Assembly: GCA_020251025.1 (NCBI GenBank)
Contig: JADCDI010000099.1
Coordinates: 1-48,652 of the forward strand
DNA: 48,652 bases
Source of the DNA: Rhodobacter sp.
GTDB lineage: Bacteria > Pseudomonadota > Alphaproteobacteria > Rhodobacterales > Rhodobacteraceae
Direction: 5' to 3'
Part shown: positions 1-48,652 of the stretch, piece after piece
How positions within the stretch are numbered: position 1 is the first letter of the stretch
Layout: each line of letters starts with the position of its first letter
Translations under genes and position numbers: made by a program
Notes under the pieces: model-generated
What the model was told of the DNA's origin: nothing
Databases searched by the model: none
Seen by the model: only the letters and a program-made list of their open reading frames with translations

Positions 1-240
1 ACGCCTCATCGGGCGGGATCAGGAAACGCATCGCGTTTCCCCGCCCGCGCGGGACAGTGCCCTGCAGACCGGCAGGTCCGGGAGACACAGAGGCCAGCGC
101 CCGACCCGGCGGGTGCAAAGCGCCCGCCGGGGGCAGGGCGGGCGCTGGCCGGGGGCTTTGGCCCCCGGCCGGTCCTGATCCCGGCGTGGTACTGTGGCAG
201 GGGCGATGCCCCCTGCCATTGAAGCGTTGATGGTGCCTTC
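1..240. repeat. Hairpin-rich intergenic repeat, copy A
   Basis: This block returns as two further direct copies at 48220-48441 and 48442-48652. It is packed with inverted repeats: GGAAACGC (22-29) with GCGTTTCC (33-40); a perfect 12-bp pair GGCCAGCGCCCG (92-103) with CGGGCGCTGGCC (139-150); a perfect 10-bp pair GGCCGGGGGC (147-156) with GCCCCCGGCC (161-170), loop TTTG; and TGGCAGGGG (195-203) with CCCCTGCCA (210-218). The copies keep these pairings while other bases differ. No convincing reading frame runs through it. It resembles a dispersed intergenic repeat such as a REP/BIME-type or small non-autonomous element. The family is not one I can name. Confidence 0.85.
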
Positions 241-496
241 GCCGTTCCGGGCGGCGGAGGATACGCCCGCAATCGCACCGGGCCCGGATGATGCCCGTCG
301 TGGCGGATTCCCCCCACTGTGCCCGGATCATCACAAACAATGCCGCAGTCGCTTGCATGGTTCTGCATCCTGCGGCGGGCCGGTCTTGGGGCCAACCGGG
401 CCGGCCTTGCATTTTCTGCTTGAAAAAACCGCCCCGACGGCGCAAATCGCGCCGGTGCCCGCGCCACCTCGCGGGCGGAACGCTGTTGGAGAGACT

Positions 497-715
497 ATGG
501 CCAAGGAAGACACGCTCGAATTTCCCGGTGTCGTCAAGGAGCTCCTGCCGAACGCGACATTCCGGGTCGAGCTGGACAACGGCCACGAGTTGATCGCGAC
601 AATGGCGGGCAAGATGCGCAAGAACCGGATCCGCGTCCTGGCAGGCGACAAGGTGCAGGTCGAAATGACGCCCTACGACCTGTCCAAGGGCCGCATCAAC
701 TACCGCTTCAAGTAA
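497..715 (+). CDS. infA: Translation initiation factor IF-1
   Basis: The product is a 72-residue single OB-fold (S1-like) protein, the universal length of IF-1. It binds the ribosomal A site of the 30S subunit during initiation. The sequence begins [13 protein letters not shown] and contains the conserved core [22 protein letters not shown]. The frame stays open upstream, but only the ATG at 497 gives the family length; a GGAGAG sequence (488-493) lies just before it. The stop at 715 is followed at once by the GTG of maf, so the genes are probably co-transcribed and translationally coupled. Confidence 0.97.
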
Positions 716-1297
716 GTGCGGCTGATCCTTGGCTCTGCCAGCCCGCGCCGGCGTGATCTGCTGGCCCAGATTGGCCTGACCCCCGACGCCGTGATCCCCC
801 CCGAAATCGACGAAACCCCGCGAAAGGGCGAGTTGCCCCGCCCCTGTTGCGCGCGCCTTGCGCGGGAAAAGGCGGCGGCGGTGCCGGTCGCCGGCCCGGA
901 TGATGTCGTGCTCTGTGCCGATACGGTCGTGGCGCTGGGCCGCCGCATCCTGGGCAAGCCGGCGGATGCCGGCGAGGCGGCGGCATTCCTGACCGCGCTG
1001 GGCGGGCGGCGGCATCAGGTGATCACCGCCGTCGCCGTCCGCCGCGGCGACCGGGTCTGGTTGCGCGAGTCGGTCAGTGCGGTGAAGATGAAGCGCCTGT
1101 CGGACGCAGAGCTGAACAGCTACCTCGACAGTGGGGAATGGATGGGCAAGGCCGGCGGCTATGCCATTCAGGGCCGGGCAGGGGCGTTCATCCCCTGGAT
1201 CAGCGGGTCCTTCACCGGCATCGTCGGCCTGCCGCTGGCCGAGACGGCCGCCCTTTTGGCGGCAGCGGGCTGTCCGCTGTATCGGAGTGCCGCATGA
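716..1297 (+). CDS. maf: Maf family nucleoside triphosphate pyrophosphatase
   Basis: A 193-residue Maf/HAM1-fold protein that hydrolyses non-canonical or regulatory nucleoside triphosphates to monophosphates. The family N-terminal motif SASPRR is at residues 7-12. The catalytic DTVV motif is at 69-72, and the conserved [10 protein letters not shown] block is near residue 150. It starts at a GTG directly after the infA stop. Its stop overlaps the ATG of the RNase E/G gene (ATGA, 1294-1297), typical of one operon. Confidence 0.95.
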
Positions 1298-2337
1298 AAG
1301 GCCGCGTCATTGCCCTGGACACCTTGCGTGGCCGACAGGCCGCCGCCCTGATCGTGGACGGGCGGCTGGAGGATTTCCTGATCGATCCGCCCGACAATGC
1401 GCCAGTTCCGGGGGCGATCTATCGCGGCATCGTCGAACGCCCGATGAAGGGGCAGGGCGGTGTCTTCGTGAAGCTTCCCGATGGGGCCAGCGGCTTTCTG
1501 CGTCAGGTCTCGGGCCTGGTTCCCGGCCGCCCCGTGCTGGTGCAGGTCAGCGGCGCGGCAGAGCCGGGCAAGGCCGTGCCGCTGACAGCGCGGCTGCTGT
1601 TCAAAAGCCGCTACGCGATCCTGACCCCCGATGCACCGGGCCTGAATGTGTCGCGCCGCATCCGCGACGCGGCGGTGCGGGCCGAACTGGATGATCTTGC
1701 GTCCGGGGCGATGGCCGGGGCCGCCCCCGGTCTGGGGCTGATCCTGCGGTCGGCCTGCGCCGGGGCGGACCCCGAAGCGGTGACCCGGGACATCGCGCTG
1801 ATGCGCGGTCTTGCCGGGGCGGTGCTGTCGGATCTGGCCGGCGGCCCGGAACTGCTGGTGGACGGTCCCGGGGCGCAGGAAACGGCCTGGCGCGACTGGG
1901 CCGACCCGCCGCCGGATGAGGTGGCAAAGGGCGAGGGAACCTTTGACGCCCTTGGCGTGGACGGGTTCCTGGCTGACGTATTGTCTCCGCGCGTGCCCCT
2001 GCCCGGCGGCGGACATATGATGGTGGAGCCGACCCGCGCCCTCATCGCGGTGGATGTGAACACCGGCCCCGATACCTCTCCTGCTGCCGGTCTCAAGGCC
2101 AATATCGCCGCCGCACGGGACCTGCCGCGCCAGCTGCGCCTGCGCGGCCTGGGCGGGCAGGTGGTGGTGGACTTTGCCCCGGTTCCGAAAAAGGAACGCG
2201 CCCTGCTGGAACAGGTGCTGCGCGCGGCCTTCAAGGCGGACGGCGCGGAAAGCAGCCTGTCGGGCTGGACGACGCTGGGGCTGTACGAACTGGTGCGCAA
2301 ACGCGACCGGCGACCCCTGGCCGAAGAACTGGCGTGA
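1294..2337 (+). CDS. Short ribonuclease E/G family protein
   Basis: A 347-residue endoribonuclease of the RNase E/G family, which processes rRNA and decays mRNA. An S1-like segment (about residues 40-75) precedes the catalytic DNase I-like domain. The two metal-binding aspartates are visible as D254 in AVDVNTG and D293 in VVVDFAP. The protein ends soon after the catalytic domain. The CPxC zinc-link motif and the scaffold of RNase E are absent, so the canonical zinc-linked dimer may not form. It is shorter than typical RNase G. It overlaps maf by ATGA. yacG, which I recall as a common next gene in relatives, is not found before the tRNA. Confidence 0.88.
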
Positions 2338-2392
2338 GCCGGACCGATCTGCCGAAAGCCGCAGGTTACCTGCTTGGGGCCTCGTCAGGACC

Positions 2393-2468
<76 letters not shown>

Positions 2469-3023
2469 GCTCGGCAAACGATTGATCTTCTGACGTTTCC
2501 CCCGCCGGTACGGGAAGGGCCATCAGTACATTGTTATCAAGGCCTTATGCCCCACCCCCCATCTAGACCATCGTTCGCGGCCAGTAAAGGGATCATCTCG
2601 CCCCTGCATTCATTTCTGAACGGCAGACGGCACGCTGGGTGGCGCATCCTTACGCCCGGTTTCAATCGGGCGCGCAGGACCGAAGGAAGTCACAAGGCAG
2701 GTCCGGGACATCGAAGGTGGACGCAGGGCGGATCAGCAGCCATGACGGCACGACGTCGATCACTGCCGGGCGGGTGACAGGCAATTGGGCGGGACAAGCG
2801 ACGGGACCGACGCCTTCATCAACCCGACAAGGGGCCGCATCGTCTATCCCAGGCCCCGCCGCGTGAATGTCGGTTTCCCGCCGCTGATGGTCCGCGGCGT
2901 GGATGCGGTGGCGATGGCGCGCGGCAGCCCCCGTCCGGCACCGGTCAGGATGTGGCTTGCCGGCAAACGGAAAGAACACGCCCGCCGCACGGCATGCGAT
3001 GCCGCAGAACAGGAATTTCGCGT
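2469..3023. other. About 550 bp without a convincing gene
   Basis: Several short overlapping open frames exist on both strands here, but none has a good start, ribosome site or recognisable family. The stretch leads straight into the decayed ilvH, so it may be remnant sequence. The part next to 2469 must also contain the tRNA-Val promoter, reading leftwards. Confidence 0.5.
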
Positions 3024-3480
3024 GCCCCCCTGAGCATCAGGAAAGCCTCGTCCAGCCATTCGGCCTGTGACCTGCGCGAGCCGGATGCGCCGGTGAATGA
3101 AACCCATACGCTGGCGGTGCCGGTGGACAAGGAAAGCGGCATGCTGGCCCGCGTGACCGGGCTGTTTTCGGGGCGGGGCCGTAACATCGAAAGCCTGACT
3201 GTGGCCGGGGTGGACCATCAGGGGCACCGCAGCCGGATCACCGTGGTCACCACCGGCACGCCGCAGGTGATCTGGCAGATCAAGGCGCAGCTTGCGCGCA
3301 TGGCGCTGCGCCTGGCCGGGATTTTCCGGGCCAATGTGGTGGATTCGACCCTGGAAAGCTTTGTCTTCGAAATGACCGGCACGCCGGAAAAGATAGATGC
3401 CTTTGCCGAACTGATGCGCCCCCCCGGGCCTGCGCTGGCTTGCGCGGACCGGTGTGGCGGCCCTGGCGCGCGGGGCCTGA
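3024..3480 (+). pseudogene. Decayed acetolactate synthase small subunit (ilvH remnant)
   Basis: The frame matches rhodobacterial IlvH, the regulatory ACT-domain subunit of acetohydroxyacid synthase in branched-chain amino acid synthesis. Recognisable blocks are SHSACDLREPDA, ETHTLAV, GLFSGRGRNIESLTVAGVDH and GIFRANVVDSTLESFVFEM. About 40 residues between the two halves are missing: the join at about 3300 fuses the end of the ACT domain to the C-terminal domain in frame. Near 3437-3445 the frame shifts, and the ancestral tail (ARTGVAALARGA) continues in another frame to a TGA at 3478-3480. No credible start with a ribosome site precedes the match. The functional ilvH must lie elsewhere. Confidence 0.85.
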
Positions 3481-3516
3481 CAGGGCCTGCGGGGCACCCC
3501 CCGGCCCGGACGGGCG

Positions 3517-3975
3517 TTACTGTTTCAGCAGTTCGGCAAGCCGCCGGGCATCGGTTTCGGACAGGGTTTCGGCGGCGGGGTCGCCCGCGCTGCTGCGGCG
3601 GCGCAGGTAAAGCGCCGCGATCAGCCCGCCCGCACCCAGCATGGCGGGGCCGGCCAGCCACAAAAGCAGGTTCGATCCGCGGGCGGTGGGATTGAGCAGC
3701 ACATATTCGCCATAGCGGGCCACGATGAAATCGATCACCTCTTCATCGCTGTCCCCTGCAACCAGCCGTTCACGCAGCACAAGCCGCAGGTCACGCGCCA
3801 CATCGGCATGGGATTCGTCGATGCTTTCATTGCGGCACACAGGGCAGCGCAGCCCCTGGGACAGCGCGCGCGCCCGCGCTTCCAGCGCCGGATCCGCCAG
3901 GACCTCGTCCGGCTGCACCGCCCCCGCAGGGACAGCCGCCAGCAGCACCAGTGCCAGCAGACCGGCGCGGATCAT
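3517..3975 (-). CDS. ccmH: Cytochrome c maturation protein CcmH (Ccl2/CycL)
   Basis: A 152-residue membrane-anchored thiol-disulfide component of System I cytochrome c biogenesis. It keeps apocytochrome CXXCH cysteines reduced for haem ligation. It has an N-terminal signal segment (1-19), the redox motif LRCPVC (cysteines 44 and 47), and a transmembrane helix at about 102-122 followed by RRR. Its ATG overlaps the ccmF stop (3972-3975), so it is translated with the haem lyase. The pair matches the ccl1-ccl2 arrangement of Rhodobacter capsulatus. Confidence 0.95.
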   Translation of the reverse strand: MIRAGLLALVLLAAVPAGAVQPDEVLADPALEARARALSQGLRCPVCRNESIDESHADVARDLRLVLRERLVAGDSDEEVIDFIVARYGEYVLLNPTARGSNLLLWLAGPAMLGAGGLIAALYLRRRSSAGDPAAETLSETDARRLAELLKQ

Positions 3976-5945
3976 TCGGCCGCCACCGCGCCCGGGGCCT
4001 TGCGCCGCGCGCCGGCGGCCACACGGAAACGCCGGTCAGACAGGCTGAGCCCGCCGCCCAGGGCCATCAGAAAGCAGCCGATCCAGATGAAATTGACGAA
4101 AGGTTCAATATAGCTGCGCACCGCCCAGCCGCCCGCCGCCTGTTCATCACCGATCACCAGATAGATATCGCGCAGCAGCGAATGGTCGATCCCGGCCTCG
4201 GTCGTGGGCATCCGGGCCACGGGATACATGCGCTTTTCCGGGCGCAGGATCGCAATCTCCTGCCCGTCACGCTGCAGGACAAGCTCTGCCTGCGTGGCCA
4301 TGTAGTTCGGGCCGGGCACATCGCGCACATCGCGCAACTGCACGACATAGGGGCCCAGCGGATAGGTTTCGCCGATCCGGACCACGCGGATATCCTCGGT
4401 CTTCCAGGCGGTGACGGCGGCCACGGCAAAGACGGTAACGCCAAAGCCGATATGCGCCGCAGCCTTGCCCCAGTCAGACCGGGGCAGCCGCGTGAGCCGT
4501 GCCGGCCGCAAGGCCAGCGGCCCCCGGCCGGCGCGCTGCCACAGGTCCGCCAGCGCCCCGAGCACCACCCAGGCCGCCAGAACCAGGCCGACGGGGCCAA
4601 GGATGCTGCGCTGGGTTTGCACCGTCCAGGCAAGGGCACCCAGCGCCATCGACAGCACCAGCACACCTGCCAGCGGCTGCGCCGCCCGCGTCAGGTCGCC
4701 GCGTTTCCACGGCAGGACCGATCCGACCGGCAGCAGCACGGCAAGCGCCACGACAAAGGGCGTAAAGGCCATGTTGAAGAAGGGCGGCCCAACCGACAGC
4801 TTGCGCGCAAAGACCAGTTCGGCGACCAGCGGCCAGACCGTGCCGACAAAGACGACAAAGGCCGAGACGGCCAGCAGCAGGTTGTTGGCCACCAGGGCAC
4901 TTTCCCGGCTGACCGGGGCAAAGACGCCCGAAGCCTCCATCGCGGCGGCGCGGGCGGCATAAAGCATCAGCGCCCCTCCCATGAACAGGCCCAGGATCAG
5001 CAGGATGAACACCCCGCGTTCGGGATCGTTGGCAAAGGCGTGAACACTGGTGATCACGCCCGAGCGCACGATGAAGGTGCCGATCAGCGAAAAACCGAAG
5101 GCCAGGATTGCCAGCAGGATCGTCCAGCTTTTCAGCGCCTCGCGCTTTTCCACCACGATCGCCGAATGCAGCAGGGCGGCGGCAAAAAGCCAGGGCATGA
5201 AAGAGGCATTCTCGACCGGGTCCCAGAACCAGAAGCCGCCCCAGCCAAGTTCGTAATAGGCCCACCATGACCCAAGGGCGATGCCGATGGTCAGAAAGAC
5301 CCAGGCGACCAGCGTCCAGGGGCGCACCCAGCGGCCCCAGGCGGCATCGACGCGCCCTTCGATCAGGGCGGCGACAGCAAAGGAAAACGCCATGCTGAGC
5401 CCGACGTAGCCGAGGTAGAGAAACGGCGGATGAAAGGCCAGGCCCGGGTCCTGCAGCAGCGGGTTCAGATCCCGCCCGTTCATCGGCGGAATGGCCAGCC
5501 TCAGGAACGGGTTCGAGGTGAACAGCAGGAAGGCCAGAAAGGCCACCCCGATCATCCCCTGCACGGCCAGCACACGGGCACGCAAGGACGGCGGCAGATT
5601 GCCGCCGAACCAGGCCACGCAGGCCCCGTACAGCGCCAGGATCAGCACCCAAAGCAGAAGCGAGCCCTCGTGGTTCCCCCAGACGCCGGAAATCTTGTAG
5701 ATCAACGGCTTGAGCGTGTGCGAGTTCTGCACGACCAGCCGCAGCGAAAAGTCGGAAGTCACAAAGGCATAGGTCAGCGCGGCAAAGGAAAACCCGATCA
5801 GCAGGACCTGGGTCGTGGCCGCCGGTTCAGCGACCGACATCCACGTGCCCCAGCGCCGCTGCGCCCCGATCAGCGGCACGACCGACTGGATCAGCGCGAC
5901 CGCAAGGGCCAGCACCAAGGCGAAATGTCCCAGCTCCACGATCAT
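3972..5945 (-). CDS. ccmF: Cytochrome c haem lyase subunit CcmF (Ccl1)
   Basis: A 657-residue polytopic inner-membrane protein that forms the haem lyase with CcmH. It receives haem from CcmE and attaches it to apocytochrome c in the periplasm. The family motif WGNHEGS is at 89-95, the periplasmic haem-contact motif FHPP is at 171-174, and the tryptophan-rich WWD segment (GGFWFWDPVEN) is around 227-246. Length is normal. No ccmE or ccmABCDG is adjacent, so the rest of the system must be encoded elsewhere. The gene upstream on this strand is tRNA-Asn. Confidence 0.96.
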   Translation of the reverse strand: MIVELGHFALVLALAVALIQSVVPLIGAQRRWGTWMSVAEPAATTQVLLIGFSFAALTYAFVTSDFSLRLVVQNSHTLKPLIYKISGVWGNHEGSLLLWVLILALYGACVAWFGGNLPPSLRARVLAVQGMIGVAFLAFLLFTSNPFLRLAIPPMNGRDLNPLLQDPGLAFHPPFLYLGYVGLSMAFSFAVAALIEGRVDAAWGRWVRPWTLVAWVFLTIGIALGSWWAYYELGWGGFWFWDPVENASFMPWLFAAALLHSAIVVEKREALKSWTILLAILAFGFSLIGTFIVRSGVITSVHAFANDPERGVFILLILGLFMGGALMLYAARAAAMEASGVFAPVSRESALVANNLLLAVSAFVVFVGTVWPLVAELVFARKLSVGPPFFNMAFTPFVVALAVLLPVGSVLPWKRGDLTRAAQPLAGVLVLSMALGALAWTVQTQRSILGPVGLVLAAWVVLGALADLWQRAGRGPLALRPARLTRLPRSDWGKAAAHIGFGVTVFAVAAVTAWKTEDIRVVRIGETYPLGPYVVQLRDVRDVPGPNYMATQAELVLQRDGQEIAILRPEKRMYPVARMPTTEAGIDHSLLRDIYLVIGDEQAAGGWAVRSYIEPFVNFIWIGCFLMALGGGLSLSDRRFRVAAGARRKAPGAVAAE

Positions 5946-6283
5946 GCGGCGTCACCCCCCAGTACGACGGTATCAGCCTATGCCGAAACCGGGATCAGTC
6001 CAATGGGGATGCGCGCCAATGCCGCGGCAGTCTTCCGCCGCTGGCCGGACGGCCTGCGGTGAAGTGCCAGCCTCACCACGCTCAGACACCACCGGACCTT
6101 GGCCACACGGGCGGTGGCCTGCTTTCGCACCGGTTTGCCACCAAACCTGTTCCATGGGCCTTTCGCCATATCGGGACAGGTGGCCTGTTCCGTGCCCGCC
6201 GGCAGCAAGCATCCCAAGACCCGACTTTCCGGAATGGCAGGCACTTGGAATGTCAGGAAAACTCTCGCATTCCGTGATTTTCT
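5946..6283. other. Gene-free gap between ccmF and tRNA-Asn
   Basis: About 340 bp without a convincing coding frame. It must hold the leader and promoter of the ccmF-ccmH operon and the 3' region of the tRNA-Asn transcript. I see no strong hairpin or known motif. The absence of ccmE here is noted. Confidence 0.5.
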
Positions 6284-6358
6284 TGGCTCCGGCGGTAGGG
6301 ATCGAACCTACGGCCAATTGATTAACAGTCAACTGCTCTACCGCTGAGCTACGCCGGA
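6284..6358 (-). tRNA. tRNA-Asn (GUU anticodon)
   Basis: The minus strand folds as a standard cloverleaf. The acceptor stem pairs TCCGGCG with CGCCGGA. The D arm is GCTC/GAGC, the anticodon loop CTGTTAA gives GTT (asparagine), and the T arm GTAGG/CCTAC carries loop TTCGATC. The discriminator is G and the CCA is encoded at 6284-6286. Confidence 0.97.
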
Positions 6359-6413
6359 ATGCCCCGGCTCCTATAGCAAGGCGGGTGGGGGGCGTCCAGA
6401 GACAAAAGCAGGC

Positions 6414-7313
6414 TCAGGGCGGCTTTGCATGCACCAGCCGGAATTCTGCGGCGGGCGATAGGGCGGCATCGCTTTCGACGATGTTTCTCTGTGCAAGATC
6501 AATCAGATGCGCAAGGACATTGCGCTCGGCTGCCTTGAGCAGACCGGCAGGCAGACCGCTGTAGATCGTCTTGACCAGCCGCGCGGGCGTGGCCGGCGCG
6601 GCGTGCAGGGCGGCCAGGATTTCGCTCTCGCGCCGGCTGCGATGTGCGGCAAGCCCGGCAAGGCGGGCCGCCGGGTCGGTGACGGGCGCACCATGTCCGG
6701 GCAGGAAGGTGGTCCAGGGCTGGCTGGCAAGGCGGGCAAGGCTGCGCCGGTAGGCCCCCATGTCGCCTTCGGGCGGCGAGACGAGCGAGGTTGACCATGC
6801 CATCACGTGATCGCCCGAAAAGCCAAGCATGCCCCAGCGAAAGCACAGATGTCCGCCGAGGTGGCCGGGGGTGTGGATCGCCGTCAGCGACCATCCGGCA
6901 CCTGCCACGGTCTCGCCGTCGGACAGGCGGATGTCGGGGCGGAAGCCATGGTCAAGGCCTTCGCCCCCGGTTCCGCCGCCGGCCAACTTCGCCATGGCGG
7001 GCGTCATGTCGTCGCGCGCTGTTCCGAAGGCCAGCACCGGTGCCCCGGTTGCCCGCGCCAGCGCCGGGGCAAGGGCCGAGTGATCGGCATGGGCGTGGGT
7101 GACAAGGATATGGCTGACCCGTTCGCTGCGCCCCAGGGCGGCCAGAATCGCCGCCAGATGCGCCCCGTCGGCAGGGCCGGGATCGATCACCGCCACAGCG
7201 CCCCGGCCGACAATCCAGGTGTTGGTGCCGCGTTCGGTCATCACAGAGGGGTTGGGTGCCCGGACAAGCCGCAGGTCGGGGTTCAGACGCGCAGGCATGT
7301 CGTGACGGGGCAT
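6414..7313 (-). CDS. MBL-fold metallo-hydrolase (LACTB2-like)
   Basis: A 299-residue metallo-beta-lactamase-fold hydrolase. The metal-binding signature THAHADHS is present, with further ligand histidines in HTPGH and in PGHGAP, and an aspartate in SGDHV. The C-terminal region with YSGLPAGLLKAAERNVLAHL resembles the winged-helix tail of LACTB2-type proteins. The substrate is unknown; relatives include nucleases and thioesterases. The ATG at 7313 is chosen because GGAAAG lies just upstream. The longer frame to 7370 would overlap the divergent kinase start. Confidence 0.85.
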   Translation of the reverse strand: MPRHDMPARLNPDLRLVRAPNPSVMTERGTNTWIVGRGAVAVIDPGPADGAHLAAILAALGRSERVSHILVTHAHADHSALAPALARATGAPVLAFGTARDDMTPAMAKLAGGGTGGEGLDHGFRPDIRLSDGETVAGAGWSLTAIHTPGHLGGHLCFRWGMLGFSGDHVMAWSTSLVSPPEGDMGAYRRSLARLASQPWTTFLPGHGAPVTDPAARLAGLAAHRSRRESEILAALHAAPATPARLVKTIYSGLPAGLLKAAERNVLAHLIDLAQRNIVESDAALSPAAEFRLVHAKPP

Positions 7314-7353
7314 CGGCTTTCTTTCCGCAGGTTCCGCCGCTAGGATCGCGGGC

Positions 7354-8670
7354 ATGTCCGCATTCTTCAAACCGCTTCTGCCACGAGGGCTTTACGGGCG
7401 CGCCGCGCTGATCCTGATTGTTCCCATCGTAGCGATCCAGCTTGTGGTGTCACTTGCCTTTATCCAGCGCCATTTTGAAGGCGTCACGCGCCAGATGACC
7501 CAAAGTCTGGTCATCCAGATCATGTTCGTTCTGGATGAAGCCGATCGGGGCGGATCGCTGGCCGAGGCCAGGGCGCGGGCCTGGGGGATTGCGCGCGCGC
7601 TGGACATGACGCTGGAGCTTCCCGCCATATGGCCGGACCTGACAGACCGGCGAAGAGCCTACGATCTGTCCGGGCGGGTGGTGATCGAAACGCTGCGCCA
7701 GGGCCTGCCGGACCTGCGATCTGTCGATCTGCTGTCCGACAGCGGGGATGTGCGCATGCTGTTGCAGACAGATGCGGGCCCGATGTCGCTTTCGGTGTCG
7801 CGGCGGCGGGTTTCGGCGTCAAACCCGCATCAGCTTCTGGTGTGGATGATACTGACGTCGGTGCTGATGACGGTGATTTCCTATGTCTTCCTGCGCAACC
7901 AGTTGCGCCCCATCAAGCGGCTTGCGGATGCCGCCGAGGCTTTCGGCAAGGGGCGGTCGGTGGCCTACCGGCCGCGCGGCGCGCTGGAGGTGCGTGCGGC
8001 GGGGGCCGCATTTCTTGACATGCGCAGCCGGATCGAACGGCAGATGGAACAGCGCACGCTGATGCTGTCGGGTGTCAGCCATGATCTGCGCACGCCGATG
8101 ACCCGCCTCAGGCTCAGCCTGTCCCTGATGCCGCAGGATGACGAGGTCAGGGCAGCCCTGCGCGATGTTGCGGATATGGAGCGGCTGGTCGACGAATTCC
8201 TGTCCTTTGCCCGCGGCGTTGCCATGGAAACCCCCGTGGCAACCGATCCGGTCGCGCTGGTGGCCCGGGTTGCCGAAAACGCCCGCCGGTCGGGCGGGTC
8301 AGTCAGCCTGCACAGCGATGGCGAGGGCACGGCCCTGTTGCGCCCCGATGCGGTGACGCGGGCGGTCGAGAACCTGATCGGAAATGCCCTGCGCTATGGG
8401 ACAAGATGCGAGGTCAGCGTGACCGTGACCGAGCGCAGCATCCGGATCTGCATCGAGGACGATGGTCCGGGCATCCCCGGCGAGCGGCGGGAGGAGGCGA
8501 TGCGTCCCTTCACAAGGCTGGACGAGGCGCGCAACCCCAACCGGGGCGGGGGCGTGGGGCTGGGTCTGTCCATCGCCGCCGACGTGGCGCGCAGCCATGG
8601 CGGCACGCTGACCCTGGCGGACTCGGCCCGCCTCGGCGGGCTGAAGGCAGAGATCATCCTGGCCCGCTGA
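7354..8670 (+). CDS. Orphan sensor histidine kinase (EnvZ-like)
   Basis: A 438-residue inner-membrane kinase. Transmembrane helices are at about 17-37 and 161-180 and flank a periplasmic sensor of some 120 residues. A HAMP region follows, then the phosphoacceptor motif GVSHDLRTP with His243, the N box ENLIGNALRYG, and ATP-lid motifs EDDGPGIP and GVGLGLSI. The layout matches the EnvZ/OmpR-associated class. No response regulator gene is in the window, so the partner is unknown. It is divergent from the MBL hydrolase, with only 40 bp between the starts. Confidence 0.92.
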   Translation: MSAFFKPLLPRGLYGRAALILIVPIVAIQLVVSLAFIQRHFEGVTRQMTQSLVIQIMFVLDEADRGGSLAEARARAWGIARALDMTLELPAIWPDLTDRRRAYDLSGRVVIETLRQGLPDLRSVDLLSDSGDVRMLLQTDAGPMSLSVSRRRVSASNPHQLLVWMILTSVLMTVISYVFLRNQLRPIKRLADAAEAFGKGRSVAYRPRGALEVRAAGAAFLDMRSRIERQMEQRTLMLSGVSHDLRTPMTRLRLSLSLMPQDDEVRAALRDVADMERLVDEFLSFARGVAMETPVATDPVALVARVAENARRSGGSVSLHSDGEGTALLRPDAVTRAVENLIGNALRYGTRCEVSVTVTERSIRICIEDDGPGIPGERREEAMRPFTRLDEARNPNRGGGVGLGLSIAADVARSHGGTLTLADSARLGGLKAEIILAR

Positions 8671-8675
8671 CCCGG

Positions 8676-9332
8676 TCAGGCGGCGGGCGAAACCGGGCGG
8701 CCCAGCGGGTCGAGGATGCGGCCCCCCGCAGCGCGGGCATCTTCGGGCTGGTGCGTTACCAGAACTGCGGGAATCCGCTCGGCCCGGATCAGGTCCAGAA
8801 CGAAGGTACGGATGCGGCCGCGCATGTCGGCATCAAGGCGCGAGAACGGCTCGTCCAGCAGCAGCGCCCCGGGTTCGGCCAGCAGGGTGCGCATCAGGGC
8901 CACCCGCGCCCGCTCGCCGCCCGACAGGGTGGCGGGATCGCGGTCTGCGAACCCCGCCAGACCGGCCTTTGCCAGGGCCGCCCCGACGGCTGCACGGCGC
9001 GCCTTGCGCCCGCGCAGCGCGGCGGGCAGCGCAAAAGCCAGATTGCCGCCGACCGACAGATGCGGGAACAGCACATCGTCCTGAAACAGCAGCCCCACCC
9101 CGCGCGCGCGTGTCGGCAGGCCGGTCAGGTCGCGCCCGTTCAGCGTCAGCCTGCCCGAGAGGTCAAAGTCCGGGCCAAGCGTGCCGATGATCGCGGCCAG
9201 GGCCGTTGATTTTCCGGACCCCGACGGGCCCATGATCGTCAGCACCTCGCCCGGTTTCACCACGGCATCGAGGGCGACGATCAGCTTGCCTTTGGCGCGC
9301 ACCTCCAGCCGGTCAAGCACAAGCCCGCTCAT
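8676..9332 (-). CDS. ABC transporter ATPase (YnjD-like)
   Basis: A 218-residue ABC ATPase energising the importer encoded upstream. The Walker A motif GPSGSGKST is at 35-43, the Q loop is LLFQDD, the signature LSGGE is at 136-140, Walker B LLLDEP is at 157-162, and the switch His is in LVTHQ. Its ATG overlaps the permease stop (9329-9332). Order and similarity to E. coli ynjBCD support a YnjD assignment. The E. coli ligand is not firmly established, so I leave the substrate open. Confidence 0.9.
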   Translation of the reverse strand: MSGLVLDRLEVRAKGKLIVALDAVVKPGEVLTIMGPSGSGKSTALAAIIGTLGPDFDLSGRLTLNGRDLTGLPTRARGVGLLFQDDVLFPHLSVGGNLAFALPAALRGRKARRAAVGAALAKAGLAGFADRDPATLSGGERARVALMRTLLAEPGALLLDEPFSRLDADMRGRIRTFVLDLIRAERIPAVLVTHQPEDARAAGGRILDPLGRPVSPAA

Positions 9333-10996
9333 GCGCCCGGCCTCATGCCGGCCCGGTTGCGAAAGAGGGCGGCGGGAAGGGCAAGGGCCAGGGCAAAGGC
9401 GAAAAGCGGCAGGGCAAGCTGCAGCATCGCATAGGTTCCGATGATGCGCCTGTTGCCGCCGGACGACAGGGCAACGGCTTCGGTTGTCAGGGTTGTCACC
9501 CGGCCGCCGCCGATCAGAAGCGTCGGCAGGTACTGGCCGACAGAGACGGCAAAGCCCACTGCCGCCGCGGTCAGGATCGCACGCAGCAGCATCGGCAGGC
9601 GCAGCCGCCAGAAGATGCGCCCCGGCGTGGCGCCAAGGGCGGCACCCGCCACGGCGAAGCGCGGGTCCCAGGCCCGCCAGGGCGCGGCGAGGGACAGAAA
9701 GACATAAGGCAGCACAAAGACAAGATGGGCCGCCGCCACGGCCCAGGTGCTGCCTTCGACCCCGCTGCGCAGGCCCAGTTCGGCAAGCCCCGGCAGGAAA
9801 GCCACCTGCGGCATGATCAGCGGCAGCCAAAGCAGCCACAGCGCCCCGCCCCCCGGTTTGAGGCCAAAGCGCGTCTCCGCCTCCAGACAGGCCAGGACAA
9901 GCCCGGTGGCCAGCGCGGCTGACAGGGCGGCCAGCAGCAGCGTTTCCAGCGCCGCAGGGCCAAGGCCGGGTGCGGCCCGCGCCCAGGCATCAAGCCCAAG
10001 ACGTTCGGGCAGGGCATCGGGAAAGACCCAAGGGCCGGCAAAGCTCCACAGGGCCAGCCCCGCCATGCCGCCCGCCATGACAAGCACGACAAGCAGGCCC
10101 CCCCCGGCGGCGAGGGGGCCAAGCCAGCGGTCGGCCCAGACCCGCCTGCGCCCCGTCAGCGCCAGCCTGCATCCCAGCCGGGCCAGACCGGTTTCAGCGC
10201 AGCGCAGCAGGGCAAGTGCCGCCAGCACCAGGCCAAGCTGCACCAGGGCACCGGCTGCCGCCACGGGGTGGATGGAAAGGTCGGGGCTGGTCATCCAAAG
10301 CACAAGCTGCGCCGAAAGCGTGGGCGGCAGGGCAGGGCCAAGGACGATGGCCATGTCCACCGCCGTCATGGAATAGGCCAGCACGGCATAGACCGCAGGC
10401 CGCATCTGCGGCCAGACAGCCGGCAGGACCGCCAGCATCCAGCCCGCCACGCGCCCGTAGCCAAGGCTGGCCATCAGCATCAGCCGCCGCGGCGCGTCGG
10501 CCTGGGGCAGGGCGGCGATCAGGATCAGCAGCAGGAACGGAACTTCCTTCAGCACCAGACCGGCCGTCAGGGCAAGACCCGCAGGATCATTCAGGATCAG
10601 AAGGTCGGGCGGTTGGGTCCAGCCGGTGGCCCAGGGCGACAGCGCCCGGGCAATCCACCCCGACGGGGCCAGCAGGAACGCAAGGCCCAGGGCCGCCGCC
10701 GCATGGGGCACGGCCAGAAGCGGCGACAGCAGCCGCAGGATCAGCGTGAAAAGCCGCCCGCCCTGAAGTGCCGCCACCAGACCAAGCGCAATCGCCAGCG
10801 ACAGAACGGTCGAGGCGATGCCGGTCCCCAGCGAAAGTGCCGCCGCCCGGGGCAGGCCGGGCCAGTCAAGCAGCCGCGCCATGCCGTCCGCTTCGAAGGC
10901 GGGGCGCAGGGTGCCCGCCAGCCCCGCGATCACGGGTCCCGCCATCAGAAGAAGGGTCAGCCGGGGCGCAAACCGCAGCGCCCCGTCTGCCGTCAT
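9329..10996 (-). CDS. ABC transporter permease, duplicated (YnjC-like)
   Basis: A 555-residue permease made of two fused BPD_transp halves, as in YnjC and ThiP. Two sets of about six hydrophobic helices are visible. The EAA-type cytoplasmic loops are in the stretches around MLMASLGYGRVAGW (first half) and VAGAALGATPGRIFWRLRLP (second half). Fusion means one polypeptide forms the whole pore. Its start overlaps the stop of the binding-protein gene by ATGA. Confidence 0.88.
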   Translation of the reverse strand: MTADGALRFAPRLTLLLMAGPVIAGLAGTLRPAFEADGMARLLDWPGLPRAAALSLGTGIASTVLSLAIALGLVAALQGGRLFTLILRLLSPLLAVPHAAAALGLAFLLAPSGWIARALSPWATGWTQPPDLLILNDPAGLALTAGLVLKEVPFLLLILIAALPQADAPRRLMLMASLGYGRVAGWMLAVLPAVWPQMRPAVYAVLAYSMTAVDMAIVLGPALPPTLSAQLVLWMTSPDLSIHPVAAAGALVQLGLVLAALALLRCAETGLARLGCRLALTGRRRVWADRWLGPLAAGGGLLVVLVMAGGMAGLALWSFAGPWVFPDALPERLGLDAWARAAPGLGPAALETLLLAALSAALATGLVLACLEAETRFGLKPGGGALWLLWLPLIMPQVAFLPGLAELGLRSGVEGSTWAVAAAHLVFVLPYVFLSLAAPWRAWDPRFAVAGAALGATPGRIFWRLRLPMLLRAILTAAAVGFAVSVGQYLPTLLIGGGRVTTLTTEAVALSSGGNRRIIGTYAMLQLALPLFAFALALALPAALFRNRAGMRPGA

Positions 10997-12201
10997 TGCG
11001 CAACCCCGTAGCGGCGCGTCCAGTCCTGGCTGATGCGCGTCATCCAGCTTGCATGCGGCTCGGGCAGGGCCGGACCAAGATCGTCCGGCGCAAGTGTGGC
11101 GACGCCCAGATCAAGGGCATCGAAGCGGGCGCGGTCCGGGCCGGAAAGCGCGGACAGGTTCAGCACGGTCTGAAAGCCAAGCACACCGGGGTCCTGCGCC
11201 CGGGCCTGGACCTGGGGGTCCAGCAGCAGGTTGGCCACCACCATGGCACCGGCGGCATGGGCGGCATTGTAGGGAATGGCCACGAAACTGGCATTGCCGA
11301 TGGTCCCGCCGGTCCAGACAGTGGTGCGGATCGTCCCGGGCAGTTCGCCGGCCGCAATCGCGGCAGAGGCGCGCCCCGTGTTGAAGGCAAAGGCGATGTC
11401 GATCTCGCCATCCGCCAGCAATTGCCCCAGCGCCGGTTCGTTCGCCGGATAGGCCCGTCCCTGGCGCCAAAGCGCCGGGGTGATCTGATCGAGCCAGGCC
11501 CAAAGCGGCGCCGTCAGCCGGTCATAGCTTGCCGGATCAACGGGTTGCAGCAGCAGCTCCGGGTCATCGATGACGCCGTAAAGGACCTGCTTGAGAAAGG
11601 TCGTGCCAAGATAGTCCGGCGGCTGGGGGTAGGTGAACCGTCCCGGATTGGCCTTTGCCCAGTCCAGAAGCTGCCCGGCCCCCAGCGGCGGCTCAGGCAC
11701 CCGGGCGCTGTCATATTCAAAGACCAGCTGCGCCATGGCCCAGGGGCTTTCCAGCCCCAGTGTCGGTTCGGTGAAATCCATCCGCGTTGCCGGTTTTCCC
11801 GCAACATCCACAAGGGGCCAGTTGGGAAGCTGTTCGGCAAAGGGGCCGAAGAGCAGCCCCTTGCCCTTCATCGCGGCAAAGTTTTCGCCGTTGATCCAGA
11901 TCAGGTCAACGGCACCGCCCTGATCCTGGCCTGCCTGTTTTTCGCTGACGACCCGCGCCACGGCATCGGCGGTCGAGGCCAGCTTGACCTGCGTCAGGCT
12001 CACGCCATGGCGCGCCAATGCCTCTTCCCCGACCCATGAAATGAAATCATTGATCCTGGGGTCACCGCCCCAGGCGTGCCAGTAGACCGTCTGCCCCCTG
12101 GCCTCTTGCAGGACGGCGGCCCAGTCTGCCGGGTCCGGCTGGGCCGCCGCGGGCAAGGCCGTGCAGGCCGCCAACAGGATGGCTGCAGCGGACATCTTCA
12201 T
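10993..12201 (-). CDS. ABC transporter substrate-binding protein (YnjB-like)
   Basis: A 402-residue periplasmic binding protein. The signal peptide ends near ALPAAAQ. The mature part begins DPADWAAVLQEARGQTVYWHAWGGD, a typical YnjB start. Further marks are DLIWINGENFAAMK and NTGRASAAIAAG. The start at 12201 follows a strong GGGGGGA site; the longer frame to 12273 lacks one. It is the first gene of a tightly overlapping three-gene importer operon. Thiamine-like compounds have been suggested for YnjB relatives, but I see no TPP riboswitch upstream. Confidence 0.88.
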   Translation of the reverse strand: MKMSAAAILLAACTALPAAAQPDPADWAAVLQEARGQTVYWHAWGGDPRINDFISWVGEEALARHGVSLTQVKLASTADAVARVVSEKQAGQDQGGAVDLIWINGENFAAMKGKGLLFGPFAEQLPNWPLVDVAGKPATRMDFTEPTLGLESPWAMAQLVFEYDSARVPEPPLGAGQLLDWAKANPGRFTYPQPPDYLGTTFLKQVLYGVIDDPELLLQPVDPASYDRLTAPLWAWLDQITPALWRQGRAYPANEPALGQLLADGEIDIAFAFNTGRASAAIAAGELPGTIRTTVWTGGTIGNASFVAIPYNAAHAAGAMVVANLLLDPQVQARAQDPGVLGFQTVLNLSALSGPDRARFDALDLGVATLAPDDLGPALPEPHASWMTRISQDWTRRYGVAQ

Positions 12202-12368
12202 GGCACATTCCCCCCGGCGAAACGCATCGTTCTTTTTCGCCTTACACATCGCAATTGACCGCTTGCAACCCAAAGCTCAAACCCCCACGAGGATGTGAGG
12301 CGCAGGCAAGGCCGCCCGCCCGCACGCAAGCGGCCAGGCCCGCGCGACGGATCAAAAGGGGGGCAGAC
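12202..12368. promoter_or_regulatory. Divergent promoter region of ynjB-like and ynjF-like genes
   Basis: This 167-bp gap lies between two outward-facing starts and must hold promoters for both. The part near 12225-12290 is richer in A+T than its surroundings. Each start has a clear purine-rich ribosome site: GGGGGGA for the importer and AAAAGGGGGG for the transferase. I found no clear operator and no THI-box (TPP riboswitch). Confidence 0.55.
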
Positions 12369-12974
12369 ATGCTTGACGCCCGGATGCGGCGCCTGATCGA
12401 CCCGCCTCTGACCGGGGCCGGGCTTTGGCTGGCCGGTCTGGGTGTTTCCGCCAATGCCCTGACCCTGGCCGGTCTGGCGCTGGGCCTGCTGATGGCCGCG
12501 ATGCTTGCGGCGGGGTTCGGTGCCCTGGCGCTGGTCCCGCTGGCGTTCAGCCGGCTTTGCGACGGGCTGGATGGTGCCGTGGCCCGCGCGCGGGGCGCGA
12601 CCGATTTCGGGGGCTATCTTGATATCTTTTGCGATTTTGTCTTCTATGGCGCGGTGCCGCTGGCCTTCGTGCTGCGCGACCCGGCCGCCAACGGGGTGGC
12701 GGGTGCCTTTCTGCTTGCCTCTTTTTACGTGAACGGCACAAGTTTTCTGGGCTATGCGGTGCTTGCCGGCAAGCGGGGGCTGGAGACCCGCGAACAGGGT
12801 GAAAAATCGCTGTATTACAGCGCGGGCCTGCTGGAGGGTACGGAAACCATCCTGTTTTTTGCCCTGCTGTGCCTTCTGCCGGGTGCCTTTGCTCCGCTGG
12901 CCTTCGTGTTCGGCGCGCTGTGCTGTGCGACCGCTTTGTCCCGGGTCGCGATGGCCCTGCGCCGGTTCGGCTGA
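12369..12974 (+). CDS. CDP-alcohol phosphatidyltransferase (YnjF-like)
   Basis: A 201-residue integral membrane enzyme of the CDP-alcohol phosphatidyltransferase family. The signature is present as CDGLDGAVARARGATDFGG followed by D, i.e. the DGxxAR..G..D metal- and CDP-binding pattern. Its end block GLLEGTETILFF closely resembles E. coli YnjF. It would transfer a phosphatidyl group to an alcohol acceptor that I cannot identify. In E. coli ynjF is close to ynjBCD in the same orientation; here it is divergent, yet the association is kept. Confidence 0.88.
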   Translation: MLDARMRRLIDPPLTGAGLWLAGLGVSANALTLAGLALGLLMAAMLAAGFGALALVPLAFSRLCDGLDGAVARARGATDFGGYLDIFCDFVFYGAVPLAFVLRDPAANGVAGAFLLASFYVNGTSFLGYAVLAGKRGLETREQGEKSLYYSAGLLEGTETILFFALLCLLPGAFAPLAFVFGALCCATALSRVAMALRRFG

Positions 12975-13137
12975 GGTGCCGATGCCGGGGCAGGCCCGCC
13001 GCCCCCGCCCTGATGAAAGAGCGGTTCATTCCGATAAAAATCGCAGTCCCCTGATCCGGCTGCGCGCCTGCGGTTGCCGTGCCCTGTCAGATGTGGCAAA
13101 CCACCTGAAGATCGCCCCGGGACCGGAAAGTGCAGAG

Positions 13138-13791
13138 ATGACGGATTTTGCCACGCGGCGCATGGTGATGGTCGATACCCAGGTCCGTCCTTCCGACGTC
13201 ACCAGGTTTCCGGTCATCAAGGCGCTGCTTTCGGTCCCGCGCGAGGCCTATGTGCCCCGCAACCTGCGCGAGGCCGCCTATATCGGCGAAAATCTCGTGA
13301 TTGCCCCCCGCCGTGTGGTGCTGGAGGCGCGGACCCTGGCCAAACTTCTTGATGCGCTGGACATCCAGCCGGACGAGATGGTGCTCGATCTGGGATGCGG
13401 GCTTGGCTATTCGACAGCCGTCATCGCGCACCTGGCCGAGGCGGTGGTCGCGGTGGAAGAAGATGCGGCCCTTGCCGCGCAGGCCGAAAAGACCCTGGCG
13501 TCCGAGGGTGTCGACAATGCCGCCGTGATCGCCGGGCCGCTGGCCGGTGGGGCCGCCAAACACGGCCCCTATGATGTGATTACGGTGCAGGGGGCGATTG
13601 AAATGCTGCCGCAGGCCCTTTGCGACCAGTTGAAGGACGGGGGCCGCATCGGCTGCGTCTTCATGGAGGGGGCCCTGGGCGTTGCCCGTGTGGGCTACAA
13701 GGTCGACGGCGCTGTCACATGGCGCTTTGCCTTCAACGCCACGGCTCCGGTCCTGCCGGGGTTTGAACTGCGGCGCGGGTTCGTGCTGTAG
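13138..13791 (+). CDS. Protein-L-isoaspartate O-methyltransferase family protein
   Basis: A 217-residue SAM-dependent methyltransferase of the PCMT family. Motif I is seen as VLDLGCGLGYSTA with the acidic residue in VVAVEEDA. The N-terminal block starts MTDFATRRMVMVDTQVRPSDVT. The classical PCMT catalytic region is diverged: the usual TGSGY is GCGLGY, so true isoaspartate repair is uncertain. The frame runs open far upstream but only the ATG at 13138 fits the family. It precedes tolC by 23 bp, an arrangement I recall as common in Rhodobacterales. Confidence 0.88.
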   Translation: MTDFATRRMVMVDTQVRPSDVTRFPVIKALLSVPREAYVPRNLREAAYIGENLVIAPRRVVLEARTLAKLLDALDIQPDEMVLDLGCGLGYSTAVIAHLAEAVVAVEEDAALAAQAEKTLASEGVDNAAVIAGPLAGGAAKHGPYDVITVQGAIEMLPQALCDQLKDGGRIGCVFMEGALGVARVGYKVDGAVTWRFAFNATAPVLPGFELRRGFVL

Positions 13792-13814
13792 GCGGGAAAA
13801 CAAAGAGGAATGTT

Positions 13815-15191
13815 ATGCTGAGAACGGCCCGCACCCTTGTTCTGACACTGTCGCTGATTGCCGGGGCCGCGCCGCCGGTGTGGGCCGAAACCCTGGCCGA
13901 TGCGCTGATCGCGGCCTATCGCAACAGCAACCTTCTGGCACAGAATCAGGCGGTTCTGCGCGCGGCGGATGAAAACGTGGCCCAGGCGGTTGCAACGCTG
14001 CGCCCTGTGGTGGCTTTCGTGGCCGACGGGAGGTATGGCTATTCGGAACAGCGCATCATGGGCACCACCGTGTCTTCGGACAGGCTTTTTGCCAACTACT
14101 CGATCACCGCACAAATGACCCTGTTCGATTTCGGCCGCACGCAGCTTGCCATCGAGGCGGCAAAGGAAACCGTTCTGGCCACGCGCGAGGCGCTGATCTC
14201 GATCGAGCAGCAGGTTCTGCTGTCTGCGGTATCCGCCTTTGTCAACGTGCGCCTGCAGCAGGAATTCGTATCCTTGCGCGAAAACAACGTGCGTGTCATC
14301 GGCGAGCAGTTGCGCGCGGCGCAGGACCGGTTCGAGGTGGGCGAAGTCACCCGGACAGATGTGGCCCAGGCCGAGGCACGCCTGGCAGAGGCCAGGGCCA
14401 ACCTTGTCGTGGCCCAGGGCGATCTGGCGATCGCCCGCGAGAATTACCGCGCCGCGACCGGAAACTACCCGGGCGTGCTGTCGGCCCCGCCAGCCCCCCC
14501 GCGCACTGCCGACACGCTGGATGCGGCCCGCTCGGTCGCGCTGCGCACGCATCCTTCGATCCGTCAGGCCCAGCGCGAGGTGAAGGCGGCAGAGTTGAAC
14601 GTGGAGCGCGCCCGGGCGAACCTGCGACCGTCGATTTCGGCCCAGGCAAACCTGTCGGTCGATCAGGACGGCCTTCAGCAAAGGGGGGTTGGCCTCAACT
14701 TCAACCAGACGATCTATTCGGGCGGCGCGCTTTCGTCGGCGCTGCGCCAGTCGATGGCGAACCGCGATGCAAGTCTTGCCGGGCTTAAGCAGCGCGGCGT
14801 CGAGGTGGCCGAGAATGTCGGCACGGTCTGGAGCAATCTTGACGTGGCCGACGCCAGCATCACCGCGACCGAACAGCAGATCGCAGCCGCCCAGATCGCC
14901 TTTGACGGTGTGCGCGAAGAGGCAAGCCTTGGCGCACGCACCACCCTTGATGTGCTTGATGCCGAACAGGCCCTGCTTGATGCCCGGGCTGCGCGCCTGT
15001 CGGCGCTGGCGCAGCGTTACATCGGCATCTATCAGCTTTTGTCGTCGATGGGCCTGTTGACGGCGGACCATCTGGAACTTGGAATCCCCACCTTTGATCC
15101 GGCGGCCTATTACAACGCCGTGCGGCGCGCGCCGACAAGCGTTCAGGGCGAAAAGCTTGACCGCATCATGAAATCGGTGGGGAACGACTGA
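13815..15191 (+). CDS. tolC: TolC family outer-membrane efflux/secretion channel
   Basis: A 458-residue outer-membrane channel protein serving type I secretion and efflux. A signal peptide ends at VWA-E (residues 24/25). Two similar helical/beta halves follow, each with long amphipathic coiled-coil stretches. Typical motifs are TLFDFGRTQLAIEAAKE and TIYSGGALSSALRQS in the two halves, and VGEVTRTDVAQAEARLAEA and LGARTTLDVLDAEQALLDA at the equivalent helices. AGAGGAAT lies before the ATG. No ABC or RND partner is adjacent. Confidence 0.95.
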   Translation: MLRTARTLVLTLSLIAGAAPPVWAETLADALIAAYRNSNLLAQNQAVLRAADENVAQAVATLRPVVAFVADGRYGYSEQRIMGTTVSSDRLFANYSITAQMTLFDFGRTQLAIEAAKETVLATREALISIEQQVLLSAVSAFVNVRLQQEFVSLRENNVRVIGEQLRAAQDRFEVGEVTRTDVAQAEARLAEARANLVVAQGDLAIARENYRAATGNYPGVLSAPPAPPRTADTLDAARSVALRTHPSIRQAQREVKAAELNVERARANLRPSISAQANLSVDQDGLQQRGVGLNFNQTIYSGGALSSALRQSMANRDASLAGLKQRGVEVAENVGTVWSNLDVADASITATEQQIAAAQIAFDGVREEASLGARTTLDVLDAEQALLDARAARLSALAQRYIGIYQLLSSMGLLTADHLELGIPTFDPAAYYNAVRRAPTSVQGEKLDRIMKSVGND

Positions 15192-15312
15192 CCCCGGCAG
15201 GGCCGGCACCTGCTGCGGGCGGCCCCCGGCGCGACCGCGCCTTGCCGGATGACATGCGGGGCGGTAGCATCCCGTCCTGCGGGGCGGCAAACAGGTGGCA
15301 GGGGGTGGTCCG

Positions 15313-16956
15313 ATGTCGGGGACGATGTCAAAATCGGAAATCGAGGATGTCCTTTCCTCGATCCGCCGTCTTGTGACCGAGGAGCAGTTGCAGCAGCAGC
15401 GGCCCGTCGCCCGGTCTTCCGACAAGCTTGTTCTGACGCCGGCACTGCGCATAGAGACCGCCCTTCCGGAAGTGGGGCAACCTTTGCCGGTCGCCGGACC
15501 CGTGACGCCGGTTCCGGAACAGAAGGGGGATGCGTCGGCATCCGCAGCGCATCAGGCGGCTGCCGCGCTTGAAGCGGCCCTTGTGGGACACCGCGACGAC
15601 TGGGAGCCTGAGGGAGGCGAACTGCTGCCGTCACTGCGCTTGTCCATGAATTGGGATTTTCCCGCAGACAGCGAGGCCGCGGATGCGACCGGTCCGGCAG
15701 GTGCCGTCCCGGTCGGCTGGAAGCCCGCTGACCATCGGCCCGCCCCTGCCGAAGCGCCCGCCCCTGGCGAAGCGCCCTTCCAGGCCGAAGAGCTTATCCC
15801 TGCCCAGGAACCCGCCGGGCTAGAAGCGCTCATCCTTGCCGAAGCGATGGTCCCGGCAGAACCACTCACCCCTGCCGAACCGCCCGTCCCGGCCGAACCG
15901 CCCGTCCTTGCCGAAGCGCCTGCCCAGGCCGAAGCGCCCATCCCTGCCGAACCGCCCGCACGGGTAGAAGCGCTCGTCCCTGCCGAAGCGATCATCCCTG
16001 CCGAACCGCCCGTCCTTGCCGAAGCGCCTGCACAGGCCGAAGCGCCCATCCCTGCCGAACCGCCCGCACGGGTAGAAGCGCTCATCCTTGCCGAAGCGAT
16101 CATCCCTGCCGAACCGCTCGTCCTTGCCGAAGCGCCTGCACAGGCCGAAGCGGTCGTCCCTGCCGAAGCGCCCGCCGAGGCCGAACCGCTTGTCCTTGCC
16201 GAAGCGCTGGTCCTTGCCGAAGCGCCTGCACAGGCCGAACCGCCCGTCCCAGCCGAAGCGTCCGCCCAGGCCGCAGCGCCCGTCCCAGCCGAAGCGTCCA
16301 CCCGGGCCGAACCGCTTATCCTTGCCGAACCGCTCGTCCCTGCCGAACCGCCCGCCCGGGCCGAAGCGCTTATCCTTGTCGAACCGCTTATCCCTGCCGA
16401 ACCGCCCGCCGCACCGGCAGTGGACATTACGCCAGAGGAAAACATCCGCTGGGATGCCTATCTGGCCGTTCACCGGTCTGCGCCGCTTATGGCGGCAGAG
16501 CAGGCCGAACCCTGGCGCCCGGCGCCGGACCCCTGGGAAAAGCCGCCTGCCGGTCTGTCCGGGTCTTTCGGGATTGCCGATGCAGCGCATGGGCAGTGGG
16601 CCACCGGGGCCGCGCCGGAACCTGTGCCTCAGGTGCCGCCACAGTCGGCACTGCCGCCATCCGGAGCGGTTCGGGATGCGTCAGGGCTGGCGGATGCGGA
16701 TCGTCCCGCAACCCTGCCGTCCGACCGGTTTGCAGATCAGGCTGTTCCTGACCAGCCGCCGGAAGACGGGCCATCGGCCCCTCTGGCAGGGCAGGACCTT
16801 GCGCCTGGCATCGATGAGGCCCTGCTTCGTGATCTGATCCGGGATGTTCTGCGCGAGGAATTGCGCGGCGAGCTGGGACAGCGCATCACCCGCAACGTTC
16901 GCAAGCTGGTGCGCGCAGAGCTTGCCCGTGCCCTGACGGTCCGGGACCTGGCCTGA
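15313..16956 (+). CDS. PopZ-like polar scaffold candidate with hexad-repeat linker
   Basis: A 547-residue protein with three parts. Residues 6-24 (SKSEIEDVLSSIRRLVTEE) resemble the N-terminal helix of Caulobacter PopZ (EEILASIRRIISED). A long Pro/Glu/Ala-rich region follows, of which residues 144-365 are 37 back-to-back hexapeptides of pattern x-x-A-E-x-(P/L). The last ~49 residues (IDEALLRDLIRDVLREELRG onward) are charged amphipathic helices, like the PopZ oligomerisation end. PopZ forms polar condensates that anchor ParB-parS. This architecture suggests such a scaffold, but similarity is limited to short helices. The ATG at 15313 has GGGGGTGG before it; GTG 15295 and ATG 15325 are alternatives. 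Confidence 0.6.
   Translation: MSGTMSKSEIEDVLSSIRRLVTEEQLQQQRPVARSSDKLVLTPALRIETALPEVGQPLPVAGPVTPVPEQKGDASASAAHQAAAALEAALVGHRDDWEPEGGELLPSLRLSMNWDFPADSEAADATGPAGAVPVGWKPADHRPAPAEAPAPGEAPFQAEELIPAQEPAGLEALILAEAMVPAEPLTPAEPPVPAEPPVLAEAPAQAEAPIPAEPPARVEALVPAEAIIPAEPPVLAEAPAQAEAPIPAEPPARVEALILAEAIIPAEPLVLAEAPAQAEAVVPAEAPAEAEPLVLAEALVLAEAPAQAEPPVPAEASAQAAAPVPAEASTRAEPLILAEPLVPAEPPARAEALILVEPLIPAEPPAAPAVDITPEENIRWDAYLAVHRSAPLMAAEQAEPWRPAPDPWEKPPAGLSGSFGIADAAHGQWATGAAPEPVPQVPPQSALPPSGAVRDASGLADADRPATLPSDRFADQAVPDQPPEDGPSAPLAGQDLAPGIDEALLRDLIRDVLREELRGELGQRITRNVRKLVRAELARALTVRDLA
15742..16407 (+). repeat. Coding tandem repeat: 37 units of 18 bp
   Basis: Unbroken 18-bp units, usual form NNN-(CCT/CTT/CAG)-GCC-GAA-(GCG/CCG)-NNN, encode 37 hexapeptides. 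A higher-order repeat of 108 bp (six units) is nearly identical at about 15898-16005 and 16006-16113 and partly continues beyond, evidence of recent duplication by slippage or unequal crossing-over. All units keep frame. The reverse strand is also open as an artefact of the repeat. Confidence 0.95.
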
Positions 16957-17016
16957 TCCCGAACGGCTGAGGTGAAGGGCCGCGCGACATCGTCCATCTG
17001 TCTTCAGGAAATGCCA

Positions 17017-17038
17017 GACGCGCCCCTTGGGGCGCGTC
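17017..17038. terminator. Bidirectional terminator-like palindrome
   Basis: A 10-bp perfect stem GACGCGCCCC/GGGGCGCGTC with a TT loop sits exactly between two convergent genes, the hexad-repeat protein and the small conserved gene. No U-tract follows, so it is a transcription barrier rather than a classical intrinsic terminator. Confidence 0.6.
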
Positions 17039-17063
17039 CGGCCTGTTGCCCAAAGAACCGGTT

Positions 17064-17390
17064 TCAGGCCGCTTCGGCCCGATCCAGTTCCATGGCATGA
17101 CGACGCTCGCTTTCTTCACGCGACAGCGCGACCGACGTGCGCACGCCCTTGCTGACGAATGCCATCAAACCCTTCACGACCCGCTCGTTCGGATCGATCC
17201 CTGCGCAGGACAACACTTCGCGCCCGTCGCGCGATCTTGCCCAGCGGGCAATCTGCTCGGGGCCGTTGGCATATTTCTTGTCATCCGCAATGGCATCGTC
17301 CAGGGCGGCCAGCACCACGGCTGCAAAAAGCTTGCGTGCCCTTTGCCCCTGTTCGTAATTGAAAGCGGTGCTGTCAACGAAATCGACCAT
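17064..17390 (-). CDS. Conserved small rhodobacterial protein (DUF6280-like)
   Basis: A 108-residue soluble protein, largely helical, with no signal peptide. It contains FNYEQGQRARKLFAAVVLAALDDAIADDKKY and the block RSRDGREVLSCAGIDPNERV. I recall near-identical small proteins across Rhodobacterales, probably the family called DUF6280, but cannot confirm the number. Its function is unknown. The ATG at 17390 follows AGAAGGA. It is divergent from efp, about 215 bp away. Confidence 0.8.
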   Translation of the reverse strand: MVDFVDSTAFNYEQGQRARKLFAAVVLAALDDAIADDKKYANGPEQIARWARSRDGREVLSCAGIDPNERVVKGLMAFVSKGVRTSVALSREESERRHAMELDRAEAA

Positions 17391-17605
17391 CTCGTCGTCC
17401 TTCTTTCTGCTCTTGTCTTTAGCGCGTTCTGGCGACTATGACCACGTACGCCTGATTCGGTGTTTACACTTTGGAATGACTGCCATGCGTTCTTAGCATG
17501 GCTTTTCCAAAACACCTACAGCGTCTGTCCGGCTTGTGCGCAGAAAGCCGCCTGTATATAGGCGCAGGCAAGGTTCCTTCAACCTTTTGTAAAGGGTTTG
17601 CCTCC

Positions 17606-18169
17606 ATGCCGAAGATCAACGGCAAATAAATCCGGCCCGGCTTCATCCTGGAGCACGACCATGGCCTTTGGGCTGCCGTGAAGGTCAGTCATGTCAAGCC
17701 CGGCAAGGGCGGGGCCTTTGCCCAGGTCGAGCTGAAGAACCTGCGCGACGGGCGCAAGCTGAACGAACGGTTCCGGTCCGAAGACAGGGTGGAACAGGTG
17801 CGGCTGGACAACAAGGACCAGCAGTTTCTGTACGAAACCGACGGACGCCTGGTGTTCATGGATGGCGAAACCTACGAACAGACCGAAATCGATGCCGACC
17901 TTCTGGGCGACCGCCGCCCTTTCCTGCAGGACGGGATGATGGCCACGGTCGAATACCATGGCGAGGAAGCCCTGTCGGTGCGGCTGCCGCAGAAGGTCAA
18001 GTGCCGGATTGTGCAGACCGAACCTGTGGTCCGTGGCCAGACCGCCGCCAACAGCTTCAAGCCGGCGATCCTTGACAATGGCCTGCGCATCATGGTCCCG
18101 CCCTTCGTCGGCCGGGACGAGGACATCTGGGTTCACACCGAACTGATGGAATATTCCGAACGCGCCTGA
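17606..18169 (+). pseudogene. efp: Elongation factor P gene with nonsense codon at codon 8
   Basis: Full-length reading gives a 187-residue EF-P, the factor that relieves ribosome stalling at polyproline. The start MPKINGK is followed by TAA (17627-17629), where relatives have NEIRPG; after the stop the conserved frame resumes (IRPG, then [29 protein letters not shown]) and is intact to NTEL-type end MEYSERA. Domain I loop KPGKGG carrying the modified-residue site, and domains II-III, are preserved. A single GAA-to-TAA change explains it. Restart at the GTG at 17678 would give 163 residues lacking the first beta strands. This is either a recent pseudogene, a restart protein, or a base-call error. 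Confidence 0.88.
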
Positions 18170-18220
18170 TGGCATGCGAAGGGCGCGGGGGCCATGCGCG
18201 GGGGGCCTTCGTGCGCCTCG

Positions 18221-18982
18221 TCAGGCGTCCGGCCAGACCTGGGCGTTGCCCGCCCGCATCCTCTCTGACATCCTGTCGAAACGCAGATAGGCCAGCGCCC
18301 TGTCGCCCGACCGGGTAAAGAGCTGCCCCGCAGAGCGGTCCCCTGCCAGAATCGCGTCGCCCGGGCCCGCATCGCCCTTGATCCGCACGCGGACCAGACC
18401 TTTGCGCAGATCGGTCTTGTGCTTCATCCGCGCGGTCACCTCCTGGCCCACGTAGCAACCCTTGCGGAAGTCGACGCCATGCAGCGCCTCGAACCCCGCC
18501 TCCAGGATATAGGTCTCGTCCGGGATCAGCTCGATCCCGGTTTCGGGAATGACATGGGCGACGCGGATCGCGTCCCAGTCGATGGCCGGATCGGCCCCTT
18601 CCGGCCCGCCATAGCGGCGCCAGCCCAGGGCGGCGTGGCGCGGATCGGCCAAGGCACCCGGCGGCGGCACCCCAAGGCCCCGCGTGACGGTCAGGGCCAC
18701 GGGCGCAAGCTGCACATCGGCGCGCAGCCGGTACATCGCAAGGCGCTTCATCAGGCCGGGTGCGAAGCTGTCCTTCACGTCGATCAGCAACCGGCCGCCC
18801 GTGCTGACCACCAGAAAATCAACCAGGTACTTGCCCTGCGGCGTCAGCAGGGCCGTCCAGACAATGCCCTCGCCCGTGCCCAGCGGGCGCAGGTCGTTGG
18901 TCACCAGCCCCTGCAGAAAGCCAGGCGCATCCGCCCCTGACAGGCCGATCAGCGCCCTGTCGTCCGTTCTTTCGCCGTCCAT
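18221..18982 (-). CDS. ygfZ: Folate-binding YgfZ/GcvT-like protein
   Basis: A 253-residue protein of the YgfZ (IBA57) family, a tetrahydrofolate-binding factor that helps maintain or assemble certain Fe-S enzymes. The diagnostic motif KGCYVGQE is at 174-181, and the N-terminal block LIGLSGADAPGFLQGLVTNDL matches GcvT-fold relatives. The start at 18982 is preceded by AAGGGGGA; the longer frame upstream has no such site. It is convergent with efp and divergent from the class-V aminotransferase. Confidence 0.92.
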   Translation of the reverse strand: MDGERTDDRALIGLSGADAPGFLQGLVTNDLRPLGTGEGIVWTALLTPQGKYLVDFLVVSTGGRLLIDVKDSFAPGLMKRLAMYRLRADVQLAPVALTVTRGLGVPPPGALADPRHAALGWRRYGGPEGADPAIDWDAIRVAHVIPETGIELIPDETYILEAGFEALHGVDFRKGCYVGQEVTARMKHKTDLRKGLVRVRIKGDAGPGDAILAGDRSAGQLFTRSGDRALAYLRFDRMSERMRAGNAQVWPDA

Positions 18983-19101
18983 CCAGCCAATCCCCCTTGC
19001 CTGCCACAGAATACAGGCATCTGCGCCAGTCACAACGGGGGGGGCCGGTTGACCTTGCCGGACCGCCGCCCCAGGCAAGGGCAACGTCAGGAGTTTCGCC
19101 C

Positions 19102-20303
19102 ATGTCCCTTGCCAGCGGACGCCCCTGTCTTGCCATTCCCGGGCCGGCCATCCTGCCCGACCGCGTGCTGCAGGCGATGCGTCGCGCCGCACCCAACATC
19201 TATGCCGGCGCACTGCACGAGATGGTCGATACGATCTGGCACGATCTGCGGACAGTGGCGGGCACCAAGGGCCATGTCGCCATGTATATCGGCAATGGTC
19301 ATGCCGGCCGGGAAGCGGCGAATGCCAACCTGTTTTCGCGCGGCGACCGCGCGCTGGTGCTGGCCACGGGGCGTTTCGGCCTGTCCTGGGCTGACGCCGC
19401 CCGCGCCCTGGGCGTGGCTGTGGACCTGATCGATTCCGGTGTCGCCCCGATCAGCATGGACCGGGTCGAAGCCGCCCTGCGGGCCGATGCGGCCCATGCG
19501 ATCCGGGCGGTTCTGGTCACCCATGTCGACACCGCCAGTTCCGTGCGCACCGATGTGGCCGCCCTGCGCGCGCTGATGGATGCGGTGGGGCACCCGGCGC
19601 TGCTGGCGGTGGATTGCATCGCCTCGCTGGGCTGCGACGAATATCACATGGACGCCTCGGGGGGGTGGATGTGACCGTTGCGGCCAGCCAGAAGGGGCTG
19701 ATGACCCCGCCCGGACTGGCCATTGTCTGGTTTTCCGACCGCGCGGCGCAGGAAAGCCGCCGGTCAGACCTGCGCACGCCCTATTGGGCCTGGACACCCC
19801 GCAGCACGGGCAGCGAATTCTGGCAGCTTTTCTGCGGCACCGCGCCCACCCATCATCTTTATGGCCTGCGCGAGGCGCTGGACATGCTGCTGAAGGAAGA
19901 AGGGATGGCGGCCGTCTGGGCCCGGCACGAGACCCTGGCGCAGGCCGTCTGGGCGGCCTTCGATGCCTGGGGGACCGGCAATCCGTCCATCGCGCTCAAC
20001 GTGGCGGATCCGGCCTTTCGCGGCCGGTCGGTCACCCCGGCGCGCATGGGCGCGCCCGCTGCCACGCTGCTGCGCGGCTGGACCGAAAGCCAGGGGGGCG
20101 TGACGCTGGGCATCGGTCTTGGCATGTCCACCCCCGAAGACCCGGCAGGCGACGGCTTTCTGCGCGTGGCCCATATGGGCCATGTGAACGCCCACATGAC
20201 GCTGGGCGCGCTGGCGGTGATGGAGGCGGGGATGCAGGCGCTTGGCATCGCCCACGGCCCCGGCGCGCTTGATGCGGCCGCAGCCGTGGTGGCGGGCCGC
20301 TGA
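19102..20303 (+). pseudogene. Class-V aminotransferase with a frameshift in a G7 run
   Basis: The two halves together make a ~400-residue PLP aminotransferase resembling serine-glyoxylate or alanine-glyoxylate enzymes. The first frame (19102 on, after AGGAG) gives GPAILPDRVLQAMRRAAPN, GNGHAGREAAN and the PLP-aspartate region LLAVDCIASLG. It ends at TGA 19672-19674. The second frame supplies the PLP lysine in AASQKGLMTPPGL and runs to 20303. The switch falls in seven consecutive G at 19659-19665; an eighth G (or loss of two) would restore one frame. Everything else is intact, so a sequencing or assembly slip, a recent mutation or slippage are all possible. Confidence 0.88.
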
Positions 20304-20307
20304 GGCG

Positions 20308-20694
20308 TCACTGCCCGCGCGCCGCCAGCCATTCCTTCATCCAGGCAATCTCGGCCTCTTGCGCGGCGATGACCTTTTCGGCAAAGGCCCGCGCCTCGGG
20401 GTCGGTGCCATATTGCAGTTCCACCTTTGCGGCATCGACCGCGCCCTGGTGGTGCGGGATCATGCCCCTGATGAAATCCACGTCCGGATCGCCGGTGAAT
20501 TCCATCATCATGCCCGCACTCATGCCGTTCATCGCATCGACATAGCCCTGCGTCGCCGCCGATGCCCCGTCGGGGGCCATCATCATCATCCTGCCGTCCA
20601 TTTCATGCATCATGGCCATGCCGCCGCCGTCCTGCGCCAGGGCGGGCAGGGCGGTTGCGATGATTGCAAGGGCAAGGGGAAAGGATCGGCTCAT
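20308..20694 (-). CDS. Exported DUF305 family protein
   Basis: A 128-residue protein with a signal peptide (cut near ALPALAQ) and a methionine- and histidine-rich mature part. Seen are MAMMHEMDGRMMMM, DFIRGMIPHHQGAVDAAK and the C-terminal helix ending AEIAWMKEWL. The MIPHHQGA motif is the DUF305 hallmark. Family members are linked to copper handling, which the Met/His content fits, but no copper genes are adjacent. AAGGAG precedes the start at 20694. Confidence 0.9.
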   Translation of the reverse strand: MSRSFPLALAIIATALPALAQDGGGMAMMHEMDGRMMMMAPDGASAATQGYVDAMNGMSAGMMMEFTGDPDVDFIRGMIPHHQGAVDAAKVELQYGTDPEARAFAEKVIAAQEAEIAWMKEWLAARGQ

Positions 20695-20768
20695 GGCAAG
20701 GCTCCTTGGATCGGGTTGGTGTGCAGATGTCACACCTTCCCGCAGCGGGAAGGAAACACACGATTGCG

Positions 20769-21878
20769 TCAGCCCGCCCTTGCCGCCTCCAGCGCGCCGG
20801 GCAGGGCGGCGGCAAAGGCGGCGATGTCCGCCTTTGGTCCCGTGCTGACCCGGATGCAGCGATCCAGCGGCGCAACGCCGGGCATCCGCACGAAAATGTC
20901 GCGCGCCAGCAGCTCGCGCAGCACGCGCCGCGCAAAGGCCCCGTCCCCGCCGCAGTCGATGGTCACGAAATTGGTGGCCGACGGCAGGGGCAGCAGCCCG
21001 TTGGCGCGCGCCACCTGGTCCAGCGCGGCCCGGGCGCGCGCAACCCTGGCCCGCACCTGCGCCAACCAGGCCTGATCGGCCAGCGCCGCCAGCGCCCCCG
21101 CCTGCGCGATGCGCCCCACGCCGAAATGGTTGCGCACCCTGTCGAAGGCCGACACCAGTGGCACCGCGCCAAGCGCATAGCCCACCCGCAACCCGGCCAT
21201 GCCATAGCCCTTGGAAAAGGTGCGAAGCCGGATCACGCGCGGATCGTCCGGCGCGATGGCCGGGGCGGTGCCGGGCGGGGCCAGATCGACATAGGCCTCG
21301 TCCAGAACCAGCAGGGTGCCTTGGGGCAGGGCGGCGATCATCGCCTCGATCACCGGGGCAGGGTGCCAGGACCCCATCGGGTTGTCCGGGTTCGCCAGAT
21401 AGACCATCCTGGCACCCACCGCAGCGGCGCGCGCCGCCAGCGCCCCGGGGTCTTCGTGATCGCCCGCATAGGGCACCTTGTGCAGCACGCCGCCAAAGCC
21501 CGCAACGTGGAAGTTGAAGGTCGGGTAGGCCCCGTCCGAGGTGACGACGGTATCGCCGGGACCAACCAGCAACCGCACCAGCAGGCCCAGCAGCCCGTCG
21601 ATGCCTTCGCCGATCACGACATGCGCCGGGCTGAGCCCGTGATGGGCGGCAAGGGCGCTGCGCAGATCGTGCACTTCCGGGTCGCCGTACATCCAGACAT
21701 CGCGGGCAGCCGCCCGCATGGCGGCGATGGCGCGGGGAGAGGGGCCGAAGGCGCTTTCATTGGCCCCCAGACGCGCGGCAAAAGCCCGCCCGCGCGCCCG
21801 TTCCTGGGCTTCGGGGCCGACAAAAGGCACGGTCGGGGGCAGCGATGCCGCCAGCGGGGTGTATCGGGGGCCGGTCAT
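20769..21878 (-). CDS. hisC: Histidinol-phosphate aminotransferase family protein
   Basis: A 369-residue fold-type I PLP aminotransferase. It has LGANESAFGPSP at the start, the PLP-contact region LANPDNPMGSW, the Asp in VLDEAYVD, the Schiff-base lysine in TFSKGYGMAGLRVGYA, and the phosphate-binding Arg in CIRVSTG. HisC converts imidazole-acetol phosphate to histidinol phosphate. Rhodobacterales carry several HisC-like paralogues, so aromatic or other keto-acid substrates are possible. No his genes are adjacent. It lies downstream of valS on the same strand, but 181 bp away with a hairpin between. Confidence 0.85.
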   Translation of the reverse strand: MTGPRYTPLAASLPPTVPFVGPEAQERARGRAFAARLGANESAFGPSPRAIAAMRAAARDVWMYGDPEVHDLRSALAAHHGLSPAHVVIGEGIDGLLGLLVRLLVGPGDTVVTSDGAYPTFNFHVAGFGGVLHKVPYAGDHEDPGALAARAAAVGARMVYLANPDNPMGSWHPAPVIEAMIAALPQGTLLVLDEAYVDLAPPGTAPAIAPDDPRVIRLRTFSKGYGMAGLRVGYALGAVPLVSAFDRVRNHFGVGRIAQAGALAALADQAWLAQVRARVARARAALDQVARANGLLPLPSATNFVTIDCGGDGAFARRVLRELLARDIFVRMPGVAPLDRCIRVSTGPKADIAAFAAALPGALEAARAG

Positions 21879-21941
21879 GCCGCAATCACAAGCGCAAAAG
21901 ACCGCAGCCGGCAAGGGGTGCGCCTGACCCCGGACGGGCCG

Positions 21942-21960
21942 GGGGGGCTGTCTGCCCCCC
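21942..21960. terminator. G/C hairpin between valS and hisC
   Basis: A perfect 7-bp stem GGGGGGC/GCCCCCC with loop TGTCT lies in the gap after the valS stop (minus strand). No U-tract follows on either side. It may mark the end of the valS transcript, separating it from hisC, but support is structural only. Confidence 0.4.
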
Positions 21961-22059
21961 AGGGCGCGTGCCGCGCGTTCGTCGCGGAAACCCTCCACGG
22001 GCAGGTTTCTGATCGCTCCTCACCCCCGGGGATGTTTCTGAACAGAAAAAGCCATGAGC

Positions 22060-25000
22060 TCAGGCCAGTTCGGCCAGCCGGGCCAGGGCGGCGCGCAGCT
22101 TGCCCGCCTCATCCTCGCCCTGCTCCAGCTTGTCGCGGGTCTCGTCCACCACCTCTTCCCTGGCCGAGGCCAGGAAGGCCGGGCTGGCAAGGCGGGCGCG
22201 CAGGCCGGTCAGGTCTTTTTCCAGTTTTTCCAGTGTCTTGCTCAGACGGGCCTTTTCTTCGGCAATGTCGATGACCCCGTCCAGCGGCAAGGCAAAGGTA
22301 CCGCCTTCGACGGCAATCGTGATCGCCCCCTTCGGCACTGCTGCCGCTTCGGTCAGCGTCCCGATCCGGGCAAGGCGGCGGATCAGCGCCTCGTTGCGCG
22401 CCCAGGCGGTGCGCGCGGCCTTGTCCAGCGCCAGGTGCAGCATGTCCAGCTTCAGCCCCACCGGCACATGCATCTGCGCGCGGGCCGACCGGATCTCTTC
22501 GATCAGCGCGATCACCCAGCGCATTTCGCGCATGGCTTCGGTATCGGCCAGCGTCCCGTCATGGTCAGGCCAGTCGGCATGAACCAGCATCTTTGCGCGG
22601 GTGCCCGTGGTCTGCCACAGCTCTTCGGTGATGAAGGGCATGATCGGATGCAGCAGGATCATGCACTGGTCCAGCACCCAGCCCATGGTGGCGCGGGTTT
22701 CCGCCGCCGCGGGGCCATCGAAGAGCGGCTTGGCGAATTCGACATACCAGTCGCAGACCTTGCCCCAGACAAAGCCGTAAAGCGCGTTCGCCGCCTGATC
22801 GAAGCGGTATCCTTCCAGCGCCGCATCCACCTCAACCCGCACGCGGGCCGCTTCGCCGATGATCCAGCGGTTGGCGGTGGCGGTGGCGGCGGGGGGTGCG
22901 GCACGGGTGACATGCCCGCCCCACACGCCGTTCATCTCGGCAAAGCGGCAGGCGTTCCACAGCTTCGTGCCGAAATTGCGATAACCCGCGATGCGCCGGG
23001 TATCGAGTTTCAGCACGCCGCCCAGGCTCGCCATCGCCGCATTGGCAAAGCGCAGGGCGTCGGCACCGTATTGATCGATGACTTCCAGCGGGTCGATGAC
23101 GTTGCCCAGGGATTTGGACATTTTCTTGCCCCTGGCGTCGCGGACAAGGCCGTGCAGATAGACGGTGCGGAAGGGGACGTCGTTCACCACCGCCAGCTGC
23201 ATCATCATCATCCGGGCAACCCAGAAGAACAGAATGTCCTGCCCGGTGACGAGGACCGAGGTGGGGAAGTATTTCGCCAATTCCGGCGTGGTTTCCGGCC
23301 AGCCAAGGGTGCCGATGGGCCAGAGGCCGGAGGAGAACCAGGTATCGAGCACGTCGGGGTCGCGGAAGATCAGAACCGCTTGGCCCAAGTCTGCGAGGTC
23401 ACGCAAGTGTTCACTCTGTTCGTCTTTCAAAATGCGAACTGGCAAGCCGTAGCGCTGTTCTGCCAAACGAATTGCTTCGGTCTCATTGCTTGCACAGAAC
23501 GCTTCAAGCTTCTCCCAATCCCAGAACTTACCGATCCGCCAATTCCCATCGGCGTCTCTCCGGCCAGTTGCAGAAGTTGGCCCATACCACACCGGTATCT
23601 GATGCCCCCACCAAAGCTGGCGGGAAATGCACCAAGGCTCGATATTTTCCAGCCAGTGGAAATAGGTCTTCTCGCCGCTCGGCGGGATGATCCTGGTGTC
23701 GCCGTTGCGCACCGCGTCCAGCGCGGGGCCGACGATCTGCGCGGTATCGACGAACCACTGATCGGTCAGCATCGGCTCGATCACCACCCTGGACCGGTCG
23801 CCGAAGGGCTGCATGATGGGCTTGGCTTCGACGTAAGGCACGCGTTCCAGGTGTTCCGCGCCGGTTTCCGTATCGACGGACTTTTTCAGGACCGTTACCG
23901 CCAGCCCCTCGGCGGTGATCTGATCCACCACGCGCTTGCGCGCCGCGTAGCGGTCCAGCCCGCGCAGGTCGTCGGGGACAAGGTTGATTGCGTCCACTTC
24001 CGCCTCGGTCAGGGTCCGTTCGCCCTTTGCCACGTCCATGGCAATGCGGGCGGCCTCGGCATAGGGCGCGCCATCGCTGCGCATCCGGGCGCGGGTGTCC
24101 ATCAGGCGGTAGCAGGGGATGCCGTGGCGCCTCGCCACCGCATAATCGTTGAAGTCATGCGCCCCGGTGATCTTGACGGCACCCGAGCCGAAAGCCGGGT
24201 CGGGATAGTCATCGGTGATGATCGGGATCAGGCGGCGATGATCCTTTGGCCCCACCGGAATTTCACAAAGCTTTCCAATGATTGGCGCATATCGTTCATC
24301 GGATGGGTGAACAGCCACGGCCCCGTCGCCCAGCATGGTTTCGGGCCGCGTCGTGGCGATGGAAATGTAGTCGCGCACCTCGTGCAGCGTGACGTTGCCG
24401 TCGGCATCCCTTTCGACATAGTCATAGGTCTCGCCCCCCGCGAGAGGGTATTTGAAGTGCCACATCTGCCCCGGCACTTCGATATTCTCAACCTCCAGAT
24501 CGGAAATCGCGGTTTCAAAATGCGGGTCCCAGTTGACCAGCCGCTTGCCGCGATAGATCAGCCCCTTGTTGTAAAGATCGACAAAAACCTTGATCACCGC
24601 GTCGTGAAAGTTCCCCTCCTCCCCCGCCGGTGCGCCCGGCGCGCCGGACATGGTAAAGGCTTCGCGCGACCAGTCGCAGCTTGCGCCAAGGCGTTTCAGT
24701 TGCCCGATGATGGTGCCGCGCGATGCCTTCTTCTGGTCCCAGACGCGGGCAATGAACTTCTCGCGCCCCATCGTGCGGCGGTCGGGCTCCTGGTGCAGGG
24801 CCATGTCACGCTCTGTCACCATCTGGGTGGCGATGCCTGCGTGGTCGGTTCCGGGCTGCCACAGCGTGTCAAAGCCGCGCATCCGGTGCCAGCGCACCAG
24901 AATATCCTGGAGCGTGTTGTTGAAGGCATGGCCCATATGCAGGCTGCCGGTGACATTGGGCGGCGGGATCATAATGCAGAAGGGTTCGGGCCGCGATGCA

Positions 25001-25092
25001 TTTGCCCCGGCACGGAAGGCCCCGGCCTGTTCCCAGGCGGCATAGATCCGCGCTTCGGCTTCGGTCGCGTTGAAGGTCTTTTCCATCGGCAT
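22060..25092 (-). CDS. valS: Valyl-tRNA synthetase
   Basis: A class Ia aminoacyl-tRNA synthetase of about 1010 residues charging tRNA-Val. The HIGH motif appears as GSLHMGH, the KMSKS motif as KKMSKSLGN, and the editing domain includes [12 protein letters not shown]-terminal coiled coil ([21 protein letters not shown]) is present. In-frame ATGs lie at 25101, 25092 and 25086; 25092 has GGGA at good spacing. About 23395-23600, encoding the segment after [10 protein letters not shown], is much lower in G+C (about 48-50% against 68% just outside) and differs from the sequence I recall in relatives, suggesting a recombined patch. The protein stays in frame throughout. Confidence 0.96.
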
Positions 25093-25194
25093 CGGCTGCA
25101 TCCCGCGTCTTTGCCCGGTGTCTACCCCGCGCGGTGCCGAAGGAAAAGCGTCTTTGCGGGCGGTGCACCGGGCCTGCGCACCGCCCGGAAGGGC

Positions 25195-26019
25195 TTACAG
25201 AAACGGCTGGCCCGCCAGCGCCTGCACAAAGGTCGCCGCGACAAGTGCCGCATAGCCTGCCGAGGCCAGCAGAACCGCGCGGCGTGCCGCCTGCACGGGC
25301 AGGATCAGCACCGCAATCAGCCCCGCCAGCGGGATTCCGTGCATCGCATGCGTTGCCAGGAAATGCGCCACCCGCAGATCCCCCACGCTGCGTGACCAGC
25401 CCATCAGCGGCAGCCCCCGGTCCCAATCGGCCGGCGTGCCAACGAAATGCCCCGTGTTGGCCGACATGTAATACGCCACCGGCACTGTCAGAACAAAGGT
25501 CAGCACAAGGCCAAGCGCCACCGCCAGTCGCAGCGCGTCCGGCAGGCCGCTGGCCCGGTTGCGCCAGATCGCGATGCCGGACACCAGTGCGGCAGAGGTC
25601 AGCGTGACGGCAGCACCCCCCATGAACCCGTAAAGTGCGCCCCAGACCGGGGAGGAGTCGTTAAAGTGCGATGCAGTCCCAAGCGCGGCTGCCCCGGAGA
25701 TCCACAGGACTTCGGCGATGATGGCGGCGGCAACGATGCCACAGTAGATGCGGAACAGGCGGGCCTGACGCATCGCCAGCGGCAGCCAGCGGGCATAAAA
25801 GGCCAGTGTCAGCAGATAGATCGTCAGCGCGATCTGGAACTTGATCGGCTTCACCCAGATGCTTTCGCCGTGAAACAGCCGGTCATCGATCTGCATCGCG
25901 GCCAGTGTCGGCAGCAGGGACAGGGCCATCGCGATGCCAAGCGTGGTGAACAGGGGCGCATCCTGCCGGAGTTGGGCAAAGCCGGTGAAGCGCGGGGCGG
26001 AAAGGGCAAGGGTTGTCAT
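25195..26019 (-). CDS. Unrecognised seven-helix membrane protein
   Basis: A 274-residue hydrophobic protein with about seven predicted transmembrane helices and no family I can name. Conserved-looking polar spots within the membrane part include IWVKPIKFQIAL, TASHFNDSSPVWGALYGFMGG and HFLATHAMHGIPL. Its ATG overlaps the stop of the upstream ABA4-like gene (26016-26019), so the two form an operon. Both are divergent from a TetR regulator that probably controls them. A role in light, redox or pigment biology is only a guess from the ABA4-like neighbour. Confidence 0.8.
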   Translation of the reverse strand: MTTLALSAPRFTGFAQLRQDAPLFTTLGIAMALSLLPTLAAMQIDDRLFHGESIWVKPIKFQIALTIYLLTLAFYARWLPLAMRQARLFRIYCGIVAAAIIAEVLWISGAAALGTASHFNDSSPVWGALYGFMGGAAVTLTSAALVSGIAIWRNRASGLPDALRLAVALGLVLTFVLTVPVAYYMSANTGHFVGTPADWDRGLPLMGWSRSVGDLRVAHFLATHAMHGIPLAGLIAVLILPVQAARRAVLLASAGYAALVAATFVQALAGQPFL

Positions 26020-26459
26020 GTGCGGGGCTCCGTCATCAGGGGCGCGCGCAGGTTGCGGCTGGCGCGCAGAAGGGTAAAGGCAAGGTATCCGGCGGGGCCG
26101 AACAGGAAGGTCAGCGCCAGCAGGGGCAGCACCAGCAGATGGTGTATCCCCTCGGCCCGCGCCATGCGGGCGATCCAGGCGCCGATCAGCAGATCGAAGG
26201 CGAGGTAATGCACCCAGCCCGCCAGCGCGATTTCAGGAAAGGTGAACAGCCGCATCACGTTGGGCAGGCTGTCGAACCCGCCCGGTGCGCGCGACCAGAA
26301 GGCAAGTATCAGCGCCGTATAGCCTGCCGAAAGCACAAGCGGAATCGCCAGCCCGGAAATCCGGTCGGACCAGCGGGGTGACAGCGGCGACAGCGCCAGC
26401 ACGATCCAGCCGATCAAGGCCAGCGTGTTGGCGGATTGGAACAGGGAGTCCGTGGGCAT
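26016..26459 (-). CDS. ABA4-like (DUF4281) membrane protein
   Basis: A 147-residue protein with four hydrophobic helices. The stretch GGFDSLPNVMRLFTFPEIALAGWVHYLAFDLLIGAWI is characteristic of the ABA4/DUF4281 family, named after a plant protein of neoxanthin synthesis; its bacterial role is unknown. It is translationally coupled to the seven-helix gene downstream. Its promoter region is shared with the TetR gene. Confidence 0.82.
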   Translation of the reverse strand: MPTDSLFQSANTLALIGWIVLALSPLSPRWSDRISGLAIPLVLSAGYTALILAFWSRAPGGFDSLPNVMRLFTFPEIALAGWVHYLAFDLLIGAWIARMARAEGIHHLLVLPLLALTFLFGPAGYLAFTLLRASRNLRAPLMTEPRT

Positions 26460-26560
26460 GGGGACCTCATATTGACAGTGGCAAGATAAAGCCTAGCGAT
26501 TGACTTGTCGCTGTCAAGATCATATCTGGAAGGTAACGGAAGCGTTTGACGAAAGGTCCG
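26460..26560. promoter_or_regulatory. Divergent promoter/operator between ABA4-like gene and tetR
   Basis: The gap is relatively A+T rich and contains an inverted repeat TTGAC (26500-26504) with GTCAA (26513-26517), plus another TTGAC at 26472-26476. TTGACA elements occur on both strands and could serve as -35 boxes: 26472 on plus, and the complement of 26512-26517 on minus. The dyad overlapping them is a good candidate operator for the adjacent TetR regulator. Confidence 0.5.
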
Positions 26561-27172
26561 ATGGAAACGGAAAGCCCCCTCTGCGAAGTGCCCGAAAAGC
26601 CGCGCTACCATCACGGCGCGCTGCATGATGCACTTCTGGCGGCGGCAGAGGCGGAACTGGCCGAAACCGGGCTGGAAGCCTTTTCCCTGCGCCGGGTTGC
26701 CCGGCGTGCCGGGGTCAGCCATGCGGCCCCCGCGCATCACTTCGGCGATGTGGGCGGGCTTCTGACCGCGCTGGCGGCAGAAGGGTTCCGGCAGTTCATT
26801 GCGGCGATGACGTCGCATCAGGCGCGTGCACCCCAGGACCCCAAGGCACAGATCGTGGCGGCGGGGCTGGGATATATCGCCTTCGCAACGGAACGCCCGG
26901 CGCTTTTCCGGCTGATCTTTTCGTCAGACCGCCCTGATTTCGGCGCGCCCGACCTGGCCGCCGGATCAGAGCAGGCCTATGACCATCTGAGCCGCCTCGT
27001 TGGCGCAAGGACTGGCAGGGAAGACCCGGTCGATATTGCGGCCGTCTGGGCCATGGCCCATGGCCTGGCAGATCTGATGGCGGCGGGGCGGATGGACACG
27101 ATACGGCACCTTGCCCCCGCCGACCGCGAGCGCGCCTTTGCCGGTATTCTGGCACGGTCTATCCCGGGCTAG
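26561..27172 (+). CDS. TetR family transcriptional regulator
   Basis: A 203-residue TetR/AcrR-type repressor. The N-terminal helix-turn-helix is seen in YHHGALHDALLAAAEAEL, AFSLRRVARRAGVSHAAPAHHFGDVGGL. The C-terminal ligand domain includes IAFATERPALFRLIFSSD, typical of the TetR_C_33-like group. The ATG at 26561 has AAAGG at short spacing; a TTG at 26546 is an alternative start. By orientation it probably represses itself and the divergent two-gene membrane operon. Its stop overlaps the Lrp gene stop on the other strand. Confidence 0.88.
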   Translation: METESPLCEVPEKPRYHHGALHDALLAAAEAELAETGLEAFSLRRVARRAGVSHAAPAHHFGDVGGLLTALAAEGFRQFIAAMTSHQARAPQDPKAQIVAAGLGYIAFATERPALFRLIFSSDRPDFGAPDLAAGSEQAYDHLSRLVGARTGREDPVDIAAVWAMAHGLADLMAAGRMDTIRHLAPADRERAFAGILARSIPG

Positions 27173-27600
27173 ACCGCGCGGTCGATGCGGGTGGACAGGT
27201 GAATCAGGCTTTCCGAAGACCGCACACCCGTCATTGCGCCGATCTGGTCCAGGACCTGATCCAGAAGCGTCGTCGACGGTGCCGCGATCTGAAGCAGCAG
27301 ATCGAACCGCCCCGAGGTGGTGAACACCCGCTCCACCTCGGGGATCGCCTTGAGCCGGGTCAGAATATTGGCCTGGGCGCGGGGTTCCACCGTCAGCAGC
27401 ACGCTGGCCCGCAGACGCCCCTCGCGCGCGGATTCGCCCAGCTTGATCGTGTAGCCGACGATGACGCCGGATGTCTCAAGCCGCTCCAGCCGGGCCTGGA
27501 TGGTGGACCGGGCCACCTTCAGCCGCCGCGCCAGCGTGGCGATTGACATTCGTGCATCCGCCCCCAGCAGCCCCACGATGTTGCGATCAAGTTCATCCAT
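27169..27600 (-). CDS. Lrp/AsnC family transcriptional regulator
   Basis: A 143-residue Lrp-type regulator: N-terminal helix-turn-helix (LDRNIVGLLGADARMSIATLARRL, then STIQARLERLETSGVI) and a C-terminal RAM ligand-binding domain. Such proteins sense amino acids and form octamers. It is divergent from the ornithine/lysine-type decarboxylase, which is therefore its likely target. Its end is antisense-overlapped with the TetR stop by three bases. Confidence 0.93.
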   Translation of the reverse strand: MDELDRNIVGLLGADARMSIATLARRLKVARSTIQARLERLETSGVIVGYTIKLGESAREGRLRASVLLTVEPRAQANILTRLKAIPEVERVFTTSGRFDLLLQIAAPSTTLLDQVLDQIGAMTGVRSSESLIHLSTRIDRAV

Positions 27601-27822
27601 ATGTTTTTCCTGTCTTGCACGTCATAATAACGAAAGATCACTGCAAATCTACTCTTTTGATCGGTGAAAATGTCATACACATCCCGCATCCTGAGTTTTC
27701 AGGGAAAGGGCGGCTCATACGCACCTGGCCTGGTTGGAATGAACGCGCAAAGCGTCTCCCGAACCGTCGAGCCGGGGCAAGAGAGCAGCTTGCGTCTTGT
27801 TGGCACAGCAAAAGGAACGCCG
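27601..27822. promoter_or_regulatory. Divergent control region, Lrp gene and decarboxylase
   Basis: The 222-bp gap is A+T rich near the Lrp side (27601-27700), as expected for promoters and Lrp sites. The decarboxylase frame is open back to an ATG at 27664, so part of this could be coding, but only the ATG at 27823 has a good ribosome site (AAAAGGAA) and family-like length. I see no clear palindrome. Confidence 0.5.
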
Positions 27823-28968
27823 ATGGGACTCTCGAAAACGATCTGGACGGATCTGTCCGAATTTCTCCGCGCGACCCGGCCCGAAACGCCGGTCCTGTTC
27901 TTTTCCCCGGCGGCGCTGCAGGCAACCGCGCGCCGGTTTCTGAGCGGTTTTCCGGGGCTTGTGACCTATGCGGTCAAGTCCAACCCCGAAGAGACCGTGA
28001 TCGAAAACCTGACCGCTGCGGGCGTGCATGGCTTTGACGTGGCATCACCCTTCGAGATGCGCATGATCCGCCGTCTCGCCCCGGAAGCGGCGCTGCATTA
28101 CAACAACCCGGTGCGGTCGCGGTCCGAAATCGGCGTGGCGGTGTCGCTTGGGGTCACCTCCTATTCGGTCGATTCCCGGTCAGAGCTGGCCAAGCTGATC
28201 GATCTGGTACCCGCAAAGGGGACCGAGATCGCCGTCCGCTTCAAGCTGCCGGTGTCGGGGGCGGCCTACAACTTTGGTGCCAAGTTCGGCGCAACGGCGG
28301 ACCTTTCGGTGGAATTGCTGAAAACCGTGGCCGAGGCGGGCTTCATCCCTTCGCTGACGTTCCACCCCGGTACGCAATGCACCGATCCCGGGGCCTGGGA
28401 ACATTACATCCGTGCGGCGGGCGGGATTGCGCGCGGCGCGGGCGTGAAGATTGCCCGGCTGAACGTGGGCGGCGGCTTTCCGTCGCACCGGCTGAACGGG
28501 CAGCCCCCGCAGCTCGAGGCGATCTTTGCCCTGATCGACCGGGTCGCGACCGAAACTTTCGGCGCGGACCGTCCCGCGCTGGTCTGCGAACCCGGGCGCG
28601 GGCTTGTGGCCGATGCCTTTGCCGTCGCCGCCCCGGTCAAGGCGGTGCGCGACGGGGCGCATGTCTTTCTGAACGATGGTGTCTATGGCTCGCTCACCGA
28701 ACTCAACATGATCGGCGTGATCAACCGTACCGTCGTGCTGACGCCCGAGGGGCAGAAACGGGCCGGTGCACCGCGCAACCTGATCGTCTTCGGGCCCACC
28801 TGCGATTCGGTCGACCGGCTTCCGGGCGAGATGTTGCTGCCCGGCGACATTGCCGAGGGGGATCATCTGGTGTTCTTCGGCATGGGGGCCTATTCCACCG
28901 TAACCAATACGCGGTTCAACGGATTTGGAGAGCTGTCCATCGCGACGGTTCTGTCGCTGAAAATCTGA
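27823..28968 (+). CDS. Fold-III ornithine/lysine-type decarboxylase
   Basis: A 381-residue alanine-racemase-fold PLP decarboxylase of the ODC/DAPDC group. The PLP lysine is Lys52 in TYAVKSNPEE. Other marks are HPGTQC, GGGFPSH (phosphate loop), CEPGRGLV, and FGPTCDSVDR with the catalytic cysteine from the partner subunit. The CDSVD form is typical of ODC and L/ODC, so it probably makes putrescine (or cadaverine). It is divergent from an Lrp regulator and about 3.5 kb upstream of an N-carbamoylputrescine amidase, which fits polyamine metabolism. Confidence 0.88.
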   Translation: MGLSKTIWTDLSEFLRATRPETPVLFFSPAALQATARRFLSGFPGLVTYAVKSNPEETVIENLTAAGVHGFDVASPFEMRMIRRLAPEAALHYNNPVRSRSEIGVAVSLGVTSYSVDSRSELAKLIDLVPAKGTEIAVRFKLPVSGAAYNFGAKFGATADLSVELLKTVAEAGFIPSLTFHPGTQCTDPGAWEHYIRAAGGIARGAGVKIARLNVGGGFPSHRLNGQPPQLEAIFALIDRVATETFGADRPALVCEPGRGLVADAFAVAAPVKAVRDGAHVFLNDGVYGSLTELNMIGVINRTVVLTPEGQKRAGAPRNLIVFGPTCDSVDRLPGEMLLPGDIAEGDHLVFFGMGAYSTVTNTRFNGFGELSIATVLSLKI

Positions 28969-29040
28969 TCACCCGACCCTCCGGCTGGACAAACCCGGCC
29001 GGGGGTTTACCCTGCGCCTTCTTTGGAAGGAGGGGGGAAG

Positions 29041-31326
29041 ATGACGAAATTCGGCGAATCCCAGGCGATCCGGCGCGTTGAAGATCTGAGGTTGCTGTCC
29101 GGCCGGGGCCGCTTTGTTGATGATATCGTGCCCGAAGGCGCGCTTTTTGCCTTTTTCTTCCGTGCCACCGTGGCCCATGCCGAAATCCTGACGCTGGATG
29201 TTCAGGCGGCACGCGGGGCACCCGGCGTCCATCTGGTTCTGACGGCGGATGATCTGGCTGCCGCAGGCGTCGTTCTTGGCATGCATTTTGCAACCGTCCT
29301 GAACCGGGACGGGTCCAAAGGGGCCGCCCCCGAACGCCCGGTTCTGGCGCGGGGGCGCATCCGCCATGTCGGCGAAGCCGTGGCGATGATTGTTGCCGAC
29401 AGCATGGCAGCGGCCGAGGATGCCGCAGAGCTGATCGATCTGCAAACCAGGGATCTGCCGGTGGCCCTGTCGGTGACAGGCGGGGGCGCGGCCATCCACC
29501 CCGAGGCACCGGACAATCTGGCCTTTGACTGGGCCATCGGCGATGACGACGCCGTGCAAACCAGTCTGGCCGCATCCGCCCACCGGGTCAGTCTGGATAT
29601 CGTCCACAACCGCGTCATCGTGAATTCGCTGGAAGCTCGCGCAGCCTTTGCCGAATGGGACGGGGCGCGGCTGCATCTGTGCGTCAACGGGCAGGGGGTC
29701 TGGATACAGAAAAGGGAACTGGCGCGCATGCTGGGTCTGCCGCCTGCCGCCGTGCGCGTGACCAACCCCGATGTCGGGGGCGGCTTTGGCATGAAGTCGA
29801 TGACCTATCCGGAATATGTCGTCATCGCCCAGGCGGCGCGGCTGCTGGGGCGTCCCGTGCGCTGGGCGTCCGACCGGACCGAGGCGATGCTGAGCGACAA
29901 TGCCGGGCGCGATCTGGTGGCGCGGGCCGAACTGGGGTTCGACGCCGCCCATCGCATCACCGCCTACCGCGTTAGGCTTTCGTCAAACCTCGGTGCCTAC
30001 AATTCCATGTATGGGCAGGAAATCCAGTCAGAGCTTTTTGCCAAGGTGTTGACGGGCGTCTATGACATTCCGGTGGCCGCGCTTTCGGCGAGGGGCGTTT
30101 TCACCAATACCACGCCGGTCGATGCCTATCGCGGTGCGGGCCGCCCCGAGGCGATCTACACCATCGAACGCGCCATGGATCACGCCGCCCGCCAGCTTGG
30201 CACCGATCCGCTGGCCCTGCGCGAGGCGAATTTCATCCGCCATTTCCCCTATACCAGTGCCACCGGCGAATACATTGATGTGGGTGACTTTTCCCGCGTG
30301 CTGGCCCGTGCGCGGGCCGAGGCGGACATCGCCGGCTTTCCGGCCCGCCGCGCCGGAAGCGCGGCACGCGGCAAGCTGCGCGGACTTGGCCTGTGCTGCT
30401 ACATCGAGGCGATTCTGGGTGATGCCTCGGAAGGGGCGCGGGTGGAGTTTTCGGGTGACGGCACCGTTCTGCTTTTCGTCGGTACCCAGTCGAACGGGCA
30501 GGGGCATGAAACGGTCTTTGCCAGGTTCCTGTCAGACCGGACGGGCATTCCCTTTGACCAGATCCGCGTGATCCAGGGCGACAGTGACCGCATCGCGCGC
30601 GGCGGCGGCACCGGCGGATCGCGGTCCGTGACCGTGCAGTCGGTGGCCACGCTGGCGGCCGTTGACCAGATGGTCACGGCTTTTTCCGCGTTTCTGGCGG
30701 CCGAACTTGGCACGGCCGAGGTTCTGTTCGATGACGGTGCCTTCCGGGCCCCGGGATCGAACCGGACCCTGACCTTTCTGGAGGCCGCCGATCTTGCCCG
30801 CCGGCGCGGGCGCGACGATCTGCTGGTGCACGAGACCCGCGCCACGCTGCCGGGCCGGTCCTATCCCAATGGTGCCCATCTGGCCGAGATCGAGGTGGAT
30901 CCCGAAACCGGCGGCACCACGGTGCTTCGCTATACGGTGACGGATGATTTCGGCAATCTGATGAATCCGGTCCTGGCCGAGGGGCAGGTTCATGGCGGGG
31001 TGGCCCAGGGGCTTGGCCAGGCGCTGTGCGAATTGTCGGTCCATGACGCGCAGGGCCAGCTTCTGACCGCCAGCTTCATGGATTACGCGATGCCGCGCAG
31101 CACGGATCTGCCCTTTGTCCGCTTCACCACGGAGCCGGTCCCCTCTACCGCCAACCCGCTTGGCATGAAGGGCTGCGGCGAGGCGGGCACGGTGGGCGCG
31201 CTGGCGGCCATTGCCAATGCGATGCACGATGCCCTGGCCCCGGCCGGAGTTGCGTCCCTGGACATGCCCTTTACCCCGTTCCGTGTCTGGACAAGCCTGA
31301 ACGGGGTGCGCGCTGCCGGTTATTGA
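29041..31326 (+). CDS. CoxL-like molybdenum hydroxylase large subunit (form II type)
   Basis: A 761-residue xanthine dehydrogenase/CO dehydrogenase-family molybdopterin subunit. It opens RRVEDLRLLSGRGRFVDD, has the cofactor-binding GGGFGMK motif, the active-site loop AYRGAGR (362-368), and the catalytic Glu714 in GCGEAGTVG. AYRGAGR is the form II signature; genuine CO dehydrogenase (form I) has AYxCSFR, so CO is unlikely to be the substrate. The usual FAD (CoxM-like) and 2Fe-2S (CoxS-like) subunit genes are not adjacent. GGAGG precedes the start. Confidence 0.9.
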   Translation: MTKFGESQAIRRVEDLRLLSGRGRFVDDIVPEGALFAFFFRATVAHAEILTLDVQAARGAPGVHLVLTADDLAAAGVVLGMHFATVLNRDGSKGAAPERPVLARGRIRHVGEAVAMIVADSMAAAEDAAELIDLQTRDLPVALSVTGGGAAIHPEAPDNLAFDWAIGDDDAVQTSLAASAHRVSLDIVHNRVIVNSLEARAAFAEWDGARLHLCVNGQGVWIQKRELARMLGLPPAAVRVTNPDVGGGFGMKSMTYPEYVVIAQAARLLGRPVRWASDRTEAMLSDNAGRDLVARAELGFDAAHRITAYRVRLSSNLGAYNSMYGQEIQSELFAKVLTGVYDIPVAALSARGVFTNTTPVDAYRGAGRPEAIYTIERAMDHAARQLGTDPLALREANFIRHFPYTSATGEYIDVGDFSRVLARARAEADIAGFPARRAGSAARGKLRGLGLCCYIEAILGDASEGARVEFSGDGTVLLFVGTQSNGQGHETVFARFLSDRTGIPFDQIRVIQGDSDRIARGGGTGGSRSVTVQSVATLAAVDQMVTAFSAFLAAELGTAEVLFDDGAFRAPGSNRTLTFLEAADLARRRGRDDLLVHETRATLPGRSYPNGAHLAEIEVDPETGGTTVLRYTVTDDFGNLMNPVLAEGQVHGGVAQGLGQALCELSVHDAQGQLLTASFMDYAMPRSTDLPFVRFTTEPVPSTANPLGMKGCGEAGTVGALAAIANAMHDALAPAGVASLDMPFTPFRVWTSLNGVRAAGY

Positions 31327-31411
31327 CCGGATATCCCGCTGGCTGCACCTTGCGCCCCATGCGCTGCACAGCCCCGTCCCGCCGCCCGATCCGGGGGGCG
31401 GGCGCCGGGCG

Positions 31412-32392
31412 GTGGATCATGTCGTGATCCTGGACGGCACAATGTCCTCGCTGCTGCCGGGACGGGAAACCAATGCCGGGCTGACCTTTCGCCTGCTGCG
31501 CGAGGGCGGGCGGATACAGCGGATGTCGCTGTACTACGAGCCGGGCATCCAGTGGACCTGCTGGGCCCAGACCCGGGACGTGATCCAGGGCAGGGGAATG
31601 AACCGCCAGATTCGCCGGGCCTACGGGTTTCTTGCGTCGCGCTATCGCCCGGGCGACCGCATCTATCTGTTCGGCTATTCCCGGGGGGCCTATGCCGTGC
31701 GCTCTCTGGCCGGGGTGATCGACCGGGTCGGCCTGATCCGGGCCGATCATGCGACAGAACGCAATGTGACCCTTGCCTATCGCCATTACCGGACCGCGCC
31801 GGATGCGCCCGCCGCCCGCGCCTTTGCCGCCGCCCTTTGCCATGACGCGGTGCACATCGAAATGGTCGGGGTCTGGGATACGGTCAAGGCCCTGGGCCTG
31901 CGCCTGCCGCTGTTGTGGAAGCTGACCGAAGCGAGGCACGCCTTTCACACGCCGCATCTTGGCCGGTCGGTCCGGCATGGATTTCACGCCCTGGCGCTGG
32001 ACGAAACCCGTCAGGCCTTTGCCCCGGTGCTGTGGGCATCGCCGCCTGACTGGCCGGGGAATGTCGAACAGGTCTGGTTCCGGGGCGCGCATGGCGATAT
32101 CGGCGGACAACTGGGCGGGTTTGATGCGGCACGCCCCCTGTCGAACATCCCGCTGGTCTGGATGCTGGACCGGGCCGGGGCCTGCGGCCTGCCGCTGCCG
32201 CCGCACTGGCGCAGCCGCTTTCCCTGCGATCCGAAGGCCCCGATGGCGGGCACCTGGCAGGGGGCGGGCAAGCTGTTTCTGCTGCGCAGCCGCCGGCTGA
32301 TCGGGCAGGACCGGTCCGAACAGATCCACCCCAGCGTCCCTGCGCCTGATGCGCGCGGCTGGTCCGTGCGGCTGCGCCGCCGTCCCGGCTGA
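31412..32392 (+). CDS. DUF2235 alpha/beta-hydrolase
   Basis: A 326-residue protein with the DUF2235 fold, related to Tle1-type phospholipases. The nucleophile motif is FGYSRGAYAVR (serine near residue 89), the acid lies in GVWDTVKALG, and the histidine in WFRGAHGDIGG. It lacks a signal peptide, and no type VI secretion genes are nearby, so a housekeeping hydrolase is more likely than an effector. The first usual start is GTG 31412, which lacks a good ribosome site. The frame is open back to 31301 with family-like residues, so a non-AUG start slightly upstream is possible. Confidence 0.8.
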   Translation: MDHVVILDGTMSSLLPGRETNAGLTFRLLREGGRIQRMSLYYEPGIQWTCWAQTRDVIQGRGMNRQIRRAYGFLASRYRPGDRIYLFGYSRGAYAVRSLAGVIDRVGLIRADHATERNVTLAYRHYRTAPDAPAARAFAAALCHDAVHIEMVGVWDTVKALGLRLPLLWKLTEARHAFHTPHLGRSVRHGFHALALDETRQAFAPVLWASPPDWPGNVEQVWFRGAHGDIGGQLGGFDAARPLSNIPLVWMLDRAGACGLPLPPHWRSRFPCDPKAPMAGTWQGAGKLFLLRSRRLIGQDRSEQIHPSVPAPDARGWSVRLRRRPG

Positions 32393-32507
32393 CATCAGGC
32401 GCTGCGCCGCAGGGTCTGACCGCCCGTCGGTGCCAAACGCGCCTTTGCCCTTTTCCCGGCCGCGTCCGCGCGGCAAGGTGCCGCCACCGCCACCAGAAGA
32501 GGTTCCG

Positions 32508-33380
32508 ATGCGCCCGATCACCGTTGCCGCCACCCAGTTCGCCTGCAGCTGGGACCTGCCCGCCAATGCCGACCGCGCCGAGGCGCTGGTCCGCCAGGCT
32601 GCGGCCAGGGGTGCCGGTCTTGTCCTGATCCAGGAACTGTTCGCCACGCCCTATTTCTGCATCACCCAGCGCCCGGAATACTTCGATCTGGCCGCACCCA
32701 TGGCGGGCCATCCCTTGATTGCCCGGTTTTCCGACCTGGCCCGTCAGCTTGGCGTGGTTCTTCCCCTGTCCTATTTCGAAAGGGCCGGGGCGGCCCATTT
32801 CAACTCGGTTGCGGTGATCGACGCCGACGGCCGGGTGCTTGGCAATTACCGCAAGTCGCATATCCCGCAAGGCCCGGGGTATGAGGAGAAGTATTATTTC
32901 TCGCCCGGCGATACCGGATACCGGGTCTGGGACACCGCCCTGGGCCGGATCGGCGTTGGCATCTGCTGGGATCAGTGGTTCCCCGAGGCGGCCCGCGCCA
33001 TGGCGCTGCGCGGGGCCGAGCTTTTGCTGTATCCCACCGCCATCGGCACGGAACCGCCTGCCCCGGGCTATGATTCCGCGCCGCACTGGGAAATGGTGAT
33101 GCGCGGCCATGCGGCTGCCAATATCCTGCCTGTCCTTGCCTCGAACCGGATCGGGACGGAAACCGCCCCCGAGGGCACCGCGGTAACCTTCTACGGCTCC
33201 TCCTTCATCGCCGACCAGACCGGCCAACTGGTTGCCAAAGCCGCGCGCGACGGGGAAGAGGTGCTGACGGCCCGCTTTGATCTGGATGCCATTGCTGCCC
33301 TGCGGCGCAGCTGGGGTCTGTTCCGGGACCGGCGCCCGGACACCTACCGCGCGCTGGGCACGCTGGACGGCATCCTGTGA
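32508..33380 (+). CDS. aguB: N-carbamoylputrescine amidase (nitrilase superfamily)
   Basis: A 290-residue amidohydrolase that cleaves N-carbamoylputrescine to putrescine, CO2 and ammonia, the last step of the agmatine route. The catalytic triad is visible: Glu43 in IQELFATPYF, Lys116 in YRKSHIPQGPGYEEKYYF, and Cys153 in GVGICWDQWFPE. The DQWFPEAAR block and the YFSPGDTG loop are typical of AguB. AGAAGAGG precedes the ATG. No agmatine deiminase (aguA) is next to it. Confidence 0.93.
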   Translation: MRPITVAATQFACSWDLPANADRAEALVRQAAARGAGLVLIQELFATPYFCITQRPEYFDLAAPMAGHPLIARFSDLARQLGVVLPLSYFERAGAAHFNSVAVIDADGRVLGNYRKSHIPQGPGYEEKYYFSPGDTGYRVWDTALGRIGVGICWDQWFPEAARAMALRGAELLLYPTAIGTEPPAPGYDSAPHWEMVMRGHAAANILPVLASNRIGTETAPEGTAVTFYGSSFIADQTGQLVAKAARDGEEVLTARFDLDAIAALRRSWGLFRDRRPDTYRALGTLDGIL

Positions 33381-33471
33381 TCCGGGCGGGCCGTTTGGCC
33401 CCCTGCACGCGCGCGAATACCCCAAGGCGAATTGCCCGTCAGGGCCGGGGGCACCTGACAGACCCCTGCCG

Positions 33472-35841
33472 TCAGCTTTGCGGGCGGGTCTTGGCGGGGT
33501 CGTAATGCGACAGGGCCACGACCCGGGCCGCCAGACGTTTCTGCTGGCCGTCCAGCTTGCCAACCTCAAGCGGCGTGTCAGGGGCCGCATGGGCCACATC
33601 CACCCGCGCCAGGGCGATGGTCTTGCCCAAAACCGGCGACCGGGTGGCAGAGGTGACAACCCCCACCTGCGCGCGGCCCGCATAGATGCCGTCGCCATGG
33701 CCCACGGGAATGGCCGCGTCGATGTCCAGGCCGACAAAGCGGTTCACCGGATGCTCCTTGCGGCGGATCAGCGCCGCGCGCCCGATGAAATCGGCGGTTT
33801 TCGATTTCAGCGGCACGGTGAATCCGATGCCCGCCTCGAAAGGGTCGGTCTGGTCGGTGAAGTCGTACCCGGCAAAGATCAGCCCGGCCTCGATCCGCAC
33901 CATGTCCAGCGCGGCCAGGCCCATGGGGCGCAGGCCCTGATCCTGGCCTGCATCCCGGACGGCGTCCCAGACGGTGACGGCATCTTTCGGGTGGCAGAAA
34001 ATCTCGTACCCCAATTCGCCCGTGTAGCCTGTGCGCGACACGACCACCGGCACGCCCGATCCATCGCCGATCCGCCCGACCGAGAAGCGGAACCAGCCCA
34101 GTTCGTCTGCGGTGGCCTGTGCGGGCGGGGTCCAAAGGATGCGCCGGATGATCTTGCGGCTGTTCGGCCCCTGGACAGCCAGGTTGTGCAACTGGTCGGT
34201 CGACGAGCGGACCATGACATTCAGCCCCAGCCTGCCGGCCTGTTCGCGCAGCCAGATGCCGCCGAAATCCTCGCCGCCGATCCAGCGGAAGTTGTCGCGG
34301 CCCAGCCGGAACAACGTGCCGTCATCGATCATGCCGCCATGCTCATAGCACATCGCAGAGTAGACAACCTGACCCACCGCCAGCTTTGAGATATCCCGCG
34401 TCAGCGTGTATTGCATCAGCGCTTCGGCATCCGGGCCGGTGATTTCGAACTTGCGCAGCGGCGACAGATCGATGACGGCGGCCTTTTCACGGCAGGCCCA
34501 GTATTCCCCGATCGGTCCGGTACCCGAATAGGCATTGGGCAGCCAGTAGCCGCGATAGTCCGCCATGTCCCGCGTCAGCGCCGAGGTGCGGGCATGAAAG
34601 GCGGTATCCTTCGTCATTCTGGGCTCCTGATCGGGGGTGACGCGGCTGGCAACGGCGCGGCGGAACGGTTCAGCGCCGTCATAGCTGCGGATGTGAATGT
34701 CGCTCAGATACCATCCATTGGCCGGCGAGGTATCGTCGGGACAGGCCGAGGAGACGCAGATCAGGTCGGTCAGCGCGCGAAACAACACGTAATCGCCCGG
34801 GCGGGACCAGGGTTCGTCGCTGATCAGCACGCCTTGGGCATCTATGGCGGTGTTGAAGAACAGGTTGACCGCCATCCAGCCCGGCCGGGCCGCAACCCCG
34901 TAAGGGCCCAGCGCACGGTTGAAATTGTCCGAACAGTTCACATGCCCCGGATAGCCGATGTCATCATAGTATTTCGAGGCACAGGCCATGGCAAAGGCAT
35001 CATGGCGCCCGACGGTATCCTGCACCACTTCGATCAGGGGAAGGAAATCCTGATCATAGTACCTGGAATGCAGCCCCGGCATCGAATAGGCACGTCCCAT
35101 CAGCGTGCGCGACGTGGTCACATCCAGCGCGTGTTCGATGCCACGGTCAAGCTTGCGCGCGGAAAAGCATTGAAAATCGGTGCATTGACGGCCATCCACA
35201 TCAATGACCTGGATATAGTCGCCCGCCTTCACGAAATAGGCCTCTGCGGTGGCGGACTTTACCCGCAGGTCCAGAACCGGCTCTGCCAGCGGGTCGGGCA
35301 GATCAAACCCTGCCACCTGCACCAGCGCGCTGCGCTGCACGGTGACGACCAGCGGCGTTGCCGTATCCTGACCGCCGGGGTCCATCGGCAGGGCCGGGGC
35401 GGCCACGATCAGCACGCCATCACGGGTTGCGGTAAAGCTTTCCACAGTCCCCGCCGGGGTGTCGGCGCCGAACAGAACCACGGCGCCCGCCTGTGCAAGA
35501 TCGATCCCCCGCCGCGCAATGCCCAGACGCAGCCCGCCCATTCCCGATCCGGTTCCGGCGGCGAGCAGCGCCTTCAGCCCGCGGGCATCACCGTTCGGGG
35601 CAACGCCAAGAATGCCGGCATCGATGCGGCCCCGCGCATCGGCCGCGACCAGTTCGCAGACCTGCCCGCCTTCGGGATTGGCCAGGCTCACGCGGTCGCC
35701 TGCGCCAAGACGGATCAGCAGGGCACCGGCACCGGGCACCTCATGACGTTCGCGGCCCGAATGGCGGGCCAGCGATGCAGGCGTCATGATCCGGCTGGGC
35801 CGGGGCGGGCCGGGACTGACGCGGGGATAGCTGTCCGGCAT
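33472..35841 (-). CDS. DUF1989-GcvT fusion protein of the NMG locus
   Basis: A 789-residue multidomain protein. Residues ~30-160 look like a degenerate DUF1989-type beta module. Residues ~185-390 are a DUF1989 domain with its conserved ligands (D215, C220 and D222 in IDVDGRQCTD; H300 and C303 in HVNCSDN; C367 in SACPDD). Residues ~410-789 are an aminomethyltransferase (GcvT) tetrahydrofolate-binding fold (NLAVQGPNSRKI, VVVSRTGYTGELGYE). A role in moving one-carbon units from methylated amines to tetrahydrofolate is inferred. It is divergent from mgdA with a shared control region, so probably co-regulated with N-methylglutamate dehydrogenase. Confidence 0.85.
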   Translation of the reverse strand: MPDSYPRVSPGPPRPSRIMTPASLARHSGRERHEVPGAGALLIRLGAGDRVSLANPEGGQVCELVAADARGRIDAGILGVAPNGDARGLKALLAAGTGSGMGGLRLGIARRGIDLAQAGAVVLFGADTPAGTVESFTATRDGVLIVAAPALPMDPGGQDTATPLVVTVQRSALVQVAGFDLPDPLAEPVLDLRVKSATAEAYFVKAGDYIQVIDVDGRQCTDFQCFSARKLDRGIEHALDVTTSRTLMGRAYSMPGLHSRYYDQDFLPLIEVVQDTVGRHDAFAMACASKYYDDIGYPGHVNCSDNFNRALGPYGVAARPGWMAVNLFFNTAIDAQGVLISDEPWSRPGDYVLFRALTDLICVSSACPDDTSPANGWYLSDIHIRSYDGAEPFRRAVASRVTPDQEPRMTKDTAFHARTSALTRDMADYRGYWLPNAYSGTGPIGEYWACREKAAVIDLSPLRKFEITGPDAEALMQYTLTRDISKLAVGQVVYSAMCYEHGGMIDDGTLFRLGRDNFRWIGGEDFGGIWLREQAGRLGLNVMVRSSTDQLHNLAVQGPNSRKIIRRILWTPPAQATADELGWFRFSVGRIGDGSGVPVVVSRTGYTGELGYEIFCHPKDAVTVWDAVRDAGQDQGLRPMGLAALDMVRIEAGLIFAGYDFTDQTDPFEAGIGFTVPLKSKTADFIGRAALIRRKEHPVNRFVGLDIDAAIPVGHGDGIYAGRAQVGVVTSATRSPVLGKTIALARVDVAHAAPDTPLEVGKLDGQQKRLAARVVALSHYDPAKTRPQS

Positions 35842-35964
35842 CTGGCCTTACCTCTGGCGCTTGTCTCGTCTGCGGAAAAAATGTTTAATGCCAAGAATAA
35901 CGAGGCCCCCCGCCCACGGCAAGTCCCGTGACGGTCTTGGGGGCAGGCCGGGAAGGACCGAAGG
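35842..35964. promoter_or_regulatory. Divergent control region: DUF1989-GcvT gene and mgd operon
   Basis: The 123-bp gap must carry promoters in both directions. An A+T-rich core (35874-35910) includes GGAAAAAATG at 35874-35883, followed by TTTAATGCC. It resembles the half-site GGAAGAAAATGCC in front of the XRE-cupin gene. It is a candidate binding site for that regulator. Confidence 0.45.
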
Positions 35965-37215
35965 ATGCGCTATTCAGGGTTCCGCGTGATTGCCGAGGCG
36001 CTGACCGGCCACAGGGGCTGGACCGCCGTCTGGCGCGATCCTGAACCGCAGCCTGCCTATGACTATGTCATCGTGGGCGGGGGCGGCCATGGCCTGGCCA
36101 CGGCCTATTACCTGGCCAGGGAATTCCGGCAGGCGCGAATCGCGGTGCTGGAAAAAGGCTGGATCGGTGGCGGCAACGTGGGGCGCAACACCACGATCAT
36201 CCGGTCGAACTATCTTTTGGACGGGAATCAGCCCTTCTACGAATTCTCTCTGAAGCTTTGGGAAGGGCTGGAACAGGATTTCAACTACAACGCCATGGTC
36301 AGCCAGCGCGGTATCCTCAACCTTTTCCACACCGACGCCCAGCGCGATGCCTATACCCGGCGCGGCAACGCGATGATCCTGCACGGGGCCGATGCGCAAT
36401 TGCTGAACCGCGATCAGGTCCGCGCGCTGTATCCGTTCCTGAACTTCGACAACGCCCGCTTTCCGATCAAGGGCGGTCTGCTGCAAAAGCGCGGCGGTAC
36501 GGTGCGCCACGATGCGGTGGCCTGGGGCTATGCCCGCGGTGCGGATCAGCGGGGCGTGGACATCATCCAGAATTGCGAGGTTACGGGCTTTCGCATCGAA
36601 CAGGGCCGGGTTCTGGGCGTGGACACCTCTCGGGGGTTCATCGGGGCCGGAAAGGTCGGTGTGGCCGTGGCCGGATCGTCCGGGACGGTGATGGCCAAGG
36701 CCGGAATGCGCCTGCCGATCGAAAGCCATGTCTTGCAGGCTTTCGTGTCGGAAGGTCTGAAGCCGGTGCTCGATGGTGTGATGACCTTTGGCGCGGGACA
36801 TTTCTATGTCAGCCAGTCCGACAAGGGTGGCCTTGTCTTTGGCGGTGACATCGACGGCTACAATTCGTATGCCCAGCGCGGCAACCTTGCGGTGGTCGAG
36901 GATGTGGCCGAAGGCGGCATGGCCCTGATGCCGATGATCGGTCGGGCGCGGCTGCTGCGGACCTGGGGCGGGATCATGGACATGTCGATGGACGGCTCGC
37001 CCATCATCGACCGGACCGGAATCGGCGGCCTTTATTTCAATGGCGGCTGGTGTTACGGCGGGTTCAAGGCGACGCCCGCCAGCGGCTGGGTCTTTGCCCA
37101 TCTGCTGGCCACCGACACGCCGCATCCCACCGCCACGGCCTATCGTTTCGACCGGTTCCGCAAGGGGCTGATGATCGACGAAAAAGGGCAGGGCGCGCAG
37201 CCCAACCTGCATTGA
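35965..37215 (+). CDS. mgdA: N-methylglutamate dehydrogenase subunit A (SoxB-like)
   Basis: A 416-residue flavoprotein of the DAO/sarcosine oxidase beta family. The FAD-binding Rossmann motif is YVIVGGGGHG (35-43), followed by VLEKGWIGGGNVGRNTT. The C-terminal GLYFNGGWCYGGFKATPASGWVFAHL matches SoxB. With the SoxD/A/G-like subunits downstream it forms a heterotetramer. The adjacent MgsABC and GmaS genes show it acts on N-methylglutamate rather than sarcosine, yielding glutamate and a one-carbon unit. It is the first gene of the operon. Confidence 0.92.
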   Translation: MRYSGFRVIAEALTGHRGWTAVWRDPEPQPAYDYVIVGGGGHGLATAYYLAREFRQARIAVLEKGWIGGGNVGRNTTIIRSNYLLDGNQPFYEFSLKLWEGLEQDFNYNAMVSQRGILNLFHTDAQRDAYTRRGNAMILHGADAQLLNRDQVRALYPFLNFDNARFPIKGGLLQKRGGTVRHDAVAWGYARGADQRGVDIIQNCEVTGFRIEQGRVLGVDTSRGFIGAGKVGVAVAGSSGTVMAKAGMRLPIESHVLQAFVSEGLKPVLDGVMTFGAGHFYVSQSDKGGLVFGGDIDGYNSYAQRGNLAVVEDVAEGGMALMPMIGRARLLRTWGGIMDMSMDGSPIIDRTGIGGLYFNGGWCYGGFKATPASGWVFAHLLATDTPHPTATAYRFDRFRKGLMIDEKGQGAQPNLH

Positions 37216-37226
37216 AGGGGTGCCAG

Positions 37227-37358
37227 ATGACCGGCGATGATGCCCACCTTGCGCGTTCGGGCCGAAAGGCTGGGGCCGAAGGGTTCGCGCAAGACAGGCC
37301 TGGCAGCCCTTTCGGAACGTATGAACACATGAATGTCCGTAAGGTGAAAGCGCCATGA
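37227..37358 (+). CDS. Candidate 43-residue ORF coupled to mgdB
   Basis: The unusual 139-bp gap between mgdA and mgdB contains a 43-codon frame. It has a ribosome-like site AAGGGG six bases before its ATG, and its stop overlaps the mgdB start as ATGA (37355-37358). The product is basic and polar (ARSGRKAGAEGFAQDR, then TYEHMNVRKVKAP) without a signal or membrane helix. It may be a real small protein, a translational-coupling leader, or chance; no homology is recognised. Confidence 0.4.
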   Translation: MTGDDAHLARSGRKAGAEGFAQDRPGSPFGTYEHMNVRKVKAP

Positions 37359-37642
37359 TCATCCCGCACCCCCTTCTTGGCCCGCGTGACGCGCAGGAAT
37401 TCGTCTATCTGGGCGATGCCGCCCTGATCGACCGTCCCGATGGCCTGGCGGCAGATGCCGCCGACCGCTTTCATGACTATCTTTACCTGCGCGACAATCC
37501 TGCAGGGCTGCACCGCGAGCTTTGGTATCACGAACAGGGGGACCGGTCCTGGCTGGTGGTGACGCGCAACACCCTGACACATGAGATCACGCAGGTGGAA
37601 CTGGCGCGCGATGTGGCGCGGGCACGGGGGCGCGGCAGGTGA
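37355..37642 (+). CDS. mgdB: N-methylglutamate dehydrogenase subunit B (SoxD-like)
   Basis: A 95-residue delta subunit of the sarcosine-oxidase-type heterotetramer. The family frame is recognisable: GPRDAQEFVYLGDA at the start, FHDYLYLRDNPAG and ELWYHEQGDRSWL. Canonical SoxD binds zinc through cysteines near the N terminus (CPYCG) and HxxxC; here those positions read HPLLG and HEQGD, so all the cysteines are gone. It overlaps mgdC by four bases at the 3' end. Confidence 0.9.
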   Translation: MIIPHPLLGPRDAQEFVYLGDAALIDRPDGLAADAADRFHDYLYLRDNPAGLHRELWYHEQGDRSWLVVTRNTLTHEITQVELARDVARARGRGR

Positions 37643-40590
37643 CACAGGACAACCGGATCGCAGGCGGACAGATCGACCGCAGCCGCAGCCTGCGCTTCAC
37701 CTTCGACGGGCTGCCCTATCAGGGGCATCCCGGCGACACGCTGGCTTCGGCCCTGCTGGCCAATGGCGTGCGGCTGATGGGACGCAGCTTCAAGTATCAC
37801 CGGCCGCGCGGGCCGATTGCCGCCGGGTCGGAAGAGCCGAATGCGCTGGTGGAACTGCGCAGCGGCGCGCGGCGCGAGCCCAACACGCGGGCCACCACGG
37901 TCGAGTTGTTCGACGGGCTGGAGGCGCAAAGCCAGAACCGCTGGCCGTCGCTGAGGTTCGATGCGCTGTCGGTCAATGACCGCCTGTCGCCCTTTTTTGC
38001 GGCGGGCTTTTATTACAAGACCTTCATGTGGCCGGCCGCCTTCTGGGAAAAGGTCTATGAGCCGCTGATCCGCCGCGCGGCCGGCCTTGGATCACTGTCG
38101 CTGCAGGATGATCCGGATGCCTGTGACAAGGGCTTTCTGCATTGCGACCTGCTGATCATCGGCGCGGGGCCTGCGGGCCTGGCCGCCGCCCTGACCGCCG
38201 GGCGCAGCGGCGCGCGGGTGATCCTGGCGGATGAGGATTTCCGCATGGGCGGGCGGCTGAATGCCGAAACGCATGCCATCGGCGGTCAGTCCGGGGCAGA
38301 CTGGGCGGCGCAGGCCGTGGCGGAACTGGCGCAGATGGGGACTGTCCGGCTTCTGCCGCGCACGACCGTGCTGGGGGCCTATGACCACGGCATCTATTCG
38401 GCGGTCGAACGCGTGTCGGATCATCTGGCGGAACCCCTGCCGGGCAAGCCGCGCCAGACGCTGTGGCGCATCTATTCGCGCCGTGCGATCCTGTGCGGCG
38501 GGGCGATCGAACGGCCCATCGCCTTTGAAAACAACGACCGTCCCGGCATTCTGCTGGCCGGTGCCTTGCGTGCCTATGCCAACCGCTGGGGCGTGGCCGT
38601 GGGGCAGCGGGCCGCCATCTTCACCAACAACGACGACGGCCTGCGCACGGCGCATGACCTTGCCGCCAAGGGGGTGGAGATTGCCGCAGTGATCGACACA
38701 CGCCCTGACGGCCCCCGTCTGGCGGGCATGCCCCACTTTCAGGGGGCCGAGGTCATCGGTTCGGCGGGCCGTCTGGGGCTGTCCTCGATCACCCTGCGCG
38801 AGGCGTCGGGCCGGGTGCGGACCATCCGCTGCGATGCGCTGGGCGTCTCTGGCGGCTGGAACCCCAACCTTGGCCTGACCTCGCACCAGCGCGGCCGCCC
38901 GCAGTGGGACGAGCGGCTTGCAGCCTTTGTGCCGGGCCCGGACGGCCCGCCGGGCCTGAGCGTAGCCGGCGCGGCCGGTGGCCACATGTCGACCCATGCC
39001 GCCTTGCAGACCGGGGCCGGCCGCGCGGTGCAGGCGCTGTCCGACCTGGGCTTCGCGGCGGTCGCCCCCGAGGTGCCCCGGGCCGAAGACGCGCCCGTCT
39101 CGATCACGCCGATCTGGTATGTGCCCCATGGAAAGGGCCGGGCCTGGATCGATCCGCAGAACGATGTCACGGTCAAGGACATCAAGCTGGCCCATCAGGA
39201 AAACTTCCGCTCGGTCGAACATCTGAAGCGTTACACCACGCTGGGCATGGCGACAGATCAGGGCAAGACCGGCAATGTCCTGGGCCTTGCGATCATGGCC
39301 GGGCTGACGGGGCAGAGCATTCCGCAGACCGGCACCACCGTCTTCCGCCCGCCGCATACGCCTGTCGACCTTGCGGCGCTGGCGGGCCGGTCCACCGGCA
39401 AAGCGTTCCGCCCGACACGTCTGACCCCGTCGCACCGCTGGGCCACCGAACAGGGCGCAGTCTTTGTCGAGGCGGGCCTTTGGCTGCGCACGCAATGGCT
39501 GCCCCGGCCGGGGGAAACCACCTGGCGGCAGGCGGTGGACCGCGAAGTGCTGGCGACGCGCCGGTCGGTGGGCATCTGTGATGTCACAACGCTGGGCAAG
39601 ATCGACATTCAGGGCACGGATGCCGGTGTTTTTCTGGACCGGGTCTATGCCAACACCTTTTCCACTCTGGCCGTGGGCAAGGTGCGCTACGGGCTGATGC
39701 TGCGCGAAGACGGGATTGTCTTTGACGATGGCACCACCGCGCGCATGGGCGAACATGAATATGTGATGACGACGACCACGGCCAATGCTGTGGGCGTGTT
39801 CCGTCATCTGGAATTCTGCCGCCAGTGCCTGTGGCCGGATCTGGACGTTCAGATCATCTCGACCACCGAAGCCTGGGCGCAATATTCCGTCGCCGGTCCC
39901 AACGCACGCAAGCTGCTGGAAAAGATCGTCGACCAGGATATCTCGGATGCGGCCTTTCCCTATATGGCCTGCGGTGCGATCACGGTCTGCGGCGGGTTGC
40001 GGGCGCGTCTGTTCCGCATCTCGTTCTCGGGCGAGCTGGCTTATGAAATTGCCGTGCCGACCCGTTACGGCGATGCCATGATCCGCGCTTTGGTGGCTGC
40101 GGGACAGGAATTCGGCGCCGTGGTTTACGGGACGGAAGCCTTGGGTGTCATGCGGGTGGAAAAGGGCCATGTGGCCGGGAACGAGCTGAACGGCCAAAGC
40201 ACGGCGCTGAACATGGGCCTGGGCAAGATGGTGTCGCGCAGGAAGGATGCCATCGGCATGCCCCTGTCGGCGCGCGAAGGTCTGGTTGCGGAAGACGGAC
40301 TGCGGCTGGTGGGCGTGCGCCCGGTTGATCCGGCGCAGCCCCTGACGGCGGGCAGCCATTTTCTGGCGCAGGGCGCGCCGGCCACGGCCGCGCATGACGA
40401 TGGCTGGCTGACCTCGGTGGTCTATTCGCCGAACCTTGGCCATGCCATTGCGCTGGGCTATCTCAGGAACGGGTCTGCGCGCATCGGCGAACGGCTGCGC
40501 GCCGTGAATCTGCTGGCCGGAACCGATACGCCGGTCGAAATCGTCAGCCCGCATTTCATCGATCCGGAAGGGAGCCGCCTTCGTGCCTGA
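37639..40590 (+). CDS. mgdC: N-methylglutamate dehydrogenase subunit C (SoxA-like)
   Basis: A 983-residue alpha subunit. Residues ~17-90 form the ferredoxin-like domain (FTFDGLPYQGHPGDTLASALL), the NAD-binding motif GAGPAG is at 175-180, and the C-terminal ~380 residues form a GcvT-like tetrahydrofolate domain (SVAGPNARKLL, ISFSGELAYEIAVP). The GcvT domain can catch the released carbon as methylene-tetrahydrofolate. It starts at a GTG overlapping mgdB, as expected for tight coupling. Confidence 0.94.
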   Translation: MTQDNRIAGGQIDRSRSLRFTFDGLPYQGHPGDTLASALLANGVRLMGRSFKYHRPRGPIAAGSEEPNALVELRSGARREPNTRATTVELFDGLEAQSQNRWPSLRFDALSVNDRLSPFFAAGFYYKTFMWPAAFWEKVYEPLIRRAAGLGSLSLQDDPDACDKGFLHCDLLIIGAGPAGLAAALTAGRSGARVILADEDFRMGGRLNAETHAIGGQSGADWAAQAVAELAQMGTVRLLPRTTVLGAYDHGIYSAVERVSDHLAEPLPGKPRQTLWRIYSRRAILCGGAIERPIAFENNDRPGILLAGALRAYANRWGVAVGQRAAIFTNNDDGLRTAHDLAAKGVEIAAVIDTRPDGPRLAGMPHFQGAEVIGSAGRLGLSSITLREASGRVRTIRCDALGVSGGWNPNLGLTSHQRGRPQWDERLAAFVPGPDGPPGLSVAGAAGGHMSTHAALQTGAGRAVQALSDLGFAAVAPEVPRAEDAPVSITPIWYVPHGKGRAWIDPQNDVTVKDIKLAHQENFRSVEHLKRYTTLGMATDQGKTGNVLGLAIMAGLTGQSIPQTGTTVFRPPHTPVDLAALAGRSTGKAFRPTRLTPSHRWATEQGAVFVEAGLWLRTQWLPRPGETTWRQAVDREVLATRRSVGICDVTTLGKIDIQGTDAGVFLDRVYANTFSTLAVGKVRYGLMLREDGIVFDDGTTARMGEHEYVMTTTTANAVGVFRHLEFCRQCLWPDLDVQIISTTEAWAQYSVAGPNARKLLEKIVDQDISDAAFPYMACGAITVCGGLRARLFRISFSGELAYEIAVPTRYGDAMIRALVAAGQEFGAVVYGTEALGVMRVEKGHVAGNELNGQSTALNMGLGKMVSRRKDAIGMPLSAREGLVAEDGLRLVGVRPVDPAQPLTAGSHFLAQGAPATAAHDDGWLTSVVYSPNLGHAIALGYLRNGSARIGERLRAVNLLAGTDTPVEIVSPHFIDPEGSRLRA

Positions 40591-41146
40591 GCATCGCCTT
40601 GCCCCGCTGACCGCACTTGGTCATCCCGATCCGATGGTGGTCACCGTCGGCCCCGTCACCCTGGCCGAGCGCACCGATACCGCCCTTGCCTCTCTTGCCG
40701 CCCGGCGCGGACGCGAGGGGGATGTCGCGGCGGCGGCACAGGCCATCGGCCTGCCGCTGCCCGGTCCGGGCCGCCATGCCGCCGGCCCGGTCTGGTCGGC
40801 CTTCTGGCTTGGCCCCGGCCAGTGGATGGTCGGGGCCGCCTTTCAGACCCATGAGGATATCGTTGCCGCCCTGCGCCCGGCCTTCGGCGCGGCGGCGTCC
40901 ATCACCGAACAGACCGATGCCTGGGTACGGTTCGATCTGGCCGGGGATGATCTTGCGCCCGTCCTTGAACGGCTTTGTGCGCTGGATGTCCGCCTGATGC
41001 AGCCGGGCGATGCCGGCCGGACCGTGATCGAGCACCTTGGCACCTTCGTGATCCGGGATACGGGCGGCTTCACGGTTCTGGGCCCGCGGTCCGCAGCCCT
41101 GTCTTTGCACCACGCCTTGCTTACAGCCCTGCGCAGTGTTTTCTGA
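40583..41146 (+). CDS. mgdD: N-methylglutamate dehydrogenase subunit D (SoxG-like)
   Basis: A 187-residue gamma subunit of the sarcosine oxidase type. Family-like features are the GPGQWMVG block, VRFDLAGDDLAPVLERLCALD and the ending LHHALLTALR. It starts at GTG 40583, overlapping the mgdC stop by eight bases, with GGAAGGGAG before it. It is the last structural gene of the mgd operon. Confidence 0.9.
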   Translation: MPEHRLAPLTALGHPDPMVVTVGPVTLAERTDTALASLAARRGREGDVAAAAQAIGLPLPGPGRHAAGPVWSAFWLGPGQWMVGAAFQTHEDIVAALRPAFGAAASITEQTDAWVRFDLAGDDLAPVLERLCALDVRLMQPGDAGRTVIEHLGTFVIRDTGGFTVLGPRSAALSLHHALLTALRSVF

Positions 41147-41166
41147 ACGGCCCCCGTCCGGGCAGT

Positions 41167-41214
41167 GGCATTTCTTCCCGACCGGGGTATGATCCCCTAA
41201 AGGAAGAAAATGCC
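41167..41214. promoter_or_regulatory. Large inverted repeat upstream of the XRE-cupin gene
   Basis: The left arm GGCATTTCTTCC (41167-41178) mirrors the right arm GGAAGAAAATGCC (41202-41214), with one extra base. The 23-bp centre includes GGGG...CCCC. The arms are A+T rich and no U-tract follows. It lies between mgdD and the regulator start. It fits a two-half-site operator for the regulator better than a terminator, though a terminator role for the mgd operon is not excluded. Confidence 0.6.
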
Positions 41215-41220
41215 GGTCTG

Positions 41221-41237
41221 ATTTCACCCAAAGGCAA
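41221..41237 (+). promoter_or_regulatory. Leader motif shared with the DUF3445/mgs gap
   Basis: ATTTCACCCAAAGGCAA here, five bases before the regulator ATG, recurs on the opposite strand at 43515-43530 with one A fewer. The rest of the two regions is unrelated in sequence apart from GGAA-A-rich flanks. It may be an operator or leader element of the methylamine regulon. Confidence 0.45.
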
Positions 41238-41242
41238 CAGCC

Positions 41243-41908
41243 ATGCCCGACGATCTGGAAGACTACGCCACCAGCCTGCCCCTGGGCAAGCCCGCGTTCA
41301 GTCAGGACCCGCACCGCGTCAGGGAGCTGAGCGAGCGCAACCTTGAGCTGGCCATCGGGCGCGAGGTGCGGGCCTGCCGCCGCCAGCAGGGCATGACCGT
41401 GGCCGATCTGGCCGAGGCGACGGGCCTGTCGATCGGGATGCTGTCCAAGATCGAGAATGGCATCACCTCGCCGTCGCTGACCACGCTGCAGATCCTGGCC
41501 CATGCCTTTTCCACGCCGATCACCAGCTTTTTCCGCCGGTTCGAGGAACGGCGCGAGGTGCAGCATGTCAAGGCGGGCGACCATGTGGAGATCGAGCGGC
41601 GGGGCACGCGGGCGGGGCACCAGTACAACCTGCTGGGCCATATCGGATCGAATTCCTCGGGCGTGGTGGTGGAACCCTATCTGATCACCCTGACCGAAGC
41701 ATCGGATGTGTTCCCCACCTTTCAGCATGACGGGATCGAACTGCTCTACATGCTGGAGGGAGAGGTGCAGTACCGCCACGGGGATCAGTTGTTCCACCTT
41801 CGCCCCGGTGACAGCCTGTTCTTCGACGCCGATGCCCGGCATGGCCCGGAGGTTCTGGTCAAGCTGCCCGCGCGCTATCTGTCGGTGATTTCGTATCCGC
41901 AGGCGTAA
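41243..41908 (+). CDS. XRE-cupin transcriptional regulator of the methylamine locus
   Basis: A 221-residue regulator with an XRE helix-turn-helix (about 35-90: REVRACRRQQGMTVADLAEA, LSIGMLSKIENGITSPSL) and a C-terminal cupin sensor domain (about 130-215: GIELLYMLEGEVQYRHGDQ, RPGDSLFFDADARHGP). It sits between the mgd and mgs-gmaS operons, so it is the likely pathway regulator. A large inverted repeat just upstream suggests autoregulation. The ligand is unknown; methylamine, N-methylglutamate or gamma-glutamylmethylamide are candidates by context. Confidence 0.9.
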   Translation: MPDDLEDYATSLPLGKPAFSQDPHRVRELSERNLELAIGREVRACRRQQGMTVADLAEATGLSIGMLSKIENGITSPSLTTLQILAHAFSTPITSFFRRFEERREVQHVKAGDHVEIERRGTRAGHQYNLLGHIGSNSSGVVVEPYLITLTEASDVFPTFQHDGIELLYMLEGEVQYRHGDQLFHLRPGDSLFFDADARHGPEVLVKLPARYLSVISYPQA

Positions 41909-42341
41909 CGGGCCGCCGAAATCGTGCCAGTCGCATCGATCTTTGGCCGGAAAACAGGGAACTCTTCCGGCTGCGCGCGCCCCGCAGGGTCTGGCCGGGG
42001 CCATCGTCGCGGCCACGCGTTGCGCGTGCAGCATGCCCGGCGGGTCGGGCGCTGGCCCGTCGCTGGGCTTTTGCGGGACCTATCCCGGGCTGCGGTGGTC
42101 ACGGACCGGATGGGCAAGCTGCCTTTGCGACCGATCAGGATGGTCCTTCTGGCCGGCAAGCGGCGGGGATTCCTTTCAGCGCCCTGTCAGAGAATGCTGA
42201 CAGATGCCGAAGACCGAAGAACCGACGCGCCGCCGATCCATGACGGAGCCCTGCAGCGCCCCGCCTTGAGGGGTGGCGGGGCGTCCCTCATGCGCGGACT
42301 TTGTGAAGCAGGGCTGAAGAAAACCGGCGTAACCGGTTGAC
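41909..42341. other. Gene-free gap with a strong hairpin
   Basis: No convincing coding frame in about 430 bp between the convergent regulator and the DUF3445 gene. It holds a 9-bp perfect stem CGCCCCGCC (42257-42265) with GGCGGGGCG (42275-42283), possibly a transcription barrier. A stretch near 42028-42052 loosely resembles the reverse complement of part of the end repeats (CCGGCGGGTCGGGCGCTGG), so a decayed repeat copy is possible. Confidence 0.45.
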
Positions 42342-43334
42342 CTAATCCTCGGCCCACCAGCCGGGAGAGGTGGGCGTGCCGTCATCGAATTGCGCCAGAT
42401 AGTCCACCATGATCGGCTTGTTGCGCAGAAAGCCCTTGTAGGCGGCCAGCTCGTCCGGCAGGTCGCGGATCACGCGGTGCAGGCGGCGGGCCCATTTCGG
42501 CTGGGTGACCAGTTCCTCGAACCTGATCAGATAGCAGCGGATGGGAAAGGCCAGCGCGTTGGACCGGGGCAGGCGGAAGAAGGTCTGCAATTCCACCCGC
42601 AGATGCATGCGCCGGCCGACGTTTTCCGGTGTCAGCGTGGCGCGGCTTGGGCCCCATTTCGGGTAATTCTCGGGGCTGGTGTCCAGAAGGGGATCGATGG
42701 TCATCGTCCAGTTGAACCGGCGCGCCGGTGCGCCGTGCTGGACGTTCATCAGAAACTTCAGGGCGCGGGTGAAGATCTGCTTTTCATGCGCCAGCGGCAC
42801 GGGGGCGTGCCATTCGAAAAAGTTCATGCCGATGTCGAAATCCAGGCTCCAGTCGGCCTGGGTGGTGACCATGCCGGCATCCATCCACAGGTTTTCATCG
42901 CGCTGGTCCTGCAGGCTGAAATCGCCCTGGGTCTGGCGCGTGATGTATTCCATCGGGCCGCAGGGCAGGGTGGTTTCATCAAGGAAGGTGAATCTCTGTT
43001 CGATCTGAAGCGGGCGGTTGATCCAGTGCCAGCGGTTGCCGTCGCGGTGCAGGCTGAACCAGTCAGGATACTCGCGCGCCTTCGCCTCCATGATCAGTTC
43101 CAGCAGGTCCCATCCCGCCAGCGTCATGTGCGGCAGCGACTGGCAGCGCAGCGGGTCTTCGGCCAGCACGCGGGCACGTTCGCGCATCTCGGCCACATAG
43201 TGTTCGTCCACGTCAAAGGTCTTCTTGCCGGCCGGCGTCCCTTGTGTCCGGGCTTGTCCGGCCCTTGTTCTGTCGGGGCGGGGAACGTTTTGCGGGCATC
43301 GTCCGGCCCGGGCCATCCGGGCATCCGGCCGCAC
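42342..43334 (-). CDS. DUF3445 haem-dependent oxidative N-demethylase homologue
   Basis: About 330 residues in the longest frame. From residue ~37 the sequence is clearly DUF3445: KTFDVDEHYVAEMRER, WHWINRPL, TRQTQGDFSLQDQRD, WSLDFDIGMNFFEWH, and LRVELQTFFRLPRSNAL with the conserved Arg-Leu-Pro. DUF3445 proteins include the PAS-fold haem enzyme (HODM/dimethylamine monooxygenase component) that turns dimethylamine into methylamine and formaldehyde. Here it would feed the NMG pathway. The first ~36 residues are low-complexity and the true start is unclear (ATG at 43334, 43316 or 43187). No ferredoxin or reductase partner is adjacent. Confidence 0.8.
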   Translation of the reverse strand: MRPDARMARAGRCPQNVPRPDRTRAGQARTQGTPAGKKTFDVDEHYVAEMRERARVLAEDPLRCQSLPHMTLAGWDLLELIMEAKAREYPDWFSLHRDGNRWHWINRPLQIEQRFTFLDETTLPCGPMEYITRQTQGDFSLQDQRDENLWMDAGMVTTQADWSLDFDIGMNFFEWHAPVPLAHEKQIFTRALKFLMNVQHGAPARRFNWTMTIDPLLDTSPENYPKWGPSRATLTPENVGRRMHLRVELQTFFRLPRSNALAFPIRCYLIRFEELVTQPKWARRLHRVIRDLPDELAAYKGFLRNKPIMVDYLAQFDDGTPTSPGWWAED

Positions 43335-43752
43335 CTGTCCGGCAACGAAGTCGCAACAATCCCCACCGTCGGGCCGTCTTTCCGTCTGCGCCGCGCGGGT
43401 TGGCCCGGTTCCCGCAGCAGCCGCAGCGACCGCTCAATCACCGGGGCAGCCCCGTTTCAGGAAAGGTCCTGCGCTGTCAGCTTGCTGCAGGCGGCCCTTG
43501 TGACAAAGCAATTTTTGCCTTGGGTGAAATTTTTTTCCTTGCGGCCAGTTCTGTGGCGGGAAGACCGCTGAAAAGATGTACCTTTGGGGCGGCAGACATG
43601 ACGGATCATCGGGCCCGGAAAGTCCGTCCGGGGCGTAGAATCGCCGAATCAGGCTGGGATCAATTGCCCTGCAGTAAAAAAAGTTTCTCTACAGTTGAGC
43701 CGGGCGCGCTTCGATGCTAACCTTGATTTCAAGAAGATGAGGGAGTCGAACC
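43335..43752. promoter_or_regulatory. Divergent control region: DUF3445 and mgs-gmaS operon
   Basis: No gene is visible in 418 bp. At 43510-43540 there is a marked A+T-rich core. It carries the reverse complement of the regulator-leader motif (43515-43530) merging into GGTGAAATTTTTTTCC (43523-43538), an imperfect dyad. A second A+T-rich spot lies at 43674-43700. These are the expected promoter and operator sites for the divergent operons. Confidence 0.5.
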
Positions 43753-44649
43753 ATGTGCGGTATCGTCGGACTTTTTCTGAAGGACCCCGCGCTTGAACCT
43801 AAGCTGGGGGCGATGCTGACAGAGATGCTGATCACCATGACAGATCGCGGCCCTGACAGCGCAGGCATCGCGATCTATGGCCATCCGGTGCGCGGGCAAG
43901 CGAAGCTGACCGTGCAGTCACCGGAACCGGGAAAAGATTTCAAAAGCCTGGCCGATGATCTTGCGGCGGTGATCGGCGCCCCTGTAACGGGCGACATCAA
44001 GGATACCCACATTGTCCTTCACCTGCCCGCAGACCGGCTGGAGGAGGCGCGGGCGGCCATCGCAACCTTGCGTCCCTCTGCCACGGTCATGAGTGCGGGC
44101 GAAGGGATCGAGATCTACAAGGAGGTGGGCTTGCCGAAAGACGTGGCCGCACGCTTTGGTCTGGAAAAGATGTCGGGAACCCACGGCATCGGCCATACCC
44201 GCATGGCCACCGAATCGGCTGTGACCACCGCGGGGGCACATCCGTTTTCGACCGGGCCGGACCAGTGCCTTGTTCACAACGGGTCCCTGTCCAACCACAA
44301 TTCGGTGCGCCGTGTTCTCAAGCGCGCCGGAATGACCTTTCGCACCGAAAACGACACCGAGGTGGCCGCAGCCTTTCTGACCCACAAGATGCATGAAGGC
44401 GCGAACCTTGGCGAGGCGATGGAGGCCACGCTGACAGATCTCGACGGCTTTTTCACCTTCGTCGTCGGCACCAGGGACGGCTTTGGCGTGGTGCGCGATC
44501 CCATCGCCTGCAAACCGGCCGTGATGGCCGAAACCGATCAATATGTGGCTTTCGGGTCAGAATACCGGGCGATGGTCAACCTGCCGGGCATCGAGACCGC
44601 CCGCGTCTGGGAACCGGAGCCTGCCACCGTCTACTTCTGGGAACGCTGA
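43753..44649 (+). CDS. mgsA: N-methylglutamate synthase subunit A (GltB1-type glutaminase)
   Basis: A 298-residue class II (Ntn) glutamine amidotransferase domain protein. The catalytic cysteine is Cys2 (MCGIVGLF), with RGPDSAGIAIYG, GIGHTRMATESAV and the oxyanion-type HNGSLSNHNSVRR block. In glutamate synthase this domain is fused to GltB; in the NMG synthase it is a separate subunit that handles the gamma-glutamyl amide. GAGGGAG precedes the ATG. First gene of mgsABC-gmaS. Confidence 0.93.
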   Translation: MCGIVGLFLKDPALEPKLGAMLTEMLITMTDRGPDSAGIAIYGHPVRGQAKLTVQSPEPGKDFKSLADDLAAVIGAPVTGDIKDTHIVLHLPADRLEEARAAIATLRPSATVMSAGEGIEIYKEVGLPKDVAARFGLEKMSGTHGIGHTRMATESAVTTAGAHPFSTGPDQCLVHNGSLSNHNSVRRVLKRAGMTFRTENDTEVAAAFLTHKMHEGANLGEAMEATLTDLDGFFTFVVGTRDGFGVVRDPIACKPAVMAETDQYVAFGSEYRAMVNLPGIETARVWEPEPATVYFWER

Positions 44650-44651
44650 GA

Positions 44652-45341
44652 ATGCAGGTTTTTGACCTTGAGGCGCAGGGCTTGCGCGCGCTGAATGCCA
44701 CGCTTCACGGCCTGAGCGGACAGACCAATGAAACGGCCTGGGAAATCGTGAACCCCCGGGGCAGCCATGCCATTGCGGTCGGCGTCGATGCGCCGGTCGA
44801 CATCACCGTGCGCGGGTCCACCGGCTATTACTGCGCGGGCATGAACAAGCAGGCCACGATCCGCGTCAAGGGCAGCGCGGGGCCGGGGGTTGCCGAAAAC
44901 ATGATGTCGGGCACCGTCATCATTGACGGCGATGCCAGCCAGTACGCCGGTGCCACCGGGCGTGGCGGGCTTCTGGTGATCAAGGGCAACGCCTCGTCGC
45001 GCTGCGGCATTTCGATGAAGGGCATCGACATTGTCGTGCATGGCAACATCGGCCACATGTCGGCCTTCATGGCGCAATCGGGTTCGCTGGTGGTTCTGGG
45101 CAACGCCGGAGAGGCGCTTGGCGATTCGCTTTACGAGGCGCGGCTTTTCGTGCGCGGTTCGGTGAAAAGCCTGGGCGCGGACTGCATCGAGAAAGAGATG
45201 CGCCCCGAACATCTGCGGTTGCTGGCCGACCTGCTGAAACGCGGCGAGGCCGATCATCTGGCAAAGCCCGAAGAGTTCCGCCGCTACGGCTCGGCGCGCA
45301 AGCTTTATACGTTCAACATCGATAACGCCGCCGCCTACTGA
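44652..45341 (+). CDS. mgsB: N-methylglutamate synthase subunit B (GltB3, GXGXG type)
   Basis: A 229-residue GXGXG-repeat protein corresponding to the C-terminal beta-helix of glutamate synthase. The repeats are visible as ITVRGSTGYYCAGMN, IRVKGSAGPGVAENMMSG, IDGDASQYAGATGRGG and IVVHGNIGHMSAFMAQSG. It starts two bases after the mgsA stop. Its role is structural, holding the other two subunits together. Confidence 0.93.
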   Translation: MQVFDLEAQGLRALNATLHGLSGQTNETAWEIVNPRGSHAIAVGVDAPVDITVRGSTGYYCAGMNKQATIRVKGSAGPGVAENMMSGTVIIDGDASQYAGATGRGGLLVIKGNASSRCGISMKGIDIVVHGNIGHMSAFMAQSGSLVVLGNAGEALGDSLYEARLFVRGSVKSLGADCIEKEMRPEHLRLLADLLKRGEADHLAKPEEFRRYGSARKLYTFNIDNAAAY

Positions 45342-45430
45342 GCCATGCGGGATTGTCCCCCCCGGAGCAGACCGACGATCCGTCCGGGAACCACCCCGCC
45401 ATTCCTTTCCCTTGTGTCGCGGAGCCACTG

Positions 45431-46756
45431 ATGACCGATTTCCCCCATACCCCGCCGCGCCAGTCCTGGACCTTTTCGAATGACGTGAACGCGGAAATCC
45501 GGCGCGCCGCAGCGACCGGCATCTATGACATCCGCGGCGGCGGGTCCAAGCGCCGACTGCCGCATTTCGATGACCTTTTGTTCCTTGGCGCCTCGATCAG
45601 CCGTTATCCGCTGGAAGGGTACCGCGAGAAATGCGCGACCGATGTCTGGCTTGGCACGCGCCATGCCAGGACACCGATCCACCTTGATATTCCCGTGACC
45701 ATCGCCGGCATGAGCTTTGGCGCGCTGTCCGGCCCCGCGAAAGAGGCTTTGGGGCGCGGTGCGACCGAGGCCGGCACCTCGACCACCACCGGCGACGGTG
45801 GCATGACCGAGGAAGAGCGCGGCCATTCGCGCACCCTTGTTTATCAATACCTGCCCAGCCGCTACGGCATGAACCCCGATGACCTGCGCCGCGCCGATGC
45901 GATCGAGATCGTCGTGGGGCAGGGGGCAAAGCCGGGCGGCGGCGGCATGTTGCTGGGCCAGAAGATTTCCGACCGCGTCGCAGCCATGCGCAACCTGCCC
46001 AAGGGCATCGATCAGCGTTCGGCCTGCCGCCATCCGGACTGGACCGGGCCGGATGATCTGGAGATCAAGATATTGGAACTGCGCGAGATCACCGATTGGG
46101 ACAAGCCGATCTATGTGAAGATCGGCGGCGCGCGCCCCTATTACGACACGGCGCTGGCGGTCAAGGCCGGGGCGGATGTGGTGGTGCTGGACGGCATGCA
46201 GGGCGGCACGGCGGCCACGCAGGACGTCTTCATCGAAAATGTCGGCATGCCGATTCTGGCCTGTATTCCGCAGGCCGTGAAGGCGCTGCAGGATCTGGGG
46301 ATGCACCGCGAGGTGCAGCTCATCGTTTCGGGCGGGATCCGAAGCGGGGCCGATGTGGCCAAGGCGCTGGCGCTGGGGGCCGATGCCGTGGCCATAGGCA
46401 CCGCCGCCCTGATCGCGCTGGGCGACAATGACCCGGCACTTGAGGCGGAATACAACAAGCTGGGCACCACCGCCGGGGCCTATGATGACTGGCACGAGGG
46501 CAGGGACCCCGCCGGGATCACCACGCAGGACCCGGAACTTTACGGGCGCTTTGACCCGGTTCTGGGGGGGCGGCGGCTGAAGAACTATCTCAAGGTGATG
46601 ACCCTGGAAGCCCAGACAATCGCGCGCGCCTGCGGCAAGAGCCATCTGCACAACCTGGAGCCGGAAGACCTTTGCGCGCTGACGCTGGAAGCTGCCGCCA
46701 TGGCGGGGGTTCCGCTGGCCGGCACAAACTGGATTCCCGGACGCAACGGGTTCTGA
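45431..46756 (+). CDS. mgsC: N-methylglutamate synthase subunit C (FMN glutamate synthase-like)
   Basis: A 441-residue FMN-binding TIM-barrel subunit, equivalent to the central GltB2 domain. It has MSFGALSGPAKEALGRGA, GQGAKPGGGGMLLGQKIS, IKIGGARPYYDTALAVKAGADVV and the phosphate-binding GGIRSGADVAKALALGADAV. It condenses the methylamine-bearing nitrogen with 2-oxoglutarate to form N-methylglutamate. The ATG at 45431 has GGAG upstream; the longer frame from 45353 overlaps nothing but lacks support. Confidence 0.94.
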   Translation: MTDFPHTPPRQSWTFSNDVNAEIRRAAATGIYDIRGGGSKRRLPHFDDLLFLGASISRYPLEGYREKCATDVWLGTRHARTPIHLDIPVTIAGMSFGALSGPAKEALGRGATEAGTSTTTGDGGMTEEERGHSRTLVYQYLPSRYGMNPDDLRRADAIEIVVGQGAKPGGGGMLLGQKISDRVAAMRNLPKGIDQRSACRHPDWTGPDDLEIKILELREITDWDKPIYVKIGGARPYYDTALAVKAGADVVVLDGMQGGTAATQDVFIENVGMPILACIPQAVKALQDLGMHREVQLIVSGGIRSGADVAKALALGADAVAIGTAALIALGDNDPALEAEYNKLGTTAGAYDDWHEGRDPAGITTQDPELYGRFDPVLGGRRLKNYLKVMTLEAQTIARACGKSHLHNLEPEDLCALTLEAAAMAGVPLAGTNWIPGRNGF

Positions 46757-46783
46757 ACAAGAAACGACAGGGAGCATACCGCA

Positions 46784-48091
46784 ATGGTCACGGACCTCGC
46801 CAGATTCGCCAAGGACAAGGGCGTCAAATACTTCATGATTTCCTATACCGACCTGTTCGGCGGCCAGCGGGCCAAGCTGGTGCCGGCACAGGCGATTGCC
46901 GAAATGTCGGTGGACGGGGCAGGCTTTGCGGGCTTTGCCACCTGGCTTGACCTGACGGCGGCGCATCCCGACCTGATGGCGGTGCCCGATGCGTCCTCGG
47001 TCATCCAGTTGCCCTGGAAGCCGGAGGTGGCCTGGGTGGCCGCCACGGCGACGATGGAAGGCAGGACGGTCGATCAGGCCCCGCGCAATGTGCTCCGGCG
47101 CCTGGTGGACGAGGCGGCAAAGGAAGGCCTGCGTGTCAAGACCGGGGTGGAGCCGGAGTTTTTCCTGCTGACCGCCGACGGATCTCAGGTGTCGGACCCT
47201 TTTGATAACGCTGTGAAGCCCTGCTATGACCAGCAGGCCGTGATGCGCCGTTATGACGTGATCGCGGAGGTCTGCGATTACATGCTGGCGCTGGGCTGGG
47301 AGGCCTACCAGAACGACCATGAAGACGCGATCGGCCAGTTCGAGATGAACTGGAGATACGACGACGCGCTGCAGACGGCCGATAAGCACAGCTTCTTCAA
47401 GTTCATGCTGAAGTCGGTGGCGGAAAAGCACGGGCTGCGCGCCACCTTCATGCCCAAACCCTTCAAGGGGCTGACCGGGTCGGGGTGCCATGCGCATATC
47501 TCGGTCTGGGATCTGGAGGGAAAAAAGAACGCCTTTGCCGATGACAGCAAGGAACTGGGCCTGTCCGACCGCGGGCGCAACTTTCTGGGCGGGATCATGA
47601 AGCATGCCAGCGCCATGGCCGCAATCACCAACCCCAGCGTCAACAGCTACAAGCGCATCAACGCACCGCGCACCGTTTCGGGGGCCACCTGGGCCCCGAA
47701 CACAGTGACCTGGACCGGCAACAACCGCACCCATATGGTGCGCGTGCCAGGACCGGGGCGGTTCGAGCTGCGCCTGCCCGACGGTGCCGCAAACCCCTAT
47801 CTGCTGCAGGCGGTCATCATCGCGGCCGGTCTGGACGGCTTGCGCACCAGGGCGGACCCCGGCCGCCGTTATGACATCGACATGTACACGCAAGGCCATA
47901 CGGTAAAGGGGGCGCCGAAGCTGCCGCTGAACCTGTTGGATGCGCTGCGCGAGTATGACCGCGACAAGACGCTGAAGGCGATGATGGGGGATGAATTCTC
48001 GGCCGCCTTCCTCAAGCTCAAGCACAGCGAATGGAACGACTACACCGCGCATTTCTCGGCGTGGGAGCGGGACAATACGCTGGATATCTGA
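46784..48091 (+). CDS. gmaS: Gamma-glutamylmethylamide synthetase
   Basis: A 435-residue glutamine-synthetase-fold ligase that joins methylamine to glutamate with ATP, the entry step of the NMG pathway. The GS fold is seen in VEPEFFLL, NDHEDAIGQFEMNW (metal-binding glutamates), GSGCHAHISVWD and NRTHMVRVPGPGRFELRLPDGAANPYL. It is distinguished from GlnA by length and by its position directly after mgsABC. GGGAGCA precedes the ATG. It ends the operon. Confidence 0.93.
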   Translation: MVTDLARFAKDKGVKYFMISYTDLFGGQRAKLVPAQAIAEMSVDGAGFAGFATWLDLTAAHPDLMAVPDASSVIQLPWKPEVAWVAATATMEGRTVDQAPRNVLRRLVDEAAKEGLRVKTGVEPEFFLLTADGSQVSDPFDNAVKPCYDQQAVMRRYDVIAEVCDYMLALGWEAYQNDHEDAIGQFEMNWRYDDALQTADKHSFFKFMLKSVAEKHGLRATFMPKPFKGLTGSGCHAHISVWDLEGKKNAFADDSKELGLSDRGRNFLGGIMKHASAMAAITNPSVNSYKRINAPRTVSGATWAPNTVTWTGNNRTHMVRVPGPGRFELRLPDGAANPYLLQAVIIAAGLDGLRTRADPGRRYDIDMYTQGHTVKGAPKLPLNLLDALREYDRDKTLKAMMGDEFSAAFLKLKHSEWNDYTAHFSAWERDNTLDI

Positions 48092-48108
48092 CGGCGCAAC
48101 GCGACAGG

Positions 48109-48131
48109 CCGCGCCCTGTGCAAAGGCGCGG
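48109..48131. terminator. Hairpin after gmaS
   Basis: A 7-bp perfect stem CCGCGCC (48109-48115) with GGCGCGG (48125-48131) lies 18 bp after the gmaS stop. It is followed by a run of G, not T, so it is only a candidate end of the mgs-gmaS transcript. Confidence 0.4.
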
Positions 48132-48219
48132 GGGGGGCAGGGCGGCCAAACAGGGTGCTGAGACAGCAATCCGGCCGCCTGCCTGCCCTTGAGATTTTCC
48201 CGGCCCCGGGAAAGGGCGT

Positions 48220-48441
48220 GCCCCGGCGGGCAGGCCCCGGAAACGCACAGCCTTTTCCCCGCCCGGCCGCGACGCTTCCGCCGGGACCGGTGCGTCCCGC
48301 GCCAAGCGCAGGCCAGCGGCCGCCCGCCGGTGGCGGGGCGGGCGCTGGCCGGGGTCTTTGGCCCCCGGCCGGTCCTGATCCCGGCGTGGCGCTGTGGCAG
48401 GGGCGATGGCCCCTGCCATTGAAGCCGTGACGGTGCTGTCG
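48220..48441. repeat. Hairpin-rich intergenic repeat, copy B
   Basis: A direct copy of the element at 1-240, most similar in its right half (from about 48336, where the G/C hairpin and the TGGCAGGGGC/GCCCCTGCCA hairpin are conserved; in this copy the latter is a perfect 10-bp pair with loop GATG). The left half keeps GGAAACGC and TTTCCCCGCCCG but is more diverged. Confidence 0.8.
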
Positions 48442-48652
48442 TCAGTTCGGGCGGGAACAGGAAACGCGACCCGCGTTTCCCCGCCCGCGCGAGACGGTGC
48501 CCCGTAGACCGGCAGGTCCCGGAGGGACAGAGGCCAGCGCCCGACCCGGCGGGCGGGAAGCGCCCGCTGGGCGGGGCGGGCGCTGGCCGGGGCCTTTGGC
48601 CCCCCGGCCGGTCATGATGCCAGCGTAACGCTGTGGCAGGGGCGATGGCCCC
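48442..48652. repeat. Hairpin-rich intergenic repeat, copy C (cut by window end)
   Basis: Directly follows copy B with a period of about 238 bp, making a tandem pair, and continues to the edge of the window. It matches copy A closely, including GAGGCCAGCGCCCGACCCGG and the CGGGCGCTGGCC partner. Its end is not seen. Confidence 0.8.

Follow-up and report, generated by a model that had tools for sequence, protein, structure and literature searches.

We found that a gene on contig JADCDI010000099.1 of the Rhodobacter sp. assembly GCA_020251025.1, within a window of 48,652 nucleotides (the whole stretch of DNA that was analysed), encodes what we read as a divergent orthologue of the polar organizing protein PopZ, likely a polar hub, with a linker of 37 hexapeptides that likely makes the hub looser and more fluid. 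We put the probability of this combined reading at roughly 0.8, because its core is descent. That the 547-residue protein is PopZ by descent is, judged from the sequence comparisons below, nearly certain, its role as a polar hub is probable by analogy, and a functional effect of the hexapeptide array is, again by analogy, an even call.

The frame translates without an internal stop (Table 1), and most of the homologues that we viewed start with MSxxMS or MSDPVTN. The initial annotation had described an N-terminal helix, 37 hexapeptides and a C-terminal helical segment, and all three are borne out by the translation, a register cut of the repeats, and the helices of an AlphaFold2 model. This model, built with 25 sequences, places helices at the four positions given in Table 1 and at residues 380-387, with most of the remainder at low confidence and a mean pLDDT of 52.6, while a model of canonical PopZ has helices at 12-26, 138-155, and 171-210. 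The predicted single-chain model agrees with the PopZ layout but is no proof of an oligomer; a Foldseek search with it gave no match, the usual outcome for short helices embedded in disorder. In Caulobacter PopZ, the N-terminal region carries the ParA and ParB recognition sites (PMC5182065). Patterns of the VLELT type occur in 20 of the 24 canonical PopZ proteins, and the family motif LVLTPALRI is perhaps their counterpart, an equivalence drawn by eye, while the WEPD-type pattern is found in 74 of 103 family proteins versus 1 of 24 canonical ones. On the opposite strand, a 297-codon frame (15552-16445) mirrors the repeat array, as base composition would yield, and bears no sign of being a gene.

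Table 1. Coordinates of the popZ-like gene, its parts, and its neighbours in the window.
Feature	Position	Strand	Basis
Putative divergent PopZ orthologue, 547 aa	15313..16956	+	open frame; both ends match canonical PopZ profiles; tolC neighbourhood
N-terminal helix, residues 7-29 (SKSEIEDVLSSIRRLVTEE...)	15331..15399	+	predicted helix, block pLDDT 82-93; profile match 95.5%
Family motif LVLTPALRI, residues 39-47	15424..15453	+	pattern in 88/103 family proteins
Family motif ALEAAL...DDWEPEG with predicted helix, residues 74-91	15532..15606	+	motif pattern; helix model
37 in-register hexapeptides, residues 143-364	15739..16404	+	register cut; Tandem Repeats Finder
Youngest visible tandem duplication, two 108-bp blocks	15901..16116	+	105/108 bases identical
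C-terminal DUF2497-type helix pair, residues 502-517 and 527-543	16816..16941	+	predicted helices; profile match 94.2%
tolC-type outer membrane efflux gene, upstream of popZ-like gene	13815..15191	+	PF02321 E 3.8e-51; synteny
valS (valyl-tRNA synthetase)	22060..25101	-	by eye and matches to valS-like sequence beside canonical popZ

Searches with the single protein barely touch PopZ or miss it. Pfam gave DUF2497 at E 1.6 over residues 504-540 (9.7 bits against the 27-bit cut-off of PF10691), NCBIfam gave PopZ_fam at E 0.12 over residues 10-39 (13.6 bits against the 125-bit cut-off of NF052660), and the PDB gave nothing at E<=1. Our case therefore rests on family profiles and synteny, and because both scores are under the curated cut-offs, we file the protein as a divergent PopZ orthologue, not as canonical PopZ. 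One weak match lies at each terminus, and each covers the part of its model that corresponds to that terminus. Likeness of both termini to PopZ and DUF2497 had been proposed, and a profile-profile comparison made end by end, with 99 family members against 19 canonical proteins, supports it at each end: the N end matches the canonical PopZ profile with 95.5% probability over 24 columns and the C end with 94.2% over 41 columns. In controls, the best of 100 column-shuffled targets reached 7.0% (N) and 2.8% (C), reversed targets reached 3.0% and 0.2%, and crossed ends stayed below 1%. The canonical set came from the 30 best-scoring of 244 matching genomes, from which 24 proteins were extracted by pattern and 23 used, with 19 left in the profile after near-duplicates were removed. 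For the orthologues, 132 loci matched the C-terminal pattern and 12 that did not match the N-terminal pattern were left out, including the clear members L013 and L188, the latter with a frame of 633 residues that may exceed the 547-residue protein; the 104 unique sequences hold this protein twice, giving 103.

A profile of 25 full-length members had one match at E<=0.1 among 177,635 distinct PDB sequences, Polar organizing protein Z (6XRY, residues 1-34, E 0.016), and the canonical PopZ profile found the same single match. At E<=1, PopZ_fam was matched by 24 of the 25 members and DUF2497 by 22. Invariant positions are found at both ends across the family alignment, and in place of the canonical WLDxNLP-type core of DUF2497 the protein has ELRGELGQRITRN. 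A canonical PopZ elsewhere in the genome, together with another assigned function for this family, was something that the initial annotation had said would speak against its proposal; a search of the same genome at E<=10 turned up no further DUF2497 place. An unrelated charged coiled-coil or disordered protein, resembling PopZ through composition, would have short, charged segments and single-sequence scores under the cut-offs, as this protein does, and 7 of the 25 members also match an unrelated NCBIfam model (best E 1.9e-4). However, such a protein would not be expected to yield profile matches for both ends, independently and correctly ordered, against composition-preserving controls, PopZ as the only PDB match of its family profile, and a shared locus that includes intermediates, and we consider this explanation very improbable.

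Adjacency to tolC counts for PopZ identity because most of the canonical loci that we examined have the order tolC-popZ-valS: in 30 canonical popZ loci, tolC was present in 26, valS in 24, and both in 23. Among 29 Rhodobacteraceae relatives, tolC was present in 26 and tolC together with valS in two, L027 and L031, where the ancestral order of tolC, this gene, and valS is kept. The L031 protein start, MAEQKSMDDVLASIRRIV, is between the canonical MEEILASIRRII and the family IEDVLSSIRRLV. Of 80 named loci, 11 failed the C-terminal pattern and do not enter the synteny count; in the 69 with a readable C end, tolC was upstream on the same strand in 65, and the other four had too little upstream sequence. 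In this contig, the popZ-like gene is followed by a DUF6280 gene and an EF-P-like gene, and valS is 5 kb away on the opposite strand, whereas in most canonical loci it adjoins popZ. The proposal that the gene next to tolC is the rhodobacterial counterpart of PopZ is thus supported by the profile matches at both ends, by tolC directly upstream, and by the L027 and L031 intermediates.

According to a 2016 paper, many Rhodobacterales are without a conspicuous PopZ (PMC5182065), and a second paper states that R. sphaeroides contains no PopZ (PMC6414705). We found no description of a PopZ of Rhodobacterales or Rhodobacteraceae in the titles and abstracts of mostly open papers, so an earlier account is possible. 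With the last 58 residues as query, the gene was found in 31 of 61 genomes, comprising 31 of 37 in its own family group and 0 of 24 outside it. A twelve-member alignment found it in 353 of 394 sampled Rhodobacteraceae genomes (316 of the 347 that are >=90% complete and <=5% contaminated), and this divergent PopZ at the ancestral locus is a candidate polar organiser for the Rhodobacteraceae. Among the matches listed, named carriers include Rhodobacter sp. SW2 (R. ferrooxidans), Rhodovulum bhavnagarense, and Roseobacter sp. GAI101, along with species of Gemmobacter, Tabrizicola, Pseudorhodobacter, Sulfitobacter, Shimia, Loktanella, and Celeribacter. L092, the protein of Tabrizicola rongguiensis, reads the same as L009, which comes from G003, a genome of the same genus as the source genome, and the analysed contig therefore probably falls near Tabrizicola. 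The best 120 of 3524 protein matches to a Rhodobacter ferrooxidans query include two (P0152, P0189) with the automatic name "cell pole-organizing protein PopZ"; P0103 is a "DUF2497 domain-containing protein" in UniRef, and most names shown are "hypothetical protein". No Cereibacter sphaeroides member was seen among these best 120, few of which are named, nor was a named Cereibacter (Rhodobacter) sphaeroides member seen among 80 of the 571 confirmed stretches in a scan of named genomes.

The twelve-member alignment found no match in 41 of the 394 Rhodobacteraceae genomes. We searched 20 of these with PF10691, and three (G348, G014, G023) have a canonical DUF2497 above the cut-off; tolC was found in 14 of the remaining 17. 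Apart from the loci described next, a loose-pattern search behind tolC, which could miss a short or very diverged gene, gave no candidate, and valS is nearby in three no-match loci. In G007 (L262), a 203-codon frame located behind tolC, about 2881 on, has weakly PopZ-like ends and DVIANLRRLAQ near its start, and is perhaps a still more diverged popZ. In L256 (G387) and L257 (G036), the distance from tolC to the EF-P-like gene behind it is about 880 and 460 bases, respectively, and no popZ candidate was recognised there. The gene may truly have been lost in some Rhodobacteraceae genomes.

The hexapeptides carry A at position 4 in 32 of 37 units and E at position 5 in 35 of 37, and under a stricter automatic rule a single run holds 32; the number 37 is drawn from one assembly and may be wrong by a duplication. 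Since Tandem Repeats Finder detects the array independently (periods 18, 36, 54, and 108 bp, best score 578), it is not due to chance. The internal periodicity of the protein is the strongest among the 103 distinct orthologues measured. The array has a net charge of -0.153 per residue with 22% P and 30% A; residues 31-500 as a whole have -0.115 and 19% P, mostly at low pLDDT. Near-identical 108-bp units from recent duplication had been suggested. This holds for the best block pairs, which start at 15901/16009 and 15937/16045 and are identical at 105 of 108 bases, but the whole array matches at 77-80% at the 108-bp period, and we therefore conclude that one recent 108-bp duplication sits atop older ones.

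The 103 distinct orthologues range from 167 to 582 residues with a median of about 333, and one exceeds the 547-residue protein; the 24 canonical PopZ proteins extracted are at most 265 residues. Because long linkers are common among the orthologues, it is the regular repeat and its copy number that are unusual, not length alone. Counted with the automatic rule, unit numbers in close relatives are 13, 11, 8, 7, 6, 6, and 5, a further relative (L065) has 10, and P0007, P0008, and P0009 are without an array; two genomes of the same genus as the source genome have 8 and 7. The comparison among close relatives thus agrees with the suggestion that the linker was lengthened in this gene (0-13 units versus 37), and on the sequences compared the array has expanded within this lineage. 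P0002 and P0004 are identical apart from a 12-residue (two-unit) insertion and two substitutions. Long linkers are also found with the canonical domain, since the proteins of G348 and G023 (L194 and L196) are long, with 493- and 633-codon frames, and have a canonical-type DUF2497 end. Separately, the L027 locus (535-1665, genome G021) has an independent linker expansion with many EPLILSD/GDxxEDD units, which look like copies of a short LxL motif and not of the AExP hexapeptide.

It is quite possible, if short of even odds, that the protein is PopZ and that its hexapeptides arose by neutral repeat slippage, tolerated in a disordered region and leaving the hub unaffected. Under this explanation, linker lengths would vary as freely as they do among the 103 orthologues, near-identical relatives could differ by two units, and third codon positions would be no more variable than the others, which is what we observe: differences between units are 0.246, 0.352, and 0.267 at first, second, and third positions, and we therefore see no sign of overall selection against amino-acid change. 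However, unit positions 4 and 5 are kept, and in Caulobacter linker length alters mobility and fitness: doubling the linker raised saturation concentration and mobility and gave fluid condensates, at a fitness cost that was repaired by an enlarged oligomerisation domain (PMC9512792). Neutral slippage touches the linker clause alone and can hold together with PopZ identity. By analogy with the doubled Caulobacter linker, the 37-hexapeptide linker would likely lower condensation, loosening and fluidising the hub. The natural series of 5, 6, 7, 8, 10, 11, 13, and 37 units in otherwise similar proteins allows a direct test of whether bacterial condensates are tuned in evolution through the length of the linker.

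The divergent PopZ likely self-assembles into a polar hub, with oligomerisation presumably through its C-terminal helices. ParB, which partitions the chromosome, and the zinc ribbon protein ZitP would be held there, and client binding would fall to the N-terminal helix as in Caulobacter. A ParB-type gene is present in the source genome, which has, besides its main ParB_N-domain place (E 5.1e-36), a second, weaker one (E 6.5e-7). In Caulobacter, ZitP requires W35 and a basic patch that contains R24 and R27 for PopZ binding, and it targets residues flanking DUF2497 (PMC5182065). The same paper reports that R. sphaeroides ZitP, which has Q27, is largely diffuse with Caulobacter PopZ and polar after Q27R. 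The source genome encodes one ZitP-type zinc ribbon protein with R24, D25, Q27, and W35; its K18 and R34 positions are not basic, and basic residues are rare at these two positions in the other families that we read as well. For ZitP, we took the best PF13717 match per genome, so identity is judged from the zinc ribbon, and one of 31 loci (L219) was unreadable and left out. In the 30 Rhodobacteraceae-group ribbons, R24 and W35 are present in all 30, Q27 in 26, and D25 in 25, whereas 28 ZitP-type ribbons from other families have K or R at position 27 in all 28 and at position 25 in 18. At L182 (1501-1608, minus strand), a ZitP-type gene is back to back with a gene that reads by eye as an FtsE-like ATPase.

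The mean net charge of ZitP residues 1-36 is +3.0 in the other families (n=28) versus -2.8 in the 26 Q27 proteins, and that of the DUF2497-type stretch of PopZ is -2.1 in canonical proteins (n=23) versus +3.4 in the family (n=103); the PopZ sample was picked by sequence pattern, which favours typical members. We read these opposite charges as a reciprocal inversion of one PopZ-ZitP interface, by which the ZitP contact would have been rewired. Such a charge-inverted contact would explain the poor recruitment of R. sphaeroides ZitP by Caulobacter PopZ, and the published R27Q/Q27R ZitP experiment (PMC5182065) gains a natural partner to test. The charge shift in both proteins was probably a single ancestral event. 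The four R27 cases are in G010, G348, and G023 (two proteins); the PopZ of G010 is the L031 intermediate, and G348 and G023 have a canonical-type DUF2497. We rejected perfect co-variation of PopZ and ZitP charge, which is broken by L027 (-2 with Q27) and L031 (0 with R27); a rank test (p 1.4e-9) ignores shared ancestry.

Kept R24 and W35 together with Q27 can be read as rewiring, as we do, and are also compatible with loss of the contact. Another reading is a popZ descendant that no longer has a polar-hub role, a repurposed disordered adaptor with ZitP reassigned too. The strong divergence of the C-terminal domain points in this direction, as do the apparent absence of the gene from some Rhodobacteraceae genomes and the suggestion of the 2016 authors that ZitP was appropriated for other functions in this lineage (PMC5182065), but an adaptor of this kind is unlikely given the conservation of both protein ends across the family, with invariant positions at each, and given R24 and W35 in all 30 ribbons of the Rhodobacteraceae group, which would be unexpected if the interaction had been dropped. 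Within the polar-hub reading, a bolder version, which we find rather doubtful, is that Rhodobacterales have a cryptic, electrostatically inverted PopZ-ZitP hub orthogonal to that of Caulobacter, along with a hexapeptide slippage dial, in which linker length would shift in six-residue steps and so tune the material state of the polar condensate.

Compared with PopZ (DUF2497, PF10691; NF052660; 6XRY), this protein has in common the N-terminal helix, the acidic, proline-containing disordered middle, the C-terminal helical domain, the tolC neighbourhood, and a single copy in the genome. It differs at the N end, where its family has IEDVLSSIRRLV and canonical PopZ has MEEILASIRRII, and at the C end, where ELRGELGQRITRNVRKLVR corresponds to LKEWLDQNLPxxVERLV in canonical PopZ, as well as in its extra family motifs, a C-terminal stretch that is net positive and not net negative, and a much longer linker, with 37 hexapeptides in 547 residues. 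Its linker is acidic, proline-rich, and disordered as in PopZ, although weaker in charge and proline than that of Caulobacter, which has 78 residues, -0.28 net charge per residue, and 29% proline (PMC9512792). The zinc ribbon of the source genome shares R24 and W35 with ZitP of Caulobacter and R. sphaeroides (PMC5182065), and has D25 and Q27 where ribbons of other families mostly have K or R. The engineered Caulobacter PopZ IDR-156 described in PMC9512792 likewise has the PopZ layout with a lengthened disordered linker; the 547-residue protein is natural and far longer, with about 470 residues between its end helices, and has regular hexapeptides and its own diverged C-terminal domain that could compensate.
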